Assembly: GCA_017408025.1 (NCBI GenBank)
Contig: JAFQVJ010000016.1
Location: forward strand, 1 to 42,609
DNA: 42,609 nucleotides
Direction of reading: 5' to 3'
Origin: Lachnospiraceae bacterium
GTDB taxonomy: Bacteria > Bacillota > Clostridia > Lachnospirales > Lachnospiraceae
Below the pieces are notes generated by a model. The model was given only the letters and a program-made list of their open reading frames with translations, was not told where the DNA came from and ran no database searches. A program made the translations under genes and the position numbers. This document shows, one piece after another, positions 1 to 42,609 of this stretch. Positions within the stretch are counted from its first letter, which is position 1; the number at the start of each line of letters is the position of its first letter.

Positions 1-625
1 AGGTCTCTCATCTCACCTACAAGAATTACATCCGGGTCCTCACGAAGCGCCGCCCTAAGAGCATTTGCATAGGAATGGCTGTCCAGACCAATCTCTCTTT
101 GATTAACCATTGAGTTCTTATGAGAATGAAGATACTCGATAGGGTCCTCAAGGGTTATAACATGATTTGCTGTCTTCTCATTTATCTGATCTATGATAGA
201 AGCAAGTGTTGTTGACTTACCACTACCAGTCGGTCCTGTCACTAGAACAAGTCCTCTTTTCTTCTTATAAATATTTACTACCGATTGTGGTATACCCAGC
301 TCTTCCGGCTTTGGAATCTGTGTACCCACAAGACGGATTGCTGCTGACATAGAGCCTCTCTGTTTAAATACATTGACACGATATCTGCCAACCTGCGAAA
401 GGGAGAACGAGAAGTCAACCTCTCCTTTTTCCTCCAATATCTCTGCCTGTCTAGGTTGCAATATTTCTCTGATAATAGCACTTGTATCATCAGGCATAAG
501 CTTTGGATAATTCATGTCAGTCAGCTTTCCATTAACCCTCATCTTTGGTGGAACACCAACGGTGATATGTACATCGGAAGCATCATACTCTTTTGCTATT
601 CTCAAAAGTTCTTCTATGGTTACCA
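1..625 (-). CDS. pilT: Type IV pilus retraction ATPase PilT (partial, 3' end outside window)
   Basis: The reading frame opens at the ATG at 625 and runs off the window start, giving about 208 residues of N-terminal and central sequence. The start (MVTIEELLRIAKEYDAS) is followed by the PilT-type N-terminal domain (SDVHITVGVPPKMRVNG). Next come the Walker A motif GPTGSGKSTTLASII near residue 130 and the Asp-box ITLEDPIEYLH, and the visible part ends at Walker B (DPDVILVGEMRD). PilT hexamers power pilus retraction and twitching at the inner face of the membrane. The gene starts 19 bp after the stop of the pilB-like gene, so the two are probably one operon continuing outside the window. The NREIGLD-like segment reads NQREIGLDSHSYANALRAAL, typical of PilT and unlike PilB. 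The C-terminal AIRNLI region is not in the window. Confidence 0.9.
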
Positions 626-644
626 TAAATGTTTATCCTTCTCT

Positions 645-2360
645 TTATTCTTCATCTGCATTGTAGGTTGTCTTCATAAGCTCAGCTATGGATGTGACAC
701 CCTCACATACATACTTGGCAGCTGAACTTCTAAGACTGCTCATGCCGTCTTCCTCTGCCGCCTTCTTTATCTCATCAGCGGTAGCTCTTGAAGCTATGAG
801 ATTTCTAATCTTCTGGTTAATGGTCATTATCTCATATATACCGATTCGGCCAACATAGCCTGTGCCGTTACACATCTGGCAACCTACCGGATCGTATATA
901 GTCAGCTTCTCCGCTGCACTGCGACTCATCATTTTCTTCTCTTCCACTGTAGCTTCTCTAGGTCTCTTACACTCACAGAGTCTTCTTACAAGACGCTGTG
1001 CTATGATACCAACCAAGGAATCTCCCAACAGATACGGCTCTATACCCATATCTATAAGACGTCCTACTGTAGCGGCTGTACTGTTTGTATGAAGTGTACT
1101 TACTACGAGATGTCCTGTGATAGATGCTCTAACGGCAATTTCCGCTGTCTCACCGTCTCGAATCTCACCAATCATGATAACATCCGGGTCCTGTCTAAGA
1201 ATTGAACGCAAGGCATTGGCAAATGTCATATCAGCTTTGTTATTTACCTGTACCTGATTTACACCGTCTACATTTGCCTCTACCGGGTCTTCCACAGTGA
1301 TTACGTTTACTTCCTCTGTACTCAGCTCACTTAAAGCTGTATAAAGTGTGGTAGATTTACCACTACCTGTCGGTCCTGTTACAAGGATAATACCGTTTGG
1401 GTTCTTAAGGATATTGTCAAATTTCTCAAGGTCCTCCGGTCTGAGACCGAGCTCGCTCTTCTGTCTCTTAAAGCCTTCCTTCGATGCAAGTCTCATAACG
1501 ACTTTTTCGCCATATACAGTTGGAAGGTTAGAAACACGGATGTCGTATTCCTTGTGGTCTACATCTATAGTGATACGACCGTCCTGTGGTTTTCTCTTCT
1601 CTGATATATCCATACCAGATATAATCTTAAGTCTGGCTATGATAGCCGGGAAAAGTGCTTTATCGTATGTGATAATCTCACGGAGCACACCATCCACACG
1701 GTAACGTACTCTTACGAGATTTTCAAAAGGCTCTATATGTATATCGCTGGCACGCTGTCTAACTGCCTGCTCTATAAGATTCTTAACCAGTACAACGATA
1801 GGAGAGTTTTCTACATCCTCACGCCTGCTTGCATCCTCCTCATCTTCCTCAGCATAGTAAACTTCCTGTTCCTTCTTATACTGCTCCGCGATAGCTGTCG
1901 CCTGCTGTTTTCCAAAATGTCTGTCTATCTGTGCACTAATCTGGGATGCTGTAGATATATACGCCTCAACCTTCATATCGGTCATGATAGAAATATCATC
2001 CAACGCAAAGAAATCCTGTGGATCCACCATGGCAACCTTTAATTTATTAACGTCATTTTCCGAAAAACCAAAGGGAATAAGCTTATATTTTCTGGCTATA
2101 GGCTCAGTAATGAGTCGTACCGCCTTCTCATCTATGTCAACCTTACGCAAATCTACATATTCAACCTGAAGGTGTCTATGAAGTGCCTGTGCCATCTCCA
2201 CTTCTTTCACGTATCCAAGCTCTACCAAAGTTTCTCCTATAAGAGTTCCCTTAGGCTTCTGCTTCTGAACCTCCAGAGCATTATTCAATTGTTCTTCTGT
2301 AATCATACCCTCACTTATGAGAGCATCACCAATTCTTATTTTCTTTCTAAATCCAGCCAT
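645..2360 (-). CDS. pilB: Type IV pilus assembly ATPase PilB/GspE family
   Basis: 571 residues, the usual length for PilB. The first 150 residues form a GspE N-terminal (MshEN-like) domain (RIGDALISEGMITEEQL). Then come the SDIHIEP segment, Walker A GPTGSGKSTTLYTAL, the Asp box VITVEDPVEANVDGVNQ and Walker B (RQDPDVIMIGEIRD). A C-terminal four-cysteine zinc site (CECKR...CQMCNGTGYVGR) marks assembly ATPases and is absent from PilT. The protein powers polymerisation of pilins at the cytoplasmic side of the pilus platform. The MshEN fold binds c-di-GMP in some homologues; I did not verify the binding motif here. The start at 2360 has a GGAG-like ribosome site about 10 bases upstream (ATGGAGTGG). 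pilT follows 19 bp downstream. Confidence 0.92.
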   Translation of the reverse strand: MAGFRKKIRIGDALISEGMITEEQLNNALEVQKQKPKGTLIGETLVELGYVKEVEMAQALHRHLQVEYVDLRKVDIDEKAVRLITEPIARKYKLIPFGFSENDVNKLKVAMVDPQDFFALDDISIMTDMKVEAYISTASQISAQIDRHFGKQQATAIAEQYKKEQEVYYAEEDEEDASRREDVENSPIVVLVKNLIEQAVRQRASDIHIEPFENLVRVRYRVDGVLREIITYDKALFPAIIARLKIISGMDISEKRKPQDGRITIDVDHKEYDIRVSNLPTVYGEKVVMRLASKEGFKRQKSELGLRPEDLEKFDNILKNPNGIILVTGPTGSGKSTTLYTALSELSTEEVNVITVEDPVEANVDGVNQVQVNNKADMTFANALRSILRQDPDVIMIGEIRDGETAEIAVRASITGHLVVSTLHTNSTAATVGRLIDMGIEPYLLGDSLVGIIAQRLVRRLCECKRPREATVEEKKMMSRSAAEKLTIYDPVGCQMCNGTGYVGRIGIYEIMTINQKIRNLIASRATADEIKKAAEEDGMSSLRSSAAKYVCEGVTSIAELMKTTYNADEE

Positions 2361-2694
2361 TTTACTACTACCACTCCATCATTTTATGCATTTATTTGAC
2401 ACATACTGTCATTATTTTACTTAGTATTTAGCAATATTTTACCATCAAAATGCCCAAAAATCAATAAATTACTCCAGTTACTTGCTGTGCAAAACGACGA
2501 AATTCTCTTGGCATTTTTCGTCATTTTTCCTAATATTCATAGTTTATTCTTCATTATTTTGTATTCATACCCTCATTAAGTAGGGGATTCTATCCCCCCT
2601 TTTGTGCAAGCCACTATCATTTTACACATGCAGAATTGATTATCTATATGTTTTCCGTTGAAGCACATGTATTTCCAATTAATTTCTTCATAGA
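2361..2694. other. Intergenic region upstream of pilB
   Basis: No gene seen. It is AT-rich and should hold the minus-strand promoter of pilB; I could not pick a convincing -35/-10 pair. A short hairpin (GGGGAT-tct-ATCCCC, 2583-2597) is followed by CCTTTT on the plus strand. The dispersed repeat starts at its right end. Confidence 0.5.
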
Positions 2695-2943
2695 ACAAAG
2701 CGGACAAGTCCACTTCAACTCCCTAAATCCCTCATTCATGAGGGACTTGCTCCACTTTGTGAGCCGAGCACGGTCAGCTTCAGCTGACATCTTCTTCTCG
2801 TGCGAGTGCTCACCCTTAGCGACATCTTCCTATCCGCCGTAGTGCGATCCTTTGCGGAGCTTTTTGTTGTATATGAAAGTTTCAAGAACTTTCATATACA
2901 ATAAAGAAACGAGACTGAATGCCCTACTTTAGCCTCCAGTCTC
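2695..2943 (-). repeat. Dispersed structured repeat, copy 1
   Basis: One of five related copies in this window (others at 7921, 13197, 17693 and 35081). Written on the plus strand it has three parts. The core has nested pairings: CAAAG...CTTTG, CAAGTCC...GGACTTG, CCCTCAT/ATGAGGG, GTCAGCT/AGCTGAC and CACG/CGTG. A strong hairpin follows (TTGTATATGAAAGTT with AACTTTCATATACAA, 2867-2901). A last hairpin has a copy-specific stem (GAGACTG with CAGTCTC, 2911-2943). It lies just 3' of the chemoreceptor gene ending at 2967, so on the minus strand it forms that gene's 3' untranslated region. Strand is assigned from this position. Confidence 0.8.
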
Positions 2944-2966
2944 TATCATCATGTCTTTATATATAT

Positions 2967-4640
2967 TTATAATTTGAAGCGAGATGTAATCTCCCTAAGC
3001 TTCTCAGCAGATTCTTTACAATTAGATGTTCTTTCAAATGATTCTGCTGTCTGTTCAACTACATTTGTAGTCTTCTCTGCGATATCCATTACTCCGATAG
3101 AGGCTTCACCAACATTTCTGCTGATACCTTCCATCATCTCAGTAATATGTTCTATACCCTCGCGAAGCTGTACTACTTCCTCATTTGCCAAGCCCATAAA
3201 GTCCTCAATAGACTGAGCTGCTACATTGTACTCCTCGCTGGCATCAATAAAGTCTGAATAATCATTCATAACCTTTGTCTCAAGGAAATTCAACATTTCC
3301 TTCAAGCACTGTGTAAGTGTGTCAACTGAATTGTTTACCTCAACAACAATCTTGCTGATACCTGCACTGGTATCATTAGTCTCTGCTGCCAGTTTTCCTA
3401 TCTCACTGGCAACAACTGCGAAGCCTTTTCCTTGCTCTCCAGCTCTCGCAGCCTCTATAGATGCGTTGAGGGACAGCAGTGAGGTCTGCTCTGCAATCTC
3501 CTGAATAGCCGTAACCATGCCGTTAATCTTCTCAATCTCTTTAGCCTTCTCTATAGCCTCATTAGATGTCTCCTTGATGCTGTCGTAAACCTTAATAGTA
3601 GCTTCACTAGCTTCTCTTGTCTTCTTATTGATAATATCTGTTTTACCACGAACATCTGTTGTAAGGTTATTTCCTTCTTTTATCTTGTCTGCCACAGCTG
3701 CAACATTGCCATTCATATTCTTGATATTGCCATTAACTGATTCTGTAGAAGCAGATGTCTCTTCCATACTGGCTGCCAGCTCTTCGTTTGTAGCTGAATT
3801 ATCTGTAGATGCAGAGCTTATCTGTTCTGATATCTCATACATAACATTTGCATCTGCAACAAGCTTCTCTGATATATTGTCAAGCTCAGAAACAATAGTT
3901 GTAAGATTTTCCTTCATCTTTATAACAGCATTTCCCATAATGCCGATTTCATCCTTTGATTTAGGAATCTTATAATCCCTGCTCATATCAAACTCAGAAA
4001 TATCATTGATAACCTTTGTCAATGATGATATTGGTTTAAGAAGCTTAGCCATGATAACATAAGCAACTGCGATAGCTACTATAAACACTGCAACACCAGC
4101 TACAATTGTGTATGTTGTGATAGTTGTAATAGGCTGAAGTACATCATCTGCATCTGCCTCAACGAATATTACCCAGTCATTAACTGTGCACATAAAAGCT
4201 ATATACACTTCTTTACCATCAACTGTACAGGTTGTTACATCAGCAGTTGTGATGTAGCCTTGTCCAAGTCTGTCAAGAACATTTTCAATAACTTCATTCC
4301 CTTGAAGCTTTGTACCTATCATATCATCATTTGGATGATAGAGATAATTACCCTCTGAATCTACAAGATATGCCTTGCTTGATTTCATTGTATCGATACC
4401 TACATTATAAAGAATGTATTCGAGACGCACACTCATATCGTTTCTTTCACTATCACCGTAAAAGCTTTCGTAAAGTGTATCTGATGCTGATATACATGTA
4501 TCGTACAGGTAACTCTCACATAATTCTACAATATTTTTCTTATTAACCGCATATGACACAATCTGTGTTACAAGAATCATAGTAATGGATGTACACGCCA
4601 GTAACAATGCGATTTTTGTTCGTATTGATTTCGCCTTCAT
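2967..4640 (-). CDS. Methyl-accepting chemotaxis protein, Cache sensor
   Basis: 557 residues. Order: cytoplasmic start, transmembrane helix (residues about 11-30, [19 protein letters not shown]), an extracellular single Cache-like domain containing [20 protein letters not shown], a second helix near residue 175-200 ([20 protein letters not shown]), HAMP, and a long coiled-coil signalling domain. The signalling hairpin tip reads [20 protein letters not shown] followed by [19 protein letters not shown], the CheA/CheW-contact motif. I chose the ATG at 4640 because GGAGG sits seven bases upstream; the GTG six bases earlier would overlap that site. The gene starts 11 bp after the stop of the solute-binding lipoprotein, suggesting that the lipoprotein delivers the ligand to this receptor or that both respond to the same sugar. 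Confidence 0.93.
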
Positions 4641-4651
4641 ACTCACCCCTC

Positions 4652-5971
4652 CTATTGTGCCGCTTTCTCTGATGCCCAGGTGTCTTTAACATGGCTCACT
4701 AACGCATCCCATGGTGTTTCTCCCTTTATGTAGGCAAGCAAGATTGTACCGAAATCATCCTTGAACTGCTGACTAGGGAATGCTGTAAAATTCCAGCTTA
4801 CCGAAGTCAGCTTATCATTGCTCATATACTCAAGAACCTGCTTTGCCAACGGATCCTTAGGACTTTCAGCCTCTGAAAATGTATTGAACGGAGAGATGAA
4901 GCCAAGCTCATTTGTAACGTATTTCTTACCTGTTTCAGAGCTGTATACCCACTCAATAAAATCTATAGAAGCCTTTTTGTCAGCCTCTGAAGCCATAGAA
5001 TTGACACTTATGTAGTTCTCTGTTCCTGTACAAAGACCCTGTGTTTCTTCGCCTTCCACGCCTGTATATATAGGCATGAACTTTATATCATCCTCTTTAA
5101 CCACATTTCCTTGAATTGAAGAAATCTGACTCCACGCCCAGTTACCATTCTGAACCATGGCAACCTTGCCAAGGGCAAATTCTTCCATGGAATTATTGAC
5201 ATTCTTCTGTGCGAGACCTGATGGGTCTGTACAAGAGTTGTTTATATACAAATCAAAAATATTCTTGTACTGTGCTGCATATGTAAAATCAAGCGTATCA
5301 CTGTCAGAGATTCCCTTATCCATGAACTCGTAGTAAACAGGAAGATTCGCAAGATGAGTCTGCCAACGCCAATCCTCTCCAGACGCAAATGATGTGGAAG
5401 CAAACACTCCTTCTATACCAAGTTCATCCTTATGAGCTGTCATATCCTCTACAACCGCTTTCAATGCCTCGAAGTTATTTACTTCGCTCATATTCTTATA
5501 GGTTGTCGCTCTGTTTGACAATGCAAAATACTTAGCCATAATGGCATCGTTATAGATTATGCCGTATCCTTCTACTACGTATGGGATTCCATACACACCA
5601 TCTTCATCCTTAACTGCCATATCCTGGTCAAGCAACCATGAGTATAATTGTGTATCACTTAAATCTTCACAATAATTCTTCCATGTAGAGTAACCTACTG
5701 GTCCATTAATCTGAAATAACGTAGGAGCATCTCTCTTAGCAATCTCCGCTTTCAAAGTCTGCTCGTAATTACCACTGGCCGCGGTCAGTATCTTTACCTC
5801 CACACCTGTTTCAGCTGTGTACTCTTCCGCTATTTCCTCCCATATTTCAGCCGCTTCAGGCTTGAAATTGAGATAATACACTTTTCCCGCCTCCTCTTTC
5901 GAAGAACAGGAAGCCATAACAAAAAGTAATCCTACCATAAGTAGAACTAATCCTATACGTGTCCTTTTCAT
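4652..5971 (-). CDS. ABC-type sugar solute-binding lipoprotein
   Basis: 439 residues from the ATG at 5971, which has GGAGG seven bases upstream. A longer open frame to 6130 lacks a ribosome site and starts with non-signal-like sequence. The N-terminus is a lipoprotein signal ([20 protein letters not shown] then the lipobox cysteine in ASCSS). The mature part is a family 1 extracellular binding protein: [32 protein letters not shown], the mid-protein segment [19 protein letters not shown], and a C-terminal helix region SEKAA. The family binds oligosaccharides outside the membrane and hands them to an ABC permease. No permease or ATPase gene is adjacent; instead a chemoreceptor follows directly. 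A sensory role, or sharing of a distant permease, is inferred. Confidence 0.88.
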
Positions 5972-6129
5972 AGACATTCCTCCAATATGTATTTTTAGTT
6001 TTATCACATAAACTATTAGTCTCATCATAGCATATTGAAGATTACTTTTCAACACAATTTTAATTTTCCACTCACTATATATACCATTACAAAGTAAATG
6101 TGGATTATGACCTTTTGACACTTGACTCA

Positions 6130-7878
6130 TTAAAATAAAAATCTTACATAAGGGTCAAGAAATCTGATAATAGTTCCCTGTATTTTTTTATTTGTATTTT
6201 TCTGCTTAAGCATCAGTCCCAATTCATTATCCTGCACCTCTGCCTCAACTGCATCCTTCTCATATGATTCATGACTCGCTTTTAATATAGCATTCAACTC
6301 CACACTGTCTATAACCAGCATAAGCTCTGTATCGTGATACATGCTCTTATAATCCATATTGAAAGAGCCAACTATGGATATATCTTCATCTATAGTCATG
6401 CTTTTAGCATGATATGATATTCCCCCATTATATTCCAACACGTTCAGACCTGTATCCAAAATTTGTTGCTTGTGAATAACATAATCAACAGCTCCAAACA
6501 TATTTCCGTTGTTGGCAGGCGCATTAGTCATGACCCTCACATCAACATTCTCACAGATTTCTGTAAATGCCTCATACATGTAATCATCAGCGATAATATA
6601 CGGAGTGTGTATAACCACCTCTTCCTCCGCCTGCGCCATCAGCTGGCACAATCCATAGAACACCCAGGGCTCCTTCATATATATATCAATAGGATTGGAC
6701 AGCAGTGTAATCTTGTCTGTAGCCACTGTGATACTCTCATAATCTGGTTCCTCAAACCATTCCCTGTTTGTCTCCTTCATATCCTCATATATCTCTTCCA
6801 AATCACTGCGAGCCTGATCCACACTAGGTAGCAATCCACTTATAAGATATTCGTTCCACTCATGGCACACATCCAGAGTCCACACGCCTTCAAAATAGCT
6901 CTTAAGCTCGTATATAGAACTATCCGCACCGCCTGTATTGTAGACAAGCACATCTCTGTCATGATTCTTATGACTCTTCTGGTCACCTAGAAAATAGTTA
7001 AAGGTGTTGCGTCCACCTAAGATATACACCTCATCATCTGCTATAATGTACTTGTCATGCATTCGACTCATTGCTTTCCATGAGGTGAATACATTTACCT
7101 CATTGTATATCTTTATGGTTACATTTTCCTCCTCTGCCAATGCCATAAAGTAAGGGTTACCCTCTATATCCATGATAGAATTAAAACCATCTATAAGAAT
7201 GCGAACCTTTACACCTCTCTTCGCCGCCTCTCGAAGAGCTGCGATTACCTGCTTGCCTGCTGTATCCGAAATAAAACTAAAGGTCGACATGACTATCTCT
7301 TCCTTAGCATTTTCAATAAGATTTATTCGTCTCGCCAGAGCCTCACCATTGTCGTCTATGATAGTTGCTCTGTCACAGCATACTTCATCTGAATAGAACT
7401 TATTGACATCAAAGGTTGCCTTGTATGCTTCAGACACCTTGGGTGCCTCTGAGTAAGGTGTCACCGCAAGGACAAAAGCGCATATTAAAAAAGTAATCAC
7501 ACCTAAAGCTACATATCTCTTTTTTATGTTTATATCAAGCACCTTACTCAGCTTCTTAAATATATCTACCCTATCAGAAAATCTCTGGATGACCTTTACC
7601 ACCAGCTCCACTGACAGAAGTATAAGTGCCACAAATATAAATATATTTACTTTAATATAGCTCATGCTACCTGCAAGGTTAAGATATATAAGTATCAAAT
7701 CTAGGACCACTGCCCGTTTCTTATTGTACTGTAGCCTTCCCACAGCTATCTCCACGCACACCATTAGTAACAGGCACTTGCCTGCTATAGGATAATCAAA
7801 GGTGAGAAACAATGCCATCATCATACGCAACACTCGCATTATCTCTGGTATATATGTCAATATTTCTTTATAATTCAT
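6130..7878 (-). CDS. Phospholipase D/cardiolipin synthase-type membrane protein
   Basis: 582 residues. The N-terminal 145 residues hold about four hydrophobic helices (for example VNIFIFVALILLSVELVVKV and YVALGVITFLICAFVLAV). Two HKD catalytic modules follow: HDKYIIADDEVYILGGRN near residue 270 and HAKSMTIDEDISIVGSFNMD near residue 505. Both keep His, Lys and Asp, so a phosphatidyl transfer or hydrolysis reaction on membrane phospholipid is likely. It resembles PLD-domain proteins annotated as cardiolipin synthase-like in clostridia, but the length and membrane part differ from canonical Cls, so I give no symbol. The ribosome site is AGGAG, rather far (about 12 bases) from the ATG. It is followed after 158 bp by the solute-binding lipoprotein gene. 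Confidence 0.85.
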   Translation of the reverse strand: MNYKEILTYIPEIMRVLRMMMALFLTFDYPIAGKCLLLMVCVEIAVGRLQYNKKRAVVLDLILIYLNLAGSMSYIKVNIFIFVALILLSVELVVKVIQRFSDRVDIFKKLSKVLDINIKKRYVALGVITFLICAFVLAVTPYSEAPKVSEAYKATFDVNKFYSDEVCCDRATIIDDNGEALARRINLIENAKEEIVMSTFSFISDTAGKQVIAALREAAKRGVKVRILIDGFNSIMDIEGNPYFMALAEEENVTIKIYNEVNVFTSWKAMSRMHDKYIIADDEVYILGGRNTFNYFLGDQKSHKNHDRDVLVYNTGGADSSIYELKSYFEGVWTLDVCHEWNEYLISGLLPSVDQARSDLEEIYEDMKETNREWFEEPDYESITVATDKITLLSNPIDIYMKEPWVFYGLCQLMAQAEEEVVIHTPYIIADDYMYEAFTEICENVDVRVMTNAPANNGNMFGAVDYVIHKQQILDTGLNVLEYNGGISYHAKSMTIDEDISIVGSFNMDYKSMYHDTELMLVIDSVELNAILKASHESYEKDAVEAEVQDNELGLMLKQKNTNKKIQGTIIRFLDPYVRFLF

Positions 7879-7920
7879 CTTTAAATTAAACTCCTAATCT
7901 CTACCCTTTTATTTTTTTAA

Positions 7921-8119
7921 ACAAAGTGTACAAGTCCACTTCAACTCCCTAAACCCTCATTCATGAGGGACTTGCTCCACTTTGCGAGCCGAGCACGGTC
8001 AGCTTTAGCTGACATTTTCTTCTCGTGCGAGTTCTCATCTTATTTATTGTATAGGAAAGTTTCGAGAACTTTCCTATACAATAAAAGATAAGTGACCCAG
8101 ATGAAGCTCCAAGTCACTT
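7921..8119 (-). repeat. Dispersed structured repeat, copy 2
   Basis: Core 7921-8033, common hairpin 8046-8081 (TTGTATAGGAAAGTT with AACTTTCCTATACAA), copy-specific hairpin 8090-8119 (AAGTGAC with GTCACTT). Relative to the other copies it lacks one T in the core (CTAAACCCTC instead of CTAAATCCCTC). That would shift any reading frame through the core. It lies just 3' of the EAL-protein gene ending at 8135. Confidence 0.8.
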
Positions 8120-8134
8120 GTATTATATATCATG

Positions 8135-11061
8135 TTATGAAATTTTTTCAAGCTCCAGCAATTCCTCGTACTTGGTTGAATCGATTGGTCTTGAGAAATA
8201 GTAGCCCTGAGCACTCATTTCACCTATTCCCTGAAGGAATTCTACCTGTTCCTCCGTCTCTACGCCTTCCACCACTACATTCAAGTCAAGACGCTTTGCC
8301 AAGTCAACTAGCGAATCCAGTATCTTATGACTCTTCTCAACATTTTCTGAACTGTCAAGAAACTTTAAATCCATCTTTATGATATCCAGAGGTATCTCTT
8401 TCAACATATTAAGCGAGGAATATCCGCTTCCAAAATCATCCATAGCTATCTTGAAGCCAATGTCGCGAAGCTCCTGAATCCTACGATTGATAATATCCGA
8501 ATCCTCAACATATATACTTTCCGTAATTTCCAGTTCTATCTCTTCAGGATGTAATTCATACTTCTCCAGCAGTTCTTCAAGCTTCTCTTTCAATTCACGC
8601 GTATAGAAATGTGCTCTGGACACATTGATAGAAATAGGATAACTGCCGAGACCTTTTTCTTTTATCTTAGCCACAAGCCTGCAGGTTTCCTCCCATATAT
8701 AATAATCCAGATGCCTTATAAAACCATTCTTCTCAAATACTGGTATAAAATCTCCCGGAGATATCATACCCTTTTCAGGATGAATCCAACGAGCAAGAGC
8801 CTCTCCTCCAACTATCTTTCTCTTGTATATATCATACTTCGGCTGAACATATACGCAAAACTCACGCTGTTCCAAAGCCTTTTCCATATCTCCCTCTATT
8901 TCCTGCTGCTTAACCATACGATTGCGATCTGCCTCAGTATAATAGAATATATATTCATCATTCTTGACATCTGTACTGTGGGCTGCCATAGATGCACGGT
9001 CACACATAATATTTACTGGAATCTCCTTATGTTCACCTATCATAAACACTCCGTATTTAACACGGATGTCCATCTTTTTAAGTGGTGACCTCTTATATTT
9101 TCTAGGAAATGGTATCTCTTCAAAATCCTTAGCCTTCATACACATATAAAAATGGTCTGCGTTAAAACGAGAAACCAGAACATCTCTGCCCTCACTCATA
9201 TTTTCCAAATCATGTGCCATGTAACACAATAGCTCATCACCCTTCTCAAGACCAAACAAATCGTTGACGGTCTTAAAATTGATTATATCCATCACAACGA
9301 TGCACATAGCTTCTTCTGAATGAGCTATCATATCTGAAGCCTTTTCATAAAAATACTTTTTGTTATATACGCCTGTCAGTTCATCCTGCTGTACTTCTTT
9401 TTGCAACAGCTCATATTCCTTCTTACGAACTTCAAGCTTCGCCATACGGCGCATCAGTATGGTATATACTATGAATGCAGCAATTAAAATACCTAAGACT
9501 AATGCAATCCATTTCCAATACCTGTATAAAAAATCTCCAATGCCCCACTTATATCCATTATTTCTAAGCTCCACTTCTACTATTCCTTTTATCTCTTCAT
9601 CAGAAATATAGGCTATAGCCTTATTAAACACACTCAAAAGCGTTTCGTTACCTTTTGAGCCAATAAGACACATGCCATTTGTAATCTCTGCACCAGCCAC
9701 TTCCATAAGATTATCTTCATATACTGGTTTCTTCATAAAATAGCTCATAAGGTAAGAATCATGGATTGCTATATCAACTTCCTCATCAAGCAATGCGTCT
9801 AAACATTCTTCAGCAGTATCATAATATTTTATATGATATTTACTGCTTCCACGCTCAATCAAAGCAGGAAGATAATATTCCATTTCTTTTGTTATAGCAA
9901 ATACACAATCAAACTTTTCAGTGGCACTATCATCATCTGCGCGCTTTATATAAGACAGCTTAGTCTCTATAATAGGATTACTGCTGATAAGTCCCTCTTC
10001 CAAGCCTATATAGTCAACCACACGCTTTGAACGAAGCGTAAGATATGTGTTGTCTATCTGTTTCTGTGTCAGCTCATTCAATTCCGCGGCAGTCGTCTCT
10101 TCTATACGGATATTAAGACCAGTTTTCTTCGCAAAAAGCTTAAGATACTCCACGAATATTCCCGCCAGCTGTCCATCTGACTCATAACACAATGGTCGTG
10201 TACTTGTCATAAGCTTAACCACAACCTCGTCTGACGACTGTATATATTCTATCTCTTCTCTGGTAAACAGAGGCATGCTGGATATCTTGTCCTCTGAGTA
10301 ATATCTCTGGTATAATCTTGATTCAATTCCTGGATCATTGAGATTCACAAGTTGCATTGCACTATCAAACTGGTACATCAATTCGCTATTCTGCTTGCCT
10401 GTGACACAGTAAAAAGGCATACCATCATCTCTTCCCACAACCTTGGCATCCGTGTTGCCAAATATACTTCCAAGCAATGCTAGATCTGTATCCCCTCTTT
10501 CTAGAGCCGACATAATCTCCTCCATTGTATTGTAATATACACGCTGTAGCTTTACATTTTTTTCATTTCCAGATTATCCAATCTGGCATCGTACACTGTA
10601 CCTGGCATCATAGCCACGGTACAACCATTCATATTCTCATAATCTCTATAGTATATATCTTCATCATTTCGCGCATACAAAAGACCATATTCATCACCCA
10701 TAGACAACTTTGAGAAGATGAATCTTTGCTCCCTGTCCTCGGTTTCTTGTACCATACACACGAAATCTACTTCGCCAGACTCCACTCTGTCAAGACACTC
10801 TTCCCACGTACCACTGACATACTGGTATTTCCAGCCCGTGTACATAGCTATTTGCGAAAGATAATCTACGCAATACCCTGTGTACTCTCCCTCACTGTCA
10901 TTTATAAAGTTCTCACTGGGAACATAACCAATTCTTATTAGCTGCTCATCAGCCTTTATGTTATCTTTTTTTAATACCCCACTCACAAATATAAATAATA
11001 AAACCATACAAAAACAACACATCCATCTGATGATAGAAGTGTGTAATGCTGTCTTCCTCAT
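8135..11061 (-). CDS. PBP2-PBP2-GGDEF-EAL c-di-GMP phosphodiesterase, interrupted by a one-base frameshift
   Basis: Two adjoining frames (11061-10552 and 10525-8135) form one 975-residue protein if one A is added to the A7 run at 10557-10563 (minus strand). The joined text reads NLEMKKNVKLQRVYYNTMEE. Order: signal anchor; two type 3 solute-binding domains (first from IRIGYVPSENFINDSEGEY, second from VVVKLMTSTRPLCYESDG); one helix (WIALVLGILIAAFIVYTILM); GGDEF; EAL. The GGDEF signature is degenerate (SRFNADHFYM), so cyclase activity is unlikely. The EAL part keeps GGEALARW, EITESIYVED, MDDFGSGYSSLNML, KMDLKFLD and VVVEGVETEEQ, so it should cleave c-di-GMP in response to an external amino-acid-like ligand. 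Start at 11061 (MRKTALHTS) rather than the upstream GTG, which abuts the ribosome site. The frameshift could be real, slippage-compensated, or a sequencing error. Confidence 0.85.
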
Positions 11062-11173
11062 AATAACACCCACTTCCTATATTTAATACATGTCAATCAC
11101 AAACTTGTTAATGTTAATTCTAACTATTTTTTCCACATTTGTACACAACTTTTTATGAATATATACATTTTAT

Positions 11174-12709
11174 CTACAATATACCAAGGGATATTTTCAA
11201 TTTCAGTATACGAATAACTGATTCATTGATGCGCTCTTCTGATATATTTCCGTTCTTCACCGCTGTAATAACCGCCTCTATCTGCTCCTCAAAATTGGTA
11301 CAGCACAATAAATCATTGCCAGCCTGTACTGCCAGAACAGCTATAGTGTCATCATCTGCAAACTGTTTTACACCTTCCATGCTAAGCTCGTCTGTGATGA
11401 TAACTCCGTCAAATCCAAGCTCTGTTCGCAAAATTTCATGCACTCTTGCGGAAAGGGATGCCGGATATGAGCTGTCCATGCAAGACACCACATTATGGGC
11501 AACCATGACCATTCCTGCCCCCTGATCTATACCTGCCTTAAATGGTATAAAGTCAGATGTGACAAATGTGTTGTAATTTCTGTTGTCATATGCAATACCT
11601 GCATGGGTATCCTCATTATTTCCATATCCTGGGAAATGCTTTAATACACTTCCCATATTCTCACTATTCATAGCTTTCACAACAGTTTTTATATACTCCG
11701 CTGTAGCCACGGCATCCTGCCCGAAGGTACGTCCATATATAAAGCCACTGGTATCTGTACACACATCTGCCACTGGTGCAAAGTTTACATTTATGCCTAG
11801 AGATTTAAGCAGTCTGCTCTTCTCCACAGCATCGCTTGCTATCATATTGTTGCCTCCTAAGCTATATAGCTCCTGTGGTGACTTGAATGGTGTCGCCCTG
11901 AAGGTTGTGTATTTGCTTACGCGAACAACCTTACCACCTTCCTCATCAACTCCTATAAACATAGGGATAGATGACACTTCCTGATATCCCGATACGTTGT
12001 TGATGACCTCCGTCTTAGTTTTACCTTCAAAATCTCTGGCAAATAATATGTATCCTCCAAGCTGATACTCCTTTGCCAGCTGTCTAGCATTACTGTCAGG
12101 ACATCTGGCTATAAACATCTGACCAACCTTTTCCTCCAATGTCATAGATGCCAACAGCTTCTGTGCCCTCTGCTCGTCTGTCAGGTTGCTGTCAGAATTT
12201 GCTGTGGCTGTTGTGGTTGGCTTTTCAGTTGTAGTAGCTGTTGTTTTCTTCGTCGTTGTTTGTTTCTCTGTTGTTGTCTGTTTTCCTGTTGTTGGCTGGT
12301 TCCCTGTTGTTGTCTGTTTTTCTGTTGTTGTCTGTTTTCCTGTTGTTGTCTGTTTTCCTGTTGCTGTCTGTTTTTCTGTTGTTGTCTGTTTTTCTGTTTC
12401 TGCCTGTTTTCCTGTTGTTGGCTGTTTTTCTGTTGTTGGCTGTTTTCCTGTTGTTGGCTGTTTTTCTGTTTCTGTAGTTTTTTCGATTGTTGTGGATTCT
12501 GACTCTATGGCTGACGACTCATTCTCTGTAGTTGTGGTAGTAGATTCCGTGGTCGCACCTCCATTTTTAAACTCATCCCGTTGCTTAGACGATATCAAAA
12601 AAACTGTCGCGACTACAACCGCCACCAGCGTCGCCGTCCCGATTAGTGATATCACAGCACACATTATTCTATTATTCCTTATTCTATTATTCCTTATACT
12701 CCATTTCAT
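11174..12709 (-). CDS. nagZ: Glycoside hydrolase family 3 beta-N-acetylhexosaminidase (NagZ type), secreted
   Basis: 511 residues from the ATG at 12709, which has AGGAGG four bases upstream; the longer frame to 12829 reads through part of a tandem repeat and is rejected. An N-terminal membrane anchor (MCAVISLIGTATLVAVVVAT) is followed by a Thr/Lys/Gln-rich linker of six-residue repeats (TTTEKQ, TTTGKQ) of about 100 residues. The GH3 domain starts at AQKLLASMTLEEKVGQMFIA. It has the NagZ active-site loop LKHFPGYGNNEDTHAG, holding the Asp/His general acid pair, and the nucleophile segment GFDGVIITDELSMEGV. The family removes GlcNAc from muropeptides during cell-wall recycling. With an anchor and a spacer it probably works at the outer face of the membrane, within the wall. 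Confidence 0.9.
   Translation of the reverse strand: MKWSIRNNRIRNNRIMCAVISLIGTATLVAVVVATVFLISSKQRDEFKNGGATTESTTTTTENESSAIESESTTIEKTTETEKQPTTGKQPTTEKQPTTGKQAETEKQTTTEKQTATGKQTTTGKQTTTEKQTTTGNQPTTGKQTTTEKQTTTKKTTATTTEKPTTTATANSDSNLTDEQRAQKLLASMTLEEKVGQMFIARCPDSNARQLAKEYQLGGYILFARDFEGKTKTEVINNVSGYQEVSSIPMFIGVDEEGGKVVRVSKYTTFRATPFKSPQELYSLGGNNMIASDAVEKSRLLKSLGINVNFAPVADVCTDTSGFIYGRTFGQDAVATAEYIKTVVKAMNSENMGSVLKHFPGYGNNEDTHAGIAYDNRNYNTFVTSDFIPFKAGIDQGAGMVMVAHNVVSCMDSSYPASLSARVHEILRTELGFDGVIITDELSMEGVKQFADDDTIAVLAVQAGNDLLCCTNFEEQIEAVITAVKNGNISEERINESVIRILKLKISLGIL
12240..12480 (-). repeat. 18-bp coding repeats in the GH3 linker
   Basis: About a dozen near-identical 18-bp units encode alternating TTTEKQ and TTTGKQ with minor variants (ATGKQ, AETEKQ). 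The repeat keeps the reading frame, so unit gain or loss would change spacer length without breaking the enzyme. The opposite strand gives long spurious frames. Confidence 0.85.
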
Positions 12710-12770
12710 GCTGCCTCCTATACAATTAATCATTAATATTTTTTTCACAAACAGAAGAAAGAAGCTTGCT

Positions 12771-13095
12771 CGCAAGAAACTTTGCTTTAATCTTGACAGC
12801 TTTTCTACCCATATAGTGTTTTTCATCACCCATAGGTAGAACTTTTTTTGTATTCTATCTATTTTTTCTTACCATAAAACTTTTTTTACCACCCATGGGT
12901 AGAACTTTTTTAGTTTTCTATCTATTTTTTCTTACCATATAGCTTTTTTCATCACCTATGGGTAGAACTTTTTTAGTTTTCTATCTATTTTTTCTTACCA
13001 TATAGCTTTTTTCATCACCTATGGGTAGAACTTTTTTGTTTTTTATCTATTTTTTCTTACCATATAGCTTTTTTTACCACCCATGGGTAGAAAAC
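12771..13095. repeat. 63-bp non-coding tandem array upstream of the GH3 gene
   Basis: The landmark GGTAGAA recurs at 12835, 12898, 12961, 13024 and 13086, a period of 63, 63, 63 and 62 bp. A decayed unit precedes it at about 12771-12834. Each unit has the palindrome ACCCATGGGT (or ACCTATGGGT), then AACTTTTTT, TATCTATTTTTTCTTACCATA and AGCTTTTTT stretches. On the minus strand the units hold stop codons in the readable frames (TAAGAAAAAATAGATAG), so they are not coding. The array ends about 60 bp before the GH3 start codon. Confidence 0.85.
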
Positions 13096-13196
13096 TATAA
13101 ATATCATCCGAAAACCTCCAACCCACACTTGAAACTGTCCTCTTAATGTCTATATTTAACATATATATCCATTCTTTACTTTCTGTTACAGAAATA

Positions 13197-13385
13197 ACAA
13201 AGTGAGCAAGTCCACTTCAACTCCCTAAATCCCTCATTCATAAGGGACTTGCTCCACTTTGCGAGGCGAGCACGGTCAGCTTTAGCTGACGTTTTCTTCT
13301 CGTGCGAGTGCTCAGCTTTTTTATTGTATAGGAAAGTTTCAAAAACTTTCCTATACAACAAAAAACTATGCTTATTATAGCATAG
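13197..13385 (-). repeat. Dispersed structured repeat, copy 3
   Basis: Core 13197-13314, common hairpin 13324-13358 (TTGTATAGGAAAGTTT with AAACTTTCCTATACAA), copy-specific hairpin CTATGC with GCATAG (13366-13385) followed by CTTTTT. In the core, AGCAAGTCC pairs with GGACTTGCT, a variant of the pairing in copies 1 and 4. It lies 3' of the ABC permease gene ending at 13452. Confidence 0.8.
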
Positions 13386-13451
13386 CTTTTTATATAATGG
13401 TAGATTTTATATATAACACATTATCATAACCATCTGGTAATAACCCGAATC

Positions 13452-15670
13452 CTATTCCCTATTATTCTTAAGGCACTCTACCATACTAACTCTTTTTACT
13501 TTTCGCTGTATCATCACCAATGACCCAAAGTAACTAATCACTGTCAGCAGAATTGTTATGATATAACTTTTCAAAGATATATCCATAGTCATAAGCATAC
13601 CTTCTGTATCCACATATATCTTGAATATAGCATTTCCCGATGCAATTGCAGCTGGAATACTTAAGACTATACCGATTGGCAGGAGAATATGGTTAATTCT
13701 TAAAATAATCTGGTTGATTTTCTTATCCTCATAGCCCAATACCTTTAACATAGAGATATTTCCTCTGCTCTCGGTTACAAGCATATTTACAGCAACATAA
13801 ATGGCTGAAACACAGATGATAACTCCAAGTCCAACCAAAATGTAAATCATAAATTCCATTTCTTCGAAAATTGTATTGAACTGTTCAGCCATGTCTGTTT
13901 TGGTGATAGTTTTTACAAGACTTTCCTTTGGAATATCCAGCTTTTTTTCACTCATAATCACGTTGTACACATCACTCTTTAGGCCTATGATTTCTGTCGC
14001 CCTTTCTCTCGATGTATAGATAGCCTTCTGCACTGTATTATCAATTATGCCATCTATCTGTATCACCACCTCTTCCATCGACAATGGATTATAAAGTGTC
14101 AGCCCTTCTCCTTCCTTGACTCCAAGCAGCATAGCAGAAAGACTAGTCAGATAACATCCGTCAGAGACGGTTATCTTATTGCCATCTTCATCCTTCAAAT
14201 CAAGGTATTTATTGTCACTATCAATACCAAGTAATGAGGTGGAGCTTCCTTCCTCTGTTTCTAATGAAGCTACGAAGAATGGTTCTCCATCATATTTCTC
14301 TTCTGTCAGAAGCTCATTTAGTATATATTCGTATTCAAAGCTTCCAAAACGGTCTATGCTGTTATCAGCCACGGATTTCATAGTATCAAAAAAGCCAAGC
14401 CCAAACAGCATAATATAACTTCCAAGAAAAATGCCCATGAGTATAACAAATGTTCTCTCTGGATTTCCTATCAATGACCTGACTGCAAGCTTCTTGTGAA
14501 AAGACATCTTTCTTCCTGCAAACAGATGCTTTAGCTTCTTCCTTCCACCTGCATTTCCACTAAGAAGCAAAACAGTATCCTGCTTTAAAAGCTTACGAAC
14601 CGCAAATAATGCTGCGATAACATACATAAAAGTCGGCACGATAACACCGATTATGGCAACAACCACATTCAGACTGAATGTAATTTTCAACGGCTCATAA
14701 TCTAACAGTCCCATTTCACCGAAGCTCTGAGCGCTAAGCGATGAAATCACCGCGGAAAGCACTCCACCAATAATACCTGGTATGGCCGCAAACCCAGCAT
14801 AATGTCGCACTAATTGTCCTTTTTTGTAGCCGAGAGCAGTCAGTGTGCCTATCATTTTCTGCTCACTCTTCACCTTACGACTAATAATGATACTTACCAA
14901 TGCTACAGCAATTAATGGTAATACAACAAGCAACACATATGACGCTATCTGAAACAATATTGCCTGATCGTCAACCATACAGATACGCTGATTCTCTCCT
15001 GCTGCAAGATAGCTTTGCAAAACATAATTGTCATGTATATACTCTCTAAACTCTCTACTGTTATCCTGATTATATTTTACAAGATACTGGCAGTTTGTCT
15101 CCCCAAGACCTTCAAATTCATTATCAGAAAGATAACATAAGAAAAATGTTGTTATATTCTTGTATGAATCATCAGTATTTTTCAGCATATATAAGTAATC
15201 AGGACGTTGAAAATAACCTGATACCGTATATTCTTTTTTACCGACAAAAATCTTATCTCCGATATTCACACCCATTTTTTCTGCGTAGCCTTCTGAAATA
15301 ATCACCTCATTATCAGAACTTACATCACTACCACCAGTAATTTCATACAAATCAATTTTTTCAGTACGTTCAAACACTCTCGCTGTCACATCATCATTTA
15401 TAAGATTGACATAATGCTGTGCTTCCAGCTGTAGGTCATATTCCTTTTCCAACCATGTAATATCCTCATCAGAAATAGACTTATAAGTAGAAAAGTTTGC
15501 ATCCTCCAGCTTGTTGTCAGAAAAAAATCCTCTGAGAAATCAAGGATACCTGTTCCTGCAATATTAAAAAGATAGAACATCAGAAGCGTTACAATAGTAA
15601 GCACTGATGATGCTATGTAAAAGGAACGATTTTCCTTTATACTTCGGATATATCGTTTATTAAGTTTCAC
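13452..15670 (-). CDS. FtsX/MacB-type ABC transporter permease, interrupted by a one-base frameshift
   Basis: Two frames (15670-15398 and 15452-13452) give one 739-residue protein if one base is added to the seven-base run at 15521-15527 (T7 on the coding strand). The joined text reads SEDFFSDNKLEDANF. It has a first helix (FYIASSVLTIVTLLMFYLFN), a large extracellular MacB-like domain, three helices in an FtsX module (VLLVVLPLIAVALVSIIISR), then a second extracellular domain and FtsX module ending in MIQRKVKRVSMVECLKNNRE. Two FtsX modules in one chain are typical of Firmicute exporters of peptides or lipoproteins paired with a LolD-like ATPase. The start is GTG at 15670 with GGAGG seven bases upstream. 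The gene begins 11 bp after the ATPase stop, so they are co-transcribed. Confidence 0.85.
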
Positions 15671-15681
15671 CTGGGCACCTC

Positions 15682-16379
15682 CTATAACTCAAGATTTTCC
15701 GCTGAAATCTTATTTTGGTTATCCTTACTTTTTGCAGTCTTTCCGTCCTTAATCCAGGTAATTCTGTCAGCCATCTGTGCAATGGCTTCATTGTGAGTGA
15801 TGATTATGATAGTTGTTCCAAACTGCCTGTTCATCTTTCCTACAAATTTTAGTACACTTCGTGAGGACTTTGTATCAAGTGCTCCTGTCAGCTCGTCACA
15901 TAAGAGAAGCTTTGGATTTTTAATCATAGCTCTGGCTATTGCCACTCTCTGCTGCTGGCCTCCCGAAAGCTCCTTTGGAAATCTTGTACAATATTTCTTA
16001 ATATCGAGCGCCTTCAACACCTCTTCTATATCCAATGGATTTTTTGCAATGTCCGATACTACTTCAATATTTTCCTCAACGGTCAAGTCAGGTATCAGAT
16101 TGTAGAACTGGAATACGAATCCAACATCTTCCTTTCGGTATTCTGTAAGCTTATTCTTATTAAGTTCTGTAAGCTTTCTGCCAGCAACTGTCAGTTCTCC
16201 CTTATCAAGGGAATCTAAGCCACCTAGCATATTTAAAAGTGTACTTTTCCCGAACCTGATGGTCCTAAGATGACACAGATTTTTCCTTCCTCGAGTTCAA
16301 AAGAAGCCTCATCAAGGGCAAATACTGCTGCCTCTCCCTGTCCATATTGTTTTACTGCATTTTTAAGTTTTATAAACAT
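15682..16379 (-). CDS. LolD/MacB-type ABC transporter ATP-binding protein, interrupted by a one-base frameshift
   Basis: The ATG at 16379 (MFIKLKNAVKQYGQGEAAVF) has a GGAGAAGG ribosome site. The frame runs through ILGPSGSGK and then derails: the sequence gives VHF-stop instead of the expected STLLNMLGGLDS. Adding one base to the A4 run at 16245-16248 (or the adjacent G3) restores a 232-residue protein, normal for the family. Downstream motifs are intact: Q-loop VFQFYNLIP, signature LSGGQQQRVAIARAM, Walker B LLLCDELTGALD and the switch His in IIIITHNEA. It supplies ATP hydrolysis for the FtsX-type permease encoded next. The gene follows the HMA-protein gene by 14 bp. The break falls exactly in Walker A, so a truncated product would be inactive. 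Confidence 0.85.
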
Positions 16380-16393
16380 AATCCTTCTCCATT

Positions 16394-16747
16394 CTATCTA
16401 ATCTCAATTACTGTATAGCCTGCTTTTTCAATCACAGTGCGAATCTGCTCATCACTTATATATCTCTCCATAGATACTACAGCTTCCTTTTTGCTAAGAT
16501 TCACTTTTGCAGCTGCACCTTCAATTTCATTGATGCTTATCTCAACACGGTTCTTGCAATGTTCACATGACATACCTTCTATGATAACTGTTTTCTTCCC
16601 TATGATATTTTTCAATTTCTTTTTCTTTGGTTTTACACTAGAACCGCCTCCACAGCAGCCACCTTCGCCCTTAAAATGCTTTATGCTGGAATGAATTCCT
16701 ATTATTATCAGAACAGCTAGAATACCTATAATAACCATATCTTCCAT
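16394..16747 (-). CDS. Small membrane protein with heavy-metal-associated (HMA) domain
   Basis: 117 residues from the ATG at 16747 (MEDMVIIGILAVL); GGAG lies nine bases upstream, whereas the ATG at 16756 touches it. One N-terminal helix (MVIIGILAVLIIIGIHSSI) is followed by a cysteine/glycine patch (GGCCGGGSS), as in FeoB-associated Cys-rich proteins. After a lysine-rich stretch comes an HMA domain with the metal site EGMSCEHCKNRVE. HMA domains bind Cu(I), Zn or similar ions through the CxxC pair. It is the first gene of an apparent operon with the ABC exporter. The region upstream holds several palindromes. Whether the exporter moves a metal or a metal-linked peptide is not shown. Confidence 0.85.
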   Translation of the reverse strand: MEDMVIIGILAVLIIIGIHSSIKHFKGEGGCCGGGSSVKPKKKKLKNIIGKKTVIIEGMSCEHCKNRVEISINEIEGAAAKVNLSKKEAVVSMERYISDEQIRTVIEKAGYTVIEIR

Positions 16748-16804
16748 TTTTTTCATCTCCTTAAATGTATTATTTTAGTTGAGCATACAAAGCAGTTACG
16801 TTAG

Positions 16805-16882
16805 TTTCCTCTAATCTATAATTTGAGATTAGCGGTAACTATCACGATTAGTGTTAGTTACCACTAACCAATATGTTATAAT
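16805..16882 (+). promoter_or_regulatory. Palindrome-rich operator with plus-strand promoter
   Basis: Three inverted repeats are stacked here: CTAATCT with AGATTAG (16811-16832), GGTAACT with AGTTACC (16834-16862), and TTAGTG-N8-CACTAA (16848-16867). The last resembles the layout of DtxR/MntR-family iron or manganese boxes. Over it lies a plus-strand promoter: TTAGTT (16854-16859), a 17-base spacer, TATAAT (16877-16882). The HMA/ABC operon reads away on the minus strand, so the site could control both directions. Metal control is inferred from the HMA gene and the box layout. Confidence 0.5.
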
Positions 16883-16888
16883 ACTACC

Positions 16889-17010
16889 AAAAAAATATTT
16901 AGTCAACGAATTCTCTCTTCGTCTTAATTGCCATGCTCTCTCCTTCCTGCAATCCATCCGTCATTCAGGATTGCACCACTTTCCTGAAAGGTCCAAGTGG
17001 TTTATTTTTT
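16889..17010 (+). ncRNA. Candidate small RNA of about 120 nt
   Basis: It starts about 7 bases after the TATAAT at 16877 and ends at an intrinsic terminator: stem CCACTT/AAGTGG (16976-17000) with inner CCT/AGG, then TTTATTTTTTT. A second stem TGCAATCC/GGATTGCA (16948-16975) precedes it. The only ATG frame (16932, 26 codons) has no ribosome site. The 3' half weakly resembles the core of the dispersed repeat (CATTCA, GGA, TTGC, CCACTTT in the same order). Promoter and terminator are seen; transcription is inferred. Confidence 0.4.
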
Positions 17011-17033
17011 TAATTTTATCTTATACGATAAAA

Positions 17034-17075
17034 GGCGTTATGATCCCTTGAACTCATCCATGAAATCATAACGCC
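17034..17075 (-). terminator. Intrinsic terminator after the XRE operon
   Basis: Perfect 11-bp stem GGCGTTATGAT (17034-17044) with ATCATAACGCC (17065-17075), 20-base loop, followed on the minus strand by TTTTATC. It overlaps the last 13 codons of the small ORF ending at 17038. Confidence 0.6.
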
Positions 17076-17256
17076 ATCCTTTGCTGTAACTATTTATTTT
17101 TTCCAGATACTCTATCCCTCTTAGCTCTAATTCTATATCAAACGATCTTTGTATATGCTGCGAACCTAATTTTTTATATGATGTATTTTTGTTTCTTGAG
17201 GTTTCGATATATATTATATCGGCTACTCTGAGATTTACTTTACCCTCAACAAACAT
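17038..17256 (-). CDS. Hypothetical protein, 72 residues
   Basis: The ATG overlaps the stop of the XRE regulator gene by one base (TAATG), so translation is probably coupled. I recognise no family. The sequence is polar, with VADIIYIETSRNK early and GWRYDFMDEFKGS at the end, and no membrane helix or cysteine. The last codons lie inside a terminator-like stem, which is unusual for an intact gene and fits a truncated remnant of a longer partner. Coding status is uncertain. Confidence 0.45.
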   Translation of the reverse strand: MFVEGKVNLRVADIIYIETSRNKNTSYKKLGSQHIQRSFDIELELRGIEYLEKINSYSKGWRYDFMDEFKGS

Positions 17257-17477
17257 TATGCATCCTCAAGTCTTCTGCCGTTTAAGATTTCATTTATGCT
17301 AACTCCATAGATTTCACTTAACAACATCAAGACATCAATTGGTGGCATGTAATTACCATTTTCCCATTTCGATATAGTTTTGTTGGTAACACCAACCCTG
17401 TCTCCCAATTCTTCTTGAGTCATGTTTTCTGATTTCCTCAGTTCCTTTAAAAATCTTCCTATCTGTTTCGTATCCAT
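17256..17477 (-). CDS. XRE-family helix-turn-helix regulator
   Basis: 73 residues from the ATG at 17477 (MDTKQIGRFLKELRK). GGAGG lies eight bases upstream; the longer frame to 17588 has no ribosome site. The helix-turn-helix reads MTQEELGDRVGVTNKTISKW followed by ENGNYMPPIDVLMLLSEIYG, a standard Cro/C1 domain ending VSINEILNGRRLEDA. Proteins of this short type bind operator DNA as dimers, often near their own promoter. In Lachnospiraceae they commonly sit upstream of a membrane protein; here the partner is a 72-codon ORF. Confidence 0.85.
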   Translation of the reverse strand: MDTKQIGRFLKELRKSENMTQEELGDRVGVTNKTISKWENGNYMPPIDVLMLLSEIYGVSINEILNGRRLEDA

Positions 17478-17692
17478 TGTCATATCCTCCGCTTGCCTAG
17501 ACAACAAAATGAATAAATCCACATTTACTTCAAAATCCCGAACATATAACCAAATTATATCATATGAACATCTGTTTATATTTCTCATAAATGGCGATTT
17601 CTCGTGCTATCTTTTGTTTTGCATTTGCCTCCCAAATCTATTCTATTACCATTTCTCTTTCCAACAAATATAACTTACCTTCCTATACAAGA
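17478..17692. other. Intergenic region upstream of the XRE gene
   Basis: AT-rich, no gene seen. It should hold the XRE promoter on the minus strand. Open frames here have no ribosome site. Confidence 0.4.
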
Positions 17693-17931
17693 ACAAAGTG
17701 GACAAGTCCACTTCAACTCCCTAAATCCCTCATTCATGAGGGACTTGCTCCACTTTGCGAGCCGAGCACGGTCAGCTTCAGCTGACATCTTCTTCTCGTG
17801 CGAGTGCTCAAAAAATCGTAGTTGCAAAGCAACTGCGATTAATTCCTTAGCGGAGCGTTTTTTGTTTAATAGGGAAGTTTGAAGAACTTTCCTATTAAAC
17901 AAAAAAGAGCGTTCCACTAACGAAACGCTCT
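17693..17931 (-). repeat. Dispersed structured repeat, copy 4
   Basis: This copy preserves the core pairings well: GTGGAC-AA-GTCCAC, CAAAGTGG...CCACTTTG and CCCTCAT/ATGAGGG. An extra hairpin (AATCGTAGTTGC-aaa-GCAACTGCGATT) is inserted before the common hairpin (TTGTTTAATAGGGAAGTT with AACTTTCCTATTAAACAA). The copy-specific hairpin is AGAGCGTT/AACGCTCT (17906-17931). Note that the common stem changed on both sides relative to copies 2 and 3 (TATAGGAAAG versus TTAATAGGGAAG) and still pairs. Confidence 0.85.
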
Positions 17932-17979
17932 AATTATAGATACAATTATTAATGTCAATAAAAAATAAACACCCGTATC

Positions 17980-18069
17980 CTATATATTAAATCGATTCGG
18001 CAGCAATATAATCTTCTTACTTGTTGTATTATCTTGTGTTTGTCTAAATCTAATTGTAATATTCATCAT
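17980..18069 (-). CDS. Possible 29-residue peptide
   Basis: An ATG at 18069 (MMNITIRFRQTQ) follows a GGCGGTGAG ribosome-like site by about six bases, 120 bp after the YyaL gene. The peptide is basic (SKKIILLPNRFNI end), without cysteine or a membrane helix. No family recognised. It could be chance. The rest of 17932-18190 shows nothing else. Confidence 0.25.
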   Translation of the reverse strand: MMNITIRFRQTQDNTTSKKIILLPNRFNI

Positions 18070-18190
18070 ATTGCTCACCGCCTTTCTTTCAAAATTTTGT
18101 AAATTCAAAGTAGCACAACTGTTTTTATCTGTCAACCATTTTTTACGTTTATATTTGCCGCTTATTTTAAAATCGCCAAATCCGAGATTT

Positions 18191-20194
18191 TTATTCATAA
18201 GAATTCACTGGTGGCAAACACTTTCGTCCCCTGCACACATAAAATGTTGTCTTATCATCCTTAAGTGGGTATTCTTTTGTTTCACCTTCCACCACACATA
18301 CAACGCTATTTAAAGGAATCTTACAAGACAAGCCTTTAAGCTCCTTCTTATTCTTTACAGCTATAGTTATCTTCTCAGGTGGGTCCATATAATCTGACAA
18401 TGCTAAGAGAAACATTGAATATCCTGCAGGATAACGTGATGCTTCTGTGCTCATAAATGCCAACTGATGCTCTGCCAGCTCTCCATAATATTCATCACCA
18501 GTGATATAATATAGCTGTAAAAGATTATATGCCATAGCTGAATTCCCACTAAATATTGCTCCATCATAAGTTTCCTTCGGACGTGTTATCAGCTGTTCAT
18601 TTTCTTTTCCATATAAGAAAAATCCACCATACTTTCTATCACTAAAATCCAAAACGGTTTTTCCACAGAACCTCTTTGCTTTATCCAAATATGCATTATC
18701 TAAAGTTGCCTGATACAAAGCGAGTAAAGAATATATCTCATAAGCATAATCATCAAAAAATCCTTTTCCACTACGCTGACCTTTTCGATAACTGATATAT
18801 AGTGTATCCTCTTCATACAGCTTGTCCAGAATAAAACTCTGAGCTTTAACAGCCACCTCAAGATAAGTCTCGTTCTCTGTAACACGATACAAATTACACA
18901 TAGCTGCAATCATAAGTGAATTCCAAGAGGTCAATATCTTGTCATCCAAATGAAGTGCATATCTGCTTTTACGGTATTCATAAAGCCTTGATATACTTTC
19001 ATCGAAATCTCTCATTTCATGTTCACCCGTATCACTATGCTTGCCCCTATTCACGCCACGCACGCTCTGCACTACATCATCATTTTTCAATAGATTTGGT
19101 ATACTCTTTCCTTCAAAATTTCCACCTTCAGTTATATCAAAATACTGATTAAACGCTTTTCCTGCCTCTTCCCCAATGACCCCTATAATCTCATCCGGCT
19201 CAAATAGATAATATTTGCCTTCCACGCCTTCGCTGTCTGCATCCTGTGCGCTATAAAAGCCACCTTCAGACGATGTCATTTCTCCTATAACATATGCCGC
19301 AGTTTTCTCAGCAACATCTCGATAAATATAGCTCTTTGTAATCTCGTACAACCTGCAATAGGCCAGTATCAACAGTGCATTATCATAAAGCATCTTTTCA
19401 AAATGAGGTGCCAGAAAATAGCTATCTGTAGAGTATCTGCTAAAGCCTCCTCCGATATGATCAAATATTCCACCACGATACATCTGAATCAAAGTTTCTT
19501 CCACCATATTTATGACATCTTCGTCCTTGCTCTTTTCATAATATTTCATCAAAAATAAAAGGTTGTGTGGCGTAGGGAATTTCGGTGCATCACCAAATCC
19601 GCCATTTCTGTAATCATACATACGCTTATACAACTTAACAGCAGTTCCCACAAGCCTTTCCTGTACGTTATTTTCCATTATTTCAACAGCTTTATTTCTA
19701 CTGTCTAAAAAAGCTACTATTTCATCAGCTGACTTAAGCAATTCTTCTCTGTCTGTTTCCCATCTTTCATTTACTGCTAAAAGCAGGTCTATCAATCCCA
19801 TTTGTCCATATCTTGCTGTCTTAGGGAAATAAGTTCCTGCAAAGAATGGCTTCTGCTCTGGCGTCATAAAAATACTAGTCGGCCATCCTCCACTACCTGT
19901 ATACGCTTGACAGACCGCCATATATATGCTGTCAATATCAGGTCGTTCCTCCTTATCTACCTTTATGGATATAAAATACCTATTTAAAATATCAGCAACC
20001 TGTTCGTCCTCAAAGCTTTCATGTGCCATAACATGACACCAATGACATGTACTGTAACCGATACTTAAAAATATAGGCTTATCCTCTGCTTTAGCTCGCT
20101 CAAATGCTTCATCACACCACGGATACCAATCCACAGGATTTTCTGCATGTTGTATAAGATAAGGACTTGTTTGATTTCTTAAGCGATTTTGCAT
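18191..20194 (-). CDS. yyaL: YyaL-type thioredoxin-domain protein (DUF255, spermatogenesis-associated 20 family)
   Basis: 667 residues, the usual length for this family. The N-terminus ([20 protein letters not shown]) leads into a thioredoxin-like domain with the redox-type motif [18 protein letters not shown] near residue 47. The remainder is an (alpha/alpha)6-type barrel like N-acylglucosamine epimerases, with the conserved stretches [18 protein letters not shown]-like ([20 protein letters not shown]), [25 protein letters not shown] and [13 protein letters not shown]. The function of the family is not settled. The gene stands alone on the minus strand, divergent from the small ORF at 20369, with a 174-bp shared upstream region. 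Confidence 0.9.
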
Positions 20195-20368
20195 AATTAT
20201 TTTTCCCTCATTTCTCCATATAAAAGGTGACTTTAATATAATTTTTATATAACTTCTCTTAGTATGCTACCACCAAGCAAAATTATTAAATGTGACGGAA
20301 AACTTATTTTCGAATCGGTATACTTTTTTTAAATCTGCGCACTCTATTCCTGAAAGGAAGGTGTCAAC

Positions 20369-20524
20369 ATGAATAATACAGATAAGAATAAAAACGCAAA
20401 AAGTGTTTATGATGACGGCAATATTCCAGAAGTGGATCTACCAAATCCTTCTGACAAGGTGGAGCCTGTAGAGCCACTTCCAGAATCCTCAAGACCTAGA
20501 AAAGACGGACCAGGCGGAGAATAA
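20369..20524 (+). CDS. Small acidic proline-rich protein, 51 residues
   Basis: The ATG follows GGAAGG by seven bases. The product starts MNNTDKNKNAKSVYDDG and ends RPRKDGPGGE, with a Pro/Glu/Asp-rich middle (PEVDLPNPSDKVEPVEPLP), no cysteine and no helix. It looks disordered. I recognise no family. The last four codons and the stop lie inside a perfect 20-bp palindrome. It is one of three genes on the plus strand and is divergent from yyaL. Confidence 0.6.
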   Translation: MNNTDKNKNAKSVYDDGNIPEVDLPNPSDKVEPVEPLPESSRPRKDGPGGE

Positions 20525-20554
20525 AGGGAAGTAATTCCCTTTATTCTCCGCCTG
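20511..20554. terminator. Perfect 20-bp palindrome with GTAA loop
   Basis: Left arm 20511-20530, right arm 20535-20554, all 20 pairs matched, loop of four. It begins inside the small ORF and ends four bases before the SDR remnant. No T tract follows on either strand, so it is not a textbook intrinsic terminator, though its place between converging genes suggests transcript-end formation or protection. Confidence 0.6.
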
Positions 20555-20558
20555 AACA

Positions 20559-20855
20559 TTATCTGGTTAATAATCCAGCATCTAATACAAACTGACTGCC
20601 TGTAATATATCTTGCCTTATCACTTGCAAGAAACTTCACTGATTCTACTACATCTTCTGTCTCAATCCATGGAACTGGTAATAGATTTCCTGCTGAACGC
20701 TCTGCAATCTCCTCGGCTGTTGTTCCTTCCATTTCTGCAAGGCCATCATTCATAGGTGTATTTACTGCGTTAAAATGCTCCTCTGAAGAATATCCTGCAT
20801 GAATTCTCTTTGTGCAAAATGATAATTTGTATTTCCCATATAATGTTTCCTCCAA
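20559..20855 (-). pseudogene. Remnant of a short-chain dehydrogenase (SDR)
   Basis: Only the C-terminal 70 or so residues of an SDR remain: NTPMNDGL, then ETEDVVESVKFLASDKARYI and TGSQFVLDAGLLTR. The Rossmann glycine motif and the YxxxK active site are absent. Upstream, a good GGAGG site precedes an ATG whose frame (MGNTNYHFAQREFMQDILQ) runs only 25 codons before stopping, in another frame from the SDR part. This fits an internal deletion that fused the old 5' end to the 3' end. An Rrf2-type site lies at 20862-20883. Confidence 0.75.
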
Positions 20856-20861
20856 TTCCTG

Positions 20862-20883
20862 TTTTCCTATCTATTTAGTATGA
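20862..20883 (-). promoter_or_regulatory. Rrf2-type operator candidate (SDR remnant)
   Basis: Minus strand reads TCATACTA-AATAG-ATAGGAAAA. This matches the sites at 28419-28440 and 29879-29900 with the same spacing, and 24081-24102 in the opposite orientation. Confidence 0.5.
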
Positions 20884-20926
20884 ATTAAGGATAGCACCAT
20901 ATTTTGGATTTGTATAATATGAATAA

Positions 20927-20972
20927 GCTAGTACTCGTTATAATTTTTTCTTATAACAAGTCCTAGCTTTTT
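20927..20972 (+). terminator. Hairpin downstream of mnmA
   Basis: GCTAG-t-ACT-c-GTTATAA pairs with TTATAAC-a-AGT-c-CTAGC. A TTTTT run follows on the plus strand only. It lies about 40 bp past the mnmA stop and could end transcripts from that side, but the T run suits plus-strand transcripts better, and no plus-strand gene precedes it. Confidence 0.45.
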
Positions 20973-21010
20973 AACTTCTCATATGGATTAATGTGGCAAA
21001 AGTTCTATTT

Positions 21011-22177
21011 CTATATAATAACTCCGCCTCCTACAACCTTATTCCCATCATAGCAGACAAGTGCCTGACCAGGTGTGGGGGCTCTCTGTGGTTCTTCGAA
21101 GATGCACTCCATGTGCCCATCATCTCTTTTTCTAAGGACTGCCTTCGCACCCCTATGATTATATCTTATCTTCGCGGTTACATTCATCTCATCCTGCAGC
21201 CCTTCAATGGACATAAAATTAAAATCCTTTGCTACAATATTATTCCACATGAGGTCTTTATTTTCGCCTAACACTACCTCGTTTGTTTCACTGCGAATCT
21301 CTAGCACATACAATCTGTCACCAGCAGGAATTCCCAGTCCCTTGCGCTGTCCAACTGTATAATAAACTATTCCCTTATGTTTTCCTAATATATTTCCTTC
21401 CCTGTCCACAAAATTGCCAGGCAGAATATCATGTGGTGAATTATTCTTAATAAACTCTCCGTACTTTCCATCAGGCACAAAGCATATGTCCTGACTATCC
21501 GGTTTAGAGGCGATAATCAGTCCTGCCTTTTTTGCAATGTCCCTAACTTCATTTTTTGAATATTTGCCGATAGGCATTAATGTTCTTTTCAGTTGTTCCT
21601 GTGTAAGATTATACAATGCGTATGTCTGGTCTTTTTCTTCTGTCACCGACTTAAGCACAGAAAATCTGCCATTTTCCAGCTTTTCCACTCTGGCATAATG
21701 CCCTGTTGCTATATAGTCAGCTCCTATTTCAAGAGAACGGCTAAGCAAAGATTCCCATTTTACGTATCTGTTGCATGCAATACATGGATTTGGGGTTCGT
21801 CCACATTGGTATTCTGATATAAAATAGTCTATAACCTTCTCTTTAAAAGGTGCCTTAAAATTCATTACATAATATGGAATGCCTATCTGGTCTGCAACTC
21901 TTCTCGCATCATCCACAGCACTTAAGCCACAACAGCCACCATTATGAGCCTGGGTATCATATTCTTCATCCTGCCATATCTGCATTGTGACTCCTATAAC
22001 ATCATATCCCTGCTCTTTTAGTAAATATGCTGCTACAGAAGAATCAACACCACCTGACATACCTACCACGACTTTTCCCTTTTTATTACGGTTGTTTATA
22101 TTAATCACGAAAGCTCTATCACCCTTTTCCTTCTTTAATCTGGCTATTTTGTCTTGTACATTCTTAATTTCTTCCAT
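21011..22177 (-). CDS. mnmA: tRNA-specific 2-thiouridylase MnmA
   Basis: 388 residues from the ATG at 22177, which has GGAA six bases upstream; an ATG at 22189 is also possible. It has the PP-loop ATP site VVVGMSGGVDSSVAAYLL, the Cys-bearing segment CGRTPNPCIACNRYVKWESL, the second catalytic cysteine in SKPDSQDICFVPDGKYG, and the tail APTPGQALVCYDGNKVVGGG. MnmA activates U34 of Lys, Glu and Gln tRNAs by adenylation and inserts sulfur. The N-terminus carries about 30 residues more than most homologues (EEIKNVQDKIARLKKEKGDR), possibly a coiled extension. It follows iscU, so cysteine desulfurase, scaffold and thiolase are co-encoded. Confidence 0.95.
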   Translation of the reverse strand: MEEIKNVQDKIARLKKEKGDRAFVININNRNKKGKVVVGMSGGVDSSVAAYLLKEQGYDVIGVTMQIWQDEEYDTQAHNGGCCGLSAVDDARRVADQIGIPYYVMNFKAPFKEKVIDYFISEYQCGRTPNPCIACNRYVKWESLLSRSLEIGADYIATGHYARVEKLENGRFSVLKSVTEEKDQTYALYNLTQEQLKRTLMPIGKYSKNEVRDIAKKAGLIIASKPDSQDICFVPDGKYGEFIKNNSPHDILPGNFVDREGNILGKHKGIVYYTVGQRKGLGIPAGDRLYVLEIRSETNEVVLGENKDLMWNNIVAKDFNFMSIEGLQDEMNVTAKIRYNHRGAKAVLRKRDDGHMECIFEEPQRAPTPGQALVCYDGNKVVGGGVII

Positions 22178-22227
22178 AATAATTTCCATTCTTTTCAGAA
22201 ATAAATTTTTTATAAATATATATTAAT

Positions 22228-22671
22228 CTAGTATGTCTCACTGACATCCTCTTCCTTTTCTGCAATATCATTCACTGGTTTTTCTAAGCCTTCAATAACT
22301 ATATTATTCTTCTCAGCATAGTCCCACAGTGCAGCATGTATTGCCTCCTCTGCCAAAAGTGAACAATGCACCTTTACAGGTGGCAAACCATCCAGTGCTT
22401 CCATAACGGCTTTGTTAGTAACAAGCAATGCTTCTTTAACAGTTTTACCCTTTACAAGCTCTGTAGCCATACTGCTTGTGGCAACTGCTGCTCCACATCC
22501 AAATGTCTTGAATTTAACATCCTGAATAATGCCGTTCTCGTCAATGTCAAGATACATTCTCATGATATCTCCACACTTGGCATTTCCAACTGTTCCAACT
22601 CCGCTTGCATTCTCTATCTCTCCAACATTACGTGGATTATTAAAATGGTCCATTACTTTTTCGCTGTACAT
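22228..22671 (-). CDS. iscU: Fe-S cluster scaffold IscU/NifU N-terminal type
   Basis: 147 residues from the ATG at 22671 (MYSEKVMDHFNNPRNVGEIE), with GGAGG eight bases upstream. The three cluster-ligand cysteines are in place: NAKCGDIM, FGCGAAVATSS and VHCSLLAEEA. Asp after the first Cys is the residue that controls cluster release. The protein receives sulfur from the NifS-type desulfurase encoded immediately upstream (stop and start are adjacent) and assembles a [2Fe-2S] cluster for transfer. The length and single-domain form match clostridial IscU-like scaffolds. Confidence 0.93.
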   Translation of the reverse strand: MYSEKVMDHFNNPRNVGEIENASGVGTVGNAKCGDIMRMYLDIDENGIIQDVKFKTFGCGAAVATSSMATELVKGKTVKEALLVTNKAVMEALDGLPPVKVHCSLLAEEAIHAALWDYAEKNNIVIEGLEKPVNDIAEKEEDVSETY

Positions 22672-22672
22672 A

Positions 22673-23860
22673 TTACTTTCCTCCATTCTTTTTTACAAAG
22701 TCTTCATAAAGTGGTGACATACTTCTAAGTCTATCTACAATGCTCTTAAGTTCATCTACAGTAAAATCAATCTCTTCCTTTGTTGTCTTTTCAGACAAGG
22801 TAAGACGAAGTGAACCGTGAGCAATCTCATGTGGAAGTCCAATTGCCAAAAGCACATGAGATGGATCTAATGATCCTGATGTACAAGCCGAACCGCTTGA
22901 GCCGCATATTCCTTTCTGATCTAAAAGAATCAGCAGGGATTCTCCCTCTATAAATTTGAAGCAGAAGTTTGTATTGTTAGGAAGTCTCTTTTGTCTCTCT
23001 CCATTTAATCTGCTGAAAGGAATTTCCTTTAATACACGTTCTATAAGATAATCTCTAAGCTCTGTTTCATAAGCGATTCTCTCACCTAAAGAAGCCTTGG
23101 CCAGCTCTGCTGCCTTGGCAAATCCCACTATTCCGGGTACGTTGTGTGTTCCGGCTCTTCTTGATCTCTCCTGTGCTCCACCATGAATAAATGAGCGAAT
23201 CTTGACACCCTTTCTGATGTACATAAGTCCGATTCCCTTAGGCCCATTAATCTTATGACCGCTGGCACTTAACATATCAATGTTCATTTTTTCAACATCT
23301 ATGTCAATATGTCCAAAGGCCTGTACAGCATCTGTGTGAAATAACACTCCATGCTTTTTTGCAATTTGTCCTATTTCTTCTATTGGCTGAATTGTACCTA
23401 TCTCATTATTTGCAGTCATTACTGAAATCAGGATAGTGTCTGGTCGAATAGCCTTCTCAAGCTCATCAAGCTTTACACTGCCGTATTCGTCTACATCAAG
23501 ATACGTCACCTCATATCCCTTTTTCTCCAGATATTGGCACGTATGTAGAATGGCGTGATGCTCAATCTTTGTTGTAATTACATGCTTTCCCTTGTTTCCA
23601 TATGCTTCAGCAGTAGCCTTCAGTGCCCAGTTGTCAGACTCTGAACCACCACCTGTAAAGTATATCTCCTCCGATTTGGCATTAATTAAATCAGCCAGCG
23701 TTTCTCTTGCCTTTGTCACCGCCTTGTTTGCCTCTCCCGCAAATGAATAGATTGAAGACGGATTCCCATAATACTCTGTAAAAAACGGAGTCATAGCCTC
23801 CACTACCTCAGGATATACCTGTGTTGTTGCTGCATTGTCTAAATAGATAACTTTACTCAT
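22673..23860 (-). CDS. nifS: Cysteine desulfurase, NifS/IscS type
   Basis: 395 residues from the ATG at 23860 (MSKVIYLDNAATTQVYPEVV), preceded by a purine-rich GGGGAA site. PLP is held by the lysine in SASGHKINGPKGIG. The substrate-loop cysteine is in GSSGSACTSGSLDPSHVL, and the conserved H follows in the VLLAIGLPHEIAHGSLRLTL tail. It converts L-cysteine to alanine and delivers persulfide to IscU and, by relay, MnmA. The start codon lies within the stop region of an Rrf2-regulator remnant, the usual rrf2-nifS arrangement in Clostridia. Confidence 0.94.
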   Translation of the reverse strand: MSKVIYLDNAATTQVYPEVVEAMTPFFTEYYGNPSSIYSFAGEANKAVTKARETLADLINAKSEEIYFTGGGSESDNWALKATAEAYGNKGKHVITTKIEHHAILHTCQYLEKKGYEVTYLDVDEYGSVKLDELEKAIRPDTILISVMTANNEIGTIQPIEEIGQIAKKHGVLFHTDAVQAFGHIDIDVEKMNIDMLSASGHKINGPKGIGLMYIRKGVKIRSFIHGGAQERSRRAGTHNVPGIVGFAKAAELAKASLGERIAYETELRDYLIERVLKEIPFSRLNGERQKRLPNNTNFCFKFIEGESLLILLDQKGICGSSGSACTSGSLDPSHVLLAIGLPHEIAHGSLRLTLSEKTTKEEIDFTVDELKSIVDRLRSMSPLYEDFVKKNGGK

Positions 23861-24064
23861 ATTCCCCACTTCCCTTTCTGTTCCATTCAACTAAATCTGC
23901 CAGTGTTATATTATCCACTACATCATTAATTGCTTTACTTAATTGTTCCCACATCTTCATAGTTTTACAACTGTTACTCTCAATATATTGCCTTTTGTAA
24001 TGATGATACTATCTGCTCTAAGTATTTAGTTGATAACGCTTTCTTTTTGCAATTATTATTCCAT
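23853..24064 (-). pseudogene. Remnant of an Rrf2-family regulator upstream of nifS
   Basis: The ATG at 24064 has GGAG upstream but stops at the second codon after. In another frame the text resumes as LSTKYLEQIVSSLQKA, and then, after a further deletion and shift, SNSCKTMKMWEQLSKAINDV and VDNITLADLVEWNRKGSGE. These match the start-middle and C-terminus of the intact Rrf2 protein encoded at 29449-29865 (KYLEQIISALTKAGYL, NDAVNDVVDGITLQDLVDWQ). The winged-helix recognition part and most cysteine ligands are lost. The remnant's stop (TAA at 23853) lies inside the nifS start. Confidence 0.85.
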
Positions 24065-24080
24065 ATTATCTCCTCGTATA

Positions 24081-24102
24081 TTATACTATTTCGATAGGAA
24101 TT
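24081..24102 (+). promoter_or_regulatory. Rrf2-type operator candidate (rrf2 remnant/nifS unit)
   Basis: Plus strand reads TTATACTA-TTTCG-ATAGGAATT, the same motif as at 28419 and 29879 but inverted relative to the gene. The motif has partial dyad symmetry, so orientation may not matter. Confidence 0.5.
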
Positions 24103-24163
24103 GTAGTATTAGTTATTATAAATAACCCATAATAGTTTTTACCTATACCCCCCAATAATTTTT

Positions 24164-24931
24164 TTAACTGCAACGCACATCTTTCACTAAATCTTTTATA
24201 ACCTCACCTGCTATAATTAGTCCTGCTACGGAAGGCACAAACGCAGTACTTCCCGGTATGTCTCTACGCTCAGTACATTTATGCTCTGCTCCAGGAGGGC
24301 AGATACAGTTTGTCCTGCAGCTGATTGCCATATCCTCAATTGGGCGTGTAGGTATTTCTTCCGAATATACAACCTTTAATTTCTTAACGCCTCTTTTTTT
24401 AAGCTCTCGTCTCATAACCTTTGCCAGAGGACATACCTTTGTATTGTATATATCAGCAACCTTAAACTGGCTGCCGTCCAGTTTATTTCCAGCTCCCATA
24501 CTGCTGATAATAGGAACATTTTTTTCTTTTGATTTCATGACCAATTCAAGCTTTGCAGTTACTGTATCAACCGCGTCCACCACATAGTCATATTCTTCAA
24601 ACGGAAATTCTGACGCATTTTCCGGCAGGAAGAAACAATTGTGTATTCTGACATCTGCTTCTGGATTAATCTCCAAAATGCGTTCTCTCATTACCTCTGT
24701 CTTATACTTTCCTACAGTTTTTCTTGTGGCGATAATCTGTCTGTTTATATTGGTAAGACACACTTTATCATCATCTATCAAATCAAAGCCACCAACACCA
24801 CTCCTGACAAGTGCTTCACATACATATCCTCCAACTCCGCCAATTCCAAATACTGCAACGCGGGATTTACTTAATTTTTCCATAGCTTCTTTACCAAGAA
24901 GCAGCTCTGTTCTTGAAAACTGATTTAACAT
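24164..24931 (-). CDS. tcdA: tRNA threonylcarbamoyladenosine dehydratase (TcdA/CsdL), ThiF/MoeB superfamily
   Basis: 255 residues. It begins MLNQFSRTELLLGKEAMEKL, then the nucleotide-binding motif VAVFGIGGVGGYVCEALVRS and the catalytic Arg segment DDDKVCLTNINRQIIA. The adenylation Asp lies in YDYVVDAVDTVTAK, and the cysteine-rich region (SCRTNCICPPGAEH) and the C-terminal STAFVPSVAGLIIAGEVIKD follow. TcdA uses ATP to cyclise t6A at position 37 of ANN-decoding tRNAs to ct6A. In E. coli it works with the CsdA/CsdE sulfur-transfer pair, which fits its place beside nifS. It ends about 100 bp upstream of the rrf2 remnant. Confidence 0.9.
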   Translation of the reverse strand: MLNQFSRTELLLGKEAMEKLSKSRVAVFGIGGVGGYVCEALVRSGVGGFDLIDDDKVCLTNINRQIIATRKTVGKYKTEVMRERILEINPEADVRIHNCFFLPENASEFPFEEYDYVVDAVDTVTAKLELVMKSKEKNVPIISSMGAGNKLDGSQFKVADIYNTKVCPLAKVMRRELKKRGVKKLKVVYSEEIPTRPIEDMAISCRTNCICPPGAEHKCTERRDIPGSTAFVPSVAGLIIAGEVIKDLVKDVRCS

Positions 24932-25073
24932 AATTACTCCAATATTCTCCTATCATTAAAATAGATCGCCTATATTTCGTCACCATTCCATTAACTATAC
25001 TAACTATTTTTTCACCAATTATCAATAGCCAAAAATATTCCTGATAAACTTTTAATAAGCTCTGGATGTCCAG

Positions 25074-25229
25074 TCAGTTTTTTACTCCATATTTTTCAGT
25101 TTTGTCAATTTGAACTATCTTTCCATCTTGAACTACAATCACCACATTGCCGTACTTAAGCTCTGCTATCATGTTTTTTATCAATTCAAGATTCTTTTCT
25201 AATTCGTCATTGATTTCTTTTTGAATCAT
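25074..25229 (-). CDS. yezD: YezD-family small protein (DUF2292)
   Basis: 51 residues, MIQKEINDELEKNLELIKNM then IAELKYGNVVIVVQDGKIVQ and IDKTEKYGVKN. The yGxVxIvvqdGkivQIdktEK pattern is typical of DUF2292 proteins such as YezD of Bacillus, found with sulfur-assimilation genes. The start at 25229 has an AGAAGGTG ribosome site. Its molecular role is unknown. It lies just 3' of the broken cysK and 5' of tcdA. Confidence 0.8.
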   Translation of the reverse strand: MIQKEINDELEKNLELIKNMIAELKYGNVVIVVQDGKIVQIDKTEKYGVKN

Positions 25230-25269
25230 GCTTCACCTTCTAACCTAGTAAGCATTTGCATTCCTATTT

Positions 25270-25954
<685 letters not shown>

Positions 25955-26019
25955 CGCACACCTCCTTGGTATATTATAAAATATATAAAATAATGAAATT
26001 GTTATAGCTGGTTATAGTT

Positions 26020-27207
26020 TCAATTTATAGCTCCTAATACCGAAACCAGCTTATCTAACGCTTCAGTCAAAATACTTCTTGGACAGGCAATATTAATTCT
26101 TTGATATCCTTCACCTGCTTTTCCAAAGAGGCTTCCTCTGTCAAGCCATAGACCTGCTTTATGGATAATCATTCTATTTAATTCTATATCACTTAATCCA
26201 TAATCTCTAAAATCAAGCCAGACAAGATATGTTCCCTCCAGCTCTGTCATTTTAACCTTAGGAAGCTTTTCCTTCAGATATGCATCTACATATTCAGCAT
26301 TGCTCCTTATAACCTTAAGCACTGCATCAAGCCATTCATCGCCATACTTATAAGCCGCCTCACATGCGACAAGCCCCGGCAGGTTTAGCTGACTATATCC
26401 CGTACCGTTGACCTGTTCAACGAAACTTTTACGCAGTTCATCATTTGCTATAAAGATGTGAGATACCTGAAGACCTGCAATATTGAAGGTCTTACTTGGC
26501 GACGTGCACACTATAGATATGTCCTTGTATTCCTCCTTAACATTTGCAAAGACTGTGTGCTTTCTGGCAAATACAAAATCTGCATGGATCTCATCACTAA
26601 CAACGATGACATTATGCTTTAAACATATATCTCCGATTGTGGCAAGCTCCTCTTTTGTCCATACTCTTCCAACTGGATTGTGGGGATTACATAGGATGAA
26701 TAATTTAACATTCTCGCTCACTATTTTATTTTCAAAATCCTCGTAATCAATGTAATATTTTCCATCCTCATGCTGGACAAGTTCATTTATTACCAATCTT
26801 CGCTTATTGTCCTCAACAACTTCCGAGAAAGGATAGTAAACTGGCTGTTGAATCAATACAGAGTCACCCTCCTCTGTATATGCCCTTACTGCCATAGCCA
26901 ATGCATATACAATTCCCGGTGTCTTTATGAGCCAATTTCCCTTTACGTCCCAGTCATAACGTCTCTTCATCCAGCTGCTAACCACATTAAAATATTCTTC
27001 GTCAGATTCGCTGTAGCCAAATATTCCGTGCTTGACTGTATTCTCAAGTGCCTCAATAATATAAGATGACGTCTTAAAATCCATATCTGCTACCCACAGT
27101 GGAAGAACATCCTTAGGTCTTCCCCTGTTCACTGCAAAATCATATTTTAAGCTTTTTGTATCTCTTCTATCTATAACGGTGTCGAAATCAAGATTTTTCT
27201 CTCCCAT
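26020..27207 (-). CDS. PatB/MalY-type PLP-dependent cystathionine beta-lyase
   Basis: 395 residues. It starts MGEKNLDFDTVIDRRDTKSL with the family hallmark KYDF and LPLWVADMDFKTSSYIIEAL near residue 36. Fold-type I aminotransferase motifs follow: the PLP-contact PGIVYALAMAVRAYTEEGDS, CNPHNPVGRVWTKEEL, VVSDEIHADFVF, and the Schiff-base lysine in TSPSKTFNIAGLQ. The tail has WLDRGSLFGKAGEGYQRINI with the carboxylate-binding arginine. PatB enzymes cleave cystathionine or cysteine to release pyruvate, ammonia and homocysteine or sulfide. The gene lies 50 bp after the transsulfuration gene and probably shares its transcript. Confidence 0.92.
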   Translation of the reverse strand: MGEKNLDFDTVIDRRDTKSLKYDFAVNRGRPKDVLPLWVADMDFKTSSYIIEALENTVKHGIFGYSESDEEYFNVVSSWMKRRYDWDVKGNWLIKTPGIVYALAMAVRAYTEEGDSVLIQQPVYYPFSEVVEDNKRRLVINELVQHEDGKYYIDYEDFENKIVSENVKLFILCNPHNPVGRVWTKEELATIGDICLKHNVIVVSDEIHADFVFARKHTVFANVKEEYKDISIVCTSPSKTFNIAGLQVSHIFIANDELRKSFVEQVNGTGYSQLNLPGLVACEAAYKYGDEWLDAVLKVIRSNAEYVDAYLKEKLPKVKMTELEGTYLVWLDFRDYGLSDIELNRMIIHKAGLWLDRGSLFGKAGEGYQRINIACPRSILTEALDKLVSVLGAIN

Positions 27208-27257
27208 ATTGCCTCCTTCCAGGTTATAACTAACCTTACCAAGTTACTATTATGCAT

Positions 27258-28400
27258 TTAAGAAAATGCCTGCTCCAAATCAGCAATTAAGTCATCTGCA
27301 TTCTCTATTCCAACAGATAGTCTTAAAACTCTGTCCGTTATGCCGTTCTTTGCCAGAATCTCCGGTGGCACATCTGCATGAGTCTGTGTGATTGGATATG
27401 TAATCAATGTCTCCACACCTCCAAGACTTTCTGCAAACTGTATAAGCTCTACCTTGTCCAGAATCTTCTCTACAAGCTCCTTTGATGACACCTCAAATGT
27501 CAGCATTGCACCAAAGCCTCTTGCCTGCTTTTTTATAATCTCATGGCCCGGATGCTCCTCTAATCCCGGATAAATTACTCTGGTTATCTCGCTTCTTCCC
27601 TTTAACCACTGAGCAAGCTTCTTGGCATTATCCTGTGCCTTTTCCATTCTAAGAGCCAAGGTCTTTAAGCCTCTGAGTATTAACCAGCTGTCAAGGGGAG
27701 CAAGACCAGCACCAGTAGTCTTTATTATATATTTAACCTTTCCTGCCAATTCCTGTGAAGCAGCTACAACAAAGCCTGCTAAAGTATCATTATGTCCTCC
27801 AAGGTACTTGGTTCCACTATGGACCACAATGTCTGCGCCTAGCTTAATTGGATTCTGGAAATATGGCGATAAAAATGTGTTATCTACAATCAACAGCAAG
27901 CCATGTCTCTTTGCTATGGCTGATATTTTCTCAATATCAATAACATTCATCATTGGATTGGTAGGAGTCTCTAAGTATATAGCTTTTGTGTTCTCATTTA
28001 TATACTTTTCAATATCCTCCTCACAGAAATTCAGTCTGGTTATATCCAAACCATTTTTCTTGCTGACATTTAAAAACAATCTGACAATGCCACCGTATAA
28101 ATCATCATCAACGATTATGTGATCGCTTGGTGCAAACAGCTCCATCACTGCTGATATAGCTGCCATACCGCTTGAAAATGCAACTGCCTCTACTCCACCT
28201 TCTAAGTTTGCAACCACTTTTTCAACCTGTTCCCTTGTTGGATTCTGAAGTCGGCTGTAATCGTAGCCTGTGCTTTTGCCTAGGCCCAGATGAGCAAAGG
28301 TTGCAGTCTGATAAATAGGAAAGCTAATAGCTCCTGATTTATCGCATGTTTCTTCTCTTTTATCTAAATGTAAACATTTTGTTTCTATATCGTATCCCAT
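27258..28400 (-). CDS. metB: Cystathionine gamma-synthase/gamma-lyase family PLP enzyme
   Basis: 380 residues. It starts MGYDIETKCLHLDKREETCD, contains IYQTATFAHLGLGKSTGYDY and SRLQNPTREQVEKVVANLEG, the PLP lysine in VVHSGTKYLGGHND, and the C-terminal SLGGVETLITYPITQTHADV. These are typical of the Cys/Met metabolism PLP family, which includes MetB, MccB and methionine gamma-lyase. Which reaction it catalyses cannot be settled by eye; the neighbouring cystathionine lyase favours a transsulfuration role. A promoter (TTAACA 28469-28474, 18-base spacer, TATAAT 28445-28450 on the minus strand) precedes an Rrf2-type site at 28419-28440, which overlaps the likely transcription start. GGAGG precedes the ATG. 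Confidence 0.88.
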   Translation of the reverse strand: MGYDIETKCLHLDKREETCDKSGAISFPIYQTATFAHLGLGKSTGYDYSRLQNPTREQVEKVVANLEGGVEAVAFSSGMAAISAVMELFAPSDHIIVDDDLYGGIVRLFLNVSKKNGLDITRLNFCEEDIEKYINENTKAIYLETPTNPMMNVIDIEKISAIAKRHGLLLIVDNTFLSPYFQNPIKLGADIVVHSGTKYLGGHNDTLAGFVVAASQELAGKVKYIIKTTGAGLAPLDSWLILRGLKTLALRMEKAQDNAKKLAQWLKGRSEITRVIYPGLEEHPGHEIIKKQARGFGAMLTFEVSSKELVEKILDKVELIQFAESLGGVETLITYPITQTHADVPPEILAKNGITDRVLRLSVGIENADDLIADLEQAFS

Positions 28401-28418
28401 ATTCTTCCTCCAATTTTC

Positions 28419-28440
28419 TTTTCCTATTGTTTTAGTATGA
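28419..28440 (-). promoter_or_regulatory. Rrf2-type operator candidate (transsulfuration gene)
   Basis: Minus strand TCATACTA-AAACA-ATAGGAAAA, beginning about four bases after the -10 box TATAAT (28445-28450). The block from the -10 box to the site aligns with the one upstream of rrf2 without gaps. A bound repressor here would block initiation. Confidence 0.55.
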
Positions 28441-28483
28441 TTTGATTATACACACTATTTCTATGATGTGTTAATTCAAAAAA

Positions 28484-28522
28484 ATATGGCTTGCTATAGT
28501 TTCATCCTATAACAAGCCATAT
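28484..28522 (-). terminator. Intrinsic terminator of the rrf2-lysR unit
   Basis: On the minus strand ATATGGCTTGTTATAG pairs with CTATAGCAAGCCATAT, followed by TTTTTTT. The single arm difference gives a G-U pair in the minus-strand RNA, consistent with this direction. It starts 15 bp after the lysR stop. Confidence 0.85.
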
Positions 28523-28536
28523 CTATACCGCATATA

Positions 28537-29445
28537 CTACAATACTTTCTCTTTATACTTCTGCAATTCCTCTATATACTTTTCACCTAAAATACTAAGT
28601 GGCATTTTTTTATGCTTAATATAACCTATAGTCATGGTCTCATCAGTATTGAGAGGCACTGCAGCATATTCGTCTCCGTTTAATTCTTCACAGATAATAC
28701 CCGAACACAAGGTATAACCATTCAAACCTACCATAAGATTAAGAAGCGTCGCTCTGTCATCCGCTTTAATAATCTGTCTGTAATCATACGTGCTCAACAC
28801 CTCTTCAGCGAAATAAAATGAATTATTGTCGCCCTGTTCAAAGGACAAGCATGGATACTGCTGCAGTTCTTCAAAATCAATTATCTCTTTGTCTGCCAGC
28901 GGGTTAGATTTGCTTAAATATACATAAATCTTACATTCAAACAGAGGGATAAATTCCAACTCGTGTTCCTTTAAAATCTTATCAATGAATTTCTCATTAA
29001 ATTCATTCTTGTAGACAATTCCTATCTCACTTCTATTTAATTGAACATTTTCAATGACTTCACTTGTTTTTGCCTCATGTACTGCAAACTCATATTCATC
29101 CATGCCAAAAGCCTTTGCCATTCGTATAAATGCTTCAACTGCAAATGTATAATGCTGCATAGATACACTGAACTTCTTTTTACTTGCCACATTATCAACA
29201 TAACGCTCTTCTATCAAACGATAATGATCTAACATCTGTCTGGCATATCCAAGGAATTCTTCTCCCTCTGGAGTGATAACTATTCCCCTGTTGGAACGGA
29301 TAAAAATCTCTATGTGTATCTCATTCTCCAAATCCTTGATTGTATTGGAAAGACTTGGCTGAGTGACAAAAAGCTCTGCTGCTGCCTTATTCATAGATTT
29401 GTTATCTGCAATTGCAACTGCATATCTTAATTGCTGTAATGTCAT
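28537..29445 (-). CDS. LysR-family transcriptional regulator
   Basis: 302 residues. The N-terminal winged helix reads MTLQQLRYAVAIADNKSMNK then AAAELFVTQPSLSNTIKDLE, a clear LysR helix-turn-helix, followed by the linker helix and a type 2 periplasmic-binding-like effector domain (CKIYVYLSKSNPLADKEIID; PCLSFEQGDNNSFYFAE). In sulfur clusters such proteins (CysB or CysL-like) sense O-acetylserine or related metabolites; the effector here is not known. The start is four bases after the rrf2 stop, so both are made from one transcript, which ends at the terminator at 28484. Confidence 0.9.
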   Translation of the reverse strand: MTLQQLRYAVAIADNKSMNKAAAELFVTQPSLSNTIKDLENEIHIEIFIRSNRGIVITPEGEEFLGYARQMLDHYRLIEERYVDNVASKKKFSVSMQHYTFAVEAFIRMAKAFGMDEYEFAVHEAKTSEVIENVQLNRSEIGIVYKNEFNEKFIDKILKEHELEFIPLFECKIYVYLSKSNPLADKEIIDFEELQQYPCLSFEQGDNNSFYFAEEVLSTYDYRQIIKADDRATLLNLMVGLNGYTLCSGIICEELNGDEYAAVPLNTDETMTIGYIKHKKMPLSILGEKYIEELQKYKEKVL

Positions 29446-29448
29446 ATC

Positions 29449-29865
29449 CTATTCCCCCCGCTGCCAATCCACTAAATCCTGTAATGTAATTCCATCCACA
29501 ACATCATTTACCGCATCATTAATTTTCTTCCATACTCTTGCTGTAACACAGCTGTCAATACGCTCGCAGGGATTATCTTTATCCTCCACACAGGATACTG
29601 GCGCAAGACTTCCCTCTGTTGCTCTAAGTATCATGCCTACAGTGTACTCCTCCGGCTTTTTCTTAAGCTGATATCCACCACTTGATCCTCTCAAACTTGT
29701 AAGATAGCCCGCCTTAGTAAGTGCCGATATTATCTGCTCCAAATACTTAACTGATATCCCCTGTCTGTCTGCAACATCCTTGAGTCGAATTGGCTCCTCT
29801 GTCTGATTTGTAGCTAAATCTATCATAACTCGTAACGCATATCTTCCTTTTGTCGATATCTTCAT
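29449..29865 (-). CDS. Rrf2-family regulator (IscR/CymR type)
   Basis: 138 residues from the ATG at 29865 (MKISTKGRYALRVMIDLATN), with GGAG nine bases upstream. A winged helix (ISVKYLEQIISALTKAGYLT then SLRGSSGGYQLKKKPEEYTV) is followed by three cysteines in APVSCVEDKDNPCERIDSCV. The spacing C-x7-C-x5-C is close to the cluster-binding pattern C-x5-C-x5-C of IscR, so [2Fe-2S] sensing is possible; CymR-type proteins lack it and respond through CysK. Here cysK is broken, which favours the cluster option. The same 22-bp site found upstream of its own gene also precedes other sulfur genes, suggesting autoregulation and a small regulon. Confidence 0.9.
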   Translation of the reverse strand: MKISTKGRYALRVMIDLATNQTEEPIRLKDVADRQGISVKYLEQIISALTKAGYLTSLRGSSGGYQLKKKPEEYTVGMILRATEGSLAPVSCVEDKDNPCERIDSCVTARVWKKINDAVNDVVDGITLQDLVDWQRGE

Positions 29866-29878
29866 AATACACATCTCC

Positions 29879-29900
29879 TTTTCCTATAGCCATACTATGA
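29879..29900 (-). promoter_or_regulatory. Rrf2-type operator candidate (rrf2 autoregulation)
   Basis: Minus strand TCATAGTA-TGGCT-ATAGGAAAA, directly 5' of the rrf2 ribosome site and 3' of a TATAAG -10-like element. Same spacing as the site of the transsulfuration gene. Confidence 0.55.
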
Positions 29901-29980
29901 TTTTCTTATAATATTACCCCACCACCATTTCACTGTCAACGCACTTTTCCCACACTCCCCTCTTATGTATACGAGACAAT

Positions 29981-30612
29981 CCATATTATAGGAAGATTGT
30001 ATATTTTCGCCATCACAGGCGACTGCAATCTTTCTTTTTTATGCCCATCAAGTCTATTATCATCCTTACACCGATTATCTGTGCATATTTTAAATTCGCT
30101 TGTTTCGAGAACTCGGAACTTTCTAAACGCCGTTTTTCGAAAAGTTTATTACAGTTCGTCTTTTATATGTCAGACAATATTGCTACAAGCTGTGTGCCAT
30201 AGTAAGAACATACCATTGAAAAAATTGCGTGATTTTCTTAGCAGGTTCAGACGAGAATTACCTAGCCCCGCAAAATCACTGTTTGAATGAGCTCGCCCCC
30301 GAATTTCAATGGGGCGAGCGAGTGAGTTTGATTTGCGGGGCTATAATAAGGTTTTCTCGGCGAACCTGCAAGAAAATAGCAATTTTTTCAGGTATGTCTT
30401 GCTATGGCATACAGCTGTAGCTATTGTCTGCCTTCATAAAAGACGAACTACTTATTCGAAAAACGGCGTTAAGAAAGTTCACGAAACCTCTCAATGCGAA
30501 TTTAAAATATGCACAGACAATTCGGTGTGGAAGGAGCTATATATTTCCGAGGGCATAAAAAAGGAAGATTAGCAGTCGGTGTCAACTAAAAACTAATCTT
30601 CCTATAATATGG
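29981..30612 (+). ncRNA. Full-length self-complementary element (632 nt), candidate structured RNA
   Basis: No credible gene. The two halves pair along their whole length in nested order: 29981-29998 with 30595-30612 (18 of 18); 30020-30046 with 30551-30578 (one bulge, one G-U); 30078-30099 with 30496-30517 (22 of 22); 30117-30141 with 30455-30479 (24 of 25); 30153-30166 with 30436-30449 (14 of 14); 30171-30214 with 30391-30430 (several bulges); 30217-30228 with 30379-30390; 30232-30248 with 30362-30377; 30263-30274 with 30332-30343; 30291-30299 with 30311-30319. The loop is 30300-30310. Three arm differences (30033/30564, 30194/30410, 30203/30401) are all G-U pairs if the plus strand is the RNA, hence the strand. 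It fills the gap between rrf2 and the pdxT stop. Transcription is inferred; a foldback transposable element is the alternative. Confidence 0.65.
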
Positions 30613-30613
30613 A

Positions 30614-31189
30614 CTATCTCATATGAGATTGTACCATGTGGGAAAAGTACTCATGTATTCTATGGTCGTTGTCCAGTTCGGGGTGGAAGGACAAGGCAAG
30701 CTGGTTGTTATAGCGCACTGCAACTATGTGTCCATTCTCCTTGGATAATATGTCTACACCATTTTCTACACTGTCGATGTATGGTGCTCGTATAAAGGTC
30801 ATAGGTATGACACCTATTCCTTTGAATTCCTGTTCTGTATAGAAGCTGCCAAGCTGACGTCCGTATGCATTTCGCTTCACAGTGACAGGCAATGTTTTGA
30901 AGTATTCCCTATGGTCATTTTCCACTTTATCTGCAAGAAGAATCATTCCGGCACAGGTAGCCAAAACCGGCATTCCATCCTGTATTTGCTCCTTGATAGT
31001 GTCAAACATACCAAGCTCCTTTAGAAGCTTTCCTTGAACAGTACTCTCCCCTCCTGGCAGGATGAGACCATCATATTTAATGAACAAATCCTCCTTTTTT
31101 CTCAGCTCGACATAGGGAATACCCAACCTTTCCAGAACATTTTCATGCTCTGCAAATGCCCCCTGAACTGCTAATACTGCAATTGTCAT
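30614..31189 (-). CDS. pdxT: Pyridoxal 5'-phosphate synthase glutaminase subunit PdxT
   Basis: 191 residues. It starts MTIAVLAVQGAFAEHENVLE and has the glutamine-site motif GLILPGGESTVQGKLLKELG. The catalytic cysteine is in VLATCAGMILLADKV and the His-Glu pair in LALSFHPELDNDHRIHEYF. PdxT hydrolyses glutamine and channels ammonia to PdxS, forming the 12+12 PLP synthase. The ATG starts one base after the pdxS stop region, the usual pdxS-pdxT order. The stop lies two bases from the end of the self-complementary element, so read-through transcripts would carry that structure. Confidence 0.96.
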   Translation of the reverse strand: MTIAVLAVQGAFAEHENVLERLGIPYVELRKKEDLFIKYDGLILPGGESTVQGKLLKELGMFDTIKEQIQDGMPVLATCAGMILLADKVENDHREYFKTLPVTVKRNAYGRQLGSFYTEQEFKGIGVIPMTFIRAPYIDSVENGVDILSKENGHIVAVRYNNQLALSFHPELDNDHRIHEYFSHMVQSHMR

Positions 31190-31190
31190 A

Positions 31191-32066
31191 CTATTTTCCT
31201 CTCTCTGCCATCAAAAGTTCTATTTCCTGTTCATTGATACCTACCATTGCCTCTCCGAGGTCCTCAGAAAGTGATGCAATCAGAGCAGCATCCTTATAAT
31301 TAGTTACAGCCTTTACGATCGCATTTGCTCTCTTTTCTGGATTGCCTGATTTGAAGATACCAGAACCTACGAATACACCCTCTGCACCAAGCTGCATCAT
31401 CAACGCTGCGTCTGCTGGCGTTGCAACGCCACCTGCTGCAAAGTTTACAACCGGAAGCTTTCCATGCTCATGTACATATACTACTAAATCATATGGCACC
31501 TGCAATATCTTCGCTTCCTGAAACAACTCATCCTGACGCATAGCTGTAATCTTAGCTATTTCACTGTTCATCATACGCATATGGCGAACTGCCTGCACCA
31601 CATCACCAGTTCCCGGCTCACCCTTTGTACGAATCATAGATGCTCCTTCATTGATACGACGAAGGGCCTCTCCCAAATCTTTTGCACCACATACAAACGG
31701 AACATTAAACCTTGTCTTATCAATATGGTAGACATCATCTGCCGGTGACAATACCTCACTCTCATCGATATAATCAATCTCTATGGCCTCCAGTATCTGT
31801 GCTTCCACAAAATGTCCAATACGGCATTTTGCCATAACAGGAATTGACACTGCATCCTGAATACCCTTTATCATCTTTGGATCGCTCATACGTGATACAC
31901 CACCTGCCGCTCTGATGTCTGCTGGTATACGCTCCAAAGCCATAACAGCACATGCTCCTGCTGCCTCTGCAATCCTTGCCTGCTCAGGTGTGGTTACATC
32001 CATGATAACACCGCCCTTTAGCATCTGCGCTAACTCCTTGTTTAACTTATATCTGTTTTCTGCCAT
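31191..32066 (-). CDS. pdxS: Pyridoxal 5'-phosphate synthase subunit PdxS
   Basis: 291 residues, normal length. Typical segments: [40 protein letters not shown], the catalytic lysine in [20 protein letters not shown], the second lysine in [19 protein letters not shown], and the phosphate site [20 protein letters not shown] then FVGSGIFKS. It builds PLP from ribose 5-phosphate, glyceraldehyde 3-phosphate and ammonia. A GGAGG-like site precedes the ATG. It is divergent from the MocR/PdxR-type regulator gene at 32265, which probably activates it. The PLP made is the cofactor of several enzymes encoded nearby (NifS, the PatB-type lyase, the transsulfuration enzyme). Confidence 0.97.
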
Positions 32067-32108
32067 GCTTCTTTCCTCCTATTTTTTGCCCATTCTTATG
32101 GGGACGTT

Positions 32109-32151
32109 TTCTTTATATAGGGAAGCTCATAAAGCTTTCCTATATAAAGAA
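32109..32151 (-). terminator. Hairpin between pdxS and pdxR
   Basis: TTCTTTATATAGGGAAGC (32109-32126) pairs with GCTTTCCTATATAAAGAA (32134-32151), 17 of 18 with one wobble. It sits in the shared upstream region of two divergent genes, where a terminator is not expected; attenuation of pdxS is possible. The stem resembles the common hairpin of the dispersed repeat (TATAGGGAAG). Strand is uncertain. Confidence 0.4.
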
Positions 32152-32264
32152 TTGTTTTTTATGAATTGTTTTTTTTTATGAATTCTATTATAATCGGTAC
32201 TGACCGTATTAAAATACTCAATTCAGATATATTCAGAAATGTCAGATTAAGGAGATAAATCATT

Positions 32265-33671
32265 ATGATAACGTATTCATTTACCAATTTAGGGTCAGAT
32301 TCCCTTTACATACATTTGTATAAATGCATAAAAAACGACATATTACAGGGGGTTTTAAACCCAGGCGACAAGCTTCCATCAAAGCGTAATCTGGCAAACA
32401 ATCTGAACATAAGCATAATTACAGTAGAGAATGCCTATGCTCAACTTATAGCAGAGGGCTATGTATATTCAATTCCAAAGAAGGGCTATTTTGTAACGGA
32501 TATAAAAACTACACTCATTAATAAGAGAGATGAGCCTATTCTTACTACAGAAAACGTTCAACTCTCCTCTGGGAAAACCAATTATTTTGCTGATTTTACC
32601 AGCAACCAAACAAGTTCTGAATATTTTCCTTTTTCCATATGGGCCAAAATAACCCGCGAACTATTAAATAATAATCAGAATGAGCTTATGACCAACCCTC
32701 CCTGTGGCGGTATTTTACCGTTGCGCAAAGCTATTGCTAAACATTTGAAGGACTTTAGGAATATGACTGTTGCCCCTGAACAGATTATTATAGGGGCAGG
32801 TACCGAATACCTATACGGACTGCTTATGCAGCTTATGGGATTTGAAAAACGTTATGCAGTAGAAGACCCAGGATATAGTAAAATTTCTCAGATTTATGAA
32901 AGCCATTGTGTTTCATGCAATTTCGCCTCAATGGATTCAAACGGCATAAATATATCTGATTTAGAAAATCAAAATATTGATGTGGTACACATTTCACCCT
33001 CTCACCATTTTCCCACAGGGACTGTCATGCCTATCAGTCGACGCTACGAACTGCTGGCGTGGGCTTCAAAATCTGAATCTCGCTATATCATTGAAGACGA
33101 TTATGATAGCGAGTACCGGTTAAATGGTCAGCCTATACCGACCTTGCAGAGTATAGATATTCAAGAAAAGGTAATATACATTAATACATTTACTAAAACC
33201 CTTGCGTCCACAGTGCGTATCAGCTACATGGTTCTTCCAAAGCACCTGGTAAACAGCTTCTATTCTAAATTATATTTTTACTCATGCACTGTTTCAAATT
33301 TTGAGCAGTACACATTGGCGCATTTTATATCAGAGGGATATTTTGAAAAGCATATAAATCGTATGCGAAACTATTATCACAGCAAGAGAGATAAGCTTTT
33401 GCGAGCCATAGAAAATAGTCCTCTCTCTTCCTATGCAACTATTTCCGAAGAAAATGCAGGCTTACATTTTCTTCTAAAGCTAAAAACAGATATATCAGAC
33501 AAAGAGCTTATTTTAAAGCTGGAGCAATCCGGAATAAAGCTATCCTCGCTGTCGCAGTATTATAAAAATCCGCCAGAATCAGTTAATCATATCTTTATTG
33601 TTAACTATTCATTTGTGGCTGAAGAAAACATGGAAAAAGCCATTGATTTGATCTATAAGTCACTCATATAA
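32265..33671 (+). CDS. pdxR: MocR/PdxR-type regulator (GntR helix-turn-helix fused to aminotransferase fold)
   Basis: 468 residues. A GntR-type winged helix at the start reads LYIHLYKCIKNDILQGVLNP then GDKLPSKRNLANNLNISIIT. After a linker, a fold-type I aminotransferase domain begins near residue 110 with IIIGAGTEYLYGLLMQLMGF, DVVHISPSHHFPTGTVMPIS, YIIEDDYDSEYRLNGQPIP and the PLP lysine in YINTFTKTLASTVRISYMVL. MocR proteins bind PLP as effector rather than catalyse transamination. Placement divergent from pdxS-pdxT, with a 198-bp shared region, is the classic PdxR arrangement, where it activates PLP synthesis under PLP shortage. GGAGAT precedes the ATG. Confidence 0.92.
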   Translation: MITYSFTNLGSDSLYIHLYKCIKNDILQGVLNPGDKLPSKRNLANNLNISIITVENAYAQLIAEGYVYSIPKKGYFVTDIKTTLINKRDEPILTTENVQLSSGKTNYFADFTSNQTSSEYFPFSIWAKITRELLNNNQNELMTNPPCGGILPLRKAIAKHLKDFRNMTVAPEQIIIGAGTEYLYGLLMQLMGFEKRYAVEDPGYSKISQIYESHCVSCNFASMDSNGINISDLENQNIDVVHISPSHHFPTGTVMPISRRYELLAWASKSESRYIIEDDYDSEYRLNGQPIPTLQSIDIQEKVIYINTFTKTLASTVRISYMVLPKHLVNSFYSKLYFYSCTVSNFEQYTLAHFISEGYFEKHINRMRNYYHSKRDKLLRAIENSPLSSYATISEENAGLHFLLKLKTDISDKELILKLEQSGIKLSSLSQYYKNPPESVNHIFIVNYSFVAEENMEKAIDLIYKSLI

Positions 33672-33824
33672 TGTGGCATTTTGTTATATGACACAATAGG
33701 TTTGTTTTTAAGATTTTTTGTTGGCATTTTTATGTTCATATTTTGTTCATATTTTTTCTCTTGTCTATTGTTTATGACTAAGATAAAATCATTATGAATG
33801 TTTATACGTTGGAGGATTAAATTT

Positions 33825-35054
33825 ATGACAAAAAGAAATTGTATTGTTGCCCAGTCTGGTGGACCTACTACTGCCATAAACGCAAGTCTTGCAGGTGTGA
33901 TTGCAGGAGTCCTTGAATCCAATTGTTTTGACACTTGTTATGGCTCTCTTAATGGCATTACTGGTGTATGGAACAATTCATTTATAAATCTTACAGAAAA
34001 AGCTAGTGAAGCTGGCTTTATGGATAAACTTAAACTCTCACCAGCTATGTATCTTGGCTCATGCCGTCATAAGCTGCCAAATTACGAAGCTGATCCTGAT
34101 ATATACAAAACTATTTTTTCTCGCTTTGACGAGATGAATATTAAGGCATTTTTCTATATCGGTGGAAACGATTCTATGGATACTGTTTTGAAGCTATCAG
34201 AGTATGCCAAAGAAATAGGTTATGACATCTCTATTATCGGTGTTCCAAAAACTATTGATAATGATTTGTGCATCACAGACCACACTCCTGGTTTTGGTTC
34301 TGCTGCCAAATACATTGCCACATCTATGTTAGAAATTGCACACGACACAACAATCTATCCAGTAAAAAGTGTTACTATCGTGGAAATCATGGGAAGAGAT
34401 GCCGGTTGGCTTACAGCCTCAGCTGCCCTCGCTAGAAATAGCTACAACACATCACCTGACCTGATATATCTTCCTGAAACCAACTTTGATGAAGACCAGT
34501 TTATAAGGGATGTGAAACTTAAATTAGAAGAAAAGGACAATTTAGTTATAGCTGTTTCTGAGGGAATACACGATAAAGAAGGAAACTACATCACAGCGAC
34601 AGAAGCTGCTGCTGATACATTTGGACATGCCCAGTTAAGTGGTGCCGGAAAAGCATTGGAAATGATGGTTAGTGAAAAAATCGGAGTTAAGGTTCGTTCT
34701 GTAGAGGTTAATATTCTTCAAAGATGTGCCGCGCACTTGCTTTCTAAAACAGATATCGACGAATCCTTTGAACAGGGCAGGCATGGTGTAAAATTAGCAT
34801 CCCAAAATATTACTGGTTCTATGGTTTGTATTGAGCGAGTTTCAAATGCACCATACACTGTAGCCTACACACATGCTAATATCAAAAACATTGCCAACGA
34901 GGCAAAATCTATTCCTAGAGAATGGATCAATGAGGCTGGAAATGATGTAACTAAAGAGCTCATCGATTACATCTATCCGCTTATACAAGGAGAATATACT
35001 GTTGAATATAAAAAAGGTTTACCTGTATATGCAGAGGTTCCTCATTTAAGATAA
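33825..35054 (+). CDS. pfp: 6-phosphofructokinase, PPi-dependent type
   Basis: 409 residues from the ATG at 33825 (MTKRNCIVAQSGGPTTAINA); GGAGG lies nine bases upstream, and the longer frame from 33798 starts upstream of that site. The donor-site motif is GGNDSMDTVLKL, where ATP enzymes have GGDGT, and the sugar-phosphate motif is GVPKTIDNDLCITDHTPGFG, where the lysine (PKTID) marks PPi use. EIMGRDAGWLTASAALAR follows. It interconverts fructose 6-phosphate and fructose 1,6-bisphosphate with PPi, a reversible glycolytic step common in Lachnospiraceae. A possible promoter lies upstream (TTGTCT ... GATAAA). The gene stands alone and converges on the chemoreceptor at 35170. Confidence 0.9.
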   Translation: MTKRNCIVAQSGGPTTAINASLAGVIAGVLESNCFDTCYGSLNGITGVWNNSFINLTEKASEAGFMDKLKLSPAMYLGSCRHKLPNYEADPDIYKTIFSRFDEMNIKAFFYIGGNDSMDTVLKLSEYAKEIGYDISIIGVPKTIDNDLCITDHTPGFGSAAKYIATSMLEIAHDTTIYPVKSVTIVEIMGRDAGWLTASAALARNSYNTSPDLIYLPETNFDEDQFIRDVKLKLEEKDNLVIAVSEGIHDKEGNYITATEAAADTFGHAQLSGAGKALEMMVSEKIGVKVRSVEVNILQRCAAHLLSKTDIDESFEQGRHGVKLASQNITGSMVCIERVSNAPYTVAYTHANIKNIANEAKSIPREWINEAGNDVTKELIDYIYPLIQGEYTVEYKKGLPVYAEVPHLR

Positions 35055-35080
35055 CACTATAGTATACTATTATATTGTAT

Positions 35081-35169
35081 CGGAAAGCAGGCAAGTCCCT
35101 CATTCATGAGGGACTTGACTGTTTTGCCGAGCAGGCACGGTCAGCTTCAGCTGACATATTCTTTTCATG
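35081..35169 (-). repeat. Dispersed structured repeat, copy 5 (short form)
   Basis: Only the core is present, in rearranged form: CAAGTCCCTCAT-TC-ATGAGGGACTTG (12-bp stem) and GTCAGCTTCAGCTGAC. It lacks the 14-base segment CACTTCAACTCCCT and the two 3' hairpins. The pairing is kept even though the sequence between the arms is gone. It lies directly at the chemoreceptor stop (35170) and 30 bp past the PFK gene. Confidence 0.75.
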
Positions 35170-37161
35170 CTATACTCTAAATTTACTCATTCTGTCCATA
35201 AGCTCAAGAGACTCTTTCTTAAATGCTTCTGCACTGTCAGCTACAGTATTACTGTCGGCACTTACATTTTCTGTACTAGAATTCATGCCCTGTGCTGACT
35301 CAACAATCTGACCTGCTGCGGCGCGCTGACTTTCCATAATTGTTTCCATCTGCTCAGCCACACTATCAACCTCGCCTATAAGCTCTATTATCTCTTCTAC
35401 ACGATTTCCAGTCTCTTCAACTTTTCCGTACAATTTAACAAATGTTTCCTTGGTCTCTGCCACCATCTCAACATTCTTCTCCACTACTGAAACGCTTACA
35501 TTCATGTGCTCAATGGCCTCATCAACAGTATTTTTTATGCTGTCAGTAAGTCTTGATATATCATCTGCTGCTGCACTACTGCTAGTCGCAAGCTTGCCAA
35601 TCTCTTCTGCAACTACCGCAAAGCCTCTTCCAGCCTCTCCAGCCCTTGCCGCCTCAATGGATGCGTTTAAAGAAAGGAGATTGGTTTCCTCTGCAATATT
35701 CATAATCATACTAACCATTCCACCGATTTGAGACATGGATTTTCCAACATTTGTAATCTGCTCGGAAAGTGTATTCATGGCCTCATGGATGCTTTCCATA
35801 CCGCTGTTAATCTGTTCCATATCATCCTTGCCATTCTGTGACATGGAAACACTTTCTCTCATAAGCTCTTTCGCATTGCTTCCATCTTCACTTGTCTGCT
35901 TGATTAACTCAGACAGACGCTCCATCTGTCTTCCTGCCTCATCAGCTTCACGTGAAAGTTCTTCAGCCACGCTGTTAAGTATCTCCATTGATTTCATCTG
36001 GCTTTCAGAAGAATCCAATAGAGAGCCCGATATTCTTTCATTTTCAATTGACTGGTTCTGAAGCCAATCTGCTGTGTCTCTTATCTCTGTTATAGTGCTT
36101 CGCATCTGAGTGATAAACATCTGCATATTATTACTCATAATGGCTATTTCGTCATTACCTGAGACCTCAAGATTCTGCGAAAAATCACCGTCCGCTATCT
36201 GTCCTATAACATTCGTAACCTTCTTTACTGGCTTTATAACCTTTCCCGTAACTCCTAAAATACCAGCTATAAGTACTATTGCTGAAATTACGGCTACAAT
36301 AACCATATACAGTTCCATTTCGTAAAGGTCAGCCAGCATATTTTTTTCTGTAATATAGGTAACCAGATACCAGTCTGTATTTTCAACCTTGTTAAGTGTG
36401 ACATAATACTTTCCACTATCTCCATCCAAATCAAGGACTCCCGATTTATTCTCATCTATAGCTAAACCAATATTATTATATAATGAATCATTACCAGATG
36501 AGTCAAGAGTAACTGTTAGCATCTTTGTATCTGGATGTGCAATTATAGATTTGTCACTTGAAGTGACAAGAAATGCTTTTACATCACTCTGCTCTGAAAT
36601 CTCTTTCATTAATGAAGCAACATAATTGAGGTAAACATCTGTTGCTAAAACTCGTGTTGCCTGAGAATAATCAACACGTACAGACGCACTCACACATACA
36701 TCTCCTGTCATTGAATCGTAGTAAGGCGCACCAAAAGCAAATTCTTTATTCTCTTTACCTTCAACAAACCATTCTCTCTCTGTAAGAACCCAGTCTCCAT
36801 CTGGTACCCAGCCTGAACCATCGAGATATACTCCACTATCATCCCCCATATATAATCCTATAGGATATGCCTCATTCTTATCCAAAGTCGTCTCCAGATA
36901 TTTTAATATCTCTTCGTCGTTATCAAAATTACCCTCTTCTATAGTATCCAAATAAACCTGTAGCTCACTGAAAATCTGCCTTGTCCACGAACTGATATCT
37001 CTGGCATAAACCTGTGACTTTGACAGAAGCTCCTCCTTTGATATCTTTGACACCATATTAGTTGCCAACACGAAAAATGCTACAATAAGTACCACAACAA
37101 TAGGCACAATTATTCCTATGAGCTTTAATCTGATGCTTATTTTCTTTTTTGTTTTTGCCAT
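35170..37161 (-). CDS. Methyl-accepting chemotaxis protein, dCache sensor
   Basis: 663 residues from the ATG at 37161 ([20 protein letters not shown]), with GGAGG nine bases upstream; the longer frame to 37224 lacks a site. One helix ([20 protein letters not shown]) is followed by about 250 extracellular residues with the double-Cache signature [17 protein letters not shown] then [21 protein letters not shown] second helix ([20 protein letters not shown]), HAMP, and the signalling domain with the tip [20 protein letters not shown] follow. dCache domains often bind amino acids or other small molecules directly. The 5' region holds three direct GTGATTA(TAG) repeats downstream of a TATAAT box (37233-37238). 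Confidence 0.93.
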
Positions 37162-37280
37162 CAACAAATACCTCCTTGGTAAACTAATCACCCTATAATC
37201 ACCTATAATCACACACTCACACAAGTGATTTAATTATACCAAAATTGCTAATAATATTCAAGATTGGGAACAAATATGAT

Positions 37281-37870
37281 TTATATGTTATTTAAAATGT
37301 AAGTTACACTTCCTATGTTGTCGTTTACATAGTGGTAGTATGTCATTGCTTTCTCACTGTCTGATGCGATTAGGCGTACGTTTCTGTGGATGTATCTTGT
37401 TGTTTCTTCTTCCTCGCTTTCTTCTACAGCTACATCTCTGTTTCTATAGATGTACTTGATGAGATGACCATTCTCCTCTGTTTCGTGGCATAGTCCTTCT
37501 GCGTTGTATTTACATATGAAGAGGTCACCATTTTCCATCTTGGCTGATGTCATTTGGTCGAAGTCGTCATAGGTATACATGCCTTTTCCATCTTATGTAA
37601 GATTTCCGTTTTTATCATATGTGAAGCTTGTCACCTTCGATTGACTCGTTAATTCGCTTTTAACGCTTATTCTTTCATCTAATGTATGTAGCTGATTTAA
37701 GCTGTTGTAGGTGTATACTTGTGTTTCTTCTGCTTTTATTTCTCTTGAATTTAACGTTTCGTTTGTTGTGTAAAGTGTTTTATTCAGGGATGTTCTGTTT
37801 CCTGAAACATCATAGGTATACTTATAACTGATGCCTTCTGTTCCTTGTGTACGTTCTTCTTCTACAAGTC
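37281..37870 (-). pseudogene. RHS/YD-repeat fragment without toxin
   Basis: The frame carries YD repeats (YKYTYDVSGNRTSLNKTLYT, FTYDKNGNLT, MYTYDDFDQMTSAKMENGDL) but has an in-frame stop after NGNLT, has no start, and ends at GSVTYILNNI where the copy at 39708-40761 continues into the RHS core end and toxin. It is therefore a displaced internal piece of a WapA/RHS protein. Its 5' side is bounded by element segment R1 (37915). Confidence 0.8.
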
Positions 37871-37914
37871 GATTTATACCCCTTCATAAATGTTCAATAT
37901 TTTCATTTCTTCTT

Positions 37915-38072
37915 GCAGTTTATCTTACCGGATTTTCTTTACAATTTACCCCAGCAGATTCCTATCATACCAGTTTCTTATAATACTTTTCTTGGTAAAA
38001 TTGCAGTCAAAACAGCAGTTAGCGGATGATGGCATGGAAACTTTAGTTAATGAATTTTGTCTGGCAAATTTT
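37915..38072. repeat. Segment R1, copy A (element boundary)
   Basis: Aligns over about 155 bp with 40763-40922, roughly three quarters identical by eye. The best-conserved stretches are ATCATACCAGTTTCTTA and GAAACTTTAGTTAAT. Both copies lie directly 5' (minus strand sense) of RHS fragments starting at the same codons (DGKGMYTYDD) or a little further upstream. Confidence 0.75.
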
Positions 38073-38087
38073 ATACAAGATTCATTT

Positions 38088-39012
38088 CTACTCTTTGCTA
38101 TAGTACCTTTTATCGATTACATTTCCTTTATCCTCATCACCGATGATATACGTCTGGCGATACACCAGCTTTGAATCAGCTACACGAGCCATAGCTTCTG
38201 CATTAGTCATCTCTTCTACTTCCGGTTTCTTCATACCACGACTGGAGGAATACAAGTTCATACCAGCCGGATAATACTTTAATCTCTCACCTTTAACAAA
38301 CTGCTTAGATACGCCATCAACTACTTTTTCTATAGTCTCCGTCTTATTTTCAGATTCTTCTTCCCCTACACTTTCATCTTCGTATTTGATATCACTTAAA
38401 TAGGCTTGAAAATACAAAGCCAGACCATTTGCATCAAATACTTTGTGAGTAGATGTAATACCATGACTCCATAATTCTGTAATTGTCTCATTTTCTATAA
38501 ATGGTGCAATGTCCTCAAATATCAACAGAATATGCAGATGCCACGAATTGCCGTGTTTCTCGCCTTGTGGTTCAGCAATTGCAATATACTGAAATGTTTT
38601 CTGACCTTCTGTGAAACCACTCTGTTTTTTCAGATATCTTCTGAGTTTCCGCAAGAATAACTTGGCATCTAAAAATGCTTGACTGCCCTCTGTTCATTAC
38701 CTCTGCATAAGTAACAGTGAGCCATTTACATTTGGCAGACTCTGTGGCATTACACCGAATCAAGTCCATAAGCCGATTAATACTTTTTCGCACACTCTTT
38801 GGAGATTGATATCTGTTTTCAGACTTCTTTTTCTGCTTAATCTCACCGGTTTTTATATCCAGATAGGTGTCTTTGGAAATATTTCGGACTGGGCAAGTTT
38901 TGTTATTTCCAGCCACAAACTGCACAACTTGAGTGTTTCCGGCTGTTTTGAATTTTACCTTGGTTGAATCATGTAGTTTAACACTATCAGCACTGACATT
39001 TTTAACACGCAT
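38088..39012 (-). CDS. HUH-type rolling-circle replication protein (Rep), frameshifted
   Basis: Two frames (39012-38655 and 38654-38088) join into 307 or so residues if one T is removed from the T5 run at 38671-38675 (SSILDAKLFLRKLRRYL). The N-terminal half (SVKLHDSTKVKFKTAGNTQV; SVRKSINRLMDLIRCNATES) leads to the metal-binding HUH motif in HGNSWHLHILLIFED, and a tyrosine-containing segment ALYFQAYLSDIKYEDESV follows. These resemble Rep proteins of small plasmids and integrated elements in Firmicutes, which nick one DNA strand and stay attached through the tyrosine. The gene is flanked by segments R1 and R2, which also occur together without it at 40763-41343. GGAG precedes the ATG. Confidence 0.75.
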
Positions 39013-39088
39013 AAAAATGTACTCCTTTCAAAAAAATTTGTTTTAAAAGAAGTACGTTAAAATCGCCCTATTGGAACTAAATATGAAC

Positions 39089-39136
39089 TTTTGATTATTG
39101 ATGTCCTTAATTGCACCCAGATGGCAAATTTCGCCC
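39089..39136. repeat. Segment R2, copy A (element boundary, possible nick/hairpin site)
   Basis: TGCACCCAGATGGCAAATTT then CGCCC is identical to the copy at 41296-41343, and ATGTCCTTA before it is shared. It contains a small imperfect palindrome (GGCAAATTTCGCC). It lies 75 bp upstream of the Rep start. Confidence 0.75.
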
Positions 39137-39164
39137 TGAGGTATTCACTCCCCTATAGGTCATG

Positions 39165-39232
39165 AAAAAAATAAATCTATCACTCACATCACATTCACTT
39201 CGTGAAGAGGTGAGTGAGTAGATTTATTTTTT
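39165..39232 (-). terminator. Long hairpin between immunity gene and Rep element
   Basis: AAAAAATAAATCTA and CACTCAC pair with GTGAGTG and TAGATTTATTTTTT; a small CAC-ttc-GTG sits in the loop. A T run ends it on both strands. It probably ends the toxin-immunity transcript. Confidence 0.7.
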
Positions 39233-39277
39233 AGAGTTAAGGGTGTTGGTGTCCTAAAGTGTAACCATAATTAAATA

Positions 39278-39708
39278 TTATAAATTAACCAACTTTTCTA
39301 TTCCTTTTGCATGAATCAATATTTCTGTTAAAGATTCTGATATAAATATCATCTCATCAATATCAATGTCATTAAATGCAATCGCATACACTCCAAATCC
39401 CTGTTTTCCTTCAGCATACATTATTGCATTTCCGTCTTCGTCATCACCTATTGCCAATGACATGGTATATATTTTTGAATATAATACGCTTCATTCATCT
39501 CAACACATCCATCAGCTCCCCAAATCCTAATATATTTTTGATTTTCAACATTTATTTCTAATTCAGTCTTTTCCCGTATCAAATCTAAATATTCATGTGG
39601 AACTTTTATTGGTGAAAACTTAATTAACTCATCAATTTCCTCTTCTCTAGATGCTTTACAACTTGCATCTATTCTAAATATTTTATTCAATTCTTTAACT
39701 ATACTCAT
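39278..39708 (-). CDS. SMI1/KNR4 (SUKH) family immunity protein, frameshifted
   Basis: Two frames (39708-39448 and 39463-39278) make one 143-residue protein if one base is added near 39463 (YYIQKYIPMSLAIGDDEDGN). The result has the SUKH layout: N-terminal helix (MSIVKELNKIF), DELIKFSPIKVPHEYLDLIR, IWGADGCVEMNEAYYIQKYI, SLAIGDDEDGNAIMYAEGKQ, DEMIFISESLTEILIHAKGI. SUKH proteins are the most common immunity partners of RHS/WapA nuclease toxins. The ATG overlaps the stop of the toxin gene by one base (TAATG), so toxin and immunity are translationally coupled. If the shift is real, protection from the toxin would be lost. Confidence 0.82.
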
Positions 39709-40761
39709 TAATATTTTATCCTTTCATAGGTAACCCCAAGCTTATCTAACATACTATATTGCTGTTCCAAAACAGTTTTAATCGTTGAATCTGAAAAACC
39801 TGCCTCTTTAAAATCAGAAACAATATATGATAATTCATCTTGCAAGCTAGAACTCCACTTACCATTTCCACATGCAAGTCGCTCATCTCTTCTAGCATTT
39901 TGCAAATTAGATATAGTTGTATGTGGCATTCCTTTTCCAGTTTCGATTGTAACTGTAGGTGCTAAATCCGCATCATATCCATATTTGGACAAATTCTCCT
40001 TTGCCCATTGCTGTTGTAAACCATGATGTGACTGCAATCTTCCACCATTTGGTCCAGTACCTTTTGGTTTTGGTAAAGAATCTTTATGTGTTTTGTTAAA
40101 TAAAACATAATTTGTTTCTTTGCCACCCTCACTAACACTACCATTCTTACATGTCTCTGTACTGTGCCCACTTGGATCCACATACCTTACAGGATTATTA
40201 CCTACATATGCATACAGATTCAATCCATCCCCATGGTATGTATCCATCTGGGTAAAGCGTCCGATGACTGGATTGTAGTAACGTGCCTTTAAATAATACT
40301 GGTTTGTTAATGGGTCATACTGCTCTCCTGCAAACTTAAAGATATTTCTTATCTTTTCTTTACATTCAATGACATTTCCAAAGGCATCATACTCGTAGCT
40401 ACACTCTATTCTATCTGAGATTATGCTACTTTGTCCAGATACATTATTAGAAGTGTTGTTTAAAATGTAAGTTATACTTCCTATGTTGTCGCTTACATAA
40501 TGGTAGTATGTCCTTGCTTTTTCGCTGTCTGATGCAATTAGGCGTCCATTTCCACGAATGTATCTTGTTGTTCCATCTTCTTCGTTCTCTTCTACAGCTA
40601 CATCTCTGTTTCTATAGATGTACTTGATGAGATGACCATTCTCCTCAGTTTCATGGCGTAGTCCTTCTGCATCATATCTACCTGTAAAGAGGTTGCCATT
40701 TTCCATCTTTGCTGATATCATTTGGTCGAAGTCGTCATAAGTATACATGCCTTTTCCATCT
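39708..40761 (-). CDS. RHS C-terminal tip with Tox-SHH-like nuclease domain (5'-truncated orphan module)
   Basis: From MYTYDDFDQM (ATG at 40748) the frame runs 346 residues: YD repeats, then the RHS core end YLKARYYNPVIGRFTQMDTY and YAYVGNNPVRYVDPSGHS near residue 190, then about 150 residues of toxin. The toxin has GPNGGRLQSHHGLQQQWAKE, with an S-H-H motif, and PTVTIETGKGMPHTTISN. This fits HNH/EndoVII-fold nucleases of the Tox-SHH class. Upstream the RHS gene is cut at segment R1 (40763), so no secretion signal or full barrel is present; alone it is an orphan tip that could recombine into a full-length RHS gene. Codon-exact overlap with the immunity gene follows. Confidence 0.82.
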
Positions 40762-40762
40762 G

Positions 40763-40922
40763 ACAGCGTATCTTACTGAATTTTCTTCACGTTTTACCCC
40801 AACAGATTTCTATCATACCAGTTTCTTACAATGCATGACTTGACAAAAATGCAAACAAAACAGTATGTAACGGATGTCTGCATTGAAACTTTAGTTAATA
40901 AAATTTATCTGAAAGAATTTTT
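40763..40922. repeat. Segment R1, copy B
   Basis: Counterpart of 37915-38072. Here it abuts the RHS codons DGKG directly, marking where the element joins the RHS module. Confidence 0.75.
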
Positions 40923-41295
40923 CAACCCTACAACAATAATTGCTCTTATCCCATACTATACTTAATCCCCTATCCTCTATACATGCATGCAATAAATTAT
41001 CCTGAGATGAATCTTGGATACAACTATTTCTTAAAATGCTTTTTCTCCTCTGTTTTTCTTTATAAATCTGTTATTGAGTATCATATATCTTCTAAGAATT
41101 CATTATCCCGATACCGTTTTTTTGACGTATTTCTTCGTTTCATTTATCGCTTTTTATATCATTTTTTCTGTTACCGCTACCTCTTTTTTAATTCTTATAT
41201 GCTGCTCCTATGATGGATGTTGATATAAATATCATACATGACAAGAGCCAGCTGGTGTTAGTAGTACACAGTCAGCTCTAATGTTCATTATTAAG
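40923..41295. other. AT-rich spacer of the Rep-less element copy
   Basis: No gene seen. Between R1 and R2 of copy B, where copy A has the Rep gene, there are 373 bp with no Rep similarity I can see. One hairpin is present (AGAGC ... GCTCT, about 41235-41270), probably the terminator of the immunity gene at 41405 or part of the element end. Confidence 0.5.
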
Positions 41296-41343
41296 TTTTG
41301 ATTTCGAATGTCCTTATATGCACCCAGATGGCAAATTTCGCCC
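41296..41343. repeat. Segment R2, copy B
   Basis: Counterpart of 39089-39136; 25 bases (GCACCCAG through CGCCC) are identical. It lies 60 bp 3' of the immunity gene at 41405. Confidence 0.75.
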
Positions 41344-41404
41344 CAAAATCATTAAAATAACTTCCATAGGTTTAGCATATAACTATATCAAAAAATATAA
41401 TCAA

Positions 41405-42016
41405 TTATTCAATATACCATTCAAATTCCTCGTCAAGCAAATCAAACTTAATATACTTATCTATTAACTCATCTTGTTCCTCTAAAGTTAATAATGCATA
41501 CCACTCACCGTATTGACATTTTATATGTTTTAAACTCAATTCGCTTAGTTTTTCAATTATGCCAATATATTCATCATTAATAATTCCACTAAAGTTATTT
41601 TTCCATTCTTTTAATTGATTTTTTAACTCCTTTTCATTTATTTGATAAGATTCAGCTTCATCCTCATCTAAATAGAAATTAGAGCTGGCTAAATACTCAA
41701 TTATTTGTCTTAAAATTGCATCTTCAGTATTTTTTGCATAATAAATTCCTGTTGTTTCTGCTCTTTCACATAAACCAACAGCATACTCTTCTCCATTATC
41801 TGCAACAACCCATACCCATTTATCTCCTGCACCTGTGATAGCAAATGGAACTATTGATTTAGATTCTCCTTCATCATACTCATATTCTTCAATTTTATTT
41901 ATTGGCATCCATTCCATTTCATTTAGCCATAAATATAAATTATTTTGGGTATTTGTATATCCTCTCTCATTCATCTTTTGATATACAAGCGGAATTTTAT
42001 AATTTTTATCAATCAT
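41405..42016 (-). CDS. SMI1/KNR4 (SUKH) family immunity protein
   Basis: 203 residues from the ATG at 42016 (MIDKNYKIPLVYQKMNERGY); GGAG lies about ten bases upstream, while the GTG at 42025 touches it. SUKH hallmarks are LYLWLNEMEWMPINKIEEYE then IVPFAITGAGDKWVWV, followed by a longer helical C-terminus (ELKNQLKEWKNNFSGIINDE). It is intact and starts 20 bp after the stop of the RHS-B toxin, so it should protect against that toxin. The two immunity proteins in this locus share the family but little sequence, as expected for partners of different toxins. Confidence 0.8.
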   Translation of the reverse strand: MIDKNYKIPLVYQKMNERGYTNTQNNLYLWLNEMEWMPINKIEEYEYDEGESKSIVPFAITGAGDKWVWVVADNGEEYAVGLCERAETTGIYYAKNTEDAILRQIIEYLASSNFYLDEDEAESYQINEKELKNQLKEWKNNFSGIINDEYIGIIEKLSELSLKHIKCQYGEWYALLTLEEQDELIDKYIKFDLLDEEFEWYIE

Positions 42017-42036
42017 ATTTTTCACTCTCCTAATGT

Positions 42037-42609
42037 TTAAAATCCATTATCTATTGCAAATTTTCTTGTTTGCCATGCTAATTCTACTATTTTGTCTCTT
42101 GGAACACCAGCGTCCTTCAAAATTTGTATATTATCCAATACGTTTTTACACCATGATGTTCTTGCTAGATTTTTCTTGTTTAATCCTAAACTTTTTTGTT
42201 GTCCACTAATAAACTTATGAATCGGATTTTCATACAAAGCAATAGCAGGATTCTTTGTTGAAAGCCCTACACCTCTTTTGGGAATTTTGTCATTAGCTTC
42301 TAACCATGCGTTTTGTAATAGTTCATGCCCAGTTAAACCATCACCAGGGTAATCTTTAAACTTTCCATATGGAACAATATCAAATTCTTTTAATCCAGTA
42401 GAACTGCCCCCCCACTAACACTACCATCCTTACATGTAGCTATTATCTTATCATGTCCACTTGGATCCACATACCTTACAGGATTATTGCCTACATATGC
42501 ATACAGATTCAATCCATCTCCATGGTATGTATCCATCTGGGTAAAGCGTCCGATGACTGGATTGTAGTATCGTGCCTTTAAGTAATACTGGTTTGTTAAT
42601 AGGTCATAC
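42037..42609 (-). CDS. RHS tip with a second toxin domain (partial at window end, frameshifted)
   Basis: Read from the window end the frame gives the RHS core end (YYLKARYYNPVIGRFTQMDT, YAYVGNNPVRYVDPSGHDK), almost identical to the copy at 39708-40761. It stops at GGAVLLD. Adding one G to the G7 run at 42407-42413 restores a frame through SSTGLKEFDIVPYGKFKDYP, GDGLTGHELLQNAWLEAND, GVGLSTKNPAIALYENPIHK and AWQTRKFAIDNGF to the stop at 42037. The GHE...H pattern suggests a metal-dependent nuclease of the HNH/EndoVII group, but I do not recognise the exact family. Identical core ends with different toxins are the mark of RHS tip exchange. Confidence 0.75.

Follow-up and report, generated by a model that had tools for sequence, protein, structure and literature searches.

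A MITE-like foldback element, probably mobile, at the centre of gene-end stem-loops in a Lachnospiraceae bacterium

RESULTS

A Foldback of 632 Nucleotides between an Rrf2-type Regulator Gene and pdxT

The window (the whole 42,609-nt stretch of Lachnospiraceae DNA analysed here) carries the pdxS and pdxT genes, which are followed, in the direction in which pdxT is read, by an interval of 632 nt and then by a gene of the same strand for an Rrf2-type regulator (Table 1). The first-pass annotation had named the neighbours of the interval as rrf2 and pdxT, and Pfam supports both names (Rrf2; SNO for PdxT). It had also described positions 29981-30612 as one single nested inverted repeat closed by an 11-base loop at 30300, and the repeat and the loop were both found where it had placed them. 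When the interval was folded in both directions, end-to-end self-pairing was predicted with -329.8 kcal/mol for the plus-strand RNA and -326.3 kcal/mol for the minus-strand RNA, against means of -143 (plus) and -145 (minus) for dinucleotide shuffles (20 per strand; z -26 and -28), and the two strands of the foldback element fold about equally well. The longest ungapped blocks of the arms of this rod (30, 26 and 26 nt) show a complementarity of 90-96%. The limits 29981 and 30612 stand for the inverted repeat but not for the pairing, which reaches 29943/30648 once the flanks are included; this outermost pair takes in the last codons of pdxT, the stop of which begins 2 bases beyond the rod. The interval contains three open frames of 63-97 aa with a best Pfam E value of 0.16, in agreement with the earlier statement that no ORF in it is credible, and it carries neither a transposase nor any other gene.

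One side of the hairpin into which the window copy is set consists of the last codons of pdxT, and the other lies beyond the rod (29943-29980), where the left flank resembles an inverted and diverged copy of the pdxT 3' end. Behind pdxT of the congener G003 (L067) a perfect hairpin, ACACCGAGTTGAAAACAACTCGGTGT, stands twice; it is unrelated to the rod.

Table 1. Genes and features at the locus of the window copy (positions in the window)
Feature	Position	Strand	Remark
Rrf2-type regulator gene (PF02082)	29449..29874	-	Next same-strand gene past the element
Left half of interrupted stem-loop (ACTTTTCCCACA ...)	29943..29980	.	Fold of the joined flanks
Foldback element, window copy	29981..30612	.	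632 nt; longest complete copy seen in the source genome
Left terminal inverted repeat	29981..29999	.	Common family form TCACATTATAGGAAGATTG, with ATAAT before it in many copies
Left subterminal small inverted repeat, GGAAGATTG ... CAATCTTTC	29991..30034	.	Possible local hairpin; similar in other copies
One-sided bulge of 7 nt, left arm	30146..30152	.	6-nt bulge at the same place in the separate congener fold
Apical loop of 11 nt	30300..30310	.	Centre absent from the 474-, 433- and 250-nt copies
Right subterminal small inverted repeat, GGAAGATTAG ... CTAATCTTCC	30563..30602	.	Read from the sequence
Right terminal inverted repeat	30594..30612	.	Inverted-repeat comparison
Right half of interrupted stem-loop	30613..30648	.	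Overlaps last codons and stop of pdxT
pdxT (PF01174, SNO)	30614..31189	-	Pfam; reads into the foldback element
pdxS (PF01680, SOR_SNZ)	31191..32066	-	Pfam

The Foldback Element Is Repeated in Its Genome

The source genome (G000), searched as an incomplete assembly of 2.35 Mb in 71 contigs, holds the sequence of the foldback element at 24 places, namely 4 complete copies, 19 copies cut by contig ends and 1 fragment at a contig start. Besides the 632-nt window copy, the complete copies measure 474 nt (contig C9), 433 nt (C68) and 250 nt (C7), and these three keep both ends and have lost the centre, some 380 nt of it in the 250-nt copy. All 19 cut copies reach a contig end or stop at most 13 bases from one, as is expected of a repeat, and because 8 of them hold the outer end of the left arm and 11 the right-arm side, the copy number lies between 15 and 23, plus the fragment. 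Mapped to the window copy, the other copies of this genome are 86.6-93.7% identical to it, whereas the arms of that copy match each other at only about 76%, which indicates that the arms had become unequal before the element spread. The earlier proposal of a specific regulator of pdxST is not supported, since the 15-23 copies lie behind various genes and three of the complete ones lack the centre.

In copy L036 (2087-2519) the outer ends of the arms are swapped, the right-type end being on the left and vice versa, as if the tips had recombined. Trees of the arms, with low support and a distant root, gave a hint, which they do not settle, that the window copy, L017 and L022 branch outside the copies with GGGGCTG ends.

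Among 40 relatives searched beside the source genome, the congener G004 was found to carry a complete copy, 69% alike over query positions 124-518, and a second, partial copy (C44); the other 6 genomes of the genus gave no copy at the sensitivity of this search. A draw of 397 genomes of the family, with 2 candidates scored per genome so that divergent copies may be missed, matched 4 genomes among those listed, the source genome and three weak ones (G091, G164 and G160), and G004, which may not have been in the draw, is not among the matches listed. The three weak matches were dropped, as they show no long foldback, and were taken as chance or unrelated hairpins. G091 has a lone 44-bp palindrome (L068, 1501-1549) with AAACGCCGT...ACGGCGTTT that resembles one block of a rod arm. 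A pattern scan of the genome_contigs collection returned 3 matches, one in Lachnospiraceae bacterium RGIG3161 (goat rectum), taken to be the same genome as G004, one in a Lewinellaceae genome and one in a phytoplasma. The plasmid and phage collections and the pattern scans of viral contigs gave no match to the foldback element, and the limited literature collection searched listed nothing on it by title or abstract start.

Copies Lie Behind Genes and at the Centre of Stem-Loops

When the positions of the copies were compared, the nearest ORF pointed at the element on 22 of the 27 flanking sides that are known (one-sided binomial p 0.0008 against one half), the count being made on the nearest mechanically called ORF of at least 60 aa and from bounds set by hand so as to include the outer stem. 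On 21 of these 22 sides the gap from the hand-set bounds was at most 50 nt. The nearest ORF does not point at the element in five cases: on the Rrf2 side of the window copy, at L016 and L019, on the right of L030, where the frame concerned (72 aa) is possibly no gene, and at the truncated copy L034. Only for complete copies are the two flanks known, L036 and L037 lying between converging ORFs and the window copy and L030 not.

The joined flanks (60 nt from each side) form a stem-loop centred on the element in all 5 complete copies, 4 from the source genome and 1 from the congener. On the plus strand, 31 pairs cross the junction in the window copy, 36 in L030, 42 in L036, 42 in L037 and 41 in G004, and on the minus strand the values are, in the same order, 36, 23, 21, 40 and 41. 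As a control, the same count was made at a fixed distance of 35 nt past the stop codons of long open frames in the window; the 29 control stretches, each 120 nt long with that point in the middle, gave a mean of 12.6 crossing pairs and a maximum of 29. However, when the centre was left free and the best point within 80 nt behind the stop was taken, the mean rose to 28.3 and the maximum to 41, with 9 of 29 stretches reaching at least 31, which weakens the argument from the hairpins and makes us somewhat less sure of the explanation that we favour. The flanking hairpins thus resemble the stronger hairpins found behind other genes, and their distinctive feature is that the element lies at their centre. 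The fold energy of the joined flanks (z -2.4 to -6.6, depending on copy and strand) is by itself a weak indication.

The interrupted stems of the five complete copies are of four kinds of sequence, ACTTTTCCCACA being that of the window copy, CTCCAATTCGCAAAG that of L030 and AACCTCTTCAACTCCC that of the congener. An outer stem of the CTGTTGCACAAT type was seen at 18 of the 27 ends examined, including those of L036 and L037, so that there the stem may be part of the mobile unit and not of the host; L017 and L022 have GAGACTGTCGCA, and in L020, L026 and L034 the end is altered or cut. The stems of the window copy, L030 and the congener copy are followed by no U-tract, and these hairpins are therefore not typical intrinsic terminators. 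The flanks outside the stem are often A-rich, that is, U-rich in a transcript leaving the hairpin. In the predicted folds of L036 and L037 the outer stem is paired with the rod inside it.

Ends of the Element and Possible Extent of a Mobile Unit

The copies with GGGGCTG ends have ATATAATTYACATTATRGGAAGATT as their common inverted end. With AATTYAC taken as the end of the element, ATAT flanks both sides of L036 and L037; the flanks of L030 (ATAT/ATGT) fit in 3 of 4 bases, and those of the window copy and of the congener copy do not fit. Because ATAT is self-complementary, as a palindromic target would be, a target duplication and an end of the repeat are here indistinguishable. An earlier model, in which TAA was duplicated and the ends were TATAATTCAC, was abandoned because it suits L037 and not L036; ATAT (or TA) suits both. 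Transposases of the families PF13358, PF01609 and PF13751 were found neither in the source genome nor in G004, and the single gene of a fourth family, PF01797, in the source genome (C45) has ends unrelated to the foldback element. Of the 8 genomes of the genus, G006 alone has PF13751, the IS1182-type transposase. At about 1-1200 of L103 (G000:C45) a gene for an IS200-type Y1 transposase (155 aa) lies upstream of that for a threonine-rich protein of 344 aa, and the stretches GGGGCAAAC...GACGCAAA on either side of the transposase gene have the look of what we take to be cyclic-di-GMP riboswitches.

The recurrence of the outer 16 nt at 18 of 27 ends raises the possibility that the mobile unit is larger than the rod and includes the outer GGGGCTGTTGCACAAT stem, which would then be an IS1182-like terminal repeat doubling as a terminator. 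Rod-free short palindromes would be deletion remnants of such a unit, and the stems of the window copy, L030 and the congener its decayed or older ends. Four rod-free palindromes of the CTGTTGCACAAT type are indeed present in the source genome (G000:C28, C43, C46 and C44), and the one in C43 reads, by eye, as a full copy would after a deletion between its direct repeats ATATAATT. Moreover, GGCTGTAGACAAAG beside the PF13751 transposase of G006, the other end of which lies outside the locus, is loosely like GGCTGTTGCACAA, and IS1182 ends presumably look like sequence of this GGCTGTAGACAAAG/GGCTGTTGCACAA type. Against the larger unit, divergence is higher in the outer 16 nt (0.170 per site) than in the 18 nt that follow inward (0.071), and the same 15-mer, GGGGCTGTTGCACAA, occurs in rod-free, terminator-like hairpins of other Lachnospiraceae, so that it may be a host terminator stem. 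Of the 397 genomes drawn, 8 besides the source genome contain a single exact match to this 15-mer (L114-L121), and the reversed pattern, used as a control, gave zero among the matches listed; by eye, 7 of the 8 sites in other genera form a hairpin with a differing loop and a T-rich tract behind it, and three of the 7 share their flanks and count as one locus. The outer stem may thus be a type of host terminator or a part of the mobile unit, the higher divergence leaning to the host and the recurrence to the mobile unit. We hold the larger unit to be the less probable of these delimitations, though an option of real weight; it is a variant of our best explanation, that of a mobile foldback element, and is compatible with its other steps.

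The Two Arms Covary

Homologues with random, non-compensating changes in the arms would have spoken against a conserved stem; the copies instead show compensating changes in the arms beyond chance. The pair counts rest on pairwise mappings and on an alignment, A3, of six copies and 166 pairs, from which L018, L019, L027 and L037 were left out. In A3, 31 pairs have changed on both sides, against 9.1 in shuffles (none of 500 reaching 31) and 1-6 in controls with slid pairs, and 92.8% of the cells pair, against 88.1 in shuffles and 40-45 in slid controls. Between the window copy and the congener copy, 208 of 246 pairs could be compared: 132 are unchanged, 27 double changes are paired and 10 broken, and of the changes on a single side 7 still pair and 32 are broken. 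Shuffles, in which nearly all pairs were covered, gave a mean of 6.9 double-paired changes and a maximum of 14 in 2000. The slid controls of this pairwise comparison also give 15-27 double-paired changes, because slid pairs differ at random, and it is the number of unchanged pairs that discriminates, 132 against 38-48. When the two sequences were folded separately, 134 of the 208 mappable pairs of the window copy recurred in the congener fold, and a one-sided bulge (7 nt in the window copy, 6 nt in the congener) was in place in both. Within the source genome, the 8 copies with both arms (L037, mapped over its right part only, being excluded) show 14 double changes, 13 of which pair, against 7.7 expected from the column rates. 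Core divergence amounts to 47 of 3459 paired cells against 41 of 851 unpaired cells, and the ratio of transitions to transversions (110:69 at paired and 57:60 at unpaired sites; Fisher p 0.03) shows a mild excess of transitions at paired sites. The covariation of the arms is strong, yet it is not specific to RNA.

Wobble Pairs Do Not Single Out a Strand

The first-pass annotation had taken three pairs that remain as G-U on the plus strand (30033/30564, 30194/30410 and 30203/30401) to mark that strand as an RNA. All three exist, but the window copy, compared arm against arm, has 7 differences that are G-U on the plus strand and 4 that are so only on the minus strand, besides 20 transversions and 54 gap columns, and the three pairs named are thus a selection. 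Nor do the other comparisons support the claim. One-sided changes with respect to the congener are G-U on the plus strand in 7 cases, on the minus strand in 6 and on neither in 20, and in the own-genome copies with both arms the corresponding numbers are 11, 14 and 11. In the half copies, set against the consensus partner, they are 15, 30 and 37, a lean to the minus strand (two-sided p 0.036). Sorted by arm, G-U cells (plus:minus) number 24:18 in the left and 18:41 in the right arm, and distinct single changes 13:9 and 15:21, which makes 28:30 in total. The paired double changes between window copy and congener are Watson-Crick in 27 of 27 cases, and in A3 only 3 of 33 double-changed cells end as G-U. 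Such an absence of wobble bias, together with Watson-Crick double changes, fits repair from arm to arm or template switching in DNA; the accessible text of PMC8794818 describes how template switching can create compensatory changes in stems. As an account of the covariation, template switching in DNA does no worse than RNA selection, and RNA selection is compatible with the data, particularly if transcripts enter the element from either side.

These results bear on the view that the rod is a structured non-coding RNA, or a long double-stranded 3' untranslated region, kept by selection on the RNA and dispersed only secondarily. The strong covariation with the congener, the bulge and the pairs shared by two separate folds, the better conservation of paired sites and their excess of transitions are all what an RNA would be expected to leave, and the placement behind genes makes transcription probable. 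On the other hand, neither strand has an excess of wobble changes, both fold about equally, one copy does without some 380 nt of the centre, and the 15-23 copies stand behind various genes. A covariance-model search of Rfam was without a match, in line with the earlier remark that no known RNA family has this shape, and a lone riboswitch-like or Rfam RNA was rejected on this ground and because the element is repeated in the genome. On balance, we consider this RNA view of the rod unlikely.

Less likely still is that the hairpin grew in place, by repeated template switching at replication forks that extended a gene-end palindrome and without any transposition: the likeness of the left flank of the window copy to the inverted pdxT 3' end and the capacity of template switching to create and repair stems (PMC8794818, accessible text) would suit it, but such growth cannot by itself account for one sequence standing in 15-23 copies at separate sites, and as the sole cause it is contradicted by that number; to the outer stem in the window copy it may still apply.

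DISCUSSION

An old foldback element was among the options offered by the first-pass annotation, and the many copies, the shared ends and the compensating arms support it. The copies lie beside different genes, share terminal inverted repeats, stand at the centre of stem-loops and have covarying arms. We therefore favour, with a probability of roughly 0.7 for this explanation as a whole, that the interval is an older copy of a non-autonomous, MITE-like foldback DNA element, restricted to its lineage, that sits at the tips of gene-end stem-loops. The term MITE-like refers to copies with different flanks, terminal inverted repeats and no genes. The element is probably mobile; we infer insertion, because no orthologous empty site is at hand.

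Dispersed imperfect palindromes include bcr1, ERIC, Correia elements and REP, which may likewise be transcribed and are, as far as is known, shorter than the foldback element. According to the part of a review of prokaryotic MITEs available to us (PMC10969869), MITEs are typically under 500 bp, and they share with the present element the lack of coding sequence, the terminal inverted repeats, the intergenic position, the many copies, the size variants and a stable predicted fold of the transcript. Unlike those MITEs, the foldback element is self-complementary over its full length, reaches 632 nt and lies at stem-loop tips, and a search limited to four transposase families found no related IS for it. 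In position it is like SPRITE of Streptococcus pneumoniae, with which, along with RUP and BOX, it was compared; SPRITE is described in the accessible text of PMC3049150 as an 18-bp duplex with a U-rich tract, similar in appearance to a Rho-independent terminator, that occurs preferentially near the 3' ends of genes and for which no IS partner is known, whereas here a rod of about 250 pairs lies inside such a hairpin.

The nearest precedent for the targeting of stem-loops is IS1272/TnSha1 of the IS1182 family. As far as the accessible parts of PMC4923244 and PMC5678879 go, these elements target hairpins without a consensus in primary sequence, as the foldback element may do, and without target duplication, and many of the target hairpins are terminators, several of them confirmed as such by RNA-seq. 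They differ from the foldback element, which has the stem on both sides and no transposase, in that they encode a transposase and remove the stem-loop or take its place. In one branch of the model given in PMC5678879 (same proviso), joining takes place at the loop, and it is the loop only that is duplicated, which is close to the pattern seen here.

On the explanation that we favour, a transposase supplied in trans would pick stem-loops, and insertion would occur in or near the loop. By zipping up, the self-complementary insert would then bring both sides of the interrupted host stem back together, and the hairpin or terminator at the gene end could form despite the insertion, with its loop replaced by the rod. 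The complementarity of the arms might be kept by template switching in DNA or by hairpin repair between them, perhaps helped by selection for re-closure of the hairpin, and the shorter copies would be deletions of the hairpin tip. The specific proposition that the element enters the loop of a gene-end hairpin, that its self-pairing re-closes the stem and that the host terminator goes on working is put forward tentatively, and we regard it as doubtful on the present evidence.

Should such selection for re-closure be real, it would explain why paired changes have preserved nearly 250 bp across two species, in an element free of genes. The element also offers a natural case of a long stem that covaries strongly without wobble bias, a warning that covariation by itself does not prove an RNA to be functional. 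Metagenome assemblies, too, are broken up by such repeats: of the 71 contigs here, 19 end in the element or at most 13 bases from it, and one further contig of the source genome begins with a fragment of it. If our explanation is right, the foldback element would be a nearly harmless genomic parasite that lives behind genes, where inserts could upset termination.
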